The notes under the pieces: model-generated | Databases searched by the model: none | Seen by the model: only the letters and a program-made list of their open reading frames with translations | What the model was told of the DNA's origin: nothing | Translations under genes and position numbers: made by a program | Source of the DNA: Actinomycetes bacterium | GTDB taxonomy: Bacteria; Actinomycetota; Thermoleophilia; Gaiellales; Gaiellaceae | DNA: 64,000 bases | Assembly (NCBI GenBank): GCA_025358355.1 | Contig: JANYJX010000042.1 | Location: forward strand, 62,001-126,000 | Direction: 5' to 3' | Shown: in pieces, positions 1 through 64,000 of the stretch | Layout: every line of letters begins with the position of its first letter | Numbering within the stretch: position 1 is the first letter of the stretch

Positions 1-662
1 GGCTCCGTGCTCACCCCGAAGAAGTGGGCCAGAGACGCGAGTCCAACCCGCTTGACCCGCCCTTCCAGAAGTCGCCGCGCAAGCCAGACCGTGTCGACGA
101 CCGGCGCCGCGACCCGCCGGCCGGTGAGCAGCTCGACCTCGCGATCGAGGAAGCCCATGTCGAACCGCGCGTTGTGCGCAACGAGTATCGCGTCGCCGGC
201 GAACGCGAGGAAGCGGCGAACGGCGAGCTCGGCCGGCGGCGCGCTCCGCAACTGCGCAGGCTCGATCCCGGTCAGCGCCTGGATCGCCCGCGGCAGCGGA
301 ACGCAAGGGTTGACGAGCGTCTCGAACGTCTCCGCGAGCTCGAGGCAGTCGACGTTCTGAGCACCGATCTCGCAGATACGCGACGTGGCCGGCGCGAGCC
401 CCGTCGTCTCGAGGTCGAAGACCGTCCAGCGTGCCTCCTCGAGCGAGACATCCCAGTCGGCTGCGACGGCCAGCGCCACCGCGTCGCCACGCCACGCGAG
501 GCGCGCGTCACCGGAGACGACCTCGTCGAGCAGCGACCGCGCGATCGCGGTGGGCGCGCTCGTGAGGGCGAATAACGAACGCGCCGCCTGCGACGCAGGC
601 AGAGCACCGCACGACTGCACGAGCTCGACCAGGCGGTCGGCGGCATCGAAGGAGAGCTGCAC
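1..662 (-). CDS. DEDDh exonuclease, DNA polymerase III epsilon type (3' part cut by window start)
   Basis: The minus-strand frame has no stop from 662 to the window edge. After an N-terminal region of about 80 residues comes the exonuclease I motif VFDLETTGL (Asp83 and Glu85 as metal ligands), then CEIGAQ, and HNARFDMGFL (about 163-172) with the exo II Asp. This is the DnaQ-like DEDDh fold that removes 3' nucleotides. The same N-terminal region plus exonuclease often precedes a UvrC-like GIY-YIG domain in actinobacteria; that part would lie beyond the edge. The GTG at 660-662 is chosen because CAGACT (670-675 on this strand) sits 7 bases upstream, the leaderless spacing common in this window; no Shine-Dalgarno is visible. 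Confidence 0.82.
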   Translation of the reverse strand, partial: MQLSFDAADRLVELVQSCGALPASQAARSLFALTSAPTAIARSLLDEVVSGDARLAWRGDAVALAVAADWDVSLEEARWTVFDLETTGLAPATSRICEIGAQNVDCLELAETFETLVNPCVPLPRAIQALTGIEPAQLRSAPPAELAVRRFLAFAGDAILVAHNARFDMGFLDREVELLTGRRVAAPVVDTVWLARRLLEGRVKRVGLASLAHFFGVSTE

Positions 663-845
663 GCGGCACAGTCTGAACGAACATGCGTTCGATTGCCACC
701 TCGAGCGCGCCTACGCCATCCGGCGGCGCCTTCAATCTGCCGCGGCTGGCTGTCATCAGCTGAACTGTTTCCCGGCTGCACGCCGGGTCGAGCGCATCTT
801 CGACGCCCCGGTGATTGTTGCGCGCCTGGCGAAGCTCGCGCGCCG

Positions 846-1165
846 CGCATTCTCGATCGAGGGTCTGCGCGCTACGTCGGCGTGCTCGCACTGCTCACCG
901 CGCTCGGTAGCGGCGACGCTTTCGCGGCGGTCGAGAAGGAGCCAACACCTGGGACGGCGTCTGGTGGTCGTTCACGACGATGACCACCACCGGCTACGGC
1001 GACATCTATCCGAAGCAACGGTTCCTCGCGGCCGACGTCCAGGCGATCGAGGCTGAGGTCGCGATCGAGAGCGGCTCGGTCGACCTGATCCTCGTTGAGC
1101 TCCGCGCGGTTCGCGAGCGGCTCGGCGAACTCGAATCGCACGTTCAACGGATCGGCGAAAGCTAG
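846..1165 (+). pseudogene. Decayed potassium/ion channel gene
   Basis: One frame reads ARYVGVLALLTALGSGDAFAAVEKE (pore-region start). After a frameshift near 938-945 a second frame continues ANTWDGVWWSFTTMTTTGYGD, which contains the TTTGYGD selectivity filter of tetrameric cation channels. Directly after IYPK the protein jumps to a soluble C-terminal tail (about VAIESGSVDLILVELRAVRE), so the inner pore helix expected after the filter is missing. No complete reading frame exists. A further weak piece (RIFDAPVIVARLAKLARRAF) upstream at about 790-850 in another frame may be the N-terminus. A frameshift plus an internal deletion argue for real decay rather than one sequencing error. Confidence 0.7.
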
Positions 1166-1179
1166 CCGCCCCAGAGAAC

Positions 1180-1223
1180 GAAAATGCGGGTGAGGGTCGA
1201 ACCGTAGCCCGCCCCTCACCCGC
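1180..1223 (-). terminator. Rho-independent terminator of the HU gene
   Basis: GCGGGTGAGGG (1186-1196) pairs perfectly with CCCTCACCCGC (1213-1223). On the minus strand the stem starts 15 bases after the HU stop and is followed by ATTTTCG, a short U-run. Confidence 0.75.
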
Positions 1224-1238
1224 CGAAGAGCGTGCTCC

Positions 1239-1511
1239 CTAGTTGACGGCGGCCTTGAGCTGGCTGCCCGCCGAGAACTTCGGCACGTTCGCTGCCTTGA
1301 TCGTGACGCGCTCACCCGTGCGCGGGTTAACACCCTGGCGCTCGGCACGGCGGTTCGACGTGAACTTGCCGAAGCCTGTGAACACCACCGAGTCACCCGA
1401 CTTGAGGGCCTCGGTGATGACATAGAGGACCGCCTCGACAGCCTCGCCGGAGTCCTTTTTCGTCATGCCCGTCTTCTGGGCGACGCTATCGACGACATCT
1501 CCCTTAGTCAC
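1239..1511 (-). CDS. hup: HU family nucleoid DNA-binding protein
   Basis: The 90-residue protein has the usual HU length. It shows the N-terminal dimerisation helices (MTKGDVVDSVAQKTGM), the GFGKF turn and the minor-groove arm RTGERVTIKAANVPKFSAG with the conserved NPRTG. It coats and bends DNA in the nucleoid. The GTG start at 1509-1511 is preceded by a strong Shine-Dalgarno (AGGAGGAGAAGG), unlike most genes here, fitting high expression. The gene is monocistronic: its own terminator follows and about 105 bases separate it from pyrE. Confidence 0.96.
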   Translation of the reverse strand: MTKGDVVDSVAQKTGMTKKDSGEAVEAVLYVITEALKSGDSVVFTGFGKFTSNRRAERQGVNPRTGERVTIKAANVPKFSAGSQLKAAVN

Positions 1512-1617
1512 TGCCTTCTCCTCCTGATCGTTGGCTAATCGTTGTCGCTGCGCCAGTACGTCTGCCCTGTGCGCGGCGTTGAGCCGACTGGGACCCTAAC
1601 AGTCTCCGGGATTCGGC

Positions 1618-2175
1618 TCAACCATGCGGCTTTGCGGCACTTTTATGCCCGCTGAGTAGCTCGCTCGCGCGGAAGATCGAGCGCAGTCGAACGCCGAGCC
1701 GCGCGAGAGCGTCCGCCCCGCCTTCCTCCCGGTCGACCACGCACACCGCGTGCCGAACCACGAGACCGACCTCACGGAGAGCAGACACGGCCTCAGCGAG
1801 GGCGCCGCCAGAAGTGACGACGTCCTCCAGAAGGCACACGAGCTCCCCTGGAGCGTACGGGCCTTCGACGCGGTTTGCGGTTCCGTATTTCTTCGTTTCA
1901 TCGCGCACGATGATGAAGGGCAGGTCGGACGCCATAGCTGCCGAAGCGGCGAGCGCAACGGCTCCGAGGGCTGGCCCGGCGAAACGCACGAGCTCCGGCT
2001 CGACCTCGAGCGCGGCCCGCGACAGCCTCACACCGAGCTGCCGTAGCAGCTCCGGCTGCGTCTCGAAGCGGTACTTGTCGAGGTAGTAGGTGGAGCGCTT
2101 GCCGGAGCGGAGGACGAAGTCACCCTCCAGCAGTGAGTGCTCGACGAGAAGCGCCGCGAGCGAGTCGGCGGTCAT
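1618..2175 (-). CDS. pyrE: Orotate phosphoribosyltransferase
   Basis: A cytosolic PRTase converting orotate and PRPP to OMP in pyrimidine synthesis. The PRPP-binding loop is VCLLEDVVTSGGA (residues about 113-125), preceded by IIVRDETKKYGTANRVEG with the flexible-loop lysines. The start GKRSTYYLDKYRFET matches the family, and 185 residues is normal length. The ATG overlaps the stop of the upstream small gene by ATGA (2172-2175), so translation is probably coupled. It is the last gene of a three-gene minus-strand operon (roadblock-like, small membrane protein, pyrE). Confidence 0.95.
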   Translation of the reverse strand: MTADSLAALLVEHSLLEGDFVLRSGKRSTYYLDKYRFETQPELLRQLGVRLSRAALEVEPELVRFAGPALGAVALAASAAMASDLPFIIVRDETKKYGTANRVEGPYAPGELVCLLEDVVTSGGALAEAVSALREVGLVVRHAVCVVDREEGGADALARLGVRLRSIFRASELLSGHKSAAKPHG

Positions 2176-2357
2176 GGGCGGAGCGCCTCGGCTGCCGCAT
2201 CGACGAGCAGCTCGCGCTCGGGCGAGCCCGGCTCGAGCGTCACGATCGTGCCGTCGCCGTAGCCGACGACGACGCGCGGCTCCGGCGGCTTGCGCCGGCT
2301 GGTGACGACCCGCCAGACGACAGCTGCGCCGGCAACGAGCGCGACGAGCTTACGCAT
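2172..2357 (-). CDS. Small single-pass membrane protein in the pyrE operon
   Basis: A 61-residue protein: MRKLVALVAGAAVVWRVV forms one hydrophobic N-terminal helix, followed by basic TSRRKPPEPR and a short soluble tail. It overlaps the upstream roadblock-like gene by 8 bases and pyrE by 4 bases, so it is placed for coupled translation. No known family is recognised. The function is unknown; the position suggests it works with, or is merely co-transcribed with, the roadblock-like protein. Confidence 0.65.
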   Translation of the reverse strand: MRKLVALVAGAAVVWRVVTSRRKPPEPRVVVGYGDGTIVTLEPGSPERELLVDAAAEALRP

Positions 2358-2679
2358 CGGCCGACTCCGCTCCCGCGTGGCGCAGCAGCGTGCGCAAGTC
2401 GTGGAGCACGAGCGCGGACGCCGGCTCGGGGCTAGTCGTGGCGACCGCTGACCGCCCGCCGTCGCGCACGGCGAACACGCTGCCGGTCGCGAGGCCAACT
2501 TCGACGTAGGTGACGCCGGCGGGTGCAGCGGCAAGCAATTCGGCGGCAGCTTGTGCGAGCCCTTCGCCGTCGGCTCCGGCGGTCGCACCGACCACAGCAC
2601 CCGCTTCGTCAACGATCGCCGCCCGCCTGATCTCCGACGAGAGAGCCATCAGCTCAGCCAAGGCAGCGGCGGCATCCAC
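2350..2679 (-). CDS. Roadblock/LC7-like domain protein
   Basis: The 109-residue protein has the shape of a single roadblock/LC7 domain: an N-terminal helix (ALAELMALSSEIRRAAIVDE), a short beta turn AGAVVGAT, a helix, then VTYVEVGLATGSVFAVRDGG and the closing LVLHDLRTLLR. In actinobacteria such domains usually act with small GTPases or as protein-interaction modules; no GTPase gene is adjacent. The GTG at 2677-2679 is preferred because the homologous region begins there; an upstream open stretch lacks family features. It is the first gene of the pyrE operon and diverges from the YihY gene. Confidence 0.68.
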   Translation of the reverse strand: MDAAAALAELMALSSEIRRAAIVDEAGAVVGATAGADGEGLAQAAAELLAAAPAGVTYVEVGLATGSVFAVRDGGRSAVATTSPEPASALVLHDLRTLLRHAGAESADA

Positions 2680-2705
2680 GGTCTCGAACCATACTTCGCG
2701 CCACG

Positions 2706-3533
2706 ATGAGGCTCCGCATCCGACCGTCGGCCGGCCCGTTCCCCAAGTTCTTCGCCGACCGCGGCACCCACCTCGCGGCGATGATCGCGTACTTCGCACT
2801 CGTCTCGTTCCTGCCGCTGACGTTCCTTGCGCTCGCGCTGCTCGGGCTCTTCCACCGCGTCGACGAGTCGAGCACGCTGGTGAAGGAGCTGAACCAACTG
2901 TTCCCGTCACGCTCGATCGGCGACATCGTCACGACCGTCCGCACGATCCAGGACAACGCCAAGACGCTCGGGATCATCGGTGGCGTCTTCCTGTTGTGGA
3001 GCTCGCTCTCGCTGTTCAGCGCGCTCGAGTCGGCGTTCAACATCGTCTACGGCCGGCCGAACCGCTCGTTCCTCCGCGGCAAGGCGATCGCGGTCGGGTT
3101 CATGGTTACGTCGCTCGTTGTCCTCTTCGTCGGCCTCGTCGTCGGCAGCTTTGGCTTCCGCTTCCTGGAGCGGAACGTGGGTGGCTTGATGGGGAGCTCG
3201 TCGGTCGCGGTGCCGATCTCGCTTGCGTTCTCGACGTTCGCGGCTTTCCTGTTCCTCGTCTCCGCGTATCGCGGCCTCACCAACGCGGATGTCAACACGC
3301 GCGAGGTGCTGCCGGGCGCGATCCTCGGCGCAGTCGCGCTGCAGGTCACGTTTCAGGCGCTGCCCGTGTTCCTGCGCGTGTCGAAGCACATCGTCGCGCT
3401 GCAGGCTTTGGGCGCTGGCGTGCTGCTCCTGCTGTGGCTCTACGTGATGGCGAACGTGATCGTGTTCTGCGCCGAGGTGAACTGGTGGCTCGGCCACGGG
3501 CGGCGCGAGGACTCGGTCAGCGGGCTCGCCTGA
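2706..3533 (+). CDS. YihY/BrkB family inner-membrane protein
   Basis: A 275-residue integral membrane protein with about six hydrophobic segments. It has the family N-terminus (RGTHLAAMIAYFALVSFLPL), the mid segment LGIIGGVFLLWSSLSLFSALESAFN and the C-terminal LLLLWLYVMANVIVFCAEVNWWL. Length and segment order fit the YihY/UPF0761 family, whose biochemical role is unsettled. CATACT lies 10 bases before the ATG as a possible -10. Its last 17 bases overlap the 3' end of the convergent rdgB. Confidence 0.9.
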   Translation: MRLRIRPSAGPFPKFFADRGTHLAAMIAYFALVSFLPLTFLALALLGLFHRVDESSTLVKELNQLFPSRSIGDIVTTVRTIQDNAKTLGIIGGVFLLWSSLSLFSALESAFNIVYGRPNRSFLRGKAIAVGFMVTSLVVLFVGLVVGSFGFRFLERNVGGLMGSSSVAVPISLAFSTFAAFLFLVSAYRGLTNADVNTREVLPGAILGAVALQVTFQALPVFLRVSKHIVALQALGAGVLLLLWLYVMANVIVFCAEVNWWLGHGRREDSVSGLA

Positions 3534-4074
3534 GGTAATCCGCCAGCGCCCTGGCGGCGAGTGCTCGGTGCGAGTGCTCGCTCTTCCATACGTCGCCGAG
3601 CTCCGCGACCGTTCGCGTCTCGCCGAGTGGGATCACGATCGGGTCGTAGCCGAAGCCTTCGCTGCCGCGCGGTTCGTTGGCCGCGACGCCTTCGAGCATG
3701 CCGGTGCCGCGCAGCTCTGCGCCGTTGGGTGAGATCGCGACCAGCTCCGAGACGTAGCGGACACGGCGATCGGCCTCGTGGGCCAGCGCGGCCAGGAGCG
3801 CCGCGACGCCGTCCTCCGCCCAGCGCGCCGACTCGATCCCTGGCCGTCCACCGAGCGCCGCAGCCTCGATCCCTGAGTCTTCGCCCACGACCCACGCGTC
3901 GACGGGCGCGTGCTTGCGCGCGTGCCGGGCCTTGATCCGCGCATTGTCGAGATAGGTGGCGCCTGTCTCTGGTGGCGTGTCAGTCAGCCCGAACGCGTGA
4001 ATCTCGAAGCCGGATAGCGCGGCGCGCAGCTCATCGACCTTGTGCGGGTTCCCTGTCGCGAGAAGCAGTCTCAC
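3517..4074 (-). CDS. rdgB: XTP/dITP diphosphatase (HAM1/RdgB)
   Basis: A 185-residue nucleotide-pool sanitising enzyme that hydrolyses dITP and XTP to monophosphates. The N-terminal LLATGNPHKVDEL is the family signature. GEDSGIEAAALGGRPGIESAR carries the metal-binding acidic residues, and GFGYDPIVIP plus ELGDVWKSEHSHRALAA complete the fold. The family usually has KN..SHR; here the segment reads SEHSHR. The ATG overlaps the stop of rph (ATGA, 4071-4074), so rph and rdgB are translationally coupled. Confidence 0.95.
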   Translation of the reverse strand: MRLLLATGNPHKVDELRAALSGFEIHAFGLTDTPPETGATYLDNARIKARHARKHAPVDAWVVGEDSGIEAAALGGRPGIESARWAEDGVAALLAALAHEADRRVRYVSELVAISPNGAELRGTGMLEGVAANEPRGSEGFGYDPIVIPLGETRTVAELGDVWKSEHSHRALAARALADYLRRAR

Positions 4075-4790
4075 GCTTCCAGCTGCCAGGCGATCGCCTC
4101 GTCCTGGGCGATGCGCAGCTCGGCGATGCCCACCGCGGCGAGGTCGAGCAGCTGGTCGAGCAGCTCACGCGAGAACGGGTCGCGCTCGGCCGTCGCCTGC
4201 ACCTCGACGAGCTTGCCGTCGCCCGTCATCACGACGTTCATGTCGGTGTCGGCGCGGGAGTCCTCCGAGTAGTCGAGATCGAGCAGCGGCACACCGTCGA
4301 CGACGCCGACCGACACTGCAGCGACCGCACCGCTCAGCGCCTTCGAGAGCCCGAAGCGCCCGAGCGCGCGGCTGGCCGCGATGTACGCGCCGGTGATCGA
4401 CGCGCAGCGCGTGCCGCCGTCGGCCTGGAGAACGTCGCAGTCGAGCCACAGGGTTCGCTCGCCGAGCGCCTTGAAGTCGCACACCGAGCGCATCGCGCGC
4501 CCGATCAGGCGCTGGATCTCGATCGTCCGGCCGTCGGGGCGCCCGCGCGTCGAGGCGCGTTCTTTCCGCTCGCCGGTCGACGCCGGCAGAAGCGCGTACT
4601 CGGCCGTCATCCAGCCCTGCCCTTTGCCGCGCAGCCAACGCGGGACGCTCTCCTCGACGGTGGCGGTGCAGAGGATGACCGTGCGGCCCTGCGCGTAGAG
4701 GATCGAGCCGTGCGGCTGCTCGAGGAAGTCCGGCTGGAGATCGAGCGCGCGCAGCTGGTCGACGCGCTCGCGCCCGTCCGCTCTCGTCAT
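4071..4790 (-). CDS. rph: Ribonuclease PH
   Basis: A 239-residue phosphorolytic 3'-5' exoribonuclease trimming tRNA 3' ends, of typical length. Visible signatures: R(T/G)GR near ARTGRPDGRTIEIQRLIGRA, TLWLDCDVLQADGGTRCASI, and VSVGVVDGVPLLDLDYSEDS with the catalytic-core acidic residues. It lies between murI and rdgB with 4-base overlaps at both ends, a compact operon order common in actinobacteria. Confidence 0.96.
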   Translation of the reverse strand: MTRADGRERVDQLRALDLQPDFLEQPHGSILYAQGRTVILCTATVEESVPRWLRGKGQGWMTAEYALLPASTGERKERASTRGRPDGRTIEIQRLIGRAMRSVCDFKALGERTLWLDCDVLQADGGTRCASITGAYIAASRALGRFGLSKALSGAVAAVSVGVVDGVPLLDLDYSEDSRADTDMNVVMTGDGKLVEVQATAERDPFSRELLDQLLDLAAVGIAELRIAQDEAIAWQLEA

Positions 4791-5608
4791 GCCGCGGCCT
4801 TCTCGAGCGTCGCGACATCGACCTGCTCGACCTCGCCGATCGGCAGTTGCAGGAAGCGGTAGCCCATCTCACGGAACGTATCGGGGTCGCCGGTCGTCAG
4901 GAAGCGATACGAGCCTTCCCGCTCCACCTCATTCTCGATCCGTTTGCGCGCGAGCGTCTCGGCAACCTCGCGCGCGGTCTCCTCGGCCGAGAAGACGAGC
5001 GTCACGTCGCGGCCGAACACCCGCTGCAGCACCGGCCGAATCAGCGGGAAGTGCGTGCAGCCGAGAATCACGGTGTCGACGCCGGCGTCCTTCAGCTGCG
5101 CTGCGTACTCGCGGACGGCGGCGGCAGTCTCCTCGCCGAACGGGTCGTCGCTCTCGATCAGCGGGACAAGGCGCGGGCACGCGACCGCGACTAGCTCGGC
5201 GCCAGCGTCGAGCGACTCGACTAGCGCGTCGTAGCGCCCGCTCGCGACAGTTGCTTGCGTGGCGAGCAACCCAATGCGACGGTTCCGCGTCGCGAGCACG
5301 GCGGCGTGAGCCTCGGGCCGCAACACGCCGATCACCGGCACACTCAACGAGAGCTGAAGCTCGGGCAACGCAGCCGCGGTCGCCGAGTTGCACGCGACGA
5401 CGATCAGCTTCACGTCCTGCCGCTCGAGGTAGCGGCCGATCTCGGCCGCGAAGCGGCGGATCTCGTCGAGCGGCCGAGGCCCGTACGGCAGCCGCGCGTT
5501 GTCGCCGAGGTAGATCACATCCTCGTGCGGCAGCGTGACGAGAATCTCGTGCAGCACGGTCAGCCCGCCCACGCCGGAGTCGAACACACCGATCGGCCGC
5601 GCGTCCAC
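4787..5608 (-). CDS. murI: Glutamate racemase
   Basis: Interconverts L- and D-glutamate for peptidoglycan. The protein has 273 residues with FDSGVGGLTV (Asp10, Ser11), the first catalytic cysteine in ACNSAT (Cys73) and the second in GCTHFPL (Cys184). It is the first gene of murI-rph-rdgB. On this strand TACAAT (5620-5615) lies exactly six bases upstream of the GTG, with no room for a Shine-Dalgarno, so the mRNA is probably leaderless. Confidence 0.96.
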   Translation of the reverse strand: MDARPIGVFDSGVGGLTVLHEILVTLPHEDVIYLGDNARLPYGPRPLDEIRRFAAEIGRYLERQDVKLIVVACNSATAAALPELQLSLSVPVIGVLRPEAHAAVLATRNRRIGLLATQATVASGRYDALVESLDAGAELVAVACPRLVPLIESDDPFGEETAAAVREYAAQLKDAGVDTVILGCTHFPLIRPVLQRVFGRDVTLVFSAEETAREVAETLARKRIENEVEREGSYRFLTTGDPDTFREMGYRFLQLPIGEVEQVDVATLEKAAA

Positions 5609-5614
5609 TGGCCG

Positions 5615-5620
5615 ATTGTA
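5615..5620 (-). promoter_or_regulatory. -10 hexamer of a leaderless murI promoter
   Basis: TACAAT read on the minus strand, six bases before the murI GTG. This is the closest match to TATAAT among the start-proximal hexamers of the window. Confidence 0.6.
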
Positions 5621-5663
5621 AGGACGACCACCACCCGGCGACAGTTCCTCTACCCTTGCGCAG

Positions 5664-7109
5664 GTGCGTCGCCCCGCCGCGCTTGTCCCCGCGCTCCTTG
5701 CTCTCGCCCTCGTCGCGCTTGTCGCAGCCGGGTCGGCCAGCGCATTCGGACGTCAGGACATCAAGATCGCGGCCGACGACGGGCTGCCGCTCGCGGCAAC
5801 GCTCTACCTGCCGAGCGGGACGCCACCGGCGGGCGGCTGGCCGGCGATCGTGATGTTCCACGGGCTCGGCGGGTCGCGCGAGGACATGAACAAGCTCGCG
5901 CAGCTCGTGTTCCTGCCCGGCGACAAGTACGCGGTGTTGACCTACGACGCGCGCGGCCACGGCGAGACCGGCGGCCTGATCGGCGTCGACGGCCCGCGCG
6001 AGATCGCCGACGCGCGCGAGGTTTTCGACTGGCTGGCCGCCCGGCCCGACATCAACAAGAAGGAGATCGGCGCCTGGGGCATCTCCTACGGCGGCGGCGC
6101 GGTGTGGAACTCGCTCGTCGCCGGCGTGCCGTGGGCGGCGATCGAGACGTGCGAGACCTGGACGAACCTCGCCACCGCGCTGGTTCCTCAAGACCTCGCA
6201 AAGTCGGGCGTGATCGGCGGGTTCCTAAGCGAGAAGCCGATCACCTCGTTCGATCCGGCGGTGCTGCCGATCCGCGATGCGGCCTTTTCCGGTAGCTCGG
6301 CCGGCGTCGCCGACTTCACCGCGGCACGCTCCTCGATCCAGAAGCTGAAGGGTGTCAAGACACCCGTCTTCATGATGCAAGGTCGCCGCGACTTCGCCTT
6401 CGGGCTCGACCAGGCGTTCAGCGCATGGAAGCTGCTCGCCGGGCCGAAGCACCTCTGGATCGGCCTGCACGGCCACGCGCCGTCGTCGTTCCCGGCGGCT
6501 GACACCGTCGCGATGCTCGGCGAGGGCCGGCAGTGGTTCGACCGCTATCTGCTCGGCGAGCAGAACGGCATCGACAAGAAGCCGCCGGTCGAGGTCGCTC
6601 CGCTCGCGTGGAAAGGGAAGACTCGGGGGTACGCGGCACCATCGGCGATCGCCAAGGGCTGGATCCTTGCGTCTCACTTTGGCCGCTCCCGGAGCGCCAA
6701 GCCGATGACGATCACGCCGGCGGGAAAGTTCGTCCTCACCAGCACTCTCGGAGCAGGCGCAGTCGACGTATTTCGCTCTCCACTGGTCAAAGTGACAGCC
6801 ACTGCATCAGGAGGATGGAGTCGGCTCGTAGCGATACTCAGCGCCAAGACGGCGGACGGCAAGACCATCGTGATCTCGGGTGGCGGCGTACCGACGATTG
6901 CCGGTAAGCACACCTACACGATCCGGATGATCAACCAGTTGACGGTCGTCCCACGCGGGGCGTCTGTCTCCCTGACGCTCGGCTCCTCGTCTCTCGCGCA
7001 AGATCCGGGCGACCTTCTCTACCTCCAGCTTCCGATGCCGCCTGCCGCGCGACTCACAATCGACCCGCTCGTGAGCCTGAGCGTCGTACGAGCAGAGCCT
7101 GGTCTCTGA
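5664..7109 (+). CDS. Exported alpha/beta hydrolase (S15/X-Pro dipeptidyl-peptidase-like)
   Basis: A 481-residue secreted protein. A signal peptide (RRPAALVPALLALALVALVAAG..ASA, about 1-27) is followed by an alpha/beta hydrolase domain: oxyanion region FHGLGGSRED, nucleophile elbow GISYGGG (Ser about 153), acid in GRRDFAFG and histidine in LHGHAP. A beta-rich C-terminal part (about 330-481) resembles the jelly-roll tail of CocE/S15 acyl hydrolases, but the substrate cannot be told. TACCCT at 5651-5656 lies 7 bases before the GTG start. The stop overlaps the next gene by TGATG, so it is coupled to the substrate-binding protein gene. Confidence 0.85.
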   Translation: MRRPAALVPALLALALVALVAAGSASAFGRQDIKIAADDGLPLAATLYLPSGTPPAGGWPAIVMFHGLGGSREDMNKLAQLVFLPGDKYAVLTYDARGHGETGGLIGVDGPREIADAREVFDWLAARPDINKKEIGAWGISYGGGAVWNSLVAGVPWAAIETCETWTNLATALVPQDLAKSGVIGGFLSEKPITSFDPAVLPIRDAAFSGSSAGVADFTAARSSIQKLKGVKTPVFMMQGRRDFAFGLDQAFSAWKLLAGPKHLWIGLHGHAPSSFPAADTVAMLGEGRQWFDRYLLGEQNGIDKKPPVEVAPLAWKGKTRGYAAPSAIAKGWILASHFGRSRSAKPMTITPAGKFVLTSTLGAGAVDVFRSPLVKVTATASGGWSRLVAILSAKTADGKTIVISGGGVPTIAGKHTYTIRMINQLTVVPRGASVSLTLGSSSLAQDPGDLLYLQLPMPPAARLTIDPLVSLSVVRAEPGL

Positions 7110-8317
7110 TGAAGCGCGCAGCCACTCTCGCGATGCTCGCGCTCACCATCGTCGGCGGCGCTGTCGCGGCCCGCGCCTCGGACCCCGGTGTCACGCCGAC
7201 GACCATCCTGCTCGGTGGCACAGTGCCGCTCTCGGGCGAGGCGGCGGCGTTCGGCTCGGTCGCCCCGGGCGCGAAGGCGTACTTCGACTACGTGAACGCG
7301 AAGGGCGGCGTCTTCGGCCGGAAGATCACCTACAAGTACTACGACGACGCCTACAACCCGGCGCAGACCGTCCAGCTCACCCGCCAGCTCGTCCAGCAGG
7401 ACAAGGTGTTCGCGATCTTCGGCTCCGTCGGGACGGCCAACAATCTCGCAATCCGCGACTACCTGAACGCCGCCAAAGTCCCGCAGCTGTTCGTCGCCGA
7501 CGGCTCCGACGCGCTCGGCCGCGGCTACGCCAAGTACCCGTGGACAATGGGCTTCCTGCAGAGCTACCGCGGCGAGGGCGCGGTCTACGGGCGCGACATC
7601 GTCAAGCGCGCGCCGACGGCGAAGATCGCCGTGTTGCTCGAGAACACCGAGCTCGGCAAAGACATGACCCGCGGCCTCTCACGCGCTATCGCAGGGAAAG
7701 GGCCAACGATCGTCGCGTCACAGCCGTACGAGTACTCGGCCACTGACGTCTCGTCGCAGGTCGCGCAGCTGAAGACATCGGGCGCGGACACGCTGATGCT
7801 GTTCGCGACACCGAAGTTCATGATCCAGGCGATTGTCGCGGCACACAAGCTCGGCTGGAAGCCGCGGATCTACCTGGCATCGATCTCGATCGAGCCGGGG
7901 ATCATGGCGATCGCGCGCCTCAACGCGCCCGAGCTGACGAACGGCGCGCTCTCGATCGCCTTCGTCAAGAACCCGAACGATCCGATCTGGGCGAAGGATC
8001 CGGCGCTCGCGCTCTACCTCAAGATCATGAAGACGTACGACCCCTCCGGGAAGCCGCTCGACGTCTACAACTGGTACGGGATGACCGTCGCATGGACGAT
8101 GGTCGAGACGCTCAAGGCTGCCGGCAAGAACCTCACGCGCGCCTCGCTGCTCCGCGCCGCGCAACACCTGAACCTCCCTGCGAACCCGTTCCTGCTGCCG
8201 GGTCTCACGCTCAAGACCGGGCCGACGAACTACTTCCCGCTCGCGAACGTCTACCTCTATCGCTACGACAACAAGCAATGGGTGAAATCGAGCGCTCTGC
8301 TGCCGGCCCGCGCTTGA
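7109..8317 (+). CDS. Branched-chain-amino-acid-type ABC substrate-binding protein (LivJ/K-like)
   Basis: A 402-residue exported type I periplasmic-binding fold. The signal sequence MKRAATLAMLALTIVGGAVAARA is followed by the family opening GVTPTTILLGGTVPLSGEAA and the lobes (GRKITYKYYDDAYNPAQTVQLT; AVYGRDIVKRAPTAKIAVLLEN). No lipobox cysteine is visible. It is co-translated with the upstream hydrolase, but no Liv permease or ATPase is in the window, so it is an orphan receptor or uses a transporter encoded elsewhere. The ligand is unknown. Confidence 0.88.
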   Translation: MKRAATLAMLALTIVGGAVAARASDPGVTPTTILLGGTVPLSGEAAAFGSVAPGAKAYFDYVNAKGGVFGRKITYKYYDDAYNPAQTVQLTRQLVQQDKVFAIFGSVGTANNLAIRDYLNAAKVPQLFVADGSDALGRGYAKYPWTMGFLQSYRGEGAVYGRDIVKRAPTAKIAVLLENTELGKDMTRGLSRAIAGKGPTIVASQPYEYSATDVSSQVAQLKTSGADTLMLFATPKFMIQAIVAAHKLGWKPRIYLASISIEPGIMAIARLNAPELTNGALSIAFVKNPNDPIWAKDPALALYLKIMKTYDPSGKPLDVYNWYGMTVAWTMVETLKAAGKNLTRASLLRAAQHLNLPANPFLLPGLTLKTGPTNYFPLANVYLYRYDNKQWVKSSALLPARA

Positions 8318-8391
8318 CACTCTGCAAGGATTCGCACTATCGACTTGGAGATTCTGACCACCGACTTGAAAAACAACAGGAGGATATGTCC

Positions 8392-9417
8392 ATGAAACGA
8401 AGCATGCGCGTTGCGGTGCTCGCGCTCGGAGCAGTCGCCGCGCTCGTCGCGGTAGCTGTTGCGTACGCCGCGTACACGTCGCCGACGCTGAGGGTGTCGT
8501 ATGCCGGGACGACGACGAACATCACCGCGTCCGCGAGCCAGAACGACGACGCTACCGCCGTCGCCACGATCTACATCCCGGCCGGCACAACGATCAACAC
8601 GAGCCAGGCGCCTGGCTCGCAGATCGGCACCGTGAAAGCGCAGGTGCAGGCGCTCGCACTCGGCGGCGCATTGCTGCCGCTCGACGGGAAGATCATCGTC
8701 GCACCGCCCGGAGCGATTCCGGCCGCATCGCAGGCCGCGTGCACCCAGGGCCAGACGCCGACCGCGTCGTGGCTGCTCGTGCTGACGGCCGCAGGCCAGA
8801 CGATCAACCTGCCGGCGTACATCATCCCGACCGCAGGTCCCGAGGCGGCTCTCGGGCCGGCGAAGCTGACCTTCTGCCTCGCCCCGCCGGACATCCCGGT
8901 TGCCGTGGGTGGCGCAACGTTCGGCGCGAAGTTCCTCAGCGCCGCACTCAGCGTCAACAACGTGTTCAGCCCGGTTACGCAGGGAGCGTGGATCGCGTTC
9001 TGGACGCCGTGGCAGGCCGGCAACGGACAGGTCAACAAGGCCGGCACCGTCGCCTCGCCGACTGGAATCGCGCCCGGTGCGGTGAAGGTCAAGGCGAAGA
9101 AGGTCGGGGCCGGAGCGACCGTGTCCGGCCTCGTCACGCAGGGTGGCTTGCCGCGACCCGGCGCGACGGTGCAGATCTGGGGCGCAAAGGGCAAGGCCGC
9201 GCTTCGTCGGCTCGGCGTCGTGAAGAGCGATGCGCAGGGCGTGTTCTCGTTCAAGGCCAAGAAGGCCGGGGACGTGTACCAGGCGAGCGTGATCGCGGCT
9301 CCGACCGCGGCACCGTCGCTCTGCACGCTGCTGACACCGCAGCTCGGGGGCATCCCGTGCGTCAACCCGACCGCTAACGGTTTCACTGCGAAGAGCGCAC
9401 TCGTACACAAGAAGTAG
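8392..9417 (+). CDS. Secreted protein with C-terminal Ig-like/CarboxypepD-type repeat
   Basis: The ATG at 8392 is chosen over an in-frame ATG at 8386 because AGGAGG (8378-8383) then has an 8-base spacing. The 341-residue product has a signal peptide (MKRSMRVAVLALGAVAALVAVAVAYA), a beta-rich body with AGTTTNITASASQNDDATAVAT, and a C-terminal module GATVSGLVTQGGLPRPGATVQIWG..GVFSFKAKKAGDVYQAS of the carboxypeptidase-regulatory/Ig-like type. It ends in a basic tail (HKK). No enzymatic motif is recognised; it is probably an envelope or extracellular protein. A perfect hairpin follows the stop. Confidence 0.8.
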   Translation: MKRSMRVAVLALGAVAALVAVAVAYAAYTSPTLRVSYAGTTTNITASASQNDDATAVATIYIPAGTTINTSQAPGSQIGTVKAQVQALALGGALLPLDGKIIVAPPGAIPAASQAACTQGQTPTASWLLVLTAAGQTINLPAYIIPTAGPEAALGPAKLTFCLAPPDIPVAVGGATFGAKFLSAALSVNNVFSPVTQGAWIAFWTPWQAGNGQVNKAGTVASPTGIAPGAVKVKAKKVGAGATVSGLVTQGGLPRPGATVQIWGAKGKAALRRLGVVKSDAQGVFSFKAKKAGDVYQASVIAAPTAAPSLCTLLTPQLGGIPCVNPTANGFTAKSALVHKK

Positions 9418-9443
9418 GTTCGCCGACCGTTCGGGTCGGGACA

Positions 9444-9481
9444 TTAAGGAGAGGGCGCCGGAGACGGCGCCCTCTCCTTAA
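9444..9481 (+). terminator. Strong 17-bp hairpin after the secreted-protein gene
   Basis: TTAAGGAGAGGGCGCCG (9444-9460), loop GAGA, and the exact reverse complement at 9465-9481. There is no clear U-tract, so it may end transcription or protect the 3' end. Confidence 0.7.
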
Positions 9482-9588
9482 GACGAAGGCAGCTGAAGAC
9501 GCGGTACCAGCGTGGCGTGTCAACGGCGGTTGCACGACTCGGCTACTACGCGGAGCCGCGTCGGCACAGTGGAAGTCGACTCGCCGTT
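9482..9588 (+). pseudogene. 5' remnant of a DUF72 gene
   Basis: From GACGAAGGC to CTCGCCGTTT this stretch aligns colinearly with about 11188-11295 of the intact DUF72 gene, including the identical 18-mer ACTCGGCTACTACGCGGA against GCTCGGCTACTACGCGGA with one change. It corresponds roughly to codons 14-49. It starts immediately after the hairpin terminator, has lost the start codon and carries frame-breaking changes. The matching 3' remnant lies at 23797-23926. Confidence 0.75.
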
Positions 9589-9674
9589 TGTGCAAACGTC
9601 GCGCATTCGCCCCGCCTAGCCTGCCGCAGATCAAGGTCGAAGGCCGTTGTACACTCGCCCGCACTGTGGGAGCC

Positions 9675-11132
9675 ATGTTTGGTCGGCCGGGCGGGTTGGT
9701 AGCGGCTGGCTCAGTCGTCGTGTTTGTCGCGCTCCTGGTAGCGTTTTGGGTGCCTCGTACGCCGAACATCGGCCCCGACACGCTCGTCTTGGAGAACGGA
9801 GCCAAGACGGCGCTCAGTTGTGTCCACGCGCATCGGTTCGTGAATTGCGGTCAATCGCAGGAGGAGCGTTCGCAGGCGCCGTATCCTCTGATCAGCGCCG
9901 TAGGGCCGTTCGTGATCCTTCAGTACCCGGCCGCGATGGCCCTCCTCCAGCTCGGGCTGACGGACCATCAGGTGTACCGGGGTCTGTCGCTTCTTAGCAT
10001 CGCGGCGTTCGTGGCCACACTTGCGTTACTCGCGTACCTGCCCTTTGGGGCGGGCAGGCCGGTCGTTGTCCTCGTCCTTCTTTCGAGCCCCTTCCTCTAC
10101 TACGCCTACACCACGTTCGGCGAGATGCTCGCCGCGTGCTTCCTCGTTGCGTTCGTCCTGACTGTCGTCCGACCGAGCCACTGGCTGCTCATCGCCGTCG
10201 CGGCGTGGCTTGCGGGACTGACGAAGGAGACGGCGCCACCGTTCGTGTTCGCTCTTGGCCTGATCGCCCTCTTGGGCACCGGACAGTCCGTTCGTCCCTC
10301 TCGTGCCCGGGCTGTGGCGCTTCTCTTCGGGACGTTGGCCGCGCTTGCGACCAACGCCCTCTTCAACGTCTTCCGCTACGGGACGACCACGAACCAGGAG
10401 TACCTACACGGCTACGGCGGCCACATCCCGTACGTACCGATCGGCCAGCGCATCAACCAGTTCTTCGCACTGCTCGTTTCGCCGAACGGTGGCATCGCGT
10501 TCTTCTGGCCCGCGGCATCCGCTCTTCTTGCGCTGGGCTGTGCCTACGGGTTCGCAGCTATGGGGGAACGGCCGCGAAACCGGTCTTGGTGGGCAGCCGC
10601 CGGAATCACCGCCATCTTCCTCGCCCTGACCATCGGGCTCGCGAGCTGGTTCGCGCCGTTCGGATGGTTTGCCTGGGGCCCCAGATTGACACTCCCCTGG
10701 ATACCCACGTTCGTGCTCCTGGTCGTCGCAACCTACGACGAACGGCTGCGATCCGCCCTCCGCTGGATCACACGCAGCACGTCCTCGACACTTGCGGCGA
10801 GCCTCCTCGTTGCGATCGTCACGCTCCCCCAGATCGGAGTGCTGACCGCCCCGGGCGTCGACTACGAGCTCTTCAAACCCGACCAGGCCTGTCCCAACCC
10901 AACCCACGCCCACGCCACCGCGATGTTCGTCTGCCACAACCACTGGGCCTGGACGAAACACCCCGTCCTCCTCGACGCCCTCCACGGCTTCCGATCCCAC
11001 TGGGGCCTCCTCCTCGCCGCCACCTTCACGATCACCGCGTTCAGCCTCCTCCGACAGGCCGGTAGCCAATCGAGATCCGCGGCGACAGACAACCCTGCGG
11101 GCATCCACGAGTACGCCGATGACGACGACTAG
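9675..11132 (+). CDS. Polytopic membrane protein, glycosyltransferase-like (GT-C fold suspected)
   Basis: A 485-residue protein with about ten hydrophobic segments and a large early extracytoplasmic loop (GPDTLVLENGAKTALSCVHA), as in GT-C membrane glycosyltransferases using lipid-linked donors. No diagnostic catalytic motif is certain. The ATG at 9675 is chosen; an in-frame GTG at 9666 lies 11 bases after a TACACT hexamer (9650-9655) and is an alternative. It begins just after the DUF72 remnant and ends 16 bases before the intact DUF72 gene. Its C-terminus is acidic (EYADDDD). Confidence 0.6.
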   Translation: MFGRPGGLVAAGSVVVFVALLVAFWVPRTPNIGPDTLVLENGAKTALSCVHAHRFVNCGQSQEERSQAPYPLISAVGPFVILQYPAAMALLQLGLTDHQVYRGLSLLSIAAFVATLALLAYLPFGAGRPVVVLVLLSSPFLYYAYTTFGEMLAACFLVAFVLTVVRPSHWLLIAVAAWLAGLTKETAPPFVFALGLIALLGTGQSVRPSRARAVALLFGTLAALATNALFNVFRYGTTTNQEYLHGYGGHIPYVPIGQRINQFFALLVSPNGGIAFFWPAASALLALGCAYGFAAMGERPRNRSWWAAAGITAIFLALTIGLASWFAPFGWFAWGPRLTLPWIPTFVLLVVATYDERLRSALRWITRSTSSTLAASLLVAIVTLPQIGVLTAPGVDYELFKPDQACPNPTHAHATAMFVCHNHWAWTKHPVLLDALHGFRSHWGLLLAATFTITAFSLLRQAGSQSRSAATDNPAGIHEYADDDD

Positions 11133-11148
11133 CTTCTAAGTACCTTCG

Positions 11149-12012
11149 ATGTCCGCGACGGTGCGACTCGGGACGTGCAGCTGGGCCGACGAGGGGCTCC
11201 TCAAGACGTGGTACCCGCGCGGGATCTCAACGGCGGCGGCGCGGCTCGGCTACTACGCGGAGCGGTTCGACACCGTGGAGGTCGACTCACCGTTTTACGC
11301 TCTGCCGGCGCCGGAGGTGACGGGACGCTGGGCGCAACGGACGCCCGACGACTTCGTCTTCCACGTGAAGGCGCACGCATCGATGACGGGGCACGAGCCT
11401 GCCGACCAGGAAGCCGCGTTCGCCGCGTTCCGTGAGGCGCTGGCTCCGCTCGAGCTCTCCGGGAAGCTACGCGCCGTGCTGCTCCAGTACCACCCGCGCT
11501 TCGTCAAGTCGGCGGCGGCGAAGGAGGAGCTCGGCCGCGTGCGAGCGCTCCTCGATCCGCTCGTACCGCTCGTCGAGTTCCGCCACCGCTCGTGGCTCGA
11601 GCCGTGGGAGCAAACGGACACGCTCACCTTTCTCGAGCAACACGGGCTCGCATACGTCTCCGTCGACGCGCCTGCGACGCGCGCGTCGAACGTCGTCCCA
11701 CGCGTCGCAGCAGCAACCCACGCGCTCGCGTACGTCCGCTTCCACGGGCGCAACTGGAAGACGTGGAACATCCGCGGTGGGAAGTCGTCCGACCGGTTCG
11801 ACTGGATGTACGCGCCCGAGGAGCTGGCAGAGTGGGTAGCGCCGGTCGGGCGGCTCGCGGAGGAAGCGGATGAGGTCTATGCGCTCTTCAACAACAACAA
11901 AGATGACTTCGCACCGCGGAGTGCAGTGATCTTCCGCGGCCTGCTCGATGAAGCGGGAATCGACGCCGCGGGCGGGATCGAGCCGCCACCGGAGCGGCCA
12001 ACGCTCTTCTGA
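11149..12012 (+). CDS. DUF72 family protein (YecE-like TIM barrel)
   Basis: A 287-residue protein with the DUF72 signatures: N-terminal LGTCSWAD, AARLGYYAERFDTVEVDSPFY, the central VEFRHRSWL, TYVRFHGRN-type AYVRFHGRNWKTWN and the C-terminal LFNNNKDDFAP. The family has a TIM-barrel fold and no firmly assigned biochemistry. This is the only intact copy; dead pieces of a second copy lie on both sides, at 9482-9588 and 23797-23926, in the same orientation and correct 5'-3' order. Confidence 0.93.
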   Translation: MSATVRLGTCSWADEGLLKTWYPRGISTAAARLGYYAERFDTVEVDSPFYALPAPEVTGRWAQRTPDDFVFHVKAHASMTGHEPADQEAAFAAFREALAPLELSGKLRAVLLQYHPRFVKSAAAKEELGRVRALLDPLVPLVEFRHRSWLEPWEQTDTLTFLEQHGLAYVSVDAPATRASNVVPRVAAATHALAYVRFHGRNWKTWNIRGGKSSDRFDWMYAPEELAEWVAPVGRLAEEADEVYALFNNNKDDFAPRSAVIFRGLLDEAGIDAAGGIEPPPERPTLF

Positions 12013-12040
12013 CGTGGCTGCGTCCGCCTAGACTCGACGC

Positions 12041-12922
12041 ATGGTGGAACCGCCCGAGCGCTGGAAGGCCGAGCTCGTGCTGGATGCCAGGGCGGTCCTG
12101 GGCGAAGGGCCTGTCTGGGATGAGACGGCCGGTGTTCTCTACTGGGTGGATATCGACCAATCCGCAGTCAATCGATACGACCCGGTAAGCGGCGAGAACC
12201 TGACAGTCGACGTGGGCGAACCAGTCGGCGCGGTCGCGCTCTGTGCCGGCGGAGAGCTCGTGCTCGCTCGGAAGTCAGGCTTTGCCGTTCTTGACGAGTG
12301 GGGCTCCCCACTTCGCCTTTTCGCCGCAGTCGAGGCCGACCGTGAGGACACGCGGATGAATGACGGCGCCTGCGACGCACGCGGGCGGTTCTGGGCTGGC
12401 ACCATGCATGCCGGCCTCGAAGCCGGTCACGGGTCGCTTTACCGGCTCGACCCCGACGCCACGGTTTCCCCGATGCTGACCGGCGTATCGATCTCGAACG
12501 GAATTGCGTGGAGCCCCGACGACACGACGATGTACTACGTCGACACACCGACCGGCGGAATCGACGCGTTCGACTTCGATTCCGCCGCCGGGACGATCAG
12601 CGGCCGTCGCCGTATCGTGACCATCGATCCACAACACGGCTCTCCGGACGGGCTCATCGTCGACGCCGACGGCTGCCTCTGGGTCGGGCTCTGGGAAGGA
12701 TGGGCCGTTCGTCGCTACGCACCGGACGGCGATCTCCTCGGCGTCGTAGAGGTTCCGGTGGCGCGCGTCACCAAGTGCGCGTTCGGTGGGCCTGAGCTGG
12801 ACGACCTCTACATGACAACAGCGTCGCCCGACGAGCCCGATGCCGCCCAGCCTTATGCGGGCGGTGTGTTCCGGGCGCGAACTGGTGTGCGAGGCCTCCC
12901 CGCCAATCGCTTCGCGTGCTGA
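12041..12922 (+). CDS. SMP-30/gluconolactonase family lactonase
   Basis: A 293-residue six-bladed beta-propeller of the senescence-marker-30 family, which hydrolyses sugar lactones. The metal-site glutamate is in LGEGPVWDE; MNDGACDARGRFWAGTM supplies the Asn ligand, SNGIAWSPDDTTMYYVDT a second Asn, and HGSPDGLIVDADGCLWVGLW the Asp. TAGACT (12029-12034) is six bases before the ATG, so it is probably leaderless. It is convergent with the sugar ABC permease operon and likely hydrolyses the lactone made by a dehydrogenase of this locus. Confidence 0.9.
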   Translation: MVEPPERWKAELVLDARAVLGEGPVWDETAGVLYWVDIDQSAVNRYDPVSGENLTVDVGEPVGAVALCAGGELVLARKSGFAVLDEWGSPLRLFAAVEADREDTRMNDGACDARGRFWAGTMHAGLEAGHGSLYRLDPDATVSPMLTGVSISNGIAWSPDDTTMYYVDTPTGGIDAFDFDSAAGTISGRRRIVTIDPQHGSPDGLIVDADGCLWVGLWEGWAVRRYAPDGDLLGVVEVPVARVTKCAFGGPELDDLYMTTASPDEPDAAQPYAGGVFRARTGVRGLPANRFAC

Positions 12923-12929
12923 GCTTCGC

Positions 12930-13778
12930 TCACTTGCTCACTCCAGTTGTGAGACCGGCGATCAGGTACCGCTGGAAAACCAGGTAGACGGCGATTGCAG
13001 GCGCCGCGCTGATCAACGAGCCGGCCATCAACACCGGGACGTTGAGCAGGTGCTGCGATGGGATCGTCGCGAGGCCCACCGTGATCGGCCTTACGTCGGG
13101 TGTCTGCAGGAAGAGCAGGCCGACGAGCAGGTCGTCCCAGATCTGGATGAACTGGAGGACGACGATCGTCACGATCGCGGGGACGGCGAGCGGCAGCATG
13201 ATCTGCAGGAAGATGCGGCCGTAGCCAAGACCGTCCATCAACGCGGCCTCGATCACGTCCTCGGGCAGGCGCCGGAAGTACGCGGTCATCAGGAATGTCG
13301 AGAATGGTGCGCCGAGGGCGGCGTAGACAAGGATCGCGCCGTAGAAGTGGTTGATGAAGCCGAGGCGTGCGAGGTTGACGTACTCCGGGATGATGATCGA
13401 CTGCATCGGGACCATCATCGAGCTGATGATGAGCAAGAAGACCGCCGACGAGTATCGGTACCGCAGCACGCCGAGGGCGTAGCCGGCAGTCGTCGACGCC
13501 ACGAGAATCAGGGCGATCGACCCCATCGTGAGGATCGTCGAATTGACGAGCTGACGGCCGATCGGGAGGGTGCGGAAGAGCTCTCGCCAGCTGTCGAGCG
13601 AGAACCCGCTCTGCAGCTGGTACTGCTCGAGGGAGCGGAACGCGTTGTCGGCCATGTACCAGAACGGGTAGAGCATCACGACCGTAGTGACGAGCAGCGT
13701 CAGGTATACGAGGCTCCGGGTGAGGCGTCTCCGCCAGAGCCGCGTGGCGTGGCCGCGCGCAACCGCGAGCGACGACAT
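12930..13778 (-). CDS. Carbohydrate ABC transporter permease, MalG type
   Basis: A 282-residue permease with about six membrane segments. The cytoplasmic EAA loop EAALMDGLGYGRIFLQIMLP contacts the ATPase, and the family N-terminus LYPFWYMADNAFRS is present. The ATG overlaps the stop of the MalF-type gene by one base (13778). It is the last gene of a minus-strand operon (two enzymes, binding protein, two permeases). The ATPase partner is probably the UgpC-like protein at 20122. Confidence 0.93.
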   Translation of the reverse strand: MSSLAVARGHATRLWRRRLTRSLVYLTLLVTTVVMLYPFWYMADNAFRSLEQYQLQSGFSLDSWRELFRTLPIGRQLVNSTILTMGSIALILVASTTAGYALGVLRYRYSSAVFLLIISSMMVPMQSIIIPEYVNLARLGFINHFYGAILVYAALGAPFSTFLMTAYFRRLPEDVIEAALMDGLGYGRIFLQIMLPLAVPAIVTIVVLQFIQIWDDLLVGLLFLQTPDVRPITVGLATIPSQHLLNVPVLMAGSLISAAPAIAVYLVFQRYLIAGLTTGVSK

Positions 13779-14638
13779 CAGTCGTCCACCCGCAGAAGCC
13801 GCAGCTGCAACATGCTGACGGCAAATACGGCGACGAAGAGCACGACCCCCGCCGTCGCGCCCAAGCCGAAGTAGCTCTGCGCGAAGCCGTCCTGGTAGAT
13901 GAAGAACTCGAGCGTGGTCGTGCCAAACCCGGGTCCGCCGCCGGTCATCACGAAAATCAGGCTGAAGAGTGCGGTGAACGCGGTGATGAGCGTAATGACG
14001 AACGTGAACTGGACGAAGCGCTTGAGCAGCGGGATCGTGATCCGGAACATCACGCCGAACGCGCTGGCTCCGTCGACCTTCGCAGCGTCGTAGATCTCCT
14101 GGTCGATCGTTGCCATGCCGGCGAGGAAGATGATCAGGTTCGTCCCGAACATCGACCAGACGAACGTGATCATCACCGCGATCAGCGCCGACCGCTCATG
14201 TGACAAGGCGTCGGGGTGGATGAAGCCCAGCCCGACTCGTGTCAGCAGGTCGTGGAGGATTCCGTCGTTCGCGAAGAAGCGCACAGCAACGAACCCGATC
14301 ACGACCCAGGACACCGCGGTCGGCAGGAAGAAGACGGATCGGAAGACTCGCCACCCACGAACGTGGCTGTTGATCAGGAGGGCGACCCCGAGCGGAAGTA
14401 GGATCGCGACCGGGATCGCGAGCACGATCGTCGCGTTGTTTTCGAGCACGCGAACGAACTCAGGGCTCCGGAGCAGAGACGTGTACGTCGACGGGCCGAT
14501 CCAGTGCGAAGTGATCCCGTCCCACGTCGTGAAGCTGTAGTAGACGGTCTGCCCGATCGGGTAGAGCAGGAGCCCGCCGATGAGCGCGAGGACGGGCAGC
14601 GTGAAGAGGATGCCGGCTCGGCTTCGTTGCCTCGCCAG
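13778..14638 (-). CDS. Carbohydrate ABC transporter permease, MalF type (apparent CTG start)
   Basis: The reading frame encodes a complete MalF-like permease: TM1 (GILFTLPVLALIGGLLLYPIG), the periplasmic region YYSFTTWDGITSHWIGP, and the EAA loop AAKVDGASAFGVMFRITIP. The GTG at 14449 would cut off TM1 and conserved sequence. Between the last in-frame stop inside the binding-protein gene and TM1 there is no ATG, GTG or TTG; CTG at 14636-14638 (then Ala-Arg-Gln-Arg-Ser-Arg) is the best candidate, giving 286 residues. It lies just past the intergenic hairpin. A lost start codon cannot be excluded. Confidence 0.78.
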   Translation of the reverse strand: MARQRSRAGILFTLPVLALIGGLLLYPIGQTVYYSFTTWDGITSHWIGPSTYTSLLRSPEFVRVLENNATIVLAIPVAILLPLGVALLINSHVRGWRVFRSVFFLPTAVSWVVIGFVAVRFFANDGILHDLLTRVGLGFIHPDALSHERSALIAVMITFVWSMFGTNLIIFLAGMATIDQEIYDAAKVDGASAFGVMFRITIPLLKRFVQFTFVITLITAFTALFSLIFVMTGGGPGFGTTTLEFFIYQDGFAQSYFGLGATAGVVLFVAVFAVSMLQLRLLRVDD

Positions 14639-14660
14639 CGTGCTGCGGCGGGCCGGACCG

Positions 14661-14691
14661 GCGCCGCGCCCGCTCGAAGCGGGCGCGGCGC
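14661..14691 (-). terminator. Intercistronic hairpin between binding-protein and permease genes
   Basis: GCGCCGCGCCCGCT (14661-14674) and AGCGGGCGCGGCGC (14678-14691) are exact reverse complements around a 3-base loop. Placed 24 bases after the binding-protein stop, it probably stabilises that mRNA end and lowers permease expression, as is typical of sugar ABC operons. Confidence 0.65.
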
Positions 14692-14714
14692 TGCGGTCGA
14701 CCTGCGGGAGTGCG

Positions 14715-16013
14715 TTAGCCGCTATAGACCGGTCCCTTCCGGGCGGCCGGCAGGGCGTCGAGTGTTGCCTTCATGCTCTTCAGCGCGGCGAGCGCGGAGA
14801 TGTTGCCCCCGAGCGCGTCGTCGAGCTGCTTCGACCCTGTCGTCACGACCTCGGACTGCGTGACGTTGTCGATCATCGGGTATGGCGTCATGTGCTGCTT
14901 CGCCGCGAAGTCGAGCATCTGGTTCGTGAGCGAACTCGCGGAGCGCGACCCCAAGATATCCGGGATCAGTCCCGCGGCCGCGATGATCTTCGAAGCCTGC
15001 GGGGTCGTCAGGAACTTTAGGAACGCCGCGCCTTCCTTCCGGTGCTTCGAGTAGCTCGTCAGCGAGAAGCCGTCGCCTGAGTACTGGACGACCGCCTGTT
15101 GCGGCTTGTCGGAGAACGGCGGCACGAATGGGGCGACCTTGTTTCCGAGCGCCTTCTGCAGCGTCGCGGCGTCCCAGTTGCCGTCGATGATCATTGCCGC
15201 TTGGCCCTTCGCGAACGCGCCGAGGATGTCCGTCTTCGTGAGGACATCGCTGTTGGTGCAACCCTTCTTCGGCAGTGCGACCCATTTGGAGACCTGTGCG
15301 ACGATCGCCGGCGATGTCCATGACACCTGGCCGGTGTACAGGCCCTTGAACTGCGCGGGGCTGAGAATCGCCCCCATGAGGTAGCTCATGTCGTACCACG
15401 GGTACGGCGACGACTGAATGGCCTGCGGGTCGGCGCCGTACACGATCGGGGCGGCGACGCCTGCGGCCTTGAGCTTTGCGCATGCGCTGTAGAGCTGCGA
15501 CCAGTTCTTCGGCGGGCCGGACAGGCCGGCCTTCTTGAACAGGGCCTTGTTGTAGAAGCCCATGTAGAACTGGTTCTCAAGCGGCATCACGAGGAAGCCC
15601 TTGGCCGGATTGAAGTTCGGGGCGACCCACTTGAGGCCGTTGATCTTCGCCATCTCCGCAGCCGTGAAGTACGGCTTGAGGTTGACGAGCAGCTTCTCGT
15701 ACTTGAGGTCGAACAGGCCCGTCCACATCACTGCGAGGTCAGGGCCGCTATGCGAGATGCCCGAGGCCTGCAGCAGCGAGAAGTAGTTGGCCGACGGTTG
15801 ACTGATGACCTTGATCTTGATACTCGGGTTCTCCTTCTCGAACGCCGCGACGAGATTGTTCGTCGCGGCGGCGTTTCCGCCCGTGCCGTAGTTGTGCCAG
15901 AGGGTCAGTGTCACTGTGCTCCCTCGCGAGGCCCCGGCTGCCGCGAAGGCGGCACCCGCGAGCACGACTGTCGCCAGGAGTGCGATGCCTCCGGCCATCC
16001 ATCTCTTCCTCAC
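14715..16013 (-). CDS. Sugar ABC transporter substrate-binding protein (family 1 type)
   Basis: A 432-residue exported binding protein: signal sequence MRKRWMAGGIALLATVVLAGAAFA, then VTLTLWHNYGTGGNAAATNNLVAAFEKENPSIKIKV, the classic opening of MalE/UgpB-like receptors. Later landmarks are AFAKGQAAMIIDGNWD and the C-terminal KEGAAFLKFLTTPQAS. No lipobox cysteine is evident. It is followed by a strong hairpin and then the permeases, and preceded by two co-directional enzyme genes. The sugar is unknown. Confidence 0.93.
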   Translation of the reverse strand: MRKRWMAGGIALLATVVLAGAAFAAAGASRGSTVTLTLWHNYGTGGNAAATNNLVAAFEKENPSIKIKVISQPSANYFSLLQASGISHSGPDLAVMWTGLFDLKYEKLLVNLKPYFTAAEMAKINGLKWVAPNFNPAKGFLVMPLENQFYMGFYNKALFKKAGLSGPPKNWSQLYSACAKLKAAGVAAPIVYGADPQAIQSSPYPWYDMSYLMGAILSPAQFKGLYTGQVSWTSPAIVAQVSKWVALPKKGCTNSDVLTKTDILGAFAKGQAAMIIDGNWDAATLQKALGNKVAPFVPPFSDKPQQAVVQYSGDGFSLTSYSKHRKEGAAFLKFLTTPQASKIIAAAGLIPDILGSRSASSLTNQMLDFAAKQHMTPYPMIDNVTQSEVVTTGSKQLDDALGGNISALAALKSMKATLDALPAARKGPVYSG

Positions 16014-16026
16014 CTTGGTTCCTCCC

Positions 16027-17010
16027 TCATTCGATGGTGTTCTCGATCCAGCCTGATATCAAAGCCTTCGAGCTATCGCCGACGTGTACACGCGGCACAC
16101 CGAGACCCGGTGCTCCAGGAGCCGACTGCACAAGGTCGGGATTCAACCTGGCCAGCCACTCGAGCCCCACGGCCGCACGGTGCACCTTCTCGCGCGCGAT
16201 GGCGCATGCCTCGCCGAGCAGGTGCTCGCCGCTCGGGTAGAGCGCGCGCGAGTTGCGTAGACCGAACTTCGCGTAGAGAGGAGCGCCCACCGCGACGAGG
16301 TCACCCAGCTCATTCCCGCGGACCACGCCGCCGAGGCTGTCCGGCGACTCGACGTACAGATCGATTGGGATCGTGCTCGTGGCTCTGAACTCGCGGAGGT
16401 GCTCCAACGTGACGTCCGAGGGGATGTTCGCCGTTGTCGCGCCGAGACGTTCTAGGAGCGCGAGCGTTAAAGGGTTCGACGGTGCCATCAGCACGGAGAC
16501 CTTCCAGACGATCTCGGCCGGCAGCTCGCCTGCTGCCTGCATCTCGACAAGCACAGCGAGCAGCCCGTGGTCGGCGATCAGGAAGCTGCGAATCCCGGCG
16601 TCGACCGCACGGGCTACATCCTCCGCGGCGTAGCGGAGCCCGCGGATTCCGCGGAGCTGCCCTGCGTGGGCTGCGCCATCGCCGGAACGGGCGTGTGCAC
16701 CGACATCGAATCCTTCCCGCGGCCCGACGAAGAGCGACACCTCGATGCCTGCCTCCTCGGCGATCGCGGCCATCTCCTCCAGCTCAGCTTTCGTCAGCAG
16801 CATCGCACCGCTTCCCTGCGAGACGCGGTTGACGACGATGCCACGCTCGGCTGCCGCCTCAACCACGGCTTCGAGGACGCGAGGGCCTTCGACGCTCGGA
16901 ATCTCGATCCGGAAGTGCGCGCCATCCGGGAAGCGGGCTGCGCTGTCCGATGTCAGAGCTCCCGTCGCCGTCTCGATGCCGAGACGCGCGAGTGCGGGGT
17001 CGGCCTTCAT
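16027..17010 (-). CDS. U32-peptidase-like TIM-barrel protein
   Basis: A 327-residue protein without a signal sequence. The alternating strand/helix pattern (IVVNRVSQGSGAMLLTKAEL; IEVSLFVGPREGFDVGAHA; AGIRSFLIADHGLLAVLVEM; PIDLYVESPDSLGG) resembles the barrel of U32-family proteins or related aldolase-fold enzymes. The U32 call rests on overall pattern only; catalytic residues are not identified. Its ATG overlaps the stop of the creatinase-like gene by four bases (17007-17010), and the binding-protein gene follows, so it probably acts on the imported compound or its product. Confidence 0.5.
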   Translation of the reverse strand: MKADPALARLGIETATGALTSDSAARFPDGAHFRIEIPSVEGPRVLEAVVEAAAERGIVVNRVSQGSGAMLLTKAELEEMAAIAEEAGIEVSLFVGPREGFDVGAHARSGDGAAHAGQLRGIRGLRYAAEDVARAVDAGIRSFLIADHGLLAVLVEMQAAGELPAEIVWKVSVLMAPSNPLTLALLERLGATTANIPSDVTLEHLREFRATSTIPIDLYVESPDSLGGVVRGNELGDLVAVGAPLYAKFGLRNSRALYPSGEHLLGEACAIAREKVHRAAVGLEWLARLNPDLVQSAPGAPGLGVPRVHVGDSSKALISGWIENTIE

Positions 17011-18170
17011 GCTTCCTCTCCCGTCGCGATGTCGAGGGCTGCCGCGCGGGCGCGTCCGGAGATCTCGACGGTCGGCCAGTCTCCCGAGTCGGTGACCTGC
17101 CGAAACTCACCGTCCGAGAGAAGGAATGTGTCCTCGCTCTTCCCTCCGCCGGCGACACTCGGGTTCCAAGCAAGAGCATGGCCCTTTGCGAGCGGAGTGT
17201 CGTACCAAACGCTTGTCGTCTGTGTCGGAACGATCTCGAACTCCCGCTGCCGGTAGCCGATTGGGCCGCCCTGGTAGTGGTCGCGCCACGCATCAGCATG
17301 CCCGGCCGCTGCGTAAGCACGTTCAAGCGCGTGGAGCACGTCGCCGTACGTCGAGCCTACGCGACATGCATCGAGCACCACGCCCTCGATTGCGAGCGCG
17401 GCAGCCTGGGCGGTAGCCACGTTCTCGGGGAGGCGACCGGCAGAGGCGAAGCGCGTTGCCGCTGCGTGGAGACCGCCGCGTTCCGCAACAACCACAGCCA
17501 TTACGAGCCGCTCGATCGGTGCGCCGACGGGGAGTGGGTGACGGAAACGCTCGACCCGCTCGTCGCCACCAACGAAGAGGCAGACGCCGAGGGAACCGAC
17601 CCGCTCCAACCGCTCCGCGGCGCGGGCCTGGACATCGAAGTCGCACTCACCCGGCTGCCAAGAACGGAGGGAGTTCTCGAGCGCGACGACAGCGTCACGG
17701 CCTAGCGTTGCAAGGCGCTCACGCTCGGAAGGGAGCAGCGAGAGGCGGATCGCCACGAGGGCGTCGGCTGCGACTCCGAGCGACTCGTCGTCGCTGACGA
17801 TGTCGTCGTGCGTCGATCCCGCAAGCTCTGCGGCCGCTGTCGCAAGCCCGTCTGGCTGATACCAGGCGATGCCTTCGAGCGGGAGACCAAGCGCTGCGAG
17901 CGGCTCGCGAAGGCGCGGCAACTCGACGTTCGTCGTGAGGCCGGTGACCTCGTCGGCTGTGACGACGATCCAGAGCGGGCTACTGGGATTCCCTCGCTCG
18001 ATCGGGTTCGTGATCCCCGCAGTCAGCCAGGCGACGGATCCCGATTGCGTCAGCACGGCGGCTTGTGCGTTCCGCGTGGCGAGCACCTCGCGAACGCGAG
18101 CGATCTTCGCCTCGACCTCGGCCCGCGCTACCGCTTCCAAGTGTTCGGTTCTCGCGAACACTGTTTCCAC
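17007..18170 (-). CDS. M24/creatinase-like pita-bread protein, metal site degenerate
   Basis: A 387-residue two-domain protein. The N-terminal creatinase-type domain (LTQSGSVAWLTAGI) is followed by a pita-bread domain with HYQGGPIGYRQREFE and GHALAWNPSVAGGGKSEDTFLL. In metal-dependent M24 peptidases two Asp ligands lie in a D-x-G..D-x-TR stretch; the equivalent AVVVAERGGLHAAATRF has none. That favours a creatinase-like or otherwise non-metallo hydrolase over an aminopeptidase. It is the first gene of the minus-strand transport operon and diverges from the IclR gene. Confidence 0.68.
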   Translation of the reverse strand: METVFARTEHLEAVARAEVEAKIARVREVLATRNAQAAVLTQSGSVAWLTAGITNPIERGNPSSPLWIVVTADEVTGLTTNVELPRLREPLAALGLPLEGIAWYQPDGLATAAAELAGSTHDDIVSDDESLGVAADALVAIRLSLLPSERERLATLGRDAVVALENSLRSWQPGECDFDVQARAAERLERVGSLGVCLFVGGDERVERFRHPLPVGAPIERLVMAVVVAERGGLHAAATRFASAGRLPENVATAQAAALAIEGVVLDACRVGSTYGDVLHALERAYAAAGHADAWRDHYQGGPIGYRQREFEIVPTQTTSVWYDTPLAKGHALAWNPSVAGGGKSEDTFLLSDGEFRQVTDSGDWPTVEISGRARAAALDIATGEEA

Positions 18171-18200
18171 GCGTGAACGGTCTCACGAATGCGTATCCCG

Positions 18201-18259
18201 TGTCAACACTGGACAGCATGGTGACAGGGGGCCTAGTGTTCGCATTTCGCCCATGCTGT
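18201..18259. promoter_or_regulatory. Divergent control region between creatinase-like and IclR genes
   Basis: The 108-base gap holds a perfect 9-base inverted repeat, ACAGCATGG (18213-18221) and CCATGCTGT (18251-18259), a candidate operator for the adjacent IclR protein. It also holds a minus-strand TTGACA (18206-18201), a possible -35 for the transport operon. No convincing -10 is seen for either. Confidence 0.4.
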
Positions 18260-18278
18260 TCTGTGACACCGAACGCCG

Positions 18279-19103
18279 ATGAGCGTCGAAGAGCGGTACC
18301 GCGTTCAGAGCGTCGAGCGCGCATTCGGCCTGCTCGAGGCCCTCGCCGATGCCGGTGCCGAGGGCTTGACCGTCTCCGATCTAGGCCGCGCTGTTGGCGT
18401 CTCCAAGAGTGCCACGTACTCGATCCTCCAGACGATGCTGGCGCACGGATTCGTCGCCGACCGTGGCAGCGGGATGTCGCGGCGCTACCGCCTCGGGATG
18501 GCGCTCGCGCGACTCGGCGATGTGGTCGTCTCGCAGATTGCTCTGCGCGATGTGGTGATGCCGATCTTGCGCTTCCTGACGACCGAGACGGCTCTGACAT
18601 CGCGGGTGGCGGTGCTCGACGCGCCGCACGCGATCGTGATCGGGCGTGTGGATGTTCCGAACAGCACCGTTCGCTTCGCCGCCAGCCTCGGCAAGCGCGA
18701 GCACCTCCATAGCTCGGCCGTGGGCAAGGCGATGCTGGCCACTCTTCCGGTATCGGCGGTTCGCGCGATCGTCGACGAGGCCGGTTTGCCGAGCAAGACG
18801 AGTCGCACGATCACCGATGTCGATGCGCTTCTCGGCGAGCTCGTCCTGATCGCCGACCGTGGGTATGCCGTCGATGACGAGGAAGACTCGGACGGCGTCT
18901 TCTGCATCGGCGCCTCGATCCGTGATCACACCGGTGACTGCATCGGAGCAATCAGCGTCACCGGGATCAAGCTCGATCTGCCAGCCTGGCGCATCCACCA
19001 GATCGGCGAGACAGTGGCCGGACACGCCGCAAGGGTCTCGGAGCAGCTCGGCGCGCCACGCGTCGGAGCTCTCGGCTTTGCCACGTCGGAGTCGAGCGGA
19101 TGA
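18279..19103 (+). CDS. IclR family transcriptional regulator
   Basis: A 274-residue regulator. The N-terminal winged helix-turn-helix (RAFGLLEALADAG..VSDLGRAVGVSKSATYSILQTM) is followed by the IclR effector domain (KREHLHSSAVGKAMLATLP; DEEDSDGVFCIGASIRDHTGDCIGAISVTG). It likely senses a small carboxylate or sugar acid and controls the divergent transport operon and its own operon. The stop overlaps the MDR gene start by ATGA (19100-19103), tying regulator, dehydrogenase and ATPase into one transcript. Confidence 0.93.
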   Translation: MSVEERYRVQSVERAFGLLEALADAGAEGLTVSDLGRAVGVSKSATYSILQTMLAHGFVADRGSGMSRRYRLGMALARLGDVVVSQIALRDVVMPILRFLTTETALTSRVAVLDAPHAIVIGRVDVPNSTVRFAASLGKREHLHSSAVGKAMLATLPVSAVRAIVDEAGLPSKTSRTITDVDALLGELVLIADRGYAVDDEEDSDGVFCIGASIRDHTGDCIGAISVTGIKLDLPAWRIHQIGETVAGHAARVSEQLGAPRVGALGFATSESSG

Positions 19104-20121
19104 CCCGCCGCGCGCTCGTCGTGTCGCAGCCTGGCGTGATTGGCATCCTCGAACGACCGACGCTCGCACCCGGGCCAGAGGAGGTCGTCGTTCGGCCCGC
19201 CTATTGCGGCCTGTGCGGTACCGACCTCGAGCTGAGGCAGGGAGATGTCGATCCCGCGTTCGTCACGTATCCGCTCACGCTCGGGCACGAGTGGTCGGGA
19301 ACCGTCGAGGCGGTCGGCGACGGCGTACGGCACGTCACGCCCGGCGACCGCTGCGTCGCCGAGTGCATTGTCCCCTGCGGGCAGTGCGAGAACTGTCTCG
19401 AAGGGCAGACCAACACCTGTGAGGTCTACGACGAGCTCGGCTTTACGCGTGAGGGTGGCGCCAGCGATCAGGTTGTCGTGCCGGCGAGGCTCGTACACAG
19501 GCTCGCCGACGGAGTTGGACTCCTCGACGCGGCGCTCGTCGAGCCCTCGTCGGTTGTGTTCCGCGGGCTGGAGAAGGCAGCTCCGCGGCCCGGCGGGCGG
19601 GTCGTTGTCATCGGCGACGGCACGATTGCGCTTCTTGCTGCGCATCTCATTGGGCTCTGGTCGCCACGCGAAGTTGTGCTCGTGGGGCGACGCGCCGAGC
19701 AGGAGGAGCTCGCGCTCGCCGTTGGCGCAACCCACTTCACAACAGACGATGCCGAGGCGTCTAACGCTGATCTCGCGATCGAGGCGGTCGGGGCGACGGT
19801 GGCGATCGAAACGGCGATCCGCGCCACGCGACGTGGCGGGACCGTCGTCTTGTTGGGTCTGCCTCCGACCGGGCAGACTGTCGAGCTCCCGGCCGACCTG
19901 CTCGTGAACAACGACCTGACGTTGGCAGCGAGCTTCGGCTACACCTCGGCAGCATGGGCTCGGGTGGTCGATCTGCTCAGTGCCGGGAAGATCGCGCCTG
20001 GTCGTCTCGTCACGCATCGATTCCCTCTAGAGCGCTTCGAGGACGCCTTCGCTGTCCTCGCGGCACCGTCGGGAACGCGCGGCAAGGTGCTTCTCGACAT
20101 CGCTGAGGAGGCGACCAACTG

Positions 20122-20122
<1 letters not shown>
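19100..20122 (+). CDS. Zinc-dependent MDR alcohol/polyol dehydrogenase
   Basis: A 340-residue medium-chain dehydrogenase. Catalytic zinc ligands are Cys39 (CGLCGTD) with His63-Glu64 (GHEWSG). The structural zinc cysteines are all present (Cys93, 96, 99, 107 in PCGQCENCLEGQTNTC). The Rossmann segment VVVIGDGTIALLAAHLIGL lacks the usual GxGxxG pattern in strict form (GDGTIA). It belongs to the threonine/sorbitol-dehydrogenase group. It probably oxidises the imported sugar or polyol, feeding the lactonase/dehydratase. It overlaps the ATPase gene by TGATG. Confidence 0.92.
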
Positions 20123-21288
<1,166 letters not shown>

Positions 21289-21294
21289 GTCGGG

Positions 21295-23046
21295 CTACCA
21301 GCCGCCGACCCAGCCGTGCAGCAGACCGAGCGGCTCGCTCTCCGCCGGTTCGCCGGGCCGCGCCCGCAAGAAGTCGAAGTCGCAGCCTTCGTTCGCCTGC
21401 AAGACGTGGTCGAGGTACAGCGCGCCGTAGCCGCGACGGTAGGAAGGCTCTTTCGGCTCGACCTCGTCCAGCCGGCGGCCGATCTCACTCGCGGGTAGAT
21501 CGAGATCGAGCCGGCGCGCCTCGACGTCGAGGACAATCGGGTCGCCATTGCGCACCACTGCAAGCGGTCCACCGGCCGCCGACTCGGGCGCGACGTGGAG
21601 GACGACCGTGCCAAAAGCGGTGCCACTCATCCTCGCGTCCGACACCCGAACGATGTCGGTGATCCCCTGCCGCAAGAGCTTGGCGGGAATCGGGATCTGG
21701 CCCCACTCCGGCATTCCGGGGCCGCCCTTCGGCCCGGAGTTCCTCAAGACGAGGACCGATTGGGGAGTGACGTCGAGCCCCGGGTCGTCGATGCGCGCCT
21801 GCACGTCGTAGACGTCCTCGAACACGACGGCCGTACCGCGGTGACGGAAGAGCGAGGGGGAGGCTGCGCTTCGTTTCAGGAGCGCGCCGTCCGGTGCCAG
21901 GGTGCCTCGAAGGACTGCGATCCCACCTTCGGCGGCCAGCGGCGTCGCGCACGCCGCGATCACCGCGCGGTCGAGCACCTCGGCGCCCGCGATCTCCTCG
22001 CCCAGCACTCGGCCGGTGACCGTTCCTGCATTGCCGTCGACGAGCGCGCCCAACTCTCGCAAGACAGCCGGGATGCCTCCCGCGTGATGAAGTCGCTCGA
22101 ACAGGTGCTCCCCCGATGGGCGAACGTTGGCAAGCAGCGGCGTTCGCCGAGACAACTCGTCGAAGCGGTCGAGAGTCAGTGGCACGCCCACGCGCCCCGC
22201 CAAAGCAAGCAGGTGCACGACAGCGTTGGTTCCGCCCCCGAGCGCCATCAGCAGAGTGATCGCGTTGTCGAACGCTGGCGCGGTGAGGATCTCGGCTGGC
22301 CGAAGTTCCTCCCGCGCTAGCGCGACTGCGCGGGCTCCCGTCGCCTCTGCCGCACGATGCCGCGCCGCGTCGACGGCGGGGATGGTTGCCGTCCCAGGAA
22401 GGCACATCCCGAGCGCCTCGACCAGCGAGGTCATCGTCGATGCCGTGCCCATCTCGTTGCAGTGGCCGTACGACGGCGTCGCGGCGGCCTCGAGCTCGTC
22501 GAACTCCGCGTCCGTCATTCGGCCGGCGCGTAGCTCGTCCACGTAGTGCCAGAGGTCGGTGCCTCCGCCGAGCTCTCGACCGCGAAACACCGCCGGCTGG
22601 GCCGGGCCGCCGGTGACCATGATCGCGGGCACGTTCGCACTGGCGGCGCCCATCAGCTGCGCGGGAACGGTCTTGTCGCAGCCGCCGAGAAGGACAACGG
22701 CGTCGATTGGATATCCCCGGATGCACTCCTCGACGTCCATCGCCATCAGGTTCCGGAAGAGCATCGCCGAGGGCTTCATGAGGTTTTCGCCCAGTGAGAT
22801 GGTCGGGAACTCAAGCGGGAGTCCTCCGGCGAGCAGGACACCGCGCTTCACTGATTCGGCAAGCCCACGGAAATGCAGGTTGCAGTTGACGAGCTCCGAC
22901 CAGGAGTTGCAGATGCCGACGACCGGCCGCCCGTCCAGCGCTGCACGCGAGATCCCCTCGGCGTGGATCGATGCGCGATGGATGAAACCGGCGAGGTCGC
23001 GCTGTCCGAACCATTGCGCACTACGGAGGCGTTTGCTGTCGGTCAC
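21295..23046 (-). CDS. IlvD/Edd family dehydratase (sugar-acid dehydratase likely)
   Basis: A 583-residue Fe-S dehydratase. Three cluster cysteines are visible: Cys46 (VGICNSWSEL), Cys123 (LGGCDKTVPAQ) and Cys196 (YGHCNEMGTASTM). The WFGQRDLAGFIHRA start and C-terminal YLDHVLQANEGCDFDFL match the sugar-acid (arabinonate/xylonate/gluconate-type) branch rather than biosynthetic IlvD. It would convert an aldonate to a 2-keto-3-deoxy acid. It diverges from the RraA-type gene across 21 bases and converges on the ATPase gene. Confidence 0.9.
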   Translation of the reverse strand: MTDSKRLRSAQWFGQRDLAGFIHRASIHAEGISRAALDGRPVVGICNSWSELVNCNLHFRGLAESVKRGVLLAGGLPLEFPTISLGENLMKPSAMLFRNLMAMDVEECIRGYPIDAVVLLGGCDKTVPAQLMGAASANVPAIMVTGGPAQPAVFRGRELGGGTDLWHYVDELRAGRMTDAEFDELEAAATPSYGHCNEMGTASTMTSLVEALGMCLPGTATIPAVDAARHRAAEATGARAVALAREELRPAEILTAPAFDNAITLLMALGGGTNAVVHLLALAGRVGVPLTLDRFDELSRRTPLLANVRPSGEHLFERLHHAGGIPAVLRELGALVDGNAGTVTGRVLGEEIAGAEVLDRAVIAACATPLAAEGGIAVLRGTLAPDGALLKRSAASPSLFRHRGTAVVFEDVYDVQARIDDPGLDVTPQSVLVLRNSGPKGGPGMPEWGQIPIPAKLLRQGITDIVRVSDARMSGTAFGTVVLHVAPESAAGGPLAVVRNGDPIVLDVEARRLDLDLPASEIGRRLDEVEPKEPSYRRGYGALYLDHVLQANEGCDFDFLRARPGEPAESEPLGLLHGWVGGW

Positions 23047-23059
23047 CGGTGCTTAGAAT
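23033..23059 (+). promoter_or_regulatory. Putative promoter of the RraA-type gene
   Basis: TTGCTG (23033-23038) and TAGAAT (23054-23059) are spaced 15 bases apart, and the TTG start codon follows after 8 bases. The region overlaps the 5' end of the divergent dehydratase gene. Confidence 0.4.
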
Positions 23060-23067
23060 ACGGCGCC

Positions 23068-23721
23068 TTGACCAGCCTCGATCTTGTCGACCGCCTCGGG
23101 CTCCTACACCCGGCCGTCGTCTCCGACTGTCTTGACCGGATCGGGATGCGCGATCGCGTGCTAGCGCCGCGGATTCGACCGCTGTCGCCGGATGCGAAAG
23201 TGGCGGGCGTCGCGCGAACCGTGCGATGCGTCGCGGTCGACCGAGTCCCCGATGATCGCGACGACTGGTACCGGGGAGAGCTCGCCGCTGTCGACGCTCT
23301 CGGCCCCGGGGACGTCATGGTCGTCTCGACGTGTGAGGGCTCCTACTGGGGCGAGTTGCTTGCGACTGCGGCGCGGAGTCGAGGTGCACACGGCATCGTG
23401 GCCGACGCCTACGCCCGCGACACGCTAGCGCTGATCGCGATGGGCTTCCCGTCGTTCGTGGCGGGGATCCACTGTGCCGACTCTCTCGGCCGGATCGACG
23501 TGCAGACGTCTGGAGTCGACATCATGTGTGGCGGCGTGGCCGTGACAGACGGCGACCTCATACTCGGCGATCACGACGGCGTGGTCGTCGTCCCTGCGGC
23601 AGTAGCCGAGAAGGTGATCGCGCTGGCGGAGGAGAAAGTCTCGGGCGAGAGCCTTGTCCGGCAGAAGCTCGAGGAGGGCATGCCGGTGGCCGAAGCGTTC
23701 CGGCGCTACGGCGTGATCTGA
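23068..23721 (+). CDS. RraA/HMG-aldolase family protein (4-hydroxy-2-oxoacid aldolase-like)
   Basis: A 217-residue protein in the length range of the RraA superfamily. The substrate-site motif is GIVADAYARDT (Arg117, Asp118), preceded by GDVMVVSTCEG, followed by GVAVTDGDLILGDHDGVVVVP. Known members are class II aldolases or RNase E regulators; in this sugar-acid locus the aldolase role (cleaving the keto-deoxy acid to pyruvate or oxaloacetate plus an aldehyde) is the likely one. The TTG at 23068 is chosen because homology begins there and a -10 hexamer lies just upstream; an open stretch further upstream runs antisense to the dehydratase. Confidence 0.85.
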   Translation: MTSLDLVDRLGLLHPAVVSDCLDRIGMRDRVLAPRIRPLSPDAKVAGVARTVRCVAVDRVPDDRDDWYRGELAAVDALGPGDVMVVSTCEGSYWGELLATAARSRGAHGIVADAYARDTLALIAMGFPSFVAGIHCADSLGRIDVQTSGVDIMCGGVAVTDGDLILGDHDGVVVVPAAVAEKVIALAEEKVSGESLVRQKLEEGMPVAEAFRRYGVI

Positions 23722-23796
23722 CCACGAGCATCGAGTGGCTTCGGCTCGATGGCATGCGCGACGGTCACGCTAGGCCGATGACTAGCGAACGACTAG

Positions 23797-23926
23797 CCGC
23801 TCTTCAACAACAACTAAAGATGACTTCGCACCGCGGAGCGCCGTAATCTTCCGTGGCCTACTCGACGAAGCGGGAATCAACGCCGCGGAGAATCGAGCCC
23901 CGCCGGAACGGCCAACGCCGTTTAGC
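23797..23926 (+). pseudogene. 3' remnant of a DUF72 gene
   Basis: From GCTCTTCAACAACAAC to the end at CCGTTTAG the stretch aligns base by base with the last ~42 codons of the intact DUF72 gene (11882-12012); the string AAAGATGACTTCGCACCGCG is identical in both. A changed base creates a stop (AACTAAAGATG against AACAAAGATG). With 9482-9588 it forms the two ends of one dead gene, now 14.2 kb apart. Confidence 0.85.
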
Positions 23927-23963
23927 CTTGAGACAACTCGGCACACGACGGTAGAGTCGCGCC

Positions 23964-24650
23964 GTGCGCGTGCTCTCGATCGTCCACCACGAGCTGACCG
24001 ACGGCGGCGTCTTCGACCACACCGCCGACGAGCTCGGCCACACCGTCGCGCACTGGCTCCCCTCGGCCGACGGCGCCGCGCCAACCACACCCGCAAACTA
24101 CGACGCGATCATGGTCTTCGGCGGAGCGATGCACCCGGATCAGGACGACGCCCATCCGTGGCTCGCGCCCGAAGTCGAGTTTCTCCAGCAAGCGCTGGAC
24201 GCACGCGTGCCGGTGCTCGGCGTGTGCCTCGGCGCGCAGCTGCTCGCGCGCGCGGCAGGCGCAACGGTCGGCCCGGCGGACACCTCAGAGGTCGGCTGGG
24301 TCGAAGTCGAGCTAACAGCAGCCGGCCACGCCGACCCCGTGCTCTCCACCCTTCCCTCCCGGATCGACGCGTTCCAATGGCACCACTACACGTTCGGTCT
24401 TCCGGAAGCCGCAACTGAGCTCGCGACCAGCGCCGCCGCCCGGCAGGCGTTCGCCCTCGGCAGCCACGCCTGGGGAATCCAGTTTCACGCCGAAGTGACC
24501 CGCGAGATGATCTCGAGCTGGGCCCACGCTGGAGAAGACGACCTTCCGGGCACACCCGCAGAGTTGCTCGCGCAAACGGACGGCCTGATCGCAACGTGGA
24601 ACGACGCTGGCCGCCGACTCTGCTCGGCGTTCCTCGCGACCGCCGGTTAA
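23964..24650 (+). CDS. Class I glutamine amidotransferase-like protein
   Basis: A 228-residue stand-alone GATase1 domain. The nucleophile is Cys88 in GVCLGAQLLA; the His/Glu pair is His175/Glu177 in WGIQFHAEVT; FGGAMHPDQD is the oxyanion-side loop. Such free-standing proteins (GMP-synthase-glutaminase-like) have varied acceptors, so the substrate is not assigned. TAGAGT (23952-23957) lies six bases before the GTG start, implying a leaderless message. It converges with the rhodanese gene with a 4-base overlap. Confidence 0.9.
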   Translation: MRVLSIVHHELTDGGVFDHTADELGHTVAHWLPSADGAAPTTPANYDAIMVFGGAMHPDQDDAHPWLAPEVEFLQQALDARVPVLGVCLGAQLLARAAGATVGPADTSEVGWVEVELTAAGHADPVLSTLPSRIDAFQWHHYTFGLPEAATELATSAAARQAFALGSHAWGIQFHAEVTREMISSWAHAGEDDLPGTPAELLAQTDGLIATWNDAGRRLCSAFLATAG

Positions 24651-25006
24651 CCGTCAGCCGGCGCGGGCACCGCGTGCGACCACTCGTGCCACGAACCGAC
24701 GTAGTTCCGCGCCGCGTAGCCCGCATCGCGCAGGATCTCGGCCGCCCAAGCCGACCGGCTCCCGGAGTGGCAGTACGCCGCAATCTCCGCGCCCGGCTCC
24801 AGCGCGACAAGCGCCCGCACCTCGTCAGCCGAGCCGCACGACGCGAGATCCTGCACATCGAGATGCCGCGCACCGGGAATGTGCCCCTGCCGCCCACAGC
24901 AGCCGTACCCTGCCTCGCCCGAGAACTCGCCGCCGCCACGAACGTCGAGAACCGTCAGCGCCTCATCGTCGAGCCGCCCGGCCAGCTCGTCGCGCGCGAT
25001 CTCCAT
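24647..25006 (-). CDS. Rhodanese-domain sulfurtransferase
   Basis: A 119-residue single rhodanese domain: TVLDVRGGGEFSGE, GHIPGARHLDV, and the active-site loop AYCHSGSRSAWAAE with catalytic Cys79. Two adjacent extra cysteines in GYGCCGRQGHIPG (36-37), just before the conserved GHIPGA, are common in some actinobacterial versions and may add a redox or metal role. The ATG overlaps the GST gene stop by one base, so the two form a minus-strand operon. Confidence 0.9.
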   Translation of the reverse strand: MEIARDELAGRLDDEALTVLDVRGGGEFSGEAGYGCCGRQGHIPGARHLDVQDLASCGSADEVRALVALEPGAEIAAYCHSGSRSAWAAEILRDAGYAARNYVGSWHEWSHAVPAPADG

Positions 25007-25587
25007 CAGCGGGCGAACGCGCCGACGACCTCGAGCTCGGCGGCGATCGATGGCCGCCCCTCGAGCCGGTCGAGCCAACCGCGCACCGCAGGGAACGGGT
25101 CGAGCGACACGCCCATCAGCTCTCGCGCGCGCAGTACCCAGGGCACATAGCCGACATCGGCGAGGCCGAACGCGCGGCCCGTTAGGTACGGCACCTGTTC
25201 CAGCATCGCGTCGAGCACGCCGACCGCCTCGTCGAACGCCTCGGCCGCGTCCGCTTCCTTCCGGCGCAGCGCGTAGTACGGGTCGGAGAAATCCTCGTGC
25301 CGAAACACGAGCAGCCGCGCAACCGCGCGCTCGCCCGGATCGGCCGGCAGCAACGGCGGCTCCGGGTAACGCTCCTCGAGGTACTCGGCGATCACGGCCG
25401 ACTCGGGCAACACCCAACCGTCCTCTTCGACGACGGGAACCTTCCCCGACGGGTTCTTTTCGTACAGCCACGCGGGTCGATTGGCGAGATCGATCACGAG
25501 CGTCTCGTGCGGGATGTCCTTCTCGGCAAGCACGATCCGCACGCGCGCGCAGTAGGGGCAACGCGGTGCGTCGTAGAGCGTCAACAT
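25006..25587 (-). CDS. Glutathione S-transferase-fold protein
   Basis: A 193-residue protein: N-terminal thioredoxin fold LYDAPRCPYCARVRIVLAEK with a CPYC motif, NPSGKVPVVEEDGWVLPESAVIAEYLEE (cis-Pro and the Glu-Ser glutathione-type site), then an all-helical domain (LTGRAFGLADVGYVPWVLRA). Actinobacteria usually lack glutathione, so the thiol may be another. TAGCCT (25599-25594) is six bases before the ATG, overlapping the stop of the upstream gene; ACGGAG there could also serve as a ribosome site. Confidence 0.88.
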   Translation of the reverse strand: MLTLYDAPRCPYCARVRIVLAEKDIPHETLVIDLANRPAWLYEKNPSGKVPVVEEDGWVLPESAVIAEYLEERYPEPPLLPADPGERAVARLLVFRHEDFSDPYYALRRKEADAAEAFDEAVGVLDAMLEQVPYLTGRAFGLADVGYVPWVLRARELMGVSLDPFPAVRGWLDRLEGRPSIAAELEVVGAFAR

Positions 25588-25596
25588 CTCCGTAGG

Positions 25597-26578
25597 CTAG
25601 CGATCGAGTGACGGCAGACTCAACGAAGGCAGACCCAGGGCCGCAGCGATCGCCGCCGCGTGTTCGAACGGCGGAGGCAGGTCGGCGGGCGACGTAGCCG
25701 TCCGCGCGGTGGCACGCACCTTGGCCGGGTCGGCGCCCGTCAGTCGCTGCAGCACGGTCGGGTTCGCAGCCAGCGCGATCACCTCGCCGGGCGGCAGCGG
25801 GCCGTGAAACTCGGGCACCGACAGGTACTCGTCGACGATGCTGCCGCGGTCGAGGGCGGTCATCCGGACGACCGCGCCGGCCTCGATCCCGAGAGAGATG
25901 ACGACCGAGCCGAGCCGGTCGGAGAGCTCGCGCGTCAGGCGTCGCAGCGCTGTCGCGTCGCGAGCGGCTGCCTGGTCGCGCACCGCGATCCAGCCGCCGA
26001 CGGGCGCGTCGACGACGACTCCGGGCGAACCGATCCGCGGCGCGAACGCCGACGCGGCACGTTCCACCGCGACATAGTCGTCGGTTTGGACGAACACGAT
26101 GCCAAGCTCGACGCCGGGCGCTGCCGGTTCAAGTCGAGGCGCCAGAGCGGCTAACGGAGCAGTGAGGCCGACGCGGTACTCGCGGAATCCCCACCGCGCG
26201 TACACCGACCTCGCCGCCGAGTTCGAGGTCTGAACATCGAGCTGGACGTGCTCAATGCCGTGCGCCTTCAGCTGCCCGACGACTTCGAGAACAAGCGCGC
26301 GGGCAACGCCGGCGCGACGCGCAGCCGGCACGACGTAGAGATCGGTCAGCTCGCCCGCTCGCGGACCGGCGCGATGACGCGAGCGCGAAACCGGCCGCCG
26401 CGTCGTCGTCACCCACCGCCAGCAGCGCGATCCCGTCGCGAACGAGGTCGGCGATCTCGCGCAACTCCTGCTCAGCGTCGAACTCAACGTGATCCGGCGA
26501 CGGCACTTCGGCGGTGAACTTACGCCAGAGACCGTCCAGCACAGGCAAGTCAGCGGCTGTAGCTACGCGAACGCTCAC
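25597..26578 (-). pseudogene. GNAT acetyltransferase gene with a frameshift
   Basis: The GTG at 26576-26578 opens VSVRVATAADLPVLDGLWRKF..AVGDDDAAAGFALASS, a normal GNAT N-terminus, but that frame is lost near 26385. A frame shifted by one base continues RHRAGPRAGELTDLYVVPAARRAGVARALV with the acetyl-CoA loop and AARSVYARWGFREYR, then an unidentified C-terminal region of about 170 residues. Joined, the two parts make one full-length protein. The start overlaps the HAD-gene stop by GTGA, so the operon arrangement is intact; the shift is either a recent mutation or a base-calling error in GC-rich DNA. Confidence 0.7.
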
Positions 26579-27177
26579 GACGCGATCGTACGCGCCAGCT
26601 CGTGGAAGTCGTGCCACGACTCGTACGGTGCGCCGCGCTCGTCGAGCCAGTCGGCCAGCCAGTCGCGCGCGAAGACGCGGTCGGCGCCGAGCGCCGCGCA
26701 ATAGTCCGAGACGCCGTCGCCGACGAACGTCACCGGCGCGCCGCCGGCGAGCATCGCGCCGCGCTTGCACGCCTCGCCGCAGACCGGGCACGGCCGCGTG
26801 TCGGAGAACACCGCGCGCCAGCCGGCGCCTGTCGGCTCGAGGCGGTTCGCGTGCACGTCGAGCTCGATCCCCTCGCGTGCGAGCAGCGGCTCGATCAGCT
26901 CGTGGAACCCGGCCGAGACAATCGTCGGCTGGTGACACGCCGCCAGCTCGCGAAAACCAGCACGCACCGGCACGGTGTCGAGCAAGTACTCGGTCATCTC
27001 GGCGAGCGTCGCGTCGAGCGTCGCCACCTCCGCCGCGATCACCTGGTGCTGCGTCTGCGTCCGGCCGATCTCGCCGTCGAGCCGGTCGAAGACCGCCTTG
27101 TCGCCGAAACGCAGGACGACGGCGACGAGCGTGTCGCGCTCCGTCACCGTTCCATCCCAATCGAGCACGAGTCGCAC
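26575..27177 (-). CDS. HAD superfamily phosphatase (HAD-IB/MtnX-like)
   Basis: A 200-residue protein starting LVLDWDGTVTERDT: DxDGT motif with nucleophile Asp6 and Asp8. Motif II is IVSAGFHELI and motif IV is VTFVGDGVSDYCAALGAD. An insert CPVCGEACKRG looks like a metal-binding or redox pair. It probably dephosphorylates a small metabolite; the substrate is unknown. It diverges from the PLP decarboxylase gene; CAGACT lies seven bases before its GTG. Confidence 0.85.
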   Translation of the reverse strand: MRLVLDWDGTVTERDTLVAVVLRFGDKAVFDRLDGEIGRTQTQHQVIAAEVATLDATLAEMTEYLLDTVPVRAGFRELAACHQPTIVSAGFHELIEPLLAREGIELDVHANRLEPTGAGWRAVFSDTRPCPVCGEACKRGAMLAGGAPVTFVGDGVSDYCAALGADRVFARDWLADWLDERGAPYESWHDFHELARTIAS

Positions 27178-27238
27178 GCCGCCGAGTCTGCCTCGCCGCG
27201 TCGATCTCCCGTCGCCGCAACCGCTCTACACTCGTGCC

Positions 27239-28657
27239 GTGGACGGCCAGTCGCTGCAGCTCGATGTCTCTCGCGAGGAGGCACTCGCGAAGGCCACCGA
27301 GCTGATCGCGGCAGCGTGGCGCAGCTTCGACCACTTCCGCCCCGGACAACCGCCAGTCGGGGCGCGGATGCAGGCGTTGACGGCGCTCGGGCTTCCCGAG
27401 GGCCCCGCGCCGGTGCTCGACGTGATCGACGATGCCGCGCTCGCACTCGACGAGAGCATCGCCCAGCCGCGGCCACGCTACTTCGCGTTCATCGGCTCGT
27501 CGGCGCTCGAGATCGCGGTGATCGGCGATGCGCTGGCGTCGTGCTTCGACCCGAACCTCGCCGTGTACGCGGCCGCCGCGAGCGAGCTCGAACGGCAGGC
27601 CGTGGACTGGGTCGCGTCGTTCCTCGGCTTCCCGGCGGAGGCGGGCTCGTTCACGAGCGGCGGCACGATCTCGAACGTGACGGCACTGGCCGCAGCACGC
27701 GAGCGCGCGATTCCCGGCTCGCGTCGCCACGGGATGACCGGCACCAAGACGGCGATCTACTGCTCGAGCGAGTCGCACTACTCGGTCACGCGCGCGGCCG
27801 AACTGCTCGGCGTCGGCTCCGACGGCGTGCGTGCGCTGCCAATCGATGCCGATCGGCGACTTGTGCCCGTTGAGGTTGCCGCCGCGATCGACGCCGACCG
27901 CGCTGCAGGAATCGTGCCGATCGCCGTCGTCGCAACCGCAGGGACGACGCTCACCGGAGCCGTCGACCCGATCGACGCGCTTGCCGATGTGTGCGAACCG
28001 CGCGGCGTTTGGCTCCACGTCGACGGCGCGTACGGCCTGCCAGCAGCGTCAGCACCGTCGGCGTCCGCCTTGTTCGCCGGGCTCGAGCGGGCCGACTCGC
28101 TGACCGTCGACGCGCACAAATGGCTGTTCATGCCGAAGGCCTGCGGCGTGATGCTCGTCCGGCGGCGCGCCGATCTCGAGGCGGCGCTGGCCCACGAGGA
28201 GGACTACCTGCCGCACGAGCGCGACGAGCCGCACGCGGTCGACATCACCCTCGAGTACTCGCGCCCATTTCGCGCGCTCAAGCTGTGGCTCGGGTTTCGC
28301 GCGCACGGGGCCGCGGCGTTCCGCGAAGCGATCGAACGGAATCTCGTGCAGGCACAACTCCTGTACGCAGCCGTCGTGGCGGAAGACGAGCTCGAGGCGC
28401 TCTGCGGGCCGCCGCCTCTTTCCATCGTCCCGTTCCGTCATGCCCCGGCTGGCGTCGCCGACTTGGACGACCACAACGGGCGGCTCATCCAGCGGCTACA
28501 GGAGGGCGGCCAGGTGTGGGTCGCGCCGGCGCGGGTCGACGGCGTCGTTTGCCTGCGGCCGTGCTTCGTCAACTTCCGGACGACGGATGAGGACGTACTC
28601 GCGCTGCTCGACGAGACGCGCCGGATCGGCCGCGAGCTAGCGCTGGAATCAGCGTGA
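27239..28657 (+). CDS. PLP-dependent group II amino-acid decarboxylase
   Basis: A 472-residue fold-type I enzyme of the aromatic-amino-acid/glutamate decarboxylase group. The PLP lysine is Lys294 in TVDAHKWLFMPK, the cofactor-pairing Asp262 is in HVDGAYG, the ring-stacking His180 is in SESHYSV, and FTSGGTISNVTAL binds phosphate. The substrate (tyrosine, tryptophan, DOPA or another) cannot be assigned. TACACT (27227-27232) is exactly six bases before the GTG, which decides this start over an in-frame upstream stretch that runs antisense to the HAD gene. Confidence 0.9.
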   Translation: MDGQSLQLDVSREEALAKATELIAAAWRSFDHFRPGQPPVGARMQALTALGLPEGPAPVLDVIDDAALALDESIAQPRPRYFAFIGSSALEIAVIGDALASCFDPNLAVYAAAASELERQAVDWVASFLGFPAEAGSFTSGGTISNVTALAAARERAIPGSRRHGMTGTKTAIYCSSESHYSVTRAAELLGVGSDGVRALPIDADRRLVPVEVAAAIDADRAAGIVPIAVVATAGTTLTGAVDPIDALADVCEPRGVWLHVDGAYGLPAASAPSASALFAGLERADSLTVDAHKWLFMPKACGVMLVRRRADLEAALAHEEDYLPHERDEPHAVDITLEYSRPFRALKLWLGFRAHGAAAFREAIERNLVQAQLLYAAVVAEDELEALCGPPPLSIVPFRHAPAGVADLDDHNGRLIQRLQEGGQVWVAPARVDGVVCLRPCFVNFRTTDEDVLALLDETRRIGRELALESA

Positions 28658-28687
28658 GCGGCTGATCGAGCCGTCGTCACGTAGCTT

Positions 28688-28789
28688 CTAGAACGGGTTG
28701 TGCGCGACCTCCCACGCGTGGCCGTCGAGCTCGTAGAAGACACTCGAGTAGCCGCCCCAGAACGTCTCGCGTCTATCGCGCGCGAGTCC
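28688..28789 (-). pseudogene. C-terminal fragment of a glyoxalase/VOC gene
   Basis: On the minus strand this reads ETFWGGYSSVFYELDGHAWEVAHNPF and a stop, matching the conserved C-terminus of small VOC proteins (usually WGGYSG.F.DPDGHLWEVA.NP). An in-frame TGA at 28790-28792 leaves only 34 codons and no upstream half is visible, so the gene is a relic. It fills most of the gap between the decarboxylase and the FAH gene. Confidence 0.7.
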
Positions 28790-28827
28790 TCAGCGAGCTG
28801 CGCGCGGCCCGCTGACTCGCTGCTCCA

Positions 28828-29514
28828 CTATGTCCCGGCCACGGTCGTCGTCAGCACGCCGATCTCCTGAGCCTCGAGCTCGACGTTGGTCCCGGACTGG
28901 AGTCCGTCGATCCGGCCGGAAGCGGGCGAGACGAGGATGTCGCCGGGTCTCAGCTCGGTTCCAGCGGCCGCCAGCGCGCGCGCCGCGTCCCAGTCGAACC
29001 CGCCGAACAGCGTGCTGAACCGCTCCTCACCGTCGACGCGCACGGCGAGCGAGACGGCCGAGCCGTCGCACTCATCAGGTGTGACGACGACCGGACCGAG
29101 CACGGAGCAGAAGTCCCGATCCTTCGGCCGGGCCGAGGCGGGCGCGCGCCAGTCGGCAAAAAGCGAGAACCCGCCGATTGCGCCCTCAGCACCGATCACG
29201 CCGGCAAGGCGCGGCAACAAAATCAACTCGCCTGGAGCGGAGGCAACAGCGCCAGACCCGCGAACCGCCATTGGGTTCGCGAACTCGAAAGCATCCTCCG
29301 AGTCGAACACGCGCACCGCCGGCGGGTAGATCACCGGGACGAGCAGCGTGACATCGGCGGCCGCGTACTCCGCGTGCTCGCGCGCCCCGCCGCCGCCGAG
29401 GAAGAACGACTGCAGCGTCTGCGCCGCGAGATGAAGAACGCGGTCGCCGTCGATCCGACCGACCCAGCCGCGCTCCATCGGCTGCTCGTTCGGATGGAAC
29501 ATGCAGAGGCGCAC
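28828..29514 (-). CDS. Fumarylacetoacetate hydrolase family protein
   Basis: A 228-residue FAH-fold protein: RLCMFHPNEQPMERGWVGRID start, the metal-site region EDAFEFANP and LPRLAGVIGAEGAIGGFSLFADWRA, then KDRDFCSVLGPVVVTPDE and the C-terminal GDILVSPASGRIDGL. The family comprises hydrolases, decarboxylases and isomerases of beta-keto acids; substrate unknown. The GTG at 29512-29514 is chosen over a TTG at 29526 because TTGAAT (29526-29521) sits six bases before it as a -10 and homology starts at VRLCMF. Confidence 0.85.
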   Translation of the reverse strand: MRLCMFHPNEQPMERGWVGRIDGDRVLHLAAQTLQSFFLGGGGAREHAEYAAADVTLLVPVIYPPAVRVFDSEDAFEFANPMAVRGSGAVASAPGELILLPRLAGVIGAEGAIGGFSLFADWRAPASARPKDRDFCSVLGPVVVTPDECDGSAVSLAVRVDGEERFSTLFGGFDWDAARALAAAGTELRPGDILVSPASGRIDGLQSGTNVELEAQEIGVLTTTVAGT

Positions 29515-29542
29515 GGCGAGATTCAACCTGACGCGAGCCCGG

Positions 29543-30886
29543 TCAGGGCTCGGTGTGCACGATCACATCGGCGACGTCGGGCAGCGCGCTACGGATCCGC
29601 CCCTCAATCACACTCGCCCGCGCATGCGCATCCGCCAACGATGCGACACCCGGCAGGCCCAGCGTCAGCAACACCACGATCCCTTCGTCCGTGCGGAGGA
29701 AGCGCACCGAGCGCGGCCGGTCGCCGGTCGCCTCGACAACGATACGCTCGACCTCGATCGGATCCTCGTCGACCTCGAGTCCCGCCGCCTCGACCGCGAG
29801 CGGCTCGAGATGGGTCTGCACCGCCGACACCTCGGGCACGGCCGCGGCGATCGCGCGCTCGACCTCCTCGGCGACCTCGTGCGCGTCATCCAAGGACAGC
29901 TCGCCGGGGAGCTTCAGGTGGAGCGACACCTCGAGCCCGCGCGCCGTCTCGATCGCGATCAGGTTGTGGATCTCGCGCACCGGCACGACGCCCATCGCCG
30001 CGGCGCGAACGCGCTCTGGCACGCCAGCCTCCTCAGCCGCCGGCTCGACATGAACCACGACGTCGCTGCCGGGAAGCACGCGCTGCACCGCGTCCTCGAC
30101 GTGATCGGCGGCCGCGTGCCCTTGGCCAACGACTGCGCCGGGCGGGACGCCGATGACGACATCCGCGAACGTGCGGCCGGCAGCCTGACGCAACCGCAGC
30201 CGGCGCAAGGCAACCGGAGGCTGCAGCGCCTCGATCGCCGAGCGCGCTGCATCGACGGCGTCCGCCGGGGCGCGATCCATCAACACGTCGACGTTGCGCC
30301 GCATCAGCCGCACGGCCGCGAGCAGAACCAGCGCGGCGACGAAGAACGCGGCCAGCGAGTCTCCCGCCTGCCACCCGGCCCGCACGGCGACCAACCCGAA
30401 CAGCACAGCGGTCGTGCCGGCCAAGTCGCTTGCGAAGTGGAGCGCGTTAGAGAACAGAGCTGCGCTCGAGTACGCCTGCGCCGCGCGCCACGACACAACC
30501 GTGCGTCCAGCGTCGATCGCGAGCACGACGCCAACGGCCGCGAACGCCCACCACGCCGCGCGCACGTCGAAGTGTGCCCAGCCCGCGAGCCGCGCCGCCG
30601 CAAGCACCGCGATCCCAACGCTGACGAGCGCCAACGTGCTCGCCTCGGCCAGCGCCGCCAGGTGCTCCGCCTTGCCGTGGCCGTATGTGTGGCTCGAGTC
30701 CGCAGGCTTGCCCGCGACGCCGAGCGCGAAGAAGGTGAGCAGAGCGGCAATGAGGTCGGTGCCGGAGTGAACCGCCTCGGCCACGAGCCCGAGGCTGCCG
30801 CTCGTCAGTCCCGATGCGAGCTTCACTGCGATCAGGACGACCGCGGCCGCAACCGAGACGAGCGCCGTTCGCCGCTGCGGAGACAT
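29543..30886 (-). CDS. Cation diffusion facilitator (CDF) transporter with long C-terminus
   Basis: A 447-residue metal/proton antiporter. The transmembrane part (about 1-210) has the paired metal motifs VAEAVHSGTDL (His40, Asp44) and ALHFASDLAG. Instead of one cytoplasmic domain there are about 240 residues: a first domain with GRTFADVVIGV..DVVVHVEP, a second with IHNLIAIETARGLEVSLHLKLPG..QTHLEP, and a third with GIVVLLTLGLPG..DVIVHTEP. Each resembles a ZT-dimer fold, so the protein seems to carry three in tandem. TAGCCT is six bases before the ATG. Confidence 0.9.
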   Translation of the reverse strand: MSPQRRTALVSVAAAVVLIAVKLASGLTSGSLGLVAEAVHSGTDLIAALLTFFALGVAGKPADSSHTYGHGKAEHLAALAEASTLALVSVGIAVLAAARLAGWAHFDVRAAWWAFAAVGVVLAIDAGRTVVSWRAAQAYSSAALFSNALHFASDLAGTTAVLFGLVAVRAGWQAGDSLAAFFVAALVLLAAVRLMRRNVDVLMDRAPADAVDAARSAIEALQPPVALRRLRLRQAAGRTFADVVIGVPPGAVVGQGHAAADHVEDAVQRVLPGSDVVVHVEPAAEEAGVPERVRAAAMGVVPVREIHNLIAIETARGLEVSLHLKLPGELSLDDAHEVAEEVERAIAAAVPEVSAVQTHLEPLAVEAAGLEVDEDPIEVERIVVEATGDRPRSVRFLRTDEGIVVLLTLGLPGVASLADAHARASVIEGRIRSALPDVADVIVHTEP

Positions 30887-30906
30887 GGCGGAAGGCTACG
30901 CCGTCG

Positions 30907-31800
30907 TCAGTCCGCGGGGGCGATGGGGGTGGCCGAGCGCCGCCGCGCGACCACGATCCCGGCCGCGATGCAGAGGCCGCCGGCCGCCTGGATCGCAGTC
31001 ATCCGCTCCGACAACAACACCAGCGCGAACACGGCGGCGATGAACGGCTGCAGGTTCGTCGCGAGTGTCGCGCGCGCCGGGCCGATCCGGTGCAGCGCTC
31101 GGAAAAACAGAAGATTCGTCAGCACGAGCGGCCCGAGTGTCGCGAACACGAACAGCGCCCATACGTGCCAGCCGACGCTGTAGTCCTGCGCGCGGGTCTG
31201 CTGCGAACCTGCGATGGCGATCCCGACCCAGCCCGCGGAGAGCACGATCGCGCTGATCCGCTGCGGCGAGTAGCGCTTCATCAGCGGCGTGATCGCGACG
31301 GAGTACGCGGCCCACGTCGCCGCGGCGCAGATGCCGAGAAGCACGCCACCGAGGTTGCCGGAGAGCTGCCCGCCGGCGCCTGCCGCAACGAGCCCGACGC
31401 CGCCGAACGAGATCGCCGCACCCAGCCAGAACCGCCGCGACACCGATTCCGTCCGCAGCGCAAGGCCAAGTAGCGCAGCGAAGATCGGCGTCGCACCGAG
31501 CACGATCGCCACCACCGAGGCCGTCGTCGTCTTCACGGCGTACACGAACGCGAGCTGGTTGAGGAACACGGCAAGTGCCGCAGCGCCAACCAGCGGCCAG
31601 TCGCGCCGAGCAATCCGGATCGACCGCTCCACCACCAACGAGATGCCGATGAAGATCAGCGCCGCGGTGCCGTAGCGCGTCGTCGCGAACGCGAGCGGCC
31701 GGAAGCCGTGCGTGAGGATGTAGCGCATGACCGTGATGTTGAGCGCCCACAGCACGATCACGGTCAGGAGCATCAGCTCGACCGGCTGCGGACGCCTCAT
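30907..31800 (-). CDS. EamA/DMT family transporter
   Basis: A 297-residue membrane protein of ten predicted helices in two EamA repeats (LLTVIVLWALNITVMRYIL start; TWAAYSVAITPLMKRYSPQRI second half). The family exports metabolites or amino acids; the substrate is unknown. TAGTGT on the minus strand (31812-31807) is six bases before the ATG. It is divergent from the small gene at 31874. Confidence 0.92.
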   Translation of the reverse strand: MRRPQPVELMLLTVIVLWALNITVMRYILTHGFRPLAFATTRYGTAALIFIGISLVVERSIRIARRDWPLVGAAALAVFLNQLAFVYAVKTTTASVVAIVLGATPIFAALLGLALRTESVSRRFWLGAAISFGGVGLVAAGAGGQLSGNLGGVLLGICAAATWAAYSVAITPLMKRYSPQRISAIVLSAGWVGIAIAGSQQTRAQDYSVGWHVWALFVFATLGPLVLTNLLFFRALHRIGPARATLATNLQPFIAAVFALVLLSERMTAIQAAGGLCIAAGIVVARRRSATPIAPAD

Positions 31801-31873
31801 CTCACGACACTACATTTGTCCTTCCCTCGCCCCGGCCAACAAGCGACCGCATCGTCTAGGCTCCGTCGCGGAA

Positions 31874-32152
31874 ATGGCCGATCCGACTTTTGACGACATC
31901 GACGCCCTTGTCGGGCCTGCGACGCCGCATTTCGCCTTCCAGATTCGCGCGCGCGTACGCGACGTCGTCTCGGATCTGTCGCCGGATCATCCCGTGAGGC
32001 GCTACGGCGAGGAGAAGGTCGTGTTGCTCGAGCGGCTCGGTAACGCGTCGTCGAAGGCCGAGGACTCGCCGCGCGAGTCGCGCGAGCGGATCGGCTGGGA
32101 CGAGCTCCCGTCGGCCGCGCCGGCGTACGACCCGCTGCGCCCGACCGAGTGA
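31874..32152 (+). CDS. Small conserved-looking hypothetical protein before the FabL-like gene
   Basis: A 92-residue soluble protein, acidic and proline-rich at its end (DELPSAAPAYDPLRPTE), with a helical middle (RVRDVVSDLSPDHPVRRYGEEKVVLLERLG). No family is recognised. TAGGCT (31857-31862) lies 11 bases before the ATG. The stop overlaps the reductase start by GTGA (32149-32152), so it is co-translated with it. Confidence 0.6.
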   Translation: MADPTFDDIDALVGPATPHFAFQIRARVRDVVSDLSPDHPVRRYGEEKVVLLERLGNASSKAEDSPRESRERIGWDELPSAAPAYDPLRPTE

Positions 32153-32886
32153 GCGGTTTCACCGGCAAGTCCATCTTCGTCACCGGCGGCTCGCGCGGAA
32201 TCGGCCGCGCGATCGCGCTGCGCTTCGCGCGCGAGGGCGCAGCGCGGGTCGCGATCGGCTACCTGCGCTCCGACGCCGCGGCCGAAGAGACCGCCGGCGA
32301 GCTGCAGGCACTCGGGGCCGAGGCGGTCCTCGTCCGCGGCAACGTCACATCAGATCGAGTGATCGAGCAGGTCGCGGAGCTCGGCCCACTCGACGTGCTC
32401 ATCCACAACGCGGCGACGGGAGTGATCCGGCCGGCGCTCGAGACCGAGGACAAGCACTGGGACTGGACGCACTCCGCGAACGCGCGCGCGCTGCTTTCGC
32501 TGACGCGCGCTGCGGCGCCGCAGATGCCGCCCGGCTCGTCGATCGTCGCCTTGTCCAGCTTGGGTGCGGGACGCGTGCTGGAGAACTACGTGCTCGTCGG
32601 GACATCGAAGGCAGCCTTGGAGTCGCTGGTTCGCTATCTCGCAGTCGAGCTCGGCCCGCGCGGCATCCGTGTGAACGCCGTGTCCGGCGGAGTCGTCGAG
32701 ACGGGTGCGCTCGACCATTTCCCGAACCGCGACGAGATGCTGGAAATGGGCGCGAGGAACGCCGCCGGCCGGATCGTGACGCCGGACGACATAGCCGGCA
32801 CAGTCGCCTTCCTCTGCGGCCCCGATGCAGAAATGATCCGTGGCCAGGTCATAGTGGTCGACGGCGGCTTCTCGCTCCCGGCGTAG
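32149..32886 (+). CDS. SDR family enoyl-ACP reductase, FabL-like
   Basis: A 245-residue short-chain dehydrogenase: cofactor motif TGGSRGIGRAIAL and C-terminal GQVIVVDGGFSLP. The segment HNAATGVIRPALETEDKHWDW and SSLGAGRVLENYVLVGTSKAALESL match the FabL type of NADPH enoyl-[acyl carrier protein] reductase more closely than FabG, including the Tyr..Lys spacing. It would reduce the enoyl bond in fatty-acid elongation. Another SDR oxidoreductase role remains possible. Confidence 0.78.
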   Translation: MSGFTGKSIFVTGGSRGIGRAIALRFAREGAARVAIGYLRSDAAAEETAGELQALGAEAVLVRGNVTSDRVIEQVAELGPLDVLIHNAATGVIRPALETEDKHWDWTHSANARALLSLTRAAAPQMPPGSSIVALSSLGAGRVLENYVLVGTSKAALESLVRYLAVELGPRGIRVNAVSGGVVETGALDHFPNRDEMLEMGARNAAGRIVTPDDIAGTVAFLCGPDAEMIRGQVIVVDGGFSLPA

Positions 32887-32945
32887 CCCTCCCAGCGAAA
32901 CCAAGCTCGCGCAGACGATCTCTCTTCTCGGATGTCCGTGCTGAT

Positions 32946-33416
32946 CTAGACGTAGCGTCCCGAGGCTGGTTCAACGATTTCCATTGCATGTCTGCGGGCG
33001 ATCTCCGCCAGCTCCTCGCTGTCCATGTCGTCTCGACCCAATGCCGTCGCGAGATCGTCGAAATACCCGATCATCGCAGCGGGAAAATAGAAGTTGAGCT
33101 TCCGGCTCGGAACACTCCCGACCCTGAAGCCGTGCCGAACCCCCAATGGGATGAAGATGAATGACCGGCCGGACAGACGAACTCGCTGTCCTCGAGATAC
33201 ATGATGTACTCGCCTTCGAGAACATAGAACGCTTCCGCCGAGTCATGATGTACGTGGATCGGCGGCCCGAATCCGGGCGGCTCCTCCGCCTGCAACACGG
33301 ACACGACATCAGCTGTCTCGTCGGCGTCCGCCTTGAGCGTCATCCCGAACTCGCCGAGGTCGATGAACCTTCCCTCGCCCGGGGGCGACTACGAACGGTC
33401 GCCGGTCATCCGTCAT
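32946..33416 (-). pseudogene. Cupin-domain gene with two frameshifts
   Basis: Frame one starts MTDDRRPFVVAPG at the ATG 33414-33416. After the C/G run near 33380 a second frame gives GEGRFIDLGEFGMTLKADADETADVVSVLQ and the metal-binding GPPIHVHHDSAEAFYVLEGEY. Near 33160 the frame shifts again to RSFIFIPLGVRHGFRVGS, then FYFPAAMIGYFDDLATALG to the stop. Concatenated, the pieces form a normal small cupin. Both shifts are at short repeats, so decay or sequencing error are both possible. Confidence 0.72.
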
Positions 33417-33504
33417 CGTGAACGCGAGACTGTCACGCTGCGCTCAGCACGTCAACGTCGGGCGGCGCCATTCGCCAAAGAAGGAAGCAGGGGGAGACGC
33501 GTAC

Positions 33505-34335
33505 GTGGTAGACGAAGCAGATTCCGGCTACTCGGAGGAGGAGACCGGGCGGCTCGAGTTGATCTGGGGTGAGGGGTTTCTGTCGCCCGGAGGGCCTGAG
33601 GAGGTCGCACGGATCCTCGGGGGATACGACATCGCCGGGCGTGACGTCCTCGACGTCGGCAGCGGCGCGGGCGGCGCCGACATCGCATTCGTCCGCGACC
33701 ACGGTGCCGGCACGGTGGTCGGCGTGGACGTCCAGGAGGGGTTTGTCAACCTCGCGACGCAGCGCGCGGTGACGGCAGGTCTCGGCGACCGCATCACCTA
33801 CCGAGTGATCGATCCCGGGCCGCTCCCGTTCGATGACGCATCGTTCGACGTTGTCTTCAGCAAAGACGCGATCATCCACGTCCAAGAGAAGGAGGCGCTC
33901 TACACGGAAGCGTTCCGAGTGCTGCGTCCGGGCGGGCGCCTACTGGTCGGTGACTGGCTGCGGGGCGACGGAGACGCGGTCACGCCTCAGGTCGACGCCT
34001 TTGTCGAGGCTGCAGGTCACGGTTTCGCGATGGTGTCGCTGCGCGACGTCGAGGCAATCATCGACCGTGCGGGTTTCGACAACATCGAGCTACAGGACAG
34101 GCGTTCGTGGTACCTGGGAGAGGCGACCGCGGAATTGGAGCGACTCTGCGGGGAGATGCGGCCCAAGTTCGTGGAGCGTTGGGGAGAGGACGCCGCCCAG
34201 GCTGAGATCGAGTTCTGGGAGGTGCTCGTGGCTTCGCTCAGCACCGGGGCGCTCAGTCCCGGCCACGTGCGGGCGCGCAAACCGGCGGCAGCGGAGGTTT
34301 TAGCGCTCGCGCATGAAGCCCTGGCGGGCTGCTGA
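33505..34335 (+). CDS. SAM-dependent methyltransferase (phosphoethanolamine/sarcosine type)
   Basis: A 276-residue class I methyltransferase: motif I VLDVGSGAGGADIAF, acidic VVGVDVQ, motif post-I with DASFDVVFSKDAIIHVQEKEALYTEAFRVLRPGGRLLVGDWL. The IWGEGFLSPGG start and SKDAIIHV pattern resemble the phosphoethanolamine or glycine/sarcosine N-methyltransferase group; exact substrate unproven. The GTG at 33505 follows AGGGGGAGA at proper spacing. The last 36 bases overlap the convergent gene. Confidence 0.82.
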   Translation: MVDEADSGYSEEETGRLELIWGEGFLSPGGPEEVARILGGYDIAGRDVLDVGSGAGGADIAFVRDHGAGTVVGVDVQEGFVNLATQRAVTAGLGDRITYRVIDPGPLPFDDASFDVVFSKDAIIHVQEKEALYTEAFRVLRPGGRLLVGDWLRGDGDAVTPQVDAFVEAAGHGFAMVSLRDVEAIIDRAGFDNIELQDRRSWYLGEATAELERLCGEMRPKFVERWGEDAAQAEIEFWEVLVASLSTGALSPGHVRARKPAAAEVLALAHEALAGC

Positions 34336-34590
34336 GACGAGCGCCACGGCTTCGGGGAACAGCACTCGCATTGCGTCGCGCAGAGCAATCGTCTGCTCAT
34401 CGACGCCGCCGGTCGCCTGCAGTTGCCTCAGCGCTGCCGCGGTCAGCTCCACCGCCGTGCTCAACGTCAGCGTCGCGAACTGCTCGCGCTGCGCGTCCTG
34501 TACCGACTCGGCTTGCTGCTCGGCGAACTCGCGCAGGCCACGCAACAGATCCTCGGGATCGCCGCCGAACATCGGGAAGCCCTCGCTCAT
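34300..34590 (-). CDS. Small hypothetical helical protein
   Basis: A 96-residue, mostly helical protein (MSEGFPMFGGDPEDLLRGLRE then EQQAESVQDAQREQFATLTLS). No recognised domain. TACGGT (34603-34598) lies seven bases before the ATG. It overlaps the 3' end of the methyltransferase gene by 36 bases, an unusually long convergent overlap. Confidence 0.55.
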   Translation of the reverse strand: MSEGFPMFGGDPEDLLRGLREFAEQQAESVQDAQREQFATLTLSTAVELTAAALRQLQATGGVDEQTIALRDAMRVLFPEAVALVSAARQGFMRER

Positions 34591-34604
34591 ACGCCGAACC
34601 GTAC

Positions 34605-35156
34605 CTACTGGAGGTCGGTCAAGTACGTCGATTCGACCTCGGCCCATAGCTCGTCGGCGACGCCCTGCGCGGCTTGCATCGCGTTGCCGAACGGTGAGCC
34701 GGCGGTTGGGTCGAGGGCCAGCTCTAGTCGCCTCGCCGCCGCGCCGATCGCGTCGAGTCGCGCCGGGCTCGCGAGCTGGGGTGGCGCCGCGAGGACGTGT
34801 TGCAGCCGGAGTGCGGCGTCTTCGGCCTCGTCGATTCCGCCGGGATTCTCGGTCAGGCGGAGCGCGACGAGCTGCGCGCGCAGCTCGTCTAGGTCGCCGG
34901 GGAACGCGTACTCCTCGGCCAGCTCGCAAAACGCAGCGACCGTGACCACGTCGCGCACGTCGCGGCGACTCGTCACCGGTTCGCCGTCGGTGCCGACCGC
35001 GAGCCAGCCGCGCAGGCCGTCGGCGCTCTCGAACGCGCAGAGATACAGCCTGACACCCGACGCGGCCTCGACCGCGAGAACTGCGGCGACCGCCCGCGCC
35101 GGATCGCGCTCGGCCACGCGCACCGCGATCCCTTCCAGATCTGCGTCCAGCGCCAC
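34605..35156 (-). CDS. Hypothetical protein
   Basis: A 183-residue soluble protein: an N-terminal beta-rich half (GVRLYLCAFESADGLRGWLAVG) and a helical C-terminal half (ELRAQLVALRLTENPGGIDEAE). No family recognised. TATCCT on this strand (35168-35163) is six bases before the GTG at 35154-35156, which decides the start. It is divergent from the UbiE-like gene with overlapping promoter space, and the next gene downstream (34590) has its own promoter. Confidence 0.6.
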   Translation of the reverse strand: MALDADLEGIAVRVAERDPARAVAAVLAVEAASGVRLYLCAFESADGLRGWLAVGTDGEPVTSRRDVRDVVTVAAFCELAEEYAFPGDLDELRAQLVALRLTENPGGIDEAEDAALRLQHVLAAPPQLASPARLDAIGAAARRLELALDPTAGSPFGNAMQAAQGVADELWAEVESTYLTDLQ

Positions 35157-35175
35157 CGTGTCAGGATAGAGCGAC

Positions 35176-35862
35176 GTGTTCGACCGACGCCGCCACGCGC
35201 AGCAGCTCTTCGCGCCACTCGGCCCGACGTACGACCGCGTCGGCGCCGTGCTCTCGTTCGGCCAGGATCCGTGCTGGCGGCGGTTCCTCGTCTCGCGCGT
35301 GCCGGCCGACGGCGGGCTCGTGCTCGATGTCGCGACCGGGACGGGCCTCGTCGCCGAGTTGCTCGTGCGCGCCGGCCACCCGGTGACCGGGCTCGACCAG
35401 AGCCCCGAGATGCTTGCCCTCGCCCGTGCGCGCTTCGGCGACCGGGTCGAGCTCATCGAAGCCTCCGCCGATGCGCTCCCGTTCGCGGACGCCTCGTTCG
35501 ACCACCTGACGGTCACCTACCTCCTCCGCTACGTCGACGATCCTGCCGCCGTCCTCCGCGAGCTCGCCCGCGTCGTGCGCCCCGGCGGGACAGTCGCGAT
35601 GCTCGAGTTCGGCCTGCCGCGCGGGCTGTGGCGGCCGCTGTGGGAGCTGTACGTCCGCGTCGGGCTGCCACTCGGCGGGCGCATCGTCTCGAAGGGCTGG
35701 GGCGAGGCCGGCAACTTCCTAGGCCCGTCGATCCGCGGCTTCTGGAAGCGACTCCCGGAGCCGGCTCTGCTCGACCTGTGGCGCGCGGCGGGAATCGCCG
35801 ACGTGCAGGCGCGCCGGCTCAGCGCCGGCGGTGGCATCGTGGTCTGGGGCCGCAAAGCGTGA
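35176..35862 (+). CDS. UbiE/MenG-like C-methyltransferase
   Basis: A 228-residue class I methyltransferase: FAPLGPTYDRVGAVLSFGQD start, motif I VLDVATGTGLVAEL, GLDQSPEMLALAR, and DASFDHLTVTYLLRYVDDPAAVLRELARVVRPGG, all as in the quinone-ring methyltransferases. Its length and the linked membrane gene support a role in menaquinone or another isoprenoid quinone, but UbiE-like proteins are diverse. The stop overlaps the next start by GTGA. Confidence 0.78.
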   Translation: MFDRRRHAQQLFAPLGPTYDRVGAVLSFGQDPCWRRFLVSRVPADGGLVLDVATGTGLVAELLVRAGHPVTGLDQSPEMLALARARFGDRVELIEASADALPFADASFDHLTVTYLLRYVDDPAAVLRELARVVRPGGTVAMLEFGLPRGLWRPLWELYVRVGLPLGGRIVSKGWGEAGNFLGPSIRGFWKRLPEPALLDLWRAAGIADVQARRLSAGGGIVVWGRKA

Positions 35863-36575
35863 AACCGGCGTTCTACGCTCTCCGCCCCGGCGGTTGGCGC
35901 GACTACGTGTCGCTGCTCCACCCGCCGTACACGTTGTGGAATCTCGCGAACGTCGTAATCGGCGGCTGCCTCGCTCCGACCGTTCCCTGGGGCCGGCTCG
36001 CGCTGACGGTACTCGCGTTCGGGCTGGCGCTCGGCGTCGGCGCGCACGCGCTCGACGAGCTCAACGGTCGACCCCTGCGCACCCAGATCCCCGGCCCGGT
36101 TCTCGTCGCGCTCGCCGTCGTCTCGGTCGCCGGCGCGTGCGTGATCGGCATTGCGGTTGCGTCACAAACAACCTGGTGGCTGCTCGCATTCGTCGCCGTC
36201 GGCGCCTTCCTCGTGCCGGCGTACAACCTCGAGCTGTTCGGCGGCCGCTTCCACTCGAGCCTGTGGCTCGGCCTCGCGTGGGGAGCGTTCCCCGTGCTGA
36301 CGGCCTATGTCGCGTGCGCCGAGACGATGCGCGTCGAGGCTGTCGTCGCTGCCGGCTGGGCGACGCTGATGGTGCTCGCGCAGCGGACACTCTCGACGCC
36401 TGTGCGGCACGTTCGCCGCGACGTGCGCACCGTCAGCGGCGCCCTCGAGCTGAACGACGGCACGCGCGAGAGCCTGACGCCAGAGAGCCTCGTCGCCGCG
36501 CCCGAAGCCGCAATGCTCCTGCTGGCCGCGGCGACGATCCTGCTCGCGATCGCTCTGGTCGCATTCCGGCTCTAA
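35859..36575 (+). CDS. Polytopic membrane protein, possibly UbiA-like
   Basis: A 238-residue protein with about seven hydrophobic segments. It starts YALRPGGWRDYVSLLHPPYTLWNLANVVIGG and has GVGAHALDELNGRPLRT, reminiscent of an aspartate-containing first motif of UbiA prenyltransferases, though the second DxxxD motif is not evident. Translational coupling to a UbiE-like methyltransferase makes a quinone-related role attractive, but it is unproven. Confidence 0.55.
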   Translation: MKPAFYALRPGGWRDYVSLLHPPYTLWNLANVVIGGCLAPTVPWGRLALTVLAFGLALGVGAHALDELNGRPLRTQIPGPVLVALAVVSVAGACVIGIAVASQTTWWLLAFVAVGAFLVPAYNLELFGGRFHSSLWLGLAWGAFPVLTAYVACAETMRVEAVVAAGWATLMVLAQRTLSTPVRHVRRDVRTVSGALELNDGTRESLTPESLVAAPEAAMLLLAAATILLAIALVAFRL

Positions 36576-36585
36576 AGTGGGCGTC

Positions 36586-37530
36586 GTGCTCGTCTGGATC
36601 CTGGCCGGCAGTCTCGGCGGCGCCCTCGTTCTCGCGGCGGCGCTCTGGCTCGCCCTCACACGCGCACGCACGCGAGCCACCGCGACCGACGCGCTCGTCA
36701 CAGCCGCCCGCACGTCGTTACGCGAAACCGTCGAGGAGGAGACCGCGAAGCACGCCGACGAAATCCGACGCGTTCTCGCGCGCGAACGGGCCGAGTCGAT
36801 CTCGGCGCTCGCGCTCGAGGAGCGCAAGTTGGCCGACACGCACCGCGGCGAGTTCGCCGCACGCGAGCGCCAGGCAGGGGAACAACTCGCCGGGACGCTC
36901 ACGGCCGTCGAACGGCGCGTCGACGAACGGCTGCGCTCCTTCGTCGACGATCTCGACCGCTCGCAGCGGCACGTCGAGGCGCAACTCGCCAAGCTGGAGC
37001 AACGCCACCGCGAGGCGATCACCAGTGTCGAGCAGCGGATCACGGCCGAGGCCGCCGATCTCGGTTCGACCGCCGACGAGCAGCGCAAGACCGTCATTCG
37101 GCTGCGCGAAGAGCTCGAGCGCGCCGCCGGGCAGGCGGTTACCGAGGCGCTCGACGAGCTCGAGAGCCACACCGCCGAGCGCCGACGCTCGATCGCCGAC
37201 ATCACCGAGCGGCTGCGCGCACGCGAGACTGCCCTCGCCGAAGGCATCGAAAGGGCCGAGACCGACGCGCGCGGACGGCTCGAAGTGGAGTTCATCGAGT
37301 TCGAGCGACGCCAGACGGAACGCATCGGCCGGGTGCTCGAACGCGAGCTCGAACGCCATGTCCAAGTTGCGAGCGTCGCGTTCGACGAGCGGATGCGCGA
37401 CCTGCGTGAAGAGTCGGCCACGCGGCTCGCCCGCGAGCTCGACCGCGCCGTCGAGTTGCTCGGCCGCGAGGAGCTCGTTCGCCGGGTCGAAGGCGCATCG
37501 CCAACAAATCGGCGGCAGGAAGCGTCGTAG
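36586..37530 (+). CDS. Membrane-anchored long coiled-coil protein
   Basis: One N-terminal membrane helix (WILAGSLGGALVLAAALWLALT) is followed by about 280 residues of almost continuous charged heptad sequence (ERAESISALALEERKLADTH; RRSIADITERLRARETALAE). The layout resembles RmuC-like or divisome-type scaffolds but no RmuC nuclease domain is present. TAAAGT (36573-36578) is seven bases before the GTG at 36586, favouring it over a GTG at 36577 lying inside the hexamer. 314 residues. Confidence 0.7.
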   Translation: MLVWILAGSLGGALVLAAALWLALTRARTRATATDALVTAARTSLRETVEEETAKHADEIRRVLARERAESISALALEERKLADTHRGEFAARERQAGEQLAGTLTAVERRVDERLRSFVDDLDRSQRHVEAQLAKLEQRHREAITSVEQRITAEAADLGSTADEQRKTVIRLREELERAAGQAVTEALDELESHTAERRRSIADITERLRARETALAEGIERAETDARGRLEVEFIEFERRQTERIGRVLERELERHVQVASVAFDERMRDLREESATRLARELDRAVELLGREELVRRVEGASPTNRRQEAS

Positions 37531-37568
37531 GGAGCACGAATCTTCGCGAGACCTGCTTTCCGCAAACC

Positions 37569-37778
37569 ATGTCTGAGATCACCGAAACCCAACTCGAGGA
37601 CACCCGCCCCAACGAACAGGCGAAGGTGGAGAGCTGGCGCCTCCACATCCTGATCGAGGCGGGCTTCCCGCTGCCGCTCGCCGAGAAGCTCGCGGTCAGC
37701 GAGGCTGATCTGCACGAGTGCGTCGACCTGCTCCGCCAGGGCTGCAGCCCGGCCACGGCTGCCGAGATCCTGCTCTAG
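37569..37778 (+). CDS. Small hypothetical protein before xseA
   Basis: A 69-residue soluble protein: disordered start (MSEITETQLEDTRPNEQ) then a compact helical domain (LHILIEAGFPLPLAEKLAVSEADLHECVDLLRQG) that looks like a small helix-hairpin domain. It stands between the coiled-coil gene and xseA; no function is recognised. Confidence 0.65.
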   Translation: MSEITETQLEDTRPNEQAKVESWRLHILIEAGFPLPLAEKLAVSEADLHECVDLLRQGCSPATAAEILL

Positions 37779-37812
37779 AGCTCCGTCCGTTCAGCCTGCG
37801 TAGGCTGGCGGC

Positions 37813-38970
37813 GTGTCTAAGGTCGAGGCGACCGTCTACGGCGACCGCAAGGTCTTCGCCGTCTCCGCGTTCAATCGTGGCATAGCCGGCTGGCTCGCGA
37901 AGCTGCCCGAGGTCTGGGTCGAAGGCGAGGTCACCGAGCTGCGCCGCAACGATGCGTGGGCGATCTGCTTTCTCACACTGAAGGATCCCGAGACCGGCGC
38001 GACGCTCTCTGTGACGATGTCGCGCAAGCGGTTCGACGCGCTCGGACTCGGTCTGGCGGACGGCGAGCGAGTTCACATCCAGGGTCGCGCAGAGTTGTAC
38101 GAGGCGAAAGGCGCGCTGACCTTTCGGGCGACGACCGTCGAGCGCTTCGGCCTCGGCGACCATCTCGCCGCGCTCGAACGACTCAAGCGCACGCTCGCGG
38201 CCGAAGGCTTGTTCGCCGCCGAGCGCAAGCGGCCGCTGCCGAAGTTCCCGTGCGCGGTCGGGTTGCTCACGGGCGCGGACGCCGCCGCACGAGGAGACAT
38301 CGTCGCGGCGATCACCGCGCGTTTCCCGCCCGCCTGGATCGTCGTCGCAGAGACGCGCGTGCAAGGCGACTCGGCGGCGGCGGGCATCGTCAAGTCGCTG
38401 ACGGCGCTCGCGGCGCACCCGGCCGTCGACGTCGTGATCGTGTCGCGCGGCGGTGGCAGCTTCGAAGATCTGCTCCCGTTCAGCGACGAGCGCGTCGTCC
38501 GTGCTATCGCCGCGTGCCCGGTCCCCGTCGTCTCGGCGGTCGGGCACGAGCAGGACACACCACTCTGCGACCTGGCCGCCGACGTACGCGCGTCGACGCC
38601 AACTGCGGCCGCACGCCTGGTCGTCCCCGACTACGACGAGCTGGTCGCCAGGCTCGCCCACTCCCGCGATCGCCTTGGCGCGGGCGTTCGCCGCATCGCG
38701 ACACGCGACCGTGAACAGCTCGAACGTAGTGCCGTTCGGCTGCGCGCAGCGCCTCGCTTGCTTCTCGAACGACGCCGAGCCACGCTCGTCGCGAGCGGTG
38801 GGCGCCTGCGCGTGCTCTCGCCGCTGGCCACGCTCGAGCGCGGCTACGCGATCGCGCGCTCCGGCGCGGCTGTCCTGCGCGCTGCGAGCGATGCGCAGAT
38901 CGGGGCGCGAGTCGACATCCAGCTCGCCGCCGGCTCGCTCGCAACGCGAGTCGAGAAAGTCACTCCATGA
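37813..38970 (+). CDS. xseA: Exodeoxyribonuclease VII large subunit
   Basis: A 385-residue protein, slightly short for the family. An N-terminal OB fold (VWVEGEVTELRRNDAWAICFLTLKD) is followed by the catalytic region: PKFPCAVGLLTGADAAARGDI, VIVSRGGGSFEDLLPFSDERVVRAIAACPVPVVSAVGHEQDTPLCDLAAD with the conserved GHE.D..L.D, and a coiled C-terminal part. With XseB it degrades single-stranded DNA. TAGGCT (37801-37806) is exactly six bases before the GTG start. It overlaps xseB by ATGA. Confidence 0.96.
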   Translation: MSKVEATVYGDRKVFAVSAFNRGIAGWLAKLPEVWVEGEVTELRRNDAWAICFLTLKDPETGATLSVTMSRKRFDALGLGLADGERVHIQGRAELYEAKGALTFRATTVERFGLGDHLAALERLKRTLAAEGLFAAERKRPLPKFPCAVGLLTGADAAARGDIVAAITARFPPAWIVVAETRVQGDSAAAGIVKSLTALAAHPAVDVVIVSRGGGSFEDLLPFSDERVVRAIAACPVPVVSAVGHEQDTPLCDLAADVRASTPTAAARLVVPDYDELVARLAHSRDRLGAGVRRIATRDREQLERSAVRLRAAPRLLLERRRATLVASGGRLRVLSPLATLERGYAIARSGAAVLRAASDAQIGARVDIQLAAGSLATRVEKVTP

Positions 38971-39161
38971 GCGAGGAATCAACGTTCGAGGAGGGGCAGA
39001 AAGAGCTCGATGAGATCGTCGGCCGCCTCGAGCGCGGTGACGTCCCGATCGACGACGCGATTGCCCTCTGGCGCCGCGGCGAGGCGCTCTACCGCAGCTG
39101 CGTCGCACTGCTTGACGCAGCCGAGGGCAGGATCGACGAGCTGTCTTGCGCTCCCGAGTAG
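38967..39161 (+). CDS. xseB: Exodeoxyribonuclease VII small subunit
   Basis: A 64-residue protein with the family signature TFEEGQKELDEIVGRLERGDVPIDDAIALWRRGEALY: two helices that bind the XseA coiled coil. The ATG lies in a four-base overlap with xseA. Confidence 0.94.
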   Translation: MSEESTFEEGQKELDEIVGRLERGDVPIDDAIALWRRGEALYRSCVALLDAAEGRIDELSCAPE

Positions 39162-39193
39162 AACTTCGTGCGCCGATCGTCTTGACTACTCGG

Positions 39194-39754
39194 ATGGAGC
39201 CACCCTCGGACAGCGCGTTGGTCGCCGCGTGCCTCGCCGGCGAGCAAGCCGCGTGGAACGAGCTCGTCGAGCGTTTCTCCCGCTACGTCTTCGCAATCGC
39301 GACGCAGGCGTTCCGGCTTTCGCAGACTGACGCCGAGGATGTCTTCCAGGACGTCTTCGCGCGGATCTACGAGCGTCTCGGCACGCTTCGCGACGCGGAA
39401 GCGTTGCGGCCGTGGATCGCCCAACTCACTCGCCGCGAGTGCATCGACCGGCTGCGGAAGGCAACGCGCGAGGCGCCCGTCGAAGAACTGCCGGAGGAAA
39501 TCGAGAGCGCGATCGACAACGTCGAGGACGCCTTCGACGTACGCGCCGAGCTCGCCGCTCTCTCCGAGGAATGCCAGGCCGTCCTCGACCGCTTCTTCTG
39601 CCGGGACGAGAGCTATCGCACAATCGGCGAGGCGCTCGATCTGCCCCCCGGCACTATTGCAAGCCGCATTTCGCGCTGCCTCGCGCGCCTGCGCCAGCGG
39701 ATCGAGGGAAGAAATCTCACGGCTGCCGCGTCCAGTGAGCGGAGAGATCGATGA
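39194..39754 (+). CDS. ECF-type RNA polymerase sigma factor
   Basis: A 186-residue sigma-70 family protein with region 2 (AWNELVERFSRYVFAIATQAFRL; DAEDVFQDVFARIYERLGTLRD; LRPWIAQLTRRECIDRLRK) and region 4 (ECQAVLDRFFCRDESYRTIGEALDLPPGTIASRISRCLARLRQ). The ATG at 39194 begins the homologous part. Upstream, GAAC (about 39162) and CGTC (39178-39181) could be a weak ECF promoter, hinting at autoregulation. The following gene overlaps by ATGA, the usual place of an anti-sigma or regulator gene. First gene of a five-gene coupled operon. Confidence 0.9.
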   Translation: MEPPSDSALVAACLAGEQAAWNELVERFSRYVFAIATQAFRLSQTDAEDVFQDVFARIYERLGTLRDAEALRPWIAQLTRRECIDRLRKATREAPVEELPEEIESAIDNVEDAFDVRAELAALSEECQAVLDRFFCRDESYRTIGEALDLPPGTIASRISRCLARLRQRIEGRNLTAAASSERRDR

Positions 39755-40002
39755 GACACTATGACGAAGAGCGAATCGGTGAGCTGCTGCGGGCACTGCC
39801 CCCGGCACCGGCAGGCTACGTGGCGGCAGCGCAGGAGCTGCCCCGTGCGCGGGCCGAGATCGACGGCCTCGTCGGGCGCGCAAAGACCGATGTCGCTTTC
39901 CGCGCTGCGCTCCTCGCCGACCTCGAGGCTGCGCTGCTCGCAGAGGGCGTCGAGCCGCGACCGGCACTCGTCGATCTCCTCCGCCGACGCGTCACCGAGT
40001 GA
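39751..40002 (+). CDS. Small protein coupled to the ECF sigma factor
   Basis: An 83-residue soluble protein (MRHYDEERIGELLRALPPAPAGYV..ELPRARAEIDGLVGRAKTDVAF). It overlaps the sigma gene by ATGA and the next gene by GTGA. Position suggests an anti-sigma or co-factor role, but it has no Zn-binding HxxxCxxC motif and no membrane segment, so that is a guess. The ALPPAPAGYVAAAQELP stretch resembles the short linker found at the start of some anti-sigma-like proteins. Confidence 0.62.
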   Translation: MRHYDEERIGELLRALPPAPAGYVAAAQELPRARAEIDGLVGRAKTDVAFRAALLADLEAALLAEGVEPRPALVDLLRRRVTE

Positions 40003-40583
40003 GCTCTGGCGGCAACGATGGCGGCGATCTGCTCGCGCTTCGACTCGACGAATTCCTCGACGCGTTGGCCGCGACCACACCGGTGCCCGCGAGCGGCGTT
40101 GCCGCAGCCGTCGTCGGCGCGATGGCCGCCGAGCTGGTGGCGATGACAGCGCGAACAACGACCGGCTGGGGCGACTCGGCCGGCGTCGCGGCACAGGCTC
40201 GCGCGCTCGCGTCGCGACTGCGCCCGCTTGCCGCGGCCGACGCCGCCGCATTCGCCCGCGTTCTCGAGCTGCGCGCGGACGCGAACCTGGACCCGCGCGA
40301 CCTCGGCCCGGCACTCGAACGCGCGGCCGACATTCCGCTCCAGATCGCCGACGCATGCGCCGCGACAGCCGAGCTGGCCGCGCTCGCCGCGGAACGCGCC
40401 GTCGGGCACGAGCGCGCCGACGCCGTGGCCGCGGCAGCACTCGCCGAAGGAGCAACCTGCGCCGCCGCGGCGCTCGTCCTCGCGAACCTCACAACGGTCA
40501 CCGGCGACGCGCGATCCTCCCACGCCGACAAGCTCGTTCACATCGCGGCAGCGGCTCGTCAGCGAGCACTCGAGGCCACGTGA
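39999..40583 (+). CDS. Cyclodeaminase/cyclohydrolase (FTCD C-terminal) family protein
   Basis: A 194-residue helical protein beginning LRLDEFLDALAATTPVPASGVAAAVVGAMAAELVAM, the glycine/alanine-rich opening of the FTCD_C fold, and ending with helices like ADAVAAAALAEGATCAAAALVLANL. The family includes formiminotetrahydrofolate cyclodeaminase and methenyl-THF cyclohydrolase; no folate partner gene is here, so the reaction is open. The GTG overlaps the 83-aa gene by GTGA and its stop overlaps the subtilase start. Confidence 0.78.
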   Translation: MSSGGNDGGDLLALRLDEFLDALAATTPVPASGVAAAVVGAMAAELVAMTARTTTGWGDSAGVAAQARALASRLRPLAAADAAAFARVLELRADANLDPRDLGPALERAADIPLQIADACAATAELAALAAERAVGHERADAVAAAALAEGATCAAAALVLANLTTVTGDARSSHADKLVHIAAAARQRALEAT

Positions 40584-41395
40584 GTGAGGCCGTCCCCGCC
40601 TGGAGCCTTCCGGCCGCGGGCGTGGCCGGGATAGCGCTGACAAACATGTGGCCTGAGCCCCCAACGCGCGAATGGGCCTTCGGCGGGTCGACGGGCGCGG
40701 GCGCTCGGGTCTGCATACTCGACAGCGGCGTCGACGCCTCACACCCGCTCGTGGCGCCGCTCGACAGCGCGGTCGCCGTCGAGCTCGGCGACGACGGCGA
40801 GATCAGCATCGTGCCCGACGAGCTCGGCGATGTGTGCGGGCACGGCACTGCGTGCGCAGGAGTCGTGCGCTCGATCGCGCCGGACTGCTCGCTGCACAGC
40901 GTCCGCGTGCTCGGCGCGGGCGCGACGGGCAGTGGCGAGCTGATCCTCGCCGGGCTGCGTCATGCCGTCGAGCAGGGCTTCGATGTCATCAACCTGAGTC
41001 TCTCGACGACGAAGAAACGGTTCGCCGAGACGCTCCACGACCTCGCCGACGGCGCGTACTTCCGCCGGACTCTGCTCGTCGCCGCGGCGCACAACATGCC
41101 GGTCGAGAGCTATCCGTGGCGGTTCTCCTCGGTCATCTCCGTCGGCAGCCACGAGGAGGACGATCCGCTCGTCTGGTACGCAAACCCGTCGCCGCCCGTC
41201 GAGTTCTTCGCCCGCGGCGTCGACGTCAATGTCGCGTGGCCAGGCGGTGGAACAATGCGCTGCACGGGGAACAGCTTCGCCGCCCCGAACGTCGCCGCTC
41301 TCTGCGCCCTCGCGCTCGCGAAGCACCCCGAGCTGACGGCACCGCAAGTGAAGAGCCTTCTCTACCTCACCGCCACCAACACCCAAGGAGCGTGA
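40580..41395 (+). CDS. Subtilisin-like S8 serine peptidase without signal peptide
   Basis: A 271-residue minimal subtilase with an intact triad: Asp48 (VCILDSGVDASHP), His88 (CGHGTACAGV), Ser232 (GNSFAAPNVAA), and oxyanion Asn172 (VAAAHNMP). The N-terminus (SEAVPAWSLPAAGVAGIAL) is not a signal sequence and there is no inhibitor propeptide, so it should be cytoplasmic, as in peptidases that mature ribosomal peptides or act in signalling. The GTG lies in a GTGA overlap; three bases separate it from the GAF gene. About 730 bases downstream lies the gene for a 63-aa repeat peptide. Confidence 0.9.
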   Translation: MSEAVPAWSLPAAGVAGIALTNMWPEPPTREWAFGGSTGAGARVCILDSGVDASHPLVAPLDSAVAVELGDDGEISIVPDELGDVCGHGTACAGVVRSIAPDCSLHSVRVLGAGATGSGELILAGLRHAVEQGFDVINLSLSTTKKRFAETLHDLADGAYFRRTLLVAAAHNMPVESYPWRFSSVISVGSHEEDDPLVWYANPSPPVEFFARGVDVNVAWPGGGTMRCTGNSFAAPNVAALCALALAKHPELTAPQVKSLLYLTATNTQGA

Positions 41396-41398
41396 GCG

Positions 41399-42034
41399 AT
41401 GGACGAGGACGGATTCCGCGCGGCGGTCGCCGCAGGGACGCTCGGCAGCGAGGAGCAGCACCGTGCGTTGCTCCAGTCGATCGTGGATGTCGCACGCGCT
41501 ATCTTCGGGGCGAAGGCGTCCTCTATCTTCCTGTTCGACGAGGCGACCGAGGAGCTCGTTTTCGAGGCGGTCTCGGGCGAGGGCGAAGGCGACCTCGTCG
41601 GGATGCGCCTGCCGGCGAGCACGGGCATCTCCGGTTGGGTACTGGTGACACGCCAACCGCTCGCGATCGACGACCTCGCCAACGACCCTCGCTACGTGCG
41701 CAGCGTCGGCGAGCAGACGGGCTACGTGCCGAACGCGATGATGGTGGTGCCACTCCTGCACGGCGAGGCCGTCCTCGGCACGCTCTCGGTTCTCGATCCC
41801 CCTGAGGGAACACGCTTCGGTGTCGCGGAGATGGACTTGCTCGGGCTGTTCGCGGCGCAGGCCGCGATCGGGCTCGACCTGCTCCAGCGTGCCCGTCGTG
41901 CCCACGACATCCTCGCTAACGATCGCTCTACAGCCGCAGTGGTCGCGCGTGTCGCGGCGGCTCTCGACAGGCGCGACGACGACGCCGGCACGAGGCTGCT
42001 GACCGCCCTCGAGTCTCTCCTCGAGCAGCAATAG
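41399..42034 (+). CDS. GAF-domain protein
   Basis: A 211-residue soluble protein with one GAF domain (about 25-165): ALLQSIVDVARAIFGAKASSIFLFDEATEELVFEAVSG, LPASTGISGWVLVTRQPLAIDDLANDPRY, and AMMVVPLLHGEAVLGTLSVLD. A helical tail of about 45 residues follows. GAF domains bind small molecules such as cyclic nucleotides; no output domain is attached. It is the last gene of the sigma-factor operon and is followed by a hairpin terminator. Confidence 0.9.
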   Translation: MDEDGFRAAVAAGTLGSEEQHRALLQSIVDVARAIFGAKASSIFLFDEATEELVFEAVSGEGEGDLVGMRLPASTGISGWVLVTRQPLAIDDLANDPRYVRSVGEQTGYVPNAMMVVPLLHGEAVLGTLSVLDPPEGTRFGVAEMDLLGLFAAQAAIGLDLLQRARRAHDILANDRSTAAVVARVAAALDRRDDDAGTRLLTALESLLEQQ

Positions 42035-42061
42035 AACCGGGGCCTGCTCAGGCCCCGGTTC
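42034..42061 (+). terminator. Hairpin at the end of the sigma-factor operon
   Basis: GAACCGGGGCC (42034-42044) and its exact complement GGCCCCGGTTC (42051-42061) enclose TGCTCA. It starts inside the GAF stop codon; no U-tract follows. Confidence 0.7.
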
Positions 42062-42125
42062 AGTGCTTCACAGCGATTCGACGTCCTACGGAGGCGCGAA
42101 TGCGCGATGCGACTCCAGTGACGAG

Positions 42126-42317
42126 CTAGTTCTTGAGCTGGTTCTTCAGCTGGTCGGCGACTCCGCCCGTCTTGAGCATGTGGAGCTCGAAGTCGTCAGC
42201 CTCGCCCGTGTCGCCAACCTCAGCGTCCGGCTCCGGCTCGACCGTCTCGCCCGTCTTGTGCAGGTGCAGCTCGAAGTCGGGATCGGTCGGCTTATGCATC
42301 TCGCGCTCGTCGGACAT
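42126..42317 (-). CDS. 63-aa peptide with two DFELH-x2-KTG repeats (possible RiPP precursor)
   Basis: An acidic 63-residue peptide. DFELHLHKTG at 14-23 is repeated as DFELHMLKTG at 42-51, period 28, joined by an acidic linker (ETVEPEPDAEVGDTGEAD); the end is GGVADQLKNQLKN. There is no signal peptide or membrane segment. An AGAGGAG Shine-Dalgarno six bases before the ATG is strong for this genome, indicating high expression. GG after the second repeat could be a processing site. Its neighbours (signal-less subtilase, MFS-cNMP transporter, ECF sigma) fit a modified, exported peptide, but no modifying enzyme is evident. Function unknown. Confidence 0.72.
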   Translation of the reverse strand: MSDEREMHKPTDPDFELHLHKTGETVEPEPDAEVGDTGEADDFELHMLKTGGVADQLKNQLKN

Positions 42318-42334
42318 TTCGTGCTCCTCTCGTA

Positions 42335-42358
42335 GACGGAAAATAGGAGTGCGGTTCC
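42335..42358 (-). promoter_or_regulatory. ECF-like promoter of the repeat-peptide gene
   Basis: On the minus strand GGAAC (42358-42354), 15 bases, then CGTC (42338-42335). This is the typical -35/-10 pair of ECF sigma promoters. The predicted start near 42328 leaves a short leader that just includes AGGAG. Confidence 0.45.
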
Positions 42359-42457
42359 TACCGCTCGATCACTAGACGCGCGACCGCAGGGAAATCTTCC
42401 CACTCCGCGGGCAGATTGTAAAACCGCGCGTCGGAGCCGATGTGGGAAGCTCGCGCG

Positions 42458-44104
42458 ATGCATTCCTTCTCGCAGCGAGTGGCCGCACAGACGCGACCGC
42501 TGATCGAGACGTTCCGAAACGCAGACATGCGACGGCTACAACTCGCATGGCTCGGCTCGATTCTCGGCAGTGGGGCGTACTACGTCGCGCTCGCCGTGTA
42601 CGCGTACGCGCACGGCGGCGCGGGCGCCGTCGCGCTCGTTGGCGTGCTCCAGATGATCCCGGCGGCAATCGCGGCGCCATTCACCGCGGGGCTCGCCGAT
42701 CGCTTCCCGCGACGACTGGTGATGGTCGGGGCGGACACGGCTCGCGCAGCGCTGATGATCGCCATAGCCGCGACGATCGGGGCCGGCGGGTCGTCGTGGG
42801 TCGTGTACGCAATCCTCACGGTCTCCTCGATTGCGGGCACACCGTTCCGACCGGCGCAGGCCGCGCTGCTGCCGACGCTCGCGCAGACGCCGGCCGAGTT
42901 GACCGCGGCGAACGTGACGTCGAGCACCTTCGAGAGCGTCGGCTACTTCGCGGGGCCCGCGATCGGCGGCTTCCTGCTGGCCGCGACGAACGCGGAGACG
43001 GTCTTCGCGCTGAATGCCGTGAGCTTCGTCTGGTCGGCGCTGCTCGTCATGGGGGTCCGCGCCACCGAGCCAGTCGCCAGCCGCGAACCTTCCGAAGACG
43101 GGCAACCCGCGGGCGGAGGCGGCGGCGCGCTGGCCGGCTTCCGGACGATGCGCGGTAGCCGCGACGCCAAGCTCCTGGTCACGCTCTACGCAGGCCAGAC
43201 GCTCGTGGCCGGCGCGCTTGGGGTATTCGTCGTCGTCACCGCGCTGGAACTGCTCCATGGCAGCGCACGGACGGTCGGGACGCTGGAAGCAGCGATCGGC
43301 GCCGGTGGCCTGATCGGCGGCGTCGTTGCGGTCGCCCTCGCCGCACGGCAGCGGCTGGCGGCCGATCTCGCGTTTGGCCTCGCGCTCTTCGGCGCCCCCT
43401 TTCTCGCGATCGCCGCGTGGCCGCGACTTGCGCCGGCGATCGCAGGTCTCGTCATTCTCGGGATCGGCAACTCGCTCGTCGACATCTCTGCGATCACGCT
43501 GCTCCAGCGAATCGTCCCGGACGAGGTTCTCGGCCGTGTGCTCGGGCTCGTGCAAGGGCTGCTGCTCGGCTCGCTCGGCATCGGCGCCGCGCTCGCACCG
43601 CTGCTGATCCACGCCTTCGGTGCGCGAACTGCGCTTGTCGCGACCGGCGTGTTCCTGCCCGCTCTGGCGCTCGCCGCCTTGCCGCTCCTCGCGAAGCTCG
43701 ACGCGCCGGAGCCCGCGTCGGTCGACCTCCTCCGCGGCGTCGAGATTCTTGCGCCTCTAGCCCCGGCCACCCTCGACCGGCTCGCGCGCTCGCTGATCGA
43801 AGTGCGCATCGCAGCCGGAACCGAGATCATTCGCAAGGGAGACCCGGGCGACCGCTTCTACGTGATCGAGGACGGCGAGGTCGAAGTCGAGGGCAAAGTC
43901 CTCGCGCGCGGCTCGTCGTTCGGTGAAATCGCTCTCCTGCGCGACGTGCCGCGCACGGCCACCGTGACCGCGCGCACCGAGGTACTGTTGCGCGCGCTCG
44001 AGCGGAGCGACTTCCTACGCGCCGTGACCGAGCACGCGGCCAGCACCTCGGCGGCCGACGCGATCATCGCGCGGCGACTGGGCGATCTACGCGCGGACTT
44101 GTGA
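42458..44104 (+). CDS. MFS transporter fused to a cyclic-nucleotide-binding domain
   Basis: A 548-residue protein. Residues about 25-425 form a twelve-helix MFS exporter of the DHA3/enterobactin-exporter type (GLADRFPRRLVMVGAD between helices 2 and 3). The last 120 residues are a cNMP-binding domain: LLRGVEILAPLAPATLDRLA, GTEIIRKGDPGDRFYVIEDGEVEV, and the phosphate cassette GSSFGEIALLRDVPRTATVTA with the Gly-Glu..Arg signature. Transport is probably gated by a cyclic nucleotide. It diverges from the repeat-peptide gene, making it a candidate exporter for the processed peptide. An upstream GTG (42440) is less likely as start. Confidence 0.9.
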   Translation: MHSFSQRVAAQTRPLIETFRNADMRRLQLAWLGSILGSGAYYVALAVYAYAHGGAGAVALVGVLQMIPAAIAAPFTAGLADRFPRRLVMVGADTARAALMIAIAATIGAGGSSWVVYAILTVSSIAGTPFRPAQAALLPTLAQTPAELTAANVTSSTFESVGYFAGPAIGGFLLAATNAETVFALNAVSFVWSALLVMGVRATEPVASREPSEDGQPAGGGGGALAGFRTMRGSRDAKLLVTLYAGQTLVAGALGVFVVVTALELLHGSARTVGTLEAAIGAGGLIGGVVAVALAARQRLAADLAFGLALFGAPFLAIAAWPRLAPAIAGLVILGIGNSLVDISAITLLQRIVPDEVLGRVLGLVQGLLLGSLGIGAALAPLLIHAFGARTALVATGVFLPALALAALPLLAKLDAPEPASVDLLRGVEILAPLAPATLDRLARSLIEVRIAAGTEIIRKGDPGDRFYVIEDGEVEVEGKVLARGSSFGEIALLRDVPRTATVTARTEVLLRALERSDFLRAVTEHAASTSAADAIIARRLGDLRADL

Positions 44105-44136
44105 CAAAGGACGCAGGAGCGGCATAGAATGCGCCG

Positions 44137-44553
44137 ATGCCTACCCCAACGCTCGACCTGATCCGCGGTGTCCCCCTCTTTGCCGGGTTGGATGACGCCC
44201 TTCTGCAGCGACTAGCCGGTGAGTTCTTCGAGAAGACGTTCTCCGATGGCGAGGTGATCGCTACCGAAGGCGAAGCGGGTCGGACGTTTGTTGTCATCGA
44301 GTCGGGCGAAGTGAGCGTGTCGGTTCAGGGCATGGCCGTTGCGACGCTCGGCCCGGGCAAAGCTTTCGGTGAGCTGGCGCTGATCGACAAGTCGGCGCGG
44401 AGTGCCACCGTGACGGCCGTCGGCCAGGCGCACTGCTATCTGATGCCGATCTGGAGCTTCCGACCCATCGTCGAGGAGCATCCGGAGATGGCGTGGACGC
44501 TACTCGAGTCGCTCGCCAAGCTCGTGCGCGACATCGAAGCCCGCACGTCCTAG
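44137..44553 (+). CDS. Stand-alone cyclic-nucleotide-binding protein
   Basis: A 138-residue cNMP-binding beta-barrel without DNA-binding or kinase domain: LIRGVPLFAGLDDALLQRLAGEF, GEVIATEGEAGRTFVVIESGEVSVS, and phosphate cassette GKAFGELALIDKSARSATVTA (Glu and Arg conserved). It parallels the domain fused to the preceding transporter and may have arisen from it or compete for the same ligand. TAGAAT (44125-44130) is exactly six bases before the ATG. Confidence 0.9.
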   Translation: MPTPTLDLIRGVPLFAGLDDALLQRLAGEFFEKTFSDGEVIATEGEAGRTFVVIESGEVSVSVQGMAVATLGPGKAFGELALIDKSARSATVTAVGQAHCYLMPIWSFRPIVEEHPEMAWTLLESLAKLVRDIEARTS

Positions 44554-44563
44554 CCAGCCTGGC

Positions 44564-45640
44564 CTAGCGGGTCGCGCCGACCGCGGCTGGCTCGGCCTCG
44601 GATTCGCCAACGGGGATGACGGTCTCGCCCGACGAATCGTCGTCCTCCGCAGTGTCGTCGCGAATCCCTCGTAGCCCGGCGAACGAGATCCCCTCGCGGG
44701 CGAGGAACGCCAGCCCGAGCCCGACGCCAACAGACATCTCGACGCCTTGCAGCGCGAACCCGTACGCGAAACCCGTTCCGGTCTCGACGCCGTAGGACAC
44801 GAGCGGCAGAGCGATCGCCGCCTGCATCAGCCCAACGTTCCCGGGCCAGAGCGGGAAGATCGTCGCCACGTTCATCAGTAGCAACACAAGCGCGGCAGCC
44901 GGAAACGTGCCGAAGTCAAAGGCACGCATCACCGTGTAGACGGCGAGCAGCTGGAGGAACCAGCCGGCCAGCTGGAACACCGATGCCGTCGCAGCAGCCG
45001 ATGGTCGCTTCAGCACCCAAAGACCGCGCTGGGCCATCACAAGCACGCGCCGAATGCCGTCTCTCTCGTTGAACACCCGTGTGTGCTGGCGCCGGGCAGT
45101 CACGATCGCGAAGCAGAGAAGCGCGAAGCCGATACCGACGAACAGAATGATCGCAGTGATCGCCCAGTGCGGAATCTTTGCCGTCAGCAGCGTGTAGAGG
45201 AGCAACAGCACGACCGGGAAGAGATCGAACAGGCGGTGCGCGAACACCGTGCCGAGCAGCACCGCCGTCGTGCCCGAGCCGTGTGGGAGCCGCCGCCGGA
45301 GCACCGCGACCCGGGCGAGCTCCCCTGCCCTCGCCGGCAACGCGGCGTTCCCAAGCAGGCCGACGCAAAACGCCGAGAAGACCAACCGATGGCTCGGATG
45401 TGGCTGAGGCAACGCCTGCCGGACGACGAGATCCCACGCGATCGAGCGCGCCACGACCGAGAGCAGATTGATCAGGACGGCGAGGATGATCCAGCGCCAC
45501 ACGACGAAGTCGAACGCGTGGTAGACGGCGTGCCAATCCGGGCCGCGACGCACGAACAGCGCGGCCATCCCCACGATCAGGAGTGCCGCCACTGACGCGC
45601 GGAACCACAGTCGGTGCGAGAGCGCGCGGACAGCCGTCAC
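44564..45640 (-). CDS. Lysylphosphatidylglycerol-synthase-TM/UPF0104 family membrane protein
   Basis: A 358-residue protein with about eight membrane segments: VVWRWIILAVLINLLSVVARSIAWDLVV, LVFSAFCVGLLGNAALPARAGELARVAVLRRR (family signature around R-x-GE-x-AR), and NVATIFPLWPGNVGLMQAAIALPL. Members act as lipid flippases or regulators of glycolipid synthesis. Its start overlaps the stop of the glycosyltransferase gene by four bases, suggesting joint work on a glycolipid. Confidence 0.88.
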   Translation of the reverse strand: MTAVRALSHRLWFRASVAALLIVGMAALFVRRGPDWHAVYHAFDFVVWRWIILAVLINLLSVVARSIAWDLVVRQALPQPHPSHRLVFSAFCVGLLGNAALPARAGELARVAVLRRRLPHGSGTTAVLLGTVFAHRLFDLFPVVLLLLYTLLTAKIPHWAITAIILFVGIGFALLCFAIVTARRQHTRVFNERDGIRRVLVMAQRGLWVLKRPSAAATASVFQLAGWFLQLLAVYTVMRAFDFGTFPAAALVLLLMNVATIFPLWPGNVGLMQAAIALPLVSYGVETGTGFAYGFALQGVEMSVGVGLGLAFLAREGISFAGLRGIRDDTAEDDDSSGETVIPVGESEAEPAAVGATR

Positions 45641-46791
45641 GCGGACAGCCTCATCGGCGGCTGCAGCAGCTCTCCGGCGGCCAGCGACTCGTAGATCCCG
45701 AGCAGGCGCCGAGCGATGTCCTCCCAGCCGTAGCGATCGATCGCGTGAGCGCGAGCGGCCGCGCCCATCGTCGCGCGGCGCGGCTCGTCAGCGAGCAGCG
45801 CGACCACCGCGTCAGCCAGGGCCTGCGGCTCCTCGGGCGGAACACCAACCGACGTCTCCGGCGTCATCACGTCGCGGTAGCCAGGGATGTCTGAGGCGAC
45901 GACCGGCAACGCGCAGCCGAACGCGCGCGTCAGAACCATGCCGAAGCTCTCACCGCCGATCGACGGCGCGATCAGCGCCTTCGACGAGCGGAAAAGGTCG
46001 GTGAGGTCGTCTTGCGAGAGGAAGCCGCGGATGTCGATGCCGTCGTCTGACACGCGCAGCCGCGTGAGCAGAAGTCGCACAGCGAGGGGATCGGCGCCCG
46101 CGATTCGCAGCTCGGCGCCGGTGCGCTGCCTGATGTCCGGCCACGCGCGCAGCAGCACCTGAAGCCCTTTCCGCGTCTCGTGCCGGCCGGCGAAGACCAC
46201 CGCGTGGTCGCGGCCTGCGGGCTCGGCGTGATCGGGAATCAGCACACCGTTCGGAACGACCTCGTACTCGCCCGGCAGCCATCGAGCCGCCGACGTTTTC
46301 GCCTGCTCCGAGACCGCAATCCGGTGGTCGATGCGCTGCATCAGGAAGCCCCACACGTGCATCCCGCCGCGCATCCAACCGAGGTCTCCCGACGCGTGAT
46401 GGGTCGCGACGATCGGTGTGCGGGCAACCGAGAGCGTCGAGACGCAGATCGCCGGCGTCATCGGCTCGTGCAGATGGAGCACGTCGAATTTCTCGCGCGC
46501 TAGCACGCGCTTGATCCGGAGATGCGAGCGCGGACTCAGCACGATGTTCGGCAACGAGCCATTGGCTGGCACGATCACCGAGCGGCCCACAGGAATCACG
46601 TTGTCCGGCAATGTTCCGTGCCGCCCGACCCGCGGGTGCAGGACGCGCGTGAACTGGCCGGGCGGGTCGTTGCCCATGATCAACCGCACGTCGACGCCGA
46701 GCGCTTCGAGCGCCGCCGCCTGCAACTCGGCGTGCTCATTTACCGCGCCCCAGAACGACCACGAAAACGGCACGACGATCCCCACCTTCAC
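45637..46791 (-). CDS. GT4-family glycosyltransferase
   Basis: A 384-residue GT-B retaining glycosyltransferase. N-terminus VKVGIVVPFSWSFWGAVNEHAELQA; acceptor side FDVLHLHEPMTPAI; donor site VVFAGRHETRKGLQVLLRAWP and the E-x7-E motif region GGESFGMVLTRAFGCALPVVASD. This resembles mannosyltransferases making phosphatidylinositol mannosides. The GTG at 46789-46791 is chosen because CATAGT (46804-46799) lies seven bases upstream and homology starts at VKVGIV. Confidence 0.9.
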   Translation of the reverse strand: MKVGIVVPFSWSFWGAVNEHAELQAAALEALGVDVRLIMGNDPPGQFTRVLHPRVGRHGTLPDNVIPVGRSVIVPANGSLPNIVLSPRSHLRIKRVLAREKFDVLHLHEPMTPAICVSTLSVARTPIVATHHASGDLGWMRGGMHVWGFLMQRIDHRIAVSEQAKTSAARWLPGEYEVVPNGVLIPDHAEPAGRDHAVVFAGRHETRKGLQVLLRAWPDIRQRTGAELRIAGADPLAVRLLLTRLRVSDDGIDIRGFLSQDDLTDLFRSSKALIAPSIGGESFGMVLTRAFGCALPVVASDIPGYRDVMTPETSVGVPPEEPQALADAVVALLADEPRRATMGAAARAHAIDRYGWEDIARRLLGIYESLAAGELLQPPMRLSA

Positions 46792-46911
46792 ACGCGGGAC
46801 TATGCCGTACTGGCGCTGTCCGACGCGGACAGGTCGGGCGGCGCGGCGGCCAGCGGGTGCTCTCCCGTACTCTGCGAGGTAGTCAGCGCCGCGGAGGAGA
46901 AGAGATCGAGA

Positions 46912-47835
46912 ATGCGTCTGGACGGAATCCACCACGTCACATGCATCACCGGCAATGCGCCCGGCAACGTCAGTTTCTATGCCGGAACCCTAGGTCTGCG
47001 CATGGTCAAGAAGACCGTCAACCAGGACGATCCGACGGTCTACCACCTCTTCTACGCTGACGAGCTGGGCTCGCCCGGCGCCGACATCACGTTCTTCGAG
47101 TACCCGGGCGCGCGACGCGGTCGTGCCGGCGACGGGATGGTGCACACGCTGAGCTGGCGCGTCGCGTCCGAGGCTGCGCTCGACTTCTGGGAGCGGCGAC
47201 TCTCTGACTTTGGCGTGGCGTCTTCGCGCGCGGACGGGCGTCTGGTCTTCGCCGATCCGGAGGGGCTGCGGCTCGAGCTTGTGGTGCGGGAGACCGCCGA
47301 TGCGCCGCTCGTGGCGTCGCATCCCGAGATCCCGTCCGAGCTCGCGTTACAGGGGTTCGACGGAGTCCGCGCGTTCGCCTCGGCACCCGAGCGGAGCAGC
47401 GTGGTACTGGAATCTGTCCTTGGCTTCGTGTCCGTGGGAGGCGCGGACTGGGAGGCCCGCGGCGATTCGCGCGGCGGCTTCTTCGGCTACGACCAACCGC
47501 CGGCCGAGCGCGCGATAGGCGGCGCGGGCACGGTGCACCACATCGCGTTCTCGTCGCAGACCGCGGAGCACGAGGCCTGGTGGCAGACAGTCGGCGCCGC
47601 CGGCCTCCACCCGAGCCCGGTCATCGATCGCTTCTGGTTCAAGTCGATCTACTTCCGCGAGCCGAGCGGCGTTCTGTTCGAACTCGCGACGCTCGGCCCC
47701 GGCTTCTCGGCCGACGAGGACATTGAACATCTCGGCGAGAAGCTGATCCTGCCGCCCTCGTTCGAGCACATGCGCGAGCGGGTTGAGCCAAAGCTGACAC
47801 CGCTGCCCGATCCTCGCGCCGGCTGGGCACGCTGA
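46912..47835 (+). CDS. Ring-cleaving dioxygenase-like VOC protein (MhqO/MhqA type)
   Basis: A 307-residue double VOC protein: GIHHVTCITGNAPGNVSFYAGTLGLRMVKKTVNQDDPTVYHLFYAD, then the second half with GTVHHIAFSSQTAEHEAWWQ and SIYFREPSGVLFELATLGPGF. Metal ligands (His8, His in VHHIAF, Glu in LFELAT) are in place. MhqO-like proteins detoxify hydroquinones and often pair with an MhqD-type carboxylesterase, as here, the next start lying two bases after this stop. The ATG has a purine-rich ribosome site (GGAGGAGAAG); TACTCT (46868-46873) is a possible -10. Confidence 0.88.
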   Translation: MRLDGIHHVTCITGNAPGNVSFYAGTLGLRMVKKTVNQDDPTVYHLFYADELGSPGADITFFEYPGARRGRAGDGMVHTLSWRVASEAALDFWERRLSDFGVASSRADGRLVFADPEGLRLELVVRETADAPLVASHPEIPSELALQGFDGVRAFASAPERSSVVLESVLGFVSVGGADWEARGDSRGGFFGYDQPPAERAIGGAGTVHHIAFSSQTAEHEAWWQTVGAAGLHPSPVIDRFWFKSIYFREPSGVLFELATLGPGFSADEDIEHLGEKLILPPSFEHMRERVEPKLTPLPDPRAGWAR

Positions 47836-47836
47836 G

Positions 47837-48466
47837 GTGGCTGGGCCGCTTGAGTATCTGACTCGGCCTGCGGCGGCCGAGCCGGAAGGCGCGCTCGTCC
47901 TGTTTCACGGCCGCGGCTCCGACGAACGCGATCTGTTTCCGTTGCTCGACGCGCTCGATCCGGAGCGCCGGCTGTTAGGAGTGACGCCGCGCGGGCCGCT
48001 GTCGCTGCCGCCGGGCGGTGCGCACTGGTATCGACTCGGCGGGATCCCGACACCCGACCCGGCGACGTTCCTACCGACGTTCGAGCAAGCCTCGGCGTTC
48101 CTCGACGCACTACCGGTGCCGATCGAGCATGTCGTGCTCGGCGGGTTCTCGCAGGGCGCGGTGATGAGCTACGCGCTCGGGCTTGGCGGCGGGCGGCCGC
48201 GACCAGCGGCAATCATGGCGCTATCGGGGTTCATGCCGCAGGTGGAGGGGTTCGAGATCGACCTCGACGGGCTAGACCGCTACCCGATCGCGATCGCGCA
48301 CGGCTCGCACGATCCGATCATCTCGGTCGATTTCGGCCGTGACGCGCGCGCGACACTCGAAGGTGCGGGCGCGGCTGTCCTCTACCGCGAGACGCCAGTG
48401 CCGCACACGATCGACCCGTCGGTGGTGCGCGATCTGCAGGCGTTCGTCCAAGCCGCAACCGTCTGA
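47837..48466 (+). CDS. Phospholipase/carboxylesterase-type alpha/beta hydrolase (MhqD-like)
   Basis: A 209-residue serine hydrolase: VLFHGRGSDERDLFPLLDAL oxyanion loop, nucleophile in GGFSQGAVMSYALG, Asp in HGSHDPIISV and His in PVPHTIDPSV. It belongs to the carboxylesterase/phospholipase 2 family. It follows the MhqO-like gene in the same operon, a pairing known from quinone stress operons. The substrate is unproven. Confidence 0.9.
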   Translation: MAGPLEYLTRPAAAEPEGALVLFHGRGSDERDLFPLLDALDPERRLLGVTPRGPLSLPPGGAHWYRLGGIPTPDPATFLPTFEQASAFLDALPVPIEHVVLGGFSQGAVMSYALGLGGGRPRPAAIMALSGFMPQVEGFEIDLDGLDRYPIAIAHGSHDPIISVDFGRDARATLEGAGAAVLYRETPVPHTIDPSVVRDLQAFVQAATV

Positions 48467-48473
48467 AGCGGCC

Positions 48474-48538
48474 AATGTCCTTGCTCTGACACCGGCCGTG
48501 CCCCGCCGAGCCGTGTCCTGTGTCAGAGCAAGGACATT
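48474..48538. repeat. Palindromic element, copy 1
   Basis: Perfect 19-base arms AATGTCCTTGCTCTGACAC (48474-48492) and their complement (48520-48538) around a 27-base centre. It lies 8 bases after the esterase stop. Same family as three other copies here (48591, 58720, 58861). Confidence 0.8.
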
Positions 48539-48590
48539 GTCCGCAAACCGCTCGTCCGCGCTTGAACCCACCGACCGCGAAAATCGCAAA

Positions 48591-48659
48591 GCCATGTCCT
48601 TGCTCTGACCCCCGTCATGGCCGATTCAGACGTGGCTGGGGTCAGAGCAAGGACATGGC
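48591..48659. repeat. Palindromic element, copy 2
   Basis: Perfect 22-base arms, beginning GCCATGTCCTTGCTCTGAC and ending GTCAGAGCAAGGACATGGC. The centre contains CATGGCCG..ACGTGGC, like the other copies. It ends 12 bases before the -10 of the adenosine deaminase gene. Confidence 0.8.
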
Positions 48660-48683
48660 CATCGCCCCAGTACACTCGCTCAG

Positions 48684-49685
48684 ATGATCCTCGCCGACGA
48701 GGGGCTCGCGGAACTCCACACCCATCTCGGCGGCTCGGTTGCGTCCGAGATCCTCTGGAGCCTCGCGCACGAGCAAGGCATCGCGCTTCCCGTGAAGGAC
48801 TACTGGGAGTTCGACCGCCTCGTCACCGTCTCCGACCCGCGCGGCGTCGAGAACCTCGACGCGCTCGACGCGATCTACCACTGGACGGAGCTGATCCAAT
48901 CCTCGCCGCTTGCGGTCGAGCGCTCTGTCCACGACGCGATCGGTGGCGCGTACCGCTCGCAGGGGATCACGACGCTCGAGCTTCGCTTCAACCCGATGAA
49001 GCGGAACCGCGGCGGCGAGCGCGACCTCGATCACATCATCCTCGCCGCCGTCCGCGGCCTTGACCGCGCGCGACTCGAGTATCCGCAGGTGCGTGCCGGG
49101 CTGATCCTGATGATGGATCGCACCTTCGACGCGCGGCAGAACGAGGTGATCATCGAGAAGGCCGTGCGCTGGTCGGATCGCGGTGTCGTCGGCGTCGACA
49201 TCGCCGGCCCACGCCCTGGTGGCTCGCGCTACGACTACGCACAAATCGCGCCAATGGTCGAGGGCGCGCGTGCCGCCGGGCTCGGCGTCACGATCCACGT
49301 CGGCGAGGAAGGCCCAACCGGCCGCGACGAGATCTCGGATGTCGTCGAGCACCTTCGCCCGGATCGCATCGGCCACGGGATTCTCGCCGCGTCCGATCCA
49401 GAACTAATGGGCCGCCTGCGCGACGCCGGGATCGTGCTCGAGATCTGCCCGACATCGAACCTCCTCACCAAGGCGCTGCTGGACGAGAACGAAATGCGCA
49501 CCACGTTCCGTGCATTCGTGGAACACGGTGTCGCGTTCACGATTGCAACCGACGGCCCTGAGATGATGCGCACGCATCTCCGCGACGAGCTTGAGCTGCT
49601 CCACCGTATCGGCGCGCTCGACGAGGACGAGCTGCACGCTGCGAACGCGTGTGGCCACGCGGCGAGCTTCATCGGACGGCGTTGA
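48684..49685 (+). CDS. add: Adenosine deaminase family protein
   Basis: A 333-residue metallo-hydrolase: AELHTHLGGS (zinc ligands His12 and His14), VTIHVGEEG (third His and catalytic Glu region), DRIGHGI, ICPTSNLLT and FTIATDGPEM (zinc Asp). It would deaminate adenosine to inosine in purine salvage; adenine deaminase or a related aminohydrolase is possible. TACACT (48671-48676) is seven bases before the ATG. Its stop overlaps the next gene's TTG. Confidence 0.87.
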   Translation: MILADEGLAELHTHLGGSVASEILWSLAHEQGIALPVKDYWEFDRLVTVSDPRGVENLDALDAIYHWTELIQSSPLAVERSVHDAIGGAYRSQGITTLELRFNPMKRNRGGERDLDHIILAAVRGLDRARLEYPQVRAGLILMMDRTFDARQNEVIIEKAVRWSDRGVVGVDIAGPRPGGSRYDYAQIAPMVEGARAAGLGVTIHVGEEGPTGRDEISDVVEHLRPDRIGHGILAASDPELMGRLRDAGIVLEICPTSNLLTKALLDENEMRTTFRAFVEHGVAFTIATDGPEMMRTHLRDELELLHRIGALDEDELHAANACGHAASFIGRR

Positions 49686-50593
49686 AACAACCGAAGCGCG
49701 GCGAGATCTGGGTGGTGCTCGGAATCGTCTACGTGGTGTGGGGCTCGACGTACGTCGGAATCAAGCTCGCCGTCCGGACGCTGCCGCCGCTCCTTGCGGG
49801 CGGCACTCGCTTCCTCGTGGCGTCATTCCTGCTTGCGATGATCCTGCTCGCCGTCGGTCGCTCGTTGCGGATCACCCGTCAGGAGCTCGTCGGCACAGCG
49901 ATCGTCGGCACGATGCTGCTGGCGATCGGTGTCGGGCTTGTGCACGTGGTCGAGCAGCACATCGACTCGAGTGTGGCTGCGATGATCGCCGGCTCTGTAC
50001 CGCTCCAGGTGATCCTCTGGCGGACGATCTCCGGAGACCGCGTGAGTCGCGGCACGCTCGGGGCCGCACTGGTCGGTTTGGCCGGCCTCGCGTTGATCGT
50101 GGTGCCCGGAGGCATCGACGGTGGCTCAACCGCCACCGGGCTCGTCGTGATGCTGTTCGCGACGATGAGCTGGTCGGGCGGCTCGTTCATCTCACAGCGA
50201 CTGACACTGCCCAGCGATCCGTTCGTGGCGACGGTCTACGAGATGCTGATCGGCGGACTCATCGCGACCCTCGTCGCAACAGCGCTCGGTCAATGGGGCG
50301 AACTGACGCGCGAGACGCTCCAGCCGGGACCGGTCGCAGCATGGGCGTATCTCGCGGTCGCCGGCTCCGTGATCGGATTCACCGCGTATGCCTGGCTGCT
50401 AGGGAACGCGCCGATCTCGCAGGTCGTGACGCACCAGTACGTCAACCCGCTCGTCGCCGTCGCACTTGGCGCCGCGATCCTTGGCGAGCGGCCGACAAAG
50501 CTCACTGCAGTCGGCGCAGTGCTGGTACTCGGCGCCGTGGTCGTGACCGTAAGCCGGGAGAGCAAAGCCGCTCGCGCGTACCCGCCTGCTTAA
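49682..50593 (+). CDS. EamA/DMT family transporter
   Basis: A 303-residue ten-helix exporter: IWVVLGIVYVVWGSTYVGIKLAVRTLPPLLAGGTRFLVAS is the family opening and YAWLLGNAPISQVVTHQYVNPLVAVALGAAILGE the second-repeat signature. The TTG start is inside a TTGA overlap with the adenosine deaminase stop, which decides it over an upstream in-frame start. Substrate unknown; linkage hints at a purine-related metabolite. Confidence 0.9.
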   Translation: MKQPKRGEIWVVLGIVYVVWGSTYVGIKLAVRTLPPLLAGGTRFLVASFLLAMILLAVGRSLRITRQELVGTAIVGTMLLAIGVGLVHVVEQHIDSSVAAMIAGSVPLQVILWRTISGDRVSRGTLGAALVGLAGLALIVVPGGIDGGSTATGLVVMLFATMSWSGGSFISQRLTLPSDPFVATVYEMLIGGLIATLVATALGQWGELTRETLQPGPVAAWAYLAVAGSVIGFTAYAWLLGNAPISQVVTHQYVNPLVAVALGAAILGERPTKLTAVGAVLVLGAVVVTVSRESKAARAYPPA

Positions 50594-50595
50594 AC

Positions 50596-50628
50596 GAGTG
50601 AGGGACAGACCAGGTCTGTCCCTCACTC
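50596..50628. terminator. Perfect 33-base palindrome between convergent genes
   Basis: GAGTGAGGGACAGACC (50596-50611), central A, and the exact complement (50613-50628). It lies 3 bases after the EamA stop and 24 before the end of the convergent gene, so it can terminate both. The sequence differs from the other palindromic family. Confidence 0.7.
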
Positions 50629-50652
50629 ACATCCTCAACCGAAACCTTCTCG

Positions 50653-51003
50653 CTACTGCGGCGTGACAGGCTCCGTGGCGGCGACTTCGGTAGCGACGGC
50701 TTCAGCTGCCGGCTCGGCTGCCTGTTCCGTCGAACTGGCGACCGCGTCGACTGCCCGATCTGTAACGCTGTCCACCTTGTCGAGCGCGCCGGTGAGCTTG
50801 CCGCCGGTCTTGTCGTCGACGAAATCCGTTGCCTTGTCGACGGCGCCCTTCACATCGTCGGCGTGATCCGCAACGGCGTCACGAGCCTTATCGACGACTC
50901 CACCGAGCGCGGCACCTGCCTTTTCGGCCATCGGGGCGGCCTTTTCGCCAACCTCCCGTGCCGTGTCTTTCGCCCTGCCCAAGATCTTGTCTAGGAATCC
51001 CAT
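50653..51003 (-). CDS. Rv0909-like antitoxin/amphipathic-helix protein
   Basis: A 116-residue protein of alternating Lys/Asp/Ala helices: MGFLDKILGRAKDTAREVGEKAA, VDKARDAVADHADDVKGAVDK, VDDKTGGKLTGALDKVDSVTDRAV. The ATDFVDDKTGGK core matches the Rv0909-type antitoxin domain, also LEA-like. No toxin gene is adjacent; the next gene is ogt. A free membrane- or stress-associated role is equally likely. Confidence 0.7.
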   Translation of the reverse strand: MGFLDKILGRAKDTAREVGEKAAPMAEKAGAALGGVVDKARDAVADHADDVKGAVDKATDFVDDKTGGKLTGALDKVDSVTDRAVDAVASSTEQAAEPAAEAVATEVAATEPVTPQ

Positions 51004-51013
51004 GCGGTCGACT

Positions 51014-51487
51014 CTACCCCGTTCGGCGCCCGCCCGCGCCGGACTCGTGCGCGAGCAGCCACCGCTTCGCGTCCAGGCCGCCGCCGTAGCCGGTCAGCGC
51101 GCCGTTCGCACCGATCACGCGATGGCATGGGAGCACGATCGGTAGCGGGTTGCTGCCGTTCGCGGCGCCGACCGCTCGCCCCGCGCGAGGAACCCCTAGC
51201 CGCCGAGCCTGCTCGCCGTAACTCACCGTCGCGCCATACGGAATCTCCGCAAGTGCGCTCCACGTGCGGTTCTGGAACGGCGTGCCCCGGAGGTCGAGCG
51301 TGAGATCGAACTCGCGACGCGTGCCGGCGAAGTACTCGTCGAGCTGGGTCTGTGCCGCGCGCAGGATCACGTTGTCGGAGCTCTTCGTGCGGGCCGAGCC
51401 CCATTCCACGGCACAGAGTCCGACCTCGGACGCTGTCAACGTGAGCTGGCCGATCGGCGAGGGAATCGACATGCGCTCGAGCATCAC
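51014..51487 (-). CDS. ogt: Methylated-DNA--[protein]-cysteine S-methyltransferase
   Basis: A 157-residue suicide repair enzyme: active-site PCHRVIG with Cys121, the DNA-binding RAGRAVGAANGSNPLPIV and FQNRTWSALAEIPYGATVSYGEQA. It removes alkyl groups from O6-alkylguanine. It overlaps the Ada-AlkA gene by four bases (51484-51487), forming an alkylation-repair operon. Confidence 0.96.
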   Translation of the reverse strand: MMLERMSIPSPIGQLTLTASEVGLCAVEWGSARTKSSDNVILRAAQTQLDEYFAGTRREFDLTLDLRGTPFQNRTWSALAEIPYGATVSYGEQARRLGVPRAGRAVGAANGSNPLPIVLPCHRVIGANGALTGYGGGLDAKRWLLAHESGAGGRRTG

Positions 51488-52941
51488 GCGGAGTCAGCCG
51501 CCCACAGGTGATGCGTCGCGTAGGAGCGCCACGGCCGCCAGCGCTCTGCGTGCGTGGCGAGCTCGCTCGGCGTCGTCGGGAGGCCGAGCCGCGCGGCGGC
51601 CCTGAGCAAGCCAAGGTCTTCGGCTGGGAAAACGTCCGGGTCGCCGAGCGCACGCAGCGCGACGTAGCTCGCCGTCCACGGGCCGATTCCTGAGACGTCG
51701 AGCAGCTGCCGCTTCGCCTCGTCGCGATCCACTCCCGGATCGAGCACGACCTCGCCTACGGCGAGCCGCCTGGCTAGCTCGCGGATCGTGCGTTGCCTTG
51801 CTCCTGTCAGGCCGAAGCCCATGAGATCGGCTTCGGCAACCGCCTCGGCTGCCGGGAATGCGTGCGTGAGTGCGCCGTCGGGTTCCGGGAGCGACTCGCC
51901 GAATGCCGTTGCCAGCCGCCCGGCGATCGTGCGTGCCCCGGCGACCGAGATCTGCTGGCCCAGCACTGCGCGCATCGCACTCTCAGGACCGTCGACCGAA
52001 CCCGGAACTCGCCTGCCGGGATTCGCCGCGACCGTAGCGCCGAGCGCCGAATCGGTTGCGAGCGCTCCAGAGACCGCTTCCGGATCGGCGTCGAGATCGA
52101 GCAGCCGGCGGCAGCGGTACACGGCGGCCGCGAGATCGGCGATCGTCGACAGACGGAACGTGGCGACAACATGCTCATCGGCCGGCTGGAGCGAGACGAC
52201 GCCGATCCCGCCCGGGAGCCGCAGCGTTCGGCGATAGACGCCGCCGCCGATCGACTCGACTCCGGCGACAGCACGCGCGCCGAGCCATTCGAGGATGCCG
52301 ACGCCATCGAACGGCTGCCGCACGGGCAGCCGCAACGCCAGCTGGCCAGGCTCACGATTCTCACCGTTCCATCGCGCGCGCCGGAGGTCGCCAGGAGTTC
52401 CGGCGAACACCTCGCGCACGGTGTCGTTGAACTGACGCACGCTGCCGAACCCGGCAGCGAAGGCGATGTCCTGAAACGGCAGGTCAGTCGTCTCGATCAG
52501 CACGCGCGCCGTCTGCGCCCGCTGCGCTCGCGCCAGGGCCAGCGGCGGCGCGCCCAGCTCCTCGACGAGCAGCCGATTCAGATGCCGCTCGCTGACAGCC
52601 AGCCGCCGCGCGAGACCCGAGACGCCTTCGCGATCGACTACCGCGTCCCCGAGCAACCGCATCGCCCGACCAACGAGGTCACCGCGCACGTCCCACTCGG
52701 GCGAGCCGGCGACCGCGTCTGGCCGGCAGCGCTTGCACGCCCGCAGACCCGCGAGCTGCGCCGCGGCGGCCGTCCGGTAGAAGGTGACGTTCTGGCGCTT
52801 CGGCCGCGCCGGTGCGGGACAGCTCGGGCGGCAGTAGATCCGCGTTGTCCGCACGCCGATGACGAACACCCCGTCGAAGCGTGCGTCACGGCTCTCGAGT
52901 GCGCGGTAACAGAAGTCGAAATCGAGGCGCGAGTAACTCAC
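51484..52941 (-). CDS. Ada regulatory domain-AraC HTH-AlkA glycosylase fusion
   Basis: A 485-residue fusion. Residues 1-80 are the Ada zinc domain with Cys37, 41, 69 and 72 (IYCRPSCPAP; RACKRCRPD); Cys37 is the methyl-phosphotriester acceptor. About 85-190 is an AraC-type HTH (VSGLARRLAVSERHLNRLLVEELG; IAFAAGFGSVRQFNDTVREVF). About 200-480 is the AlkA N-domain plus HhH-GPD glycosylase (LLDVSGIGPWTASYVALRALG; catalytic Asp in FPAEDLG). It senses alkylation, activates transcription and excises 3-methyladenine. It is coupled with ogt. Confidence 0.95.
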   Translation of the reverse strand: MSYSRLDFDFCYRALESRDARFDGVFVIGVRTTRIYCRPSCPAPARPKRQNVTFYRTAAAAQLAGLRACKRCRPDAVAGSPEWDVRGDLVGRAMRLLGDAVVDREGVSGLARRLAVSERHLNRLLVEELGAPPLALARAQRAQTARVLIETTDLPFQDIAFAAGFGSVRQFNDTVREVFAGTPGDLRRARWNGENREPGQLALRLPVRQPFDGVGILEWLGARAVAGVESIGGGVYRRTLRLPGGIGVVSLQPADEHVVATFRLSTIADLAAAVYRCRRLLDLDADPEAVSGALATDSALGATVAANPGRRVPGSVDGPESAMRAVLGQQISVAGARTIAGRLATAFGESLPEPDGALTHAFPAAEAVAEADLMGFGLTGARQRTIRELARRLAVGEVVLDPGVDRDEAKRQLLDVSGIGPWTASYVALRALGDPDVFPAEDLGLLRAAARLGLPTTPSELATHAERWRPWRSYATHHLWAADSA

Positions 52942-52996
52942 CGCTCCATCTTGCCCGCCGTGCTGCGGCGTGACTAGCGGAAATCGGCCAAGCGCG

Positions 52997-54403
52997 TCAA
53001 TCGATCTGAGTGCGGCGGTACGCGAGAAACTCGAGCAGGTCGGAGCGCGTCAGGATCGCCGCCGGCTTGCCCGCGCTAGCGACGACGACCGCCGCGGCGG
53101 GCCCGGACAAGTCTGAAAAGACTTCATCGAGAGACGCGCCAGCGTCGACAGTCGCGAGCGGCGGCTGCATCGCAACCGCAACGGCGTCGTTGAGCGCGTC
53201 AGGATTCTTGAACACGCGGTCGAGCAGGCTGCGCTCCTGGATCGAGCCGACGATATCGGTCATCGCAGCGAGGGGCTCGTGGCGGACGACAGGCAGCTGC
53301 GAGATCGAATAGCGCTGCATCAGGTCGATCGCTGCGCCGACCTTCTGGCTCGACTCGATCGTGACGAGCTCAGGCAGGTCGTGCGCCTCGCCACGCTTGA
53401 AGCGGAGCAGCTCGGCGACGGTCGGCGGCGGTGTGCGGCGCTCGAGGAAGCCGTACTGGAGCATCCAGTTGTCGTCGTAGAACTTCGAGAGGTACGAGCG
53501 GCCGGAATCCGGGAACAGAAGCACAACGCGGGAGTCAGGGCCGAGTCGCCGCGCGATCTCCATCCCAGCCCACGCGGTCGTCCCCGAGGAGCCGCCGACG
53601 AGCAGCCCTTCCTCGCGCGCGAGCCGCCGCGCGGTAACGAACGAGTCGCGATCGGAGACGCGCACCCACTCGTCGACCACCGTTGGATCCATCGTCTTCG
53701 GCCACGTGTCCTTGCCGATTCCCTCCACGAGATACGGATGCAGCGAGTGGTCGGCGTCGGAGGTGTAGACCGAGCCCTCCGGGTCGGCGCCGACGATCAG
53801 CGTGGTCGAGCCGCGCTCTTTGAAGTAGCGGCCGACGCCGGAGATCGTGCCGCCGGTGCCGACCGAGATCACGATCGCGGCGATCTCACCGCCCGTCTGC
53901 TCCCACAGCTCCGGGCCGGTGACGCGGTAGTGCGCCTCCGGGTTCGAGCTGTTCGAGTACTGGTCGGGCTTGAAGCCGCCGGGAATCTCCTCGGCAAGCC
54001 GATCGGAGACGGAGTAGTAGCTCTCGGGGGAATCCGGCTCGACGGCGGTGGGCGTGATCACGACCTCGGCGCCGTACGCACGCAGCATCGCGATCTTCTC
54101 CTGGCTCATTTTGTCGGGCATCACGAAGATGCAGCGGTAGCCCTTGAGCGCGGCGGCCATCGCGAGGCCGACACCCGTGTTGCCCGAGGTCGGCTCGACG
54201 ATGGTGCCGCCGGGGAGGAGCCGGCCTTCCTGCTCCGCCGCCTCGATCATGGCCATGCCGATGCGATCCTTCACCGACCCGCCCGGGTTCAGGTACTCGA
54301 GCTTGGCGAGCAACTCGCCGGGGACATCGCGCGAGAGCCGATCGAGGCGGACGATCGGCGTCGAGCCAACAAGCTCGAGGACGGTGGGGAAGACGCGTGG
54401 CAT
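52997..54403 (-). CDS. PLP beta-synthase (cystathionine beta-synthase/cysteine synthase) with CBS domains
   Basis: A 468-residue protein. Residues 1-320 form the fold-type II enzyme: PLP Lys45 in GGSVKDRIGMAM, TSGNTGVGLAM, and the phosphate loop VGTGGTISG. Residues about 340-465 are two CBS motifs (VGAAIDLMQRYSISQLPVV; MQPPLATVDAGASLDEVFSDLSG). This is the actinobacterial cystathionine beta-synthase layout; a cysteine synthase role is possible. The ATG at 54401-54403 is nine bases after TACGCT on this strand; an upstream open stretch shows no homology. Confidence 0.9.
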   Translation of the reverse strand: MPRVFPTVLELVGSTPIVRLDRLSRDVPGELLAKLEYLNPGGSVKDRIGMAMIEAAEQEGRLLPGGTIVEPTSGNTGVGLAMAAALKGYRCIFVMPDKMSQEKIAMLRAYGAEVVITPTAVEPDSPESYYSVSDRLAEEIPGGFKPDQYSNSSNPEAHYRVTGPELWEQTGGEIAAIVISVGTGGTISGVGRYFKERGSTTLIVGADPEGSVYTSDADHSLHPYLVEGIGKDTWPKTMDPTVVDEWVRVSDRDSFVTARRLAREEGLLVGGSSGTTAWAGMEIARRLGPDSRVVLLFPDSGRSYLSKFYDDNWMLQYGFLERRTPPPTVAELLRFKRGEAHDLPELVTIESSQKVGAAIDLMQRYSISQLPVVRHEPLAAMTDIVGSIQERSLLDRVFKNPDALNDAVAVAMQPPLATVDAGASLDEVFSDLSGPAAAVVVASAGKPAAILTRSDLLEFLAYRRTQID

Positions 54404-54528
54404 CGCGACGCAAGCGTACTTTCTCCCGCTGCCACGCTTGAGGAGCGATTGCTTTCCGTAGGTTTCCGCAGGCTCGTTGCGGGTGCTGGCGGATGGATGC
54501 TTGGGAGCCGGTCGACAGGATCTTCCCC

Positions 54529-54786
54529 ATGACCACCGCGCCGCACCGCCCGCTGTGCACGATCGAGCTGATCGCCGAAGGCCACGCCGATCGCTGCCCC
54601 GGCGAGGGATGTGTGTTCTGGGAGAGCGGCTGCGTCCTGAGCAGGATCGAAGCCGATCTCGACGGGCGGCCTGAGGTCGCGGCGCTGCTACTCGACCTGA
54701 GACGCGAGCTTGATGCGGGCCGAACGGTTGCCGTCGAGGACGCACAGGCGCTTTTCCACCGCCGCCTCGCCGCCGGCCGCGAGTAG
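54529..54786 (+). CDS. Small cysteine-containing hypothetical protein
   Basis: An 85-residue soluble protein with four cysteines in the first 35 residues (PLCTIEL, DRCPGEGCVFWESGCVLS), a spacing able to hold a metal or Fe-S cluster, followed by two helices (EVAALLLDLRRELDAG; AQALFHRRLAA). No family is recognised. It is convergent with purH, ending 8 bases from it. Confidence 0.62.
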   Translation: MTTAPHRPLCTIELIAEGHADRCPGEGCVFWESGCVLSRIEADLDGRPEVAALLLDLRRELDAGRTVAVEDAQALFHRRLAAGRE

Positions 54787-54794
54787 CCGCGCGG

Positions 54795-56327
54795 CTAGTG
54801 GCGGAAGTGACGCCGGCCGGTGAAGACCATCGCCGCGCCGGCGGCCTCAACCGCGGCGATCACCTCGGCATCGCGCTTCGACCCGCCGGGCTGGACGATC
54901 GCCGCGACACCCGCATCGAGCGCGAGTTGTGCCCCGTCGGCGAAGGGAAAGAACGCGTCGGAGGCGAGCGTTGCGCCGGCGAGTGAGTGGCCATGCTCAC
55001 GCGCCTTCTCGACCGCGAGCCGCACAGCGTCTACGCGACTCACCTGGCCGCCACCGATGCCAAGCGTCCGGCCGTCGCGCGCTAGAACGATCGCGTTCGA
55101 GGTGACGTGCCGCACGACGGCCCACGCGAAGAGCACGTCGGCCCAGCGCGCCTCGTCGAACGCACCGCACGCGACCGTCATCGCCTCGCGATCGGCCGGT
55201 GCCCCGTCCCGCTCCTGCACGAGTAGCCCACCGGGCACGCGCTTGTAGTCGACCTCCTCTACCTTCGCAGCTCGCCGCTCACGATCCTCGAGGATGCGAA
55301 TGGCGGGTTTGCGAGCGAGCGCTTCAAGACCGGCGTCGTCGTACGCGGGCGCGAGCAAGACCTCGACGAACTGCTCGGCAAGCGCCTCCCCGAGCGTCGC
55401 GGAGACACCGCGAGTGAGCACTACGACGCCGCCGTACGCGGACACCGGATCCGCAGCCAGCGCCTTCGCGTACGCCTCCTCGATCGTGCCGCCAACGCCT
55501 ACACCACACGGGTTCGCGTGCTTCACGATCACACAGGCGGACCGGTCGCCGAGAGCCCGCGCGAGCCCCCGCGCCGCCGACAAGTCGTTGAGGTTGTTGA
55601 ACGAGAGCGGCTTGCCGTGGCGCTGCTCCACGCGCGAGAGTAGGTGCGTCCGCGCGCCGCGCTGCGTGTAGTAGGCGGCGCGCTGGTGCGGATTCTCGCC
55701 GTACGAGAGCTCGAGTGCGCGGTCGAAAACCGGCAGCAACGTCTCAGGAAACGCGTCGCCGCCGAGCCACGTTGCGACCGCTGCGTCGTAGGCGGCGGTC
55801 GTCGCGAAGGCACCCGCCGCAAGCTTGCGCCGGGTCTCGCGTGTCACCGCACCGTCGCGGCGCAGCTCCTCGAGCACGATGTCGTAGTCCTCCGGGCGGC
55901 ACAACGGGAGAACGTCGGCATGGTTCTTCGCCGCCGCGCGCAACATCGCGGGGCCGCCCACGTCGATCTTCTCGATCGCGTCCGCATGAGTGACATCGAG
56001 TGCGGCGACCGTCTGCTCGAACGGGTAGAGGTTGACGCAGACAAGATCGAACGGCTCGATCCCGTGCGTGTCCAGATCGGCCATATCCTCGGCGACGTCG
56101 CGGCGGGCGAGGATGCCCCCGTGCACCGCCGGGTGGAGCGTCACGACACGGTGTCCAAGCATCTCGGCGAAGCCGGTCAGCGCTTCGACCCGCGTCACCT
56201 CCAGCCCCTCCGCCTCGAGATGTGACGCAGTGCCGCCGCTCGCGACGAGATCCCAGCCGAGGTCGGCGAGACCGCGCGCGAACACCGCGATTCCGGTCTT
56301 GTCGTAGGCGGAGAGAAGCGCTCTCAT
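54795..56327 (-). CDS. purH: Bifunctional AICAR transformylase/IMP cyclohydrolase
   Basis: A 510-residue enzyme doing the last two steps of IMP synthesis. The N-terminal MGS-fold cyclohydrolase (RALLSAYDKTGIAVFARGL; GGTASHLEAEGLEV) is followed by the transformylase domain (LRYGENPHQ-type LSYGENPHQRAAYY; IVKHANPCGVGVG with the catalytic Lys-His; ASDAFFPFADG). Its ATG overlaps purN's stop by four bases. Last gene of purM-purN-purH. Confidence 0.97.
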   Translation of the reverse strand: MRALLSAYDKTGIAVFARGLADLGWDLVASGGTASHLEAEGLEVTRVEALTGFAEMLGHRVVTLHPAVHGGILARRDVAEDMADLDTHGIEPFDLVCVNLYPFEQTVAALDVTHADAIEKIDVGGPAMLRAAAKNHADVLPLCRPEDYDIVLEELRRDGAVTRETRRKLAAGAFATTAAYDAAVATWLGGDAFPETLLPVFDRALELSYGENPHQRAAYYTQRGARTHLLSRVEQRHGKPLSFNNLNDLSAARGLARALGDRSACVIVKHANPCGVGVGGTIEEAYAKALAADPVSAYGGVVVLTRGVSATLGEALAEQFVEVLLAPAYDDAGLEALARKPAIRILEDRERRAAKVEEVDYKRVPGGLLVQERDGAPADREAMTVACGAFDEARWADVLFAWAVVRHVTSNAIVLARDGRTLGIGGGQVSRVDAVRLAVEKAREHGHSLAGATLASDAFFPFADGAQLALDAGVAAIVQPGGSKRDAEVIAAVEAAGAAMVFTGRRHFRH

Positions 56328-56875
56328 GCCTCGACCAACTCGCGCACGACCTTCGGCAGCAGCCGGTGCTCGACGGCCTGCACCCGCGCGCGCAACGTCG
56401 CCGCGGTGTCGCCCGGAAGCACGAGAACCGTCTCGGCCTCGATCACGGCTCCGGTATCGATGCCTTCTTCGACCCAGTGAACAGTGGCCGCTGTCTCGGA
56501 AACGCCGGCCGCGAGAACGTCTTCGATCGGATGCGCGCCGGGGAACTGCGGCAACGGCGCCGAGTGCGTGTTCACGATCGAGCCGGCGTAGCGGTCGAAG
56601 AACGGGCGCCGAAGCAGGTGCATGTATCCGGCGAGGACGACGAGATCGACACCGCGCTCACCGAGCCAGTCGGCGACAGCAGCGTCGCGCGCCTCGCGGC
56701 TCTCGTGCTCGGCCGCATCGAAGACCGCTATTGGAATGCCAGCGGTCTCGGCACGCGTGAGCGCCGGAGCGCCGGGCACGTTCGATGCCACGGCGGCAAT
56801 CGGCAACCCGGCGTCGATTAGCGCTTGCAAGTTCGTTCCGGTGCCAGAGACGAGCACGCCGATCAGTCGAGCCAC
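56324..56875 (-). CDS. purN: Phosphoribosylglycinamide formyltransferase
   Basis: A 183-residue enzyme transferring formyl from 10-formyl-THF to GAR. RLIGVLVSGTGTNLQAL is the phosphate site. The catalytic loop reads IVNTHSAPLPQFPGAHPIEDVLAAG in place of the usual N-x-H-P-S-L-L-P, keeping Asn and His, and HWVEEGIDTGAVI supplies the Asp. Overlaps purM by 13 bases and purH by 4. Confidence 0.93.
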   Translation of the reverse strand: MARLIGVLVSGTGTNLQALIDAGLPIAAVASNVPGAPALTRAETAGIPIAVFDAAEHESREARDAAVADWLGERGVDLVVLAGYMHLLRRPFFDRYAGSIVNTHSAPLPQFPGAHPIEDVLAAGVSETAATVHWVEEGIDTGAVIEAETVLVLPGDTAATLRARVQAVEHRLLPKVVRELVEA

Positions 56876-57813
56876 CGGACGCCTTCCCCGGGCTCGACCT
56901 GGCCGATCACAACATCGCCGGGTCGCGTGTCTGCGGCGGGCACAACCGCGCAGTAGCCGATCCCGATGTTGAAGACGCGACGCAACTCGTCCTCGCTAAC
57001 GCCCTGCTCCGCGAGCCAGGCGAAGACCGGTGGCCGCTCCCAGCTGGACGGGTCGACGACGGCGCCGAGCCCATTCGGCAGCACGCGGGCGAGATTCCCT
57101 GCGATCCCGCCGCCGGTGACGTGGGCGAGGCCTCGCACGTCGGCGCGAGCGCCCAGTGCACGCACTTCGTCGAGGTAGAGCCTCGTCGGCGGCAGCAGAA
57201 GATCCGCGTCGATCTCGCCGTCACCGACGAGCCGCCGCACGAGCGAGAAGCCGTTCGCGTGAATGCCGGCCGAAGCGAAGCCGAGCACAAGGTCGCCAGC
57301 CTCGATCCGCGAGCCGTCGATCAGCCGCTCGCGCTCGACGACCCCGACGCACGTCCCACAGAAGTCGATCTCGTCCTCGCGATAGATCCCCGGCAGCTCG
57401 GCGGTCTCGCCGCCGAGAATCGCGCAACCTACCGCGCGGCACACCTCCGCGGCGCCCTCGACGAGCTCCGCAACCTGCTCGGCGTCGATCGTGTTCGCGG
57501 CGACGTAGTCGAGGAAGAAGAGCGGCTCCGCGCCGGTCGTGAGCACATCGTTGATGCAGTGCGCCGCGAGGTCCGCGCCACACCAGCGCAACCGACCCGC
57601 GCGGCGACCGAGCACGAGCTTCGAGCCGACGGAGTCGGTCGACGCAGCAAGCAGCCGGCGTTCGTCGATCGCAAAAAGCCCTGCAAATGACCCGAACGCG
57701 CCAGCGACCGCGGCGGTTGTAGTGGACGCGACGGCGGCGCGTAGCCGCTCGACGATCGCGTCAGCCGTCGCGAGCGAGACGCCCGCGGCAGCATAGGTCT
57801 GCTCCTCTGCCAC
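56863..57813 (-). CDS. purM: Phosphoribosylformylglycinamidine cyclo-ligase
   Basis: A 316-residue AIRS, a little shorter than the family. EEQTYAAAGVSLATADAIVERL start, ASTDSVGSKLVLG (ATP site), CINDVLTTGAEPLFFLDYVA, GGETAELPGIY and AHVTGGGIAGNLARVLP. The GTG at 57811-57813 is chosen because TAGACT on this strand (57827-57822) is eight bases upstream and family homology starts there. First gene of purMNH, divergent from ctaG-like. Confidence 0.95.
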   Translation of the reverse strand: MAEEQTYAAAGVSLATADAIVERLRAAVASTTTAAVAGAFGSFAGLFAIDERRLLAASTDSVGSKLVLGRRAGRLRWCGADLAAHCINDVLTTGAEPLFFLDYVAANTIDAEQVAELVEGAAEVCRAVGCAILGGETAELPGIYREDEIDFCGTCVGVVERERLIDGSRIEAGDLVLGFASAGIHANGFSLVRRLVGDGEIDADLLLPPTRLYLDEVRALGARADVRGLAHVTGGGIAGNLARVLPNGLGAVVDPSSWERPPVFAWLAEQGVSEDELRRVFNIGIGYCAVVPAADTRPGDVVIGQVEPGEGVRWLD

Positions 57814-57821
57814 CGCGATCG

Positions 57822-57846
57822 AGTCTACGGCCTCCGGGGCTAGAGT
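57822..57846. promoter_or_regulatory. Back-to-back -10 hexamers for purM and the CtaG gene
   Basis: Minus-strand TAGACT (57827-57822) serves purM; plus-strand TAGAGT (57841-57846) lies six bases before the CtaG GTG. The hexamers are 13 bases apart, so both start codons are served from a 39-base gap. Confidence 0.55.
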
Positions 57847-57852
57847 GGCACC

Positions 57853-58716
57853 GTGATCGGCGCGTCGCTCCTCAGCTCGTGGTCGGTCGAACCGGCGACG
57901 TTGGTAACGGCCGCGGTTCTCGCGCTCGCCTACGCGAGGCGCGCGCGGACACTCTCGCGACGCGGCCAACCTGTGCCCGGCTGGCGGATCGCGATCTTCG
58001 CAACCGGCATCGCGTTGATGGTGCTGGCGATCGCGTCGCCGATCGACGCCGTCGGCGAGGACGACCTCTTCACGCTCCACATGATCCAGCACCTACTGCT
58101 CGGCGACATCATTCCGATGTGCCTGCTCGCCGGGACGACCGGGCCGCTGCTGCAGCCTCTCCTCGCGCGGCTGCCGGTGAAGGAGCTGCGCGCGCTCGCG
58201 ACGCCGTACGTCGCATTGCCGATCTGGGCGTTCAACCTCGGCCTCTGGTTCCTGCCGGGCATGTTCGATGCGGCCGAGGGTCATGCGGTCGTCCACATGG
58301 TGTTCCACGTTTCACTGCTGACCGCGGGGACGATCATGTGGCTGCCCGTCTTCGAGACGCTGCCCGCGCCCGAGTGGTTCGGGACTGGCGCGAAGCTCGG
58401 CTACATCCTCATCGTCCGAAGCGTTGGGATGATCTTTGCGAACGTGCTTGTTTGGGCCAGCTCGCCGTTCTACGAACCGTACCGGAGCGGCGGCTCGCAC
58501 TACGGGATCTCGCCGCTCGGCGATCAGCAGCTCGCGGGTGGCGTGATGCTGCTTTACGACTCGTTGCTGACGCTGGTCGCGATCGCGTGGCTGTTCCTCC
58601 GCATGGCGCAGGAGAGCGAGGCGCGCCAGGAGCTACTCGAGCGCGGGCTGGACGAACGCGCGGTGCGGCGCGCAGTGCGCTATGGGCGGTGGCGCGAGCT
58701 CGCGGGCAGCGAGTGA
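57853..58716 (+). CDS. Cytochrome c oxidase assembly factor CtaG (caa3 type)
   Basis: A 287-residue membrane protein of about seven helices: WRIAIFATGIALMVLAIASPIDAVGEDDLFTLHMIQHLLLGDIIPMCL, GHAVVHMVFHVSLLTAGTIMWLPV and LYDSLLTLVAIAWLFLRMA. The His-rich helix HMIQHLLL and VVHMVFH are the conserved copper-linked positions of the CtaG_caa3 family. It helps build the CuB centre of the oxidase. It splits the purine genes and is followed by two palindromic elements. Confidence 0.9.
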   Translation: MIGASLLSSWSVEPATLVTAAVLALAYARRARTLSRRGQPVPGWRIAIFATGIALMVLAIASPIDAVGEDDLFTLHMIQHLLLGDIIPMCLLAGTTGPLLQPLLARLPVKELRALATPYVALPIWAFNLGLWFLPGMFDAAEGHAVVHMVFHVSLLTAGTIMWLPVFETLPAPEWFGTGAKLGYILIVRSVGMIFANVLVWASSPFYEPYRSGGSHYGISPLGDQQLAGGVMLLYDSLLTLVAIAWLFLRMAQESEARQELLERGLDERAVRRAVRYGRWRELAGSE

Positions 58717-58719
58717 CGG

Positions 58720-58786
58720 ACATGCCCTTGCTCTGACCCCGGACGCGGCCGTTCGAACCATGTCTGGGGTCAGAGCGAGGACATGT
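58720..58786. repeat. Palindromic element, copy 3
   Basis: Left arm ACATGCCCTTGCTCTGACC.. (58720-58740) and right arm ending GTCAGAGCGAGGACATGT (58766-58786), with two mismatched positions. It begins 4 bases after the CtaG stop. Confidence 0.78.
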
Positions 58787-58860
58787 CCTCCGGCTCAACA
58801 CCAAGCTCCGTTTCGAGGAGCTACCAAGCAAGCTCGTGATGACGTTACGGTGCGATTCAA

Positions 58861-58929
58861 GCCACGTCTTTGCTCTGGCCCCCAACATGGCCGCGGTGGA
58901 CGCGTCCGGGGTCAGAGCAAAGACTTGGC
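58861..58929. repeat. Palindromic element, copy 4
   Basis: Left arm GCCACGTCTTTGCTCTGGCC.. (58861-58882) and right arm ..GTCAGAGCAAAGACTTGGC (58908-58929); a more diverged copy with the same CATGGCCG centre. It lies 36 bases from the 3' end of purF. Confidence 0.72.
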
Positions 58930-58965
58930 CGTTCTGGAGAGTCGCCGACCGCGCTAGCCGGGCGG

Positions 58966-60348
58966 CTACGCAGGCGCAGGTTCGAAGCGCATCTTCGCGA
59001 GATTACGCTCCCACGGGACCCGCGTTGGGTACTCCCGCGTGAAGCACGCGCGGCACACCGAGCCCTCCGGCAGGCGCGTCGCCCACTGCATCCCCTCGAG
59101 TGAAAGGTAGTGCAGAGACGTCGCGCCGACGTGCGCGCACATCTCCTCGCCCGAGCGATGCGCGGCCGCGAGCTGATCCTCATCGGCCATGTCGATTCCG
59201 TAGAAGCACGGCGAGACAACGGGCGGCGACGACACGCGCACGTGCACCTCGGCCGCGCCGGAGTCGAACAGCATCGCGACGAGTGCGCGCATCGTGTTGC
59301 CGCGCACGATCGAGTCGTCGACGATCACGATCCGCTTCCCGGCGATCTCGTCCAGCGGGTTGAACTTCATCCGGATTCCCTGCTCGCGCAGCGCCTGATC
59401 GGGCTGGATGAACGTCCGCCCCACGTAGCGATTCTTGATCAGCCCCTCCTCATACGGGATCCCCGACGCCTTCGCAAAGCCGATCGCGGCGGGTGTACCC
59501 GAATCCGGGATCGGCATCACGAGATCGGCCTCGGCCGGCGCCTCCTGCGCGAGCCGCTGGCCCATCCGAACCCGCGAGCCGTGCACCTCGGTGCCCGCGA
59601 GCCGCGAGTCCGGCCGGGCGAAATAGACATGCTCGAAAATGCACAGCGCGCCGCGTCCTTCCGGCAGCGCCTGCGCGCTTTGCAACTCGTTCCCCTCGAC
59701 CCACACGACCTCGCCCGGGCGCACCTCTCGCTCCCACGTGGCGCCGATCAGGTCGAACGCGCACGACTCGGACGCGATGACCCAGTCGTCGCCGATGCGG
59801 CCAAGCTCGAGCGGGCGAATCCCGTGCGGATCGCGGAAGGCAACGAGCGTGTCGCCTGCCAGCGCGACAACGGAATACGCGCCTTCCAGCCGCGCCATCG
59901 TTTGCGCCACGACTTCAGCGAGCGACCCGGAATCGCGCGCGAGCAACGCCGCGATCACCTCCGTATCGGACGACGACGAAAAGCGGATACCTGCGGCAAC
60001 GAGCTCCTCGCGCAGCCCGGCGGCGTTCGTGAGGTTCCCGTTGTGGCCGAGCGCCACACGCCTCTCGCGGCCATGGTGGACGACCGGCTGAGCGTTCGCC
60101 CAGACCGCGGAGCCGGTGGTCGAGTAGCGCGTGTGGCCGATCGCGACATCGCCCGGCAAAGCCTGCAGCTGCTGCTCGCTGAAGACGTGCGCGACGAGGC
60201 CCATGTCGCGCAGCGCCGTCAGCCGGCCGGCGTTGGAGACGGCGATTCCCGCCGATTCCTGGCCGCGATGCTGCAGCGCGTACAGGCCGAAATAGGCGAG
60301 CCGTGCGACATCGCGGCTGTCCGAACGAATGCCAAAGACGCCACACAT
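58966..60348 (-). CDS. purF: Amidophosphoribosyltransferase
   Basis: A 460-residue enzyme making phosphoribosylamine from PRPP and glutamine. Cys2 (MCGVFGI) is the N-terminal nucleophile, with no propeptide. The glutaminase domain shows RGQESAGIAV and GHTRYSTTG; the PRTase domain shows VIVDDSIVRGNTMRALV (PRPP loop). The cysteines expected for an Fe-S cluster are partly seen (CFYGIDM; VCRACFTREYP). Its ATG overlaps purL's stop by one base. Confidence 0.96.
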   Translation of the reverse strand: MCGVFGIRSDSRDVARLAYFGLYALQHRGQESAGIAVSNAGRLTALRDMGLVAHVFSEQQLQALPGDVAIGHTRYSTTGSAVWANAQPVVHHGRERRVALGHNGNLTNAAGLREELVAAGIRFSSSSDTEVIAALLARDSGSLAEVVAQTMARLEGAYSVVALAGDTLVAFRDPHGIRPLELGRIGDDWVIASESCAFDLIGATWEREVRPGEVVWVEGNELQSAQALPEGRGALCIFEHVYFARPDSRLAGTEVHGSRVRMGQRLAQEAPAEADLVMPIPDSGTPAAIGFAKASGIPYEEGLIKNRYVGRTFIQPDQALREQGIRMKFNPLDEIAGKRIVIVDDSIVRGNTMRALVAMLFDSGAAEVHVRVSSPPVVSPCFYGIDMADEDQLAAAHRSGEEMCAHVGATSLHYLSLEGMQWATRLPEGSVCRACFTREYPTRVPWERNLAKMRFEPAPA

Positions 60349-62447
60349 CAGGCGCCAGCCTCCCAGGTGCGTCGGAGATCGGTGACCGGGACGCCGAAGA
60401 TCTCTGAGCCGCCAACGACGCCGATCCGCCGTAGACCGACCAACGAACCGGTCGGATCGACCTCGACTTGGTCGGCCGGCAAAGCCACGATCGCCTGACC
60501 CGCTCCCTCGCCGAACAACGTCACCACATCGTCCGGCAGATCGAGCTCGGCGCCGATCCCGGAGTGAATCGCGGCCTCGGCAAGCGCGACCGCAAGACCG
60601 CCCTCGGCCACGTCATGCGCAAGCGATGCCCGGTGCGCGATCCGCCACAGCCACTCTACGAGCGCCGCCTCCGCAGGCAGATCGAGCGTCATCGGGCGGC
60701 CGCTGACCTCTCCGAAGCGCGCCTGGTACTCGGAGCCCGCCAGCGCCGGCGCACCGGCCGACGCGAGCAGGATTACGTCACCCTCGCGCCACTTGTCTGG
60801 GACTCGACGTACATCCGGAACGAGACCCACGCACCCGACGACCGGGGTCGGATCGATCGAGCGCCCGTCCGTGTCGTTGTAGAGCGAGACGTTGCCCGAC
60901 ACGATCGGCACGCCAAGCGCCTCGCACGCCTGCGCCAAGCCCTCGATCGCCTCGACGAGCTCCCAGCCAACCTCGGGCTTCTCGGGGTTGCCGAAGTTGA
61001 GGCAGTCAGTGAAGCCGATCGGCTCGCCACCGGCGCAGGCGACGTTTCGCGCCGACTCAAGCACCGCCAACGCACCGCCCGTGAATGGATCGAGCCGACC
61101 CATTCGGCCATGGCCATCGAGCGAGAGCGCGAGACCGCGATACGCCGGACGCAGCCGCAGCACCGCCGCGTCGAGCCCCGGCCGGCGGACCGTGCGCGAC
61201 TGGACGAGCTGGTCGTAGCGCCGGTAGACGAACGCGCGCGAGCGCAGCGCGTCCGACCCGAGCAGCTCGAGCAGCGCAGCCACGGGCGCAGGCGCGCCGA
61301 CCACCGGCACCTCCGCAAGACCAACCCGCGGCTCGCGAGAAACGACGTAGCGCGGGCAGTCGTCGGTGAGAAACCGAGCCGGCACCGCGCCCACGATCTC
61401 GTCCTCCCAGTAGGCGCACAGCTCGCCGCTCTCAGTGACCGAGCCGATCGTCGCGTGGTGAAGCTGCCAGCGCTCGCACACCTCCTCGACCTCGGCGAGC
61501 CGCTCGGCTCGCACGATCGCGACCATCCGCTCCTGCGACTCGGAGATCATCACCTCCCACGGCTCCATGCCCTCCTCGCGCCGCGGCACGCGGTCAAGGT
61601 GGACGTCGATCCCGTAGTCGGCGGCCATCTCGGCCAGCGACGAGGCAAGACCCGCGGCGCCGCAATCCTGCAGCGACTCGACGAGGCCTCGCTCGACCAG
61701 CTCGAGCGATACCTCGATCAGCTTCTTGCCCGTGAACGGGTCGCCGACCTGGACGGACGGGCGCTTCTCGGCCGCTCCTTCTCCCAATTCCTGACTCGCG
61801 AGCACGGATGCGCCGCCGATCCCGTCGCGGCCCGTGGTCGCACCGTAGAGAACGACATGCGCGCCCGCCGCGGTCGCTTTCGCGCTCGTCAGCCGCTCCG
61901 ACGGGAGCAGGCCGACGCACATCGCGTTGACGAGGCAGTTGCCGCGGTAGCTCTCGTCGAAGACAGTCTCGCCGCCGACGTTCGCCACACCGACGCAGTT
62001 GCCGTAGTGGCCGACCCCACCAACCGCGCGCAAGAAATGGGCATCAGGCGCGCCAAAGCGAAGCCCGTCGAGTAGCGCAACCGGGCGCGCGCCCATCGCC
62101 GAGATATCGCGCAGGATCCCGCCGACTCCGGTCGCCGCGCCCTGAAACGGCTCGACCGCAGAAGGGTGGTTGTGGCTCTCGACCTTGAACGCGACCGCGA
62201 GACCGTCGCCGAGGTCGAGCACGCCGGCGTTCTCGCCCGGGCCCTGCAGCACGCGCGCGCCGGTACTCGGCAAGCGGCGTAGGAGCAGAGCCGAGTGCTT
62301 GTAGCCGCAATGCTCCGACCAGAGCACCGAGAAAAGCGCAAGCTCGAACGGGTTCGGCTCACGCTCCAACAGTTCCTGGATACGGTCGAGCTCCCCGTCC
62401 GTGAGGCCGAGCGATCGATGGAGCGGTTGTTCCGCGACGGCGGCCAG
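60348..62447 (-). CDS. purL: Phosphoribosylformylglycinamidine synthase II, apparent CTG start
   Basis: A 699-residue FGAR amidotransferase synthetase subunit: LFSVLWSEHCGYKHS, VESHNHPSAVEPFQGAATGVGGILRDI, GGETVFDESYRGNCLVNAM, and C-terminal SLAHDVAEGGLAVALAEAA. Family homology (SLGLTDGELDRIQELLEREPN) extends upstream of the first ATG/GTG/TTG-type codon (TTG 62369). The frame stays open to a TACACT hexamer; six bases after it stands CTG (62447-62445), the spacing seen at many leaderless starts here. CTG is therefore the proposed start. purS and purQ are not in view. Confidence 0.9.
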   Translation of the reverse strand: MAAVAEQPLHRSLGLTDGELDRIQELLEREPNPFELALFSVLWSEHCGYKHSALLLRRLPSTGARVLQGPGENAGVLDLGDGLAVAFKVESHNHPSAVEPFQGAATGVGGILRDISAMGARPVALLDGLRFGAPDAHFLRAVGGVGHYGNCVGVANVGGETVFDESYRGNCLVNAMCVGLLPSERLTSAKATAAGAHVVLYGATTGRDGIGGASVLASQELGEGAAEKRPSVQVGDPFTGKKLIEVSLELVERGLVESLQDCGAAGLASSLAEMAADYGIDVHLDRVPRREEGMEPWEVMISESQERMVAIVRAERLAEVEEVCERWQLHHATIGSVTESGELCAYWEDEIVGAVPARFLTDDCPRYVVSREPRVGLAEVPVVGAPAPVAALLELLGSDALRSRAFVYRRYDQLVQSRTVRRPGLDAAVLRLRPAYRGLALSLDGHGRMGRLDPFTGGALAVLESARNVACAGGEPIGFTDCLNFGNPEKPEVGWELVEAIEGLAQACEALGVPIVSGNVSLYNDTDGRSIDPTPVVGCVGLVPDVRRVPDKWREGDVILLASAGAPALAGSEYQARFGEVSGRPMTLDLPAEAALVEWLWRIAHRASLAHDVAEGGLAVALAEAAIHSGIGAELDLPDDVVTLFGEGAGQAIVALPADQVEVDPTGSLVGLRRIGVVGGSEIFGVPVTDLRRTWEAGA

Positions 62448-62453
62448 GGTTCG

Positions 62454-62459
62454 AGTGTA
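62454..62459 (-). promoter_or_regulatory. -10 hexamer of the purL-purF promoter
   Basis: Minus-strand TACACT, six bases upstream of the proposed CTG start of purL. It is identical to the hexamers before the adenosine deaminase and PLP-decarboxylase genes. Confidence 0.6.
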
Positions 62460-62534
62460 GACGCTTGGTCGGCGGAGAGGTCGCGGTGCCCGATCTCACG
62501 CCGCCCACGTCCTGACCGTTAGCGTCAGGAACGC

Positions 62535-63431
62535 ATGAGCCGCCGCAACCTGATTTTGCTGATAGTGCTTTCCGCGATCTGGGGCGCGTCGTTCCTGTTC
62601 ATCAAGGTCAGCGTCCGCGAGCTGTCGCCGTCGGTCGTCGTGCTCGGGAGGCTCGTGGTCGGGGCCGGAGTTCTGCTGCCACTCGCGGCGTTCCGTGGTG
62701 GCCTGACCCCGCTCCGCGGACGACTGCGCGCGGTCGCGCTCCTCAGCCTCTTCAACAACGCGCTCCCGTTCTGGCTACTCGGCTTCGCGGAACAGCGGAT
62801 CGACTCGGGGCTGACCGCCGTGATCCAAGCCGCGGCGCCGATCTTCACGGTCCTGCTCGCCGGGCGGATCGACGCGACGCAACGGGTCGGCCGCGGGCAA
62901 CTCGTTGGCGTCGGCGTTGGGTTCGTCGGTGTCGCGCTGCTCGTCGGTGTCCAGCGCGGAGGAGGCCTCGTCGGTGCGGTCGCGGTGATCGGGGTTGCGC
63001 TCTGCTACGCGTTCTCGGTCCTCTTCGCAGGCCGTGTCACCCGCGACATCCCGCCGCTCCAGCTCTCGATCGGCCAGCTCGGCGCGGCCGCAATCCTGAT
63101 CGCCCCGTTCGGCCTCGCGCAGCTCCCCGCCCACGTCCCGAGCTGGAAGCCACTTGTTGCGGTCGCGACGCTTGGCGCGCTCGGCTCGGGTGTTGCCTAT
63201 CTCCTCTACTTCGCGCTGATCCACGGCGCTGGCGCGTCGAAGGCGATCCTCGTCACGTATCTGGTACCAGCCTTCGCGCTCGTCTACGGCGCTGTTGGCC
63301 TACACGAGCACATCAGCGGGCGGGCGCTGATCGGGCTCGGCCTGATCCTCGGCGGCACAACCCTCGCTACGGGGATCGCGAAGAAACAGCAGCGCCGCCG
63401 CCGGCGGCGCTGCTGGCGGCTCGAACGCTGA
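62535..63431 (+). CDS. EamA/DMT family transporter with arginine-rich tail
   Basis: A 298-residue ten-helix exporter: LILLIVLSAIWGASFLFIKVSVRELSPSVVVLGRL opening; second repeat YLLYFALIHGAGASKAILVTYLVPAFALVYGA. The last residues (KKQQRRRRRRCWRLER) are encoded by a perfect hairpin and are unlike a normal EamA end, suggesting the original stop was lost when this gene was joined to the next. TAGCGT (62520-62525) is a possible -10, nine bases before the ATG. Confidence 0.88.
   Translation: MSRRNLILLIVLSAIWGASFLFIKVSVRELSPSVVVLGRLVVGAGVLLPLAAFRGGLTPLRGRLRAVALLSLFNNALPFWLLGFAEQRIDSGLTAVIQAAAPIFTVLLAGRIDATQRVGRGQLVGVGVGFVGVALLVGVQRGGGLVGAVAVIGVALCYAFSVLFAGRVTRDIPPLQLSIGQLGAAAILIAPFGLAQLPAHVPSWKPLVAVATLGALGSGVAYLLYFALIHGAGASKAILVTYLVPAFALVYGAVGLHEHISGRALIGLGLILGGTTLATGIAKKQQRRRRRRCWRLER
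63387..63415 (+). repeat. Perfect 29-base hairpin inside the 3' end of the EamA gene
   Basis: CAGCAGCGCCGCCG (63387-63400), central C, exact complement (63402-63415). It is read through as the poly-arginine tail and may be a former terminator. Confidence 0.65.
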
Positions 63432-64000
63432 TCGCTGCCGTCGCGCTCACCGCGTATCTCGCGACGACGAGCGGCTGGCGCAAGATGCTCGCCGACCTAC
63501 GCGCAGCGTGGCGGCCTGTGCTCGTCCTCGGTGCGTTGAACGCCGCGATCCCGTTTTGGCTCGTAGCCTGGGGCGAGACCCACATCGAATCGAGCGTCGC
63601 GGCGATCGCGCAGGCCACCGTCCCGCTCTGCTCGTTCTTGATCGGCCTGCGCTTCCTGCCGCACGAGCGGATCGGTGCCGCGCGGATCGCCGGCGTCTTG
63701 CTCGGCCTCGCCGGCGTCGCGGTACTCGCCGGCATCAATCCGCATGGAGGTTGGCCGGCGGCTGCGGGCACGCTCGCGATCGTCGTCGCGTCGATCTCGT
63801 ACGCGTCCTCGGGGATCTTTGGCCAGCTCCGCGTGAGCGGCACGTCGGGGCCTGTGCTCGCAACCGGCTCGATGATCGCGGGCTTCCTGATGCTCCTACC
63901 GCCTGCGCTCGTCCAGTTTCCGACGGCGATGCCGACCCGCGGCGCGATCGCGTCGGTCCTCGCCCTCGGGCTTCTGGGGACCGCCGCCGCACAGCTGATC
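63428..64000 (+). pseudogene. EamA-family gene lacking its first helices (continues past the window)
   Basis: The frame gives LIAAVALTAYLATTSGWRKML, then VLVLGALNAAIPFWLVAWGETHIESSVAAIAQATVPLCSF, RIAGVLLGLAGVAVLAGINPHGGWP and further helices to the window edge, a clear EamA exporter. The usual first helix (..WG..F..) and most of the second are absent, and no ATG/GTG/TTG stands at its beginning; a CTG overlaps the preceding TGA as CTGA. Either a deletion fused it to the preceding EamA gene, or it is a shortened exporter starting at CTG. Confidence 0.62.

Follow-up and report, generated by a model that had tools for sequence, protein, structure and literature searches.

The stretch of DNA analysed here (the window, 64 kb) derives from a member of the Gaiellaceae, a group of soil bacteria, and includes a compact locus of eight protein-coding genes, whose features are listed in Table 1. 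Every open reading frame of a preliminary description of this DNA was found where it had been placed, and the five genes which that description regarded as overlapping or nearly touching do so: the genes encoding the ECF sigma factor, the 83-aa protein p83, the FTCD_C-like protein and the S8 peptidase overlap by 4 bases at each junction, and a gap of 3 bases separates S8 from GAF. The perfect inverted repeat AACCGGGGCCT-GCTC-AGGCCCCGGTT, a probable terminator, is located where the GAF and peptide genes converge, while the gene encoding the MFS transporter with a cNMP-binding domain is divergent from the peptide gene pep63. The families previously named (ECF sigma, FTCD_C, S8, GAF, MFS_1 and cNMP_binding, the latter in two proteins) were all recovered above the respective cut-offs.

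Table 1. Genes and other features of the locus, with positions in the window.
Feature	Position	Strand	Basis
ECF sigma factor gene (regions 2 and 4), putative dedicated regulator	39194-39754	+	TIGR02937, 87 bits (cut-off 42.9); PF04542, 46 bits
ECF-type promoter of the p83-FTCD-S8-GAF operon	39702-39740	+	-35 GGGAAGAA 39706-39713; -10 CGTC 39729-39732
p83, 83-aa helical NHLP-clan/Os1348-like protein, probable partner/regulator	39751-40002	+	NF038399, 36.9 bits (below curated cut-off of 40)
FTCD_C-like (cyclodeaminase/cyclohydrolase fold) protein	39999-40583	+	PF04961, 73 bits
S8 (subtilase) peptidase, 271 aa, GTG start	40580-41395	+	PF00082, 97.5 bits (cut-off 21.8)
GAF-domain protein	41399-42034	+	PF01590, 70 bits
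Inverted repeat, probable terminator	42035-42060		read directly in sequence
pep63, precursor peptide with two DFELH tags	42126-42317	-	63 aa
ECF-type promoter of pep63	42367-42405	-	-35 GGGAAGAT 42394-42401; -10 CGTC 42375-42378; spacing 15
MFS transporter with C-terminal cNMP-binding domain, predicted exporter	42440-44104	+	MFS_1, 88.7 bits; cNMP_binding, 61.1 bits
Free cNMP-binding protein, 138 aa	44137-44553	+	cNMP_binding, 60.9 bits

When related genomes were compared, the gene order sigma-p83-(FTCD)-S8-GAF-peptide-MFS-cNMP proved to be kept across two families, with sigma factors sharing 53-67% identity among the syntenic loci, and the same gene set occurs, rearranged and at other sites, in a third family belonging to a different order. 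The GAF gene adjoins S8 in 96 of 97 S8 loci. Genomes with S8 also encode p83 in 25 of 28 cases, against 1 of 33 genomes without S8. MFS-cNMP is linked to the set in 20 or more loci, and the MFS proteins with at least 45% identity are found in S8 genomes in 22 of 23 cases; the peptide and the transporter thus do not occur without the operon in most relatives. The 23rd genome (G022) has the promoter, the peptide and, at a contig edge, the end of a GAF gene. A close MFS protein is absent from six S8 genomes, some of them incomplete, of which at least one (G001/L062) retains the peptide, and only 1 of 20 checked loci of MFS-cNMP paralogs with less than 45% identity has a peptide. The FTCD_C-like gene, an optional member, occurs at roughly half the loci, and the free cNMP-binding protein is usually encoded directly upstream of sigma in relatives. 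The linkage of these genes as one system, advanced in the preliminary description as an inference, is therefore well supported at the level of sequence, with synteny, peptide motif and shared promoter beyond what chance would give.

A small, acidic, Cys-free peptide gene carrying one to four copies of the tag [DE][VF]E[AGL]H was identified at 40 of the 48 Thermoleophilia S8 loci, so that the peptidase does not lack a peptide partner there, and the peptide stands beside GAF/MFS in all Thermoleophilia loci whose contig extends that far, bar divergent S8 paralogs. At these 40 loci the reading frame is conserved together with a Shine-Dalgarno-like sequence and a promoter of its own, as is expected of a gene-encoded precursor. 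The general tag was recognised by reading the GAF-MFS gaps by eye, since a search of the relatives with the FELH-type motif matched no peptide, and none of the peptides was matched in Pfam and NCBIfam searches. ORFs with at least two tags number 38, whereas no letter-permuted motif gave more than 2 such ORFs, a near-synonymous permutation excepted. In pep63, which is single-copy in its own genome, each DFELH tag precedes a related segment (LHKTGE and MLKTGG). The same asymmetry is general: the six residues after the tag His are 54% identical within a peptide and 11% between species, a value not reached in any of 1000 label shuffles, although these shuffles, like the Fisher values, overstate independence because the sampled genomes are related to one another. 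The residues preceding the tag His are not repeated within a peptide, and the change is abrupt, with within-precursor identity of 0.41 at position -1 (0.27 between species) and of 0.62 at position +1 after His (0.20 between species). The peptides contain about 30% Asp+Glu and 6% His, with HRHR runs in some, and Cys is missing from all 44 of them.

Of the earlier proposal of a peptide signal or RiPP, the gene-encoded precursor stands. Strictly speaking, the system is not established as a RiPP, since the peptides lack Cys and the locus shows no obvious modification enzyme: Pfam and NCBIfam searches of the eight proteins revealed no known modification enzyme, including no LanKC/LanL synthetase as in class III/IV lanthipeptide clusters, and neither p83 nor pep63 matched the aroma-sacti model NF045560 (cut-off 30 bits). 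No quorum-sensing receptor was identified at the locus. Full-text literature searches for DVEAH/DVEGH/EVEAH, for aroma-sacti or for the gene combination returned nothing relevant.

Peptide genes and operon appear to share an ECF-type promoter, which is well supported by sequence comparison. The motif GGGAAGAT-N15-CGTC is found with fixed spacing upstream of the peptide genes (38 sites), and the pep63 site, with a score of 39.9, is the sole one over threshold within the window. A second exact match in the same genome, at window position 19985, corresponds to Gly-Lys-Ile codons and was regarded as fortuitous. The p83 promoter, scoring 25.0 with the peptide-promoter matrix, falls within the terminal part of the sigma gene, a short distance ahead of p83; in relatives, 34 of 39 p83 starts score above the 99th percentile obtained with random sequence, and part of this conservation could be at the protein level since the promoter overlaps the C-terminal codons of sigma. 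The motif was not found before any of the sigma, FTCD, S8, GAF or MFS starts. With regions 2 and 4 only, a TIGR02937 score above cut-off and an ECF-type promoter near putative target genes, the protein qualifies as an ECF sigma factor; it is the putative reader of this promoter.

The S8 protein is a subtilase in which the triad D48/H88/S232 of the preliminary description is borne out and extended by N172, all four residues being invariant among 24 relatives and likewise among 96. No signal peptide, prodomain or membrane anchor is evident in its 271 aa, and its predicted role is maturation of the tagged peptide. No tagged peptide accompanies the divergent S8-GAF pairs (L056, L059 and L060), at least one of which lies with Crp/cyclase genes; not all S8-GAF pairs therefore go with the tag. 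Residue E176 was considered as the determinant of the His that ends the tag and was rejected, as several enzymes without E176 have His tags; the Gln-type tags all fall in one clade lacking E176, so that the association is confounded by descent. In the fold search with the GAF protein, the nearest folds are cAMP/cGMP-binding GAF domains (top matches 5w10, with cAMP, and 1ykd), while the classical NK..F...DE cNMP motif is missing. The 83-aa protein, left anonymous by the preliminary description, resembles the NHLP clan and Os1348: 16 of 17 of its relatives match NF038399 (E<0.01), its own score staying just short of family membership. It is conserved throughout, without a variable core, and its predicted structure consists of three helices (pLDDT 88), for which the fold search gave no match under E 1. 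Probably it is either a feedback partner of sigma or a carrier for the peptide. The MFS protein resembles the EntS siderophore-exporter family, and MFS_3/EntS-type proteins usually carry small molecules. In the present system it probably exports the peptides.

S8-GAF pairs with 55-64% identity to that of the window also occur in actinomycete RiPP clusters, including those of Streptomyces, accompanied by aroma-sacti proteins, radical SAM and cyclase-AAA. Small proteins with an EV[EQ]A[H/Q] tag, written more broadly as EV[EQ][AG][HQ], are encoded at 36 of 41 actinomycete S8-GAF loci, no tagged ORF being found at the other five, and a LanKC/LanL-type synthetase is present at all eight loci checked. 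Here the tags sit in Cys-bearing lanthipeptide-like and aroma-sacti proteins, and sigma, p83 and MFS-cNMP have no match at the tag-sharing loci. This co-occurrence of tag and S8 indirectly supports peptide processing.

Ribosomal peptide systems processed by S8 enzymes are already known, and the tagged repeat peptide with S8-GAF would be a new form of them. Among lanthipeptide proteases, CylA cuts after GDVQAE and LicP after NDVNPE, while AmyP needs (T/S/A)EVE (PMC10885120). Together with ElxP, which is cytoplasmic like the window enzyme, they resemble the present case in that a short motif of acidic and hydrophobic residues marks, or here would mark, the site where a subtilase cuts the ribosomal precursor, and DVEAH is close to those of AmyP, CylA and LicP, although [DE][VF]E[AGL]H overlaps (T/S/A)EVE only in part and AmyP was compared by motif. 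Unlike in these four systems, the precursor is without Cys, the operon without lanthionine synthetase, the tag occurs in repeated copies and a GAF protein invariably accompanies the protease. Cyanobactin PatA/PatG likewise combine S8 proteases with recognition sequences flanking cassettes, but the window protein reaches only 34.4 bits with TIGR03895 (cut-off 421), neither heterocyclase nor macrocyclase is present, and tag and regulation differ. QhpE, a signal-less cytoplasmic S8 protease, removes the leader before export in quinohemoprotein amine dehydrogenase maturation (PMC7876137); here, however, NF049966 gives 89.5 bits (cut-off 165) and the operon contains no Qhp subunits or radical SAM. 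A T7SS mycosin is likewise not indicated (TIGR03921, 103 bits against 278.75; no signal or anchor). The actinomycete aroma-sacti and class III-IV lanthipeptide clusters (NF045560, NF038150/NF038151) have the S8-GAF pair and tag in common with the window system, which lacks their radical SAM, lanthionine synthetase and cyclase-AAA. With NHLP-type RiPP systems and Os1348 it shares the clan of p83, by profile, and cNMP domains on associated transport proteins (TIGR03896, weak match), but p83 is without a variable core and below the curated cut-off, and no NHLM ABC exporter was matched.

The gene set, the conserved positions, the tag, the repeat asymmetry, the fixed-spacing promoter and the co-occurrence are supported by sequence, and from them we infer a sigma-controlled system for the synthesis, cleavage and probable export of short ribosomal peptides, a model to which, taken in full, we assign a probability of about 0.56. 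The ECF sigma factor would recognise the promoter and co-induce the p83-(FTCD)-S8-GAF operon and the divergent peptide gene. The precursor would consist of cassettes, each with an acidic linker, the tag and a product segment repeated inside the precursor and different between species. The cytoplasmic S8 peptidase, with GAF, would cut directly after the tag His (P4 V/F, P2 small, P1 His), in the window yielding peptides that begin LHKTG... and MLKTGG..., and the MFS-cNMP protein would export the freed segments, perhaps for signalling or competition. A cyclic nucleotide on its cNMP domain, and perhaps also on the GAF protein, may set the timing, with p83 probably acting back on sigma or carrying the peptide.

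The tag could instead be a docking signal, in a leader-binding role, for GAF, p83 or the exporter, with S8 cutting elsewhere or acting on another substrate. The NHLP-clan likeness of p83 and two MFS-peptide pairs away from S8 (G020:C101 and G013:C59) are in keeping with this, and S8 and GAF are inseparable, so that co-occurrence cannot tell which of them reads the tag. We nevertheless deem docking unlikely, given that the actinomycete loci share the tag without MFS-cNMP and p83, that the tag looks like positions P5-P1 of S8 substrates already described (PMC10885120) and that repeat conservation begins exactly after His. Quite unlikely is a proteolytic switch, in which S8 degrades p83 as an anti-sigma factor or the acidic peptide is a pseudo-substrate inhibitor of S8, the peptide being an unexported regulator: a pseudo-substrate needs no segments that are repeated within a peptide yet differ between species, and in actinomycetes the proteins bearing the tag are lanthipeptide-like or aroma-sacti proteins, even though p83 directly follows sigma, shares the promoter of the peptide and co-occurs with S8, which has no prodomain to hold it inactive. 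The acidic, His-bearing composition with its HRHR runs, the ECF control and the EntS likeness of the transporter could also suggest an unprocessed stress or metal-binding peptide within a stress regulon. A tag that is fixed at just five positions and followed by a variable segment, the constant S8-GAF partner and the Cys-bearing actinomycete precursors with the same tag make this improbable. That unrelated neighbours were joined by chance, as the housekeeping junction occupied in close relatives (xseB on one side, the glycosyltransferase region on the other) might imply, is refuted by synteny in two families and a third at other sites, the shared promoter and co-occurrence.

Returning to the sigma-controlled processing model, the recurrence of the tag/protease pair in Streptomyces lanthipeptide-type clusters points to an undescribed peptide-processing code. 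Tentatively, and with odds somewhat below even, this code may extend across Actinomycetota, with S8-GAF as a portable cNMP-responsive maturase reading [DE]V[EQ][AG][HQ] in unrelated precursors (class III/IV lanthipeptides, aroma-sacti proteins and unmodified multi-cassette Thermoleophilia peptides), which in Gaiellaceae would power sigma-controlled peptide export or signalling without a modification enzyme. If true, this would supply a protease and a recognition tag for many actinomycete RiPP clusters, which often lack an assigned maturation protease, and would define a regulon and predict a peptide output in a soil lineage represented largely by metagenomes. With tag and S8-GAF as a sequence handle, it would also become possible to find precursors whose small size, acidity and lack of Cys let them escape current tools. 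As regards cyclases, nine class III matches were counted in the genome of the window, and a cyclase-AAA gene adjoins the system in G168.

The eight genes that the preliminary description had grouped lie where it placed them, and they fall into the families that it named: an ECF sigma factor, an 83-residue protein (p83), an FTCD_C-like protein, an S8 peptidase, a GAF protein, a 63-residue repeat peptide (pep63), an MFS transporter with a cNMP-binding domain, and a free cNMP-binding protein. Neither a signal peptide nor a prodomain is evident in the 271 residues of the S8 protein, in keeping with its earlier designation as signal-less, and its active site is complete (D48, H88, N172, and S232, invariant in 96 relatives). 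p83 scores as an NHLP-clan/Os1348-like protein (36.9 bits, with a cut-off of 40), and the model in question also picks out 16 of 17 relatives. S8 orthologs were found in 28 of 61 relatives and, across the class, in 30 of 199 genomes, nearly all from two families of the order, with one case (genome G168) in a family outside it. The order sigma-p83-(FTCD)-S8-GAF-gap-MFS-cNMP is retained in most loci; in some genomes sigma-p83-FTCD is on a separate contig yet still present. p83, rare in the phylum (3 of 396 genomes), accompanies S8 in 25 of 28 genomes versus 1 of 33 without S8 (Fisher test, 9e-13, on genomes that are not independent). Such comparisons support the gene set and its conservation.

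Coordinates of features in the window and in relatives' loci
Feature	Location	Coordinates	Remark
p83 promoter motif	window	39702-39740
p83 gene	window	39751-40002	83 aa
FTCD_C-like gene	window	39999-40583
S8 peptidase gene	window	40580-41395	GTG start; 4-base overlap with FTCD_C-like gene
Codon 176 of S8	window	41105-41107	near expected S1 pocket
pep63 gene	window	42126-42317	minus strand
Promoter-like site	L208	5045-5083
Promoter-like site	L210	4654-4692
Promoter-like site	L213	4577-4615
Locus L233	G168:C2	190000-206000	outside the order
Locus L263	G249:C166	53000-68000	other family of the phylum

The FTCD_C-like protein occurs in about half of the systems, including G168 and the detached sigma-p83 loci. 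In-frame stops in p83 (L032, G002:C4) and MFS (G002:C19) of genome G002, and an MFS gene that is split in L044, hint that in some members the system is decaying or the assembly is faulty. Locus L263 encodes a distant p83-like protein near a sigma factor (40% identical) and several cNMP-binding genes, with neither S8 nor the tag at the locus.

The GAF-MFS gap of relatives harbors a small ORF, oriented divergently from the MFS gene, that shows no similarity match to pep63 and is recognized by a five-residue tag, [DE][VF]E[AGL]H. The S8 protein had been proposed to have a peptide partner, and a tagged ORF is indeed present in 40 of 48 loci (one member per distinct S8 locus); the other eight comprise four contig ends, three divergent S8 paralogs, and one locus (L094) ending soon after GAF. 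At least two tags occur in 38 ORFs, while letter-permuted motifs average 0.4 such ORFs, the sole permutation with a high count being the near-synonymous [EQD][VF][DE][AGLV]H. The 44 peptides have 46 to 98 residues, about 30% Asp plus Glu and no Cys, and no Pfam or NCBIfam model covers them. Identity over the six residues after the tag His is 54% within a precursor, a value that none of 1,000 shuffles reached, versus 11% between species. Before the tag, identity is near background (0.41 within versus 0.27 at -1, falling further out), and directly past the His it leaps to 0.62 versus 0.20, staying above background through +15, as would be expected if the product starts right after the tag, in several copies. 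These data support a peptide family with a cassette structure. Of the earlier reading as a peptide signal or RiPP, the tagged peptide family proved real, but strict RiPP membership is unsupported, since no modification enzyme is evident and Cys is lacking.

A motif built like an ECF promoter, GGGAAGATT-N14-CGTCTaGTg, recurs with constant spacing at 38 sites, 60 to 115 bases 5' of the starts of peptide genes; across the 64-kb window, the site before pep63 is the only one above threshold. This motif is also present 40 to 50 bases upstream of 34 of 39 p83 starts, and none was found before sigma, FTCD, S8, GAF, or MFS starts. Where a second copy of the peptide gene exists, in L055 and L074, it likewise has a motif of its own. 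In G168, p83 is relocated downstream of GAF and its promoter has followed; a weaker copy belongs to a nearby small protein that carries ETQAH, ETQAH, and EVEIH. Since the motif precedes both p83 and the peptide genes, p83-FTCD-S8-GAF and the peptide are most probably under joint control of the sigma factor; from linkage, we infer that the locus sigma reads this motif. At the level of sequence, there is support for the promoter and for both of its target units. Promoter-like sites in L208, L210, and L213, beside or away from sigma, have no recognized tagged ORF downstream and are possibly extra regulon members or chance occurrences.

The proposed tie of the transporter to the operon holds: all but one of the genomes with MFS-cNMP orthologs (at least 45% identity) have S8 (22 genomes), and the exception, G022, has the promoter, a tagged peptide, and, at a contig edge, the end of a GAF gene. 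Two MFS paralogs remote from S8 adjoin a tagged peptide (G020:C101 and G013:C59) and a third probably does (G013:C133), each in a genome with S8; at 19 further MFS-cNMP paralog loci there is no such peptide. Because of this ortholog distribution and the peptides beside paralogs, the peptide and this MFS subfamily travel together, the MFS-cNMP fusion itself not being specific. The MFS may export the product. cNMP domains occur twice in the system, on the MFS and on the free protein; the actinomycete clusters include a cyclase, the G168 system has one alongside it, and the window's own genome gives nine cyclase hits. The GAF model best matches cAMP/cGMP-binding GAF domains. Since their classical cNMP-binding signature is not evident in the GAF alignment, possible cNMP gating of the system is a lead rather than a result.

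Subtilisins favor a hydrophobic residue at P4. The lanthipeptide S8 proteases CylA, LicP, and AprE remove GDVQAE, NDVNPE, and GDMEAA, respectively, and AmyP, acting on class III lanthipeptides, requires (T/S/A)EVE (PMC10885120). Read as P5 to P1, the tag D-V-E-A-H matches D-V-Q-A-E of CylA and D-V-N-P-E of LicP, its P4 being hydrophobic as well. QhpE offers a precedent for a signal-less S8 protease working in the cytoplasm ahead of export (PMC7876137). By this match to known S8 substrates, the S8 protein may cut the peptide after the tag His, which would split pep63 into three pieces, MSDEREMHKPTDPDFELH, LHKTGETVEPEPDAEVGDTGEADDFELH, and MLKTGGVADQLKNQLKN. S8-matured ribosomal peptides are mechanistically nearest; what is new is that a multi-cassette precursor free of Cys is combined with an obligate GAF partner, a sigma regulon, and an MFS-cNMP protein. 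The open-access literature searched makes no mention of the tag or this cluster.

With the S8 alignment as query against named genomes, S8 was found at 55 to 64% identity in Streptomyces, Kitasatospora, Streptosporangiaceae, Rhodococcus, and others, the GAF gene lying directly 3'. Neighboring genes there encode a class III cyclase-AAA protein, a radical SAM protein, and a protein with an aroma-sacti domain (NF045560, 67 to 77 bits) that has a C-terminal ...EV[EQ][AG][HQ]-short tail; many loci add one or two lanthipeptide-like precursors, ...PEVEAHSVLDLQ...GNCISVLSVV. Tagged small ORFs occur in 36 of 41 actinomycete loci (median for permuted motifs, 0), and all eight genomes checked have a LanKC/LanL-type synthetase at the S8 locus or just past the stretch analyzed, judging from contig numbers and coordinates and, for L096, also from a second analysis. 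In the S8 tree, Thermoleophilia and actinomycete settings are intermixed, with two changes. Taken as a whole, the comparison supports a wider S8-GAF-tag association. S8 and GAF are the only proteins common to all settings, which makes one or the other the best candidate for reading the tag.

At locus L233 of G168, the system directly adjoins a 1,315-aa cyclase-AAA protein, a layout between the Gaiella and Streptomyces versions. A divergent S8-GAF subfamily (L056/L219, L059, and L060; 46 to 53% identity), present in some Gaiellaceae, has no tagged peptide nearby; in L219 it sits next to a Crp-like regulator gene and a gene for a class III cyclase. Glu176 is absent from all actinomycete S8 proteins with Gln-ending tags, but these make up a single clade.
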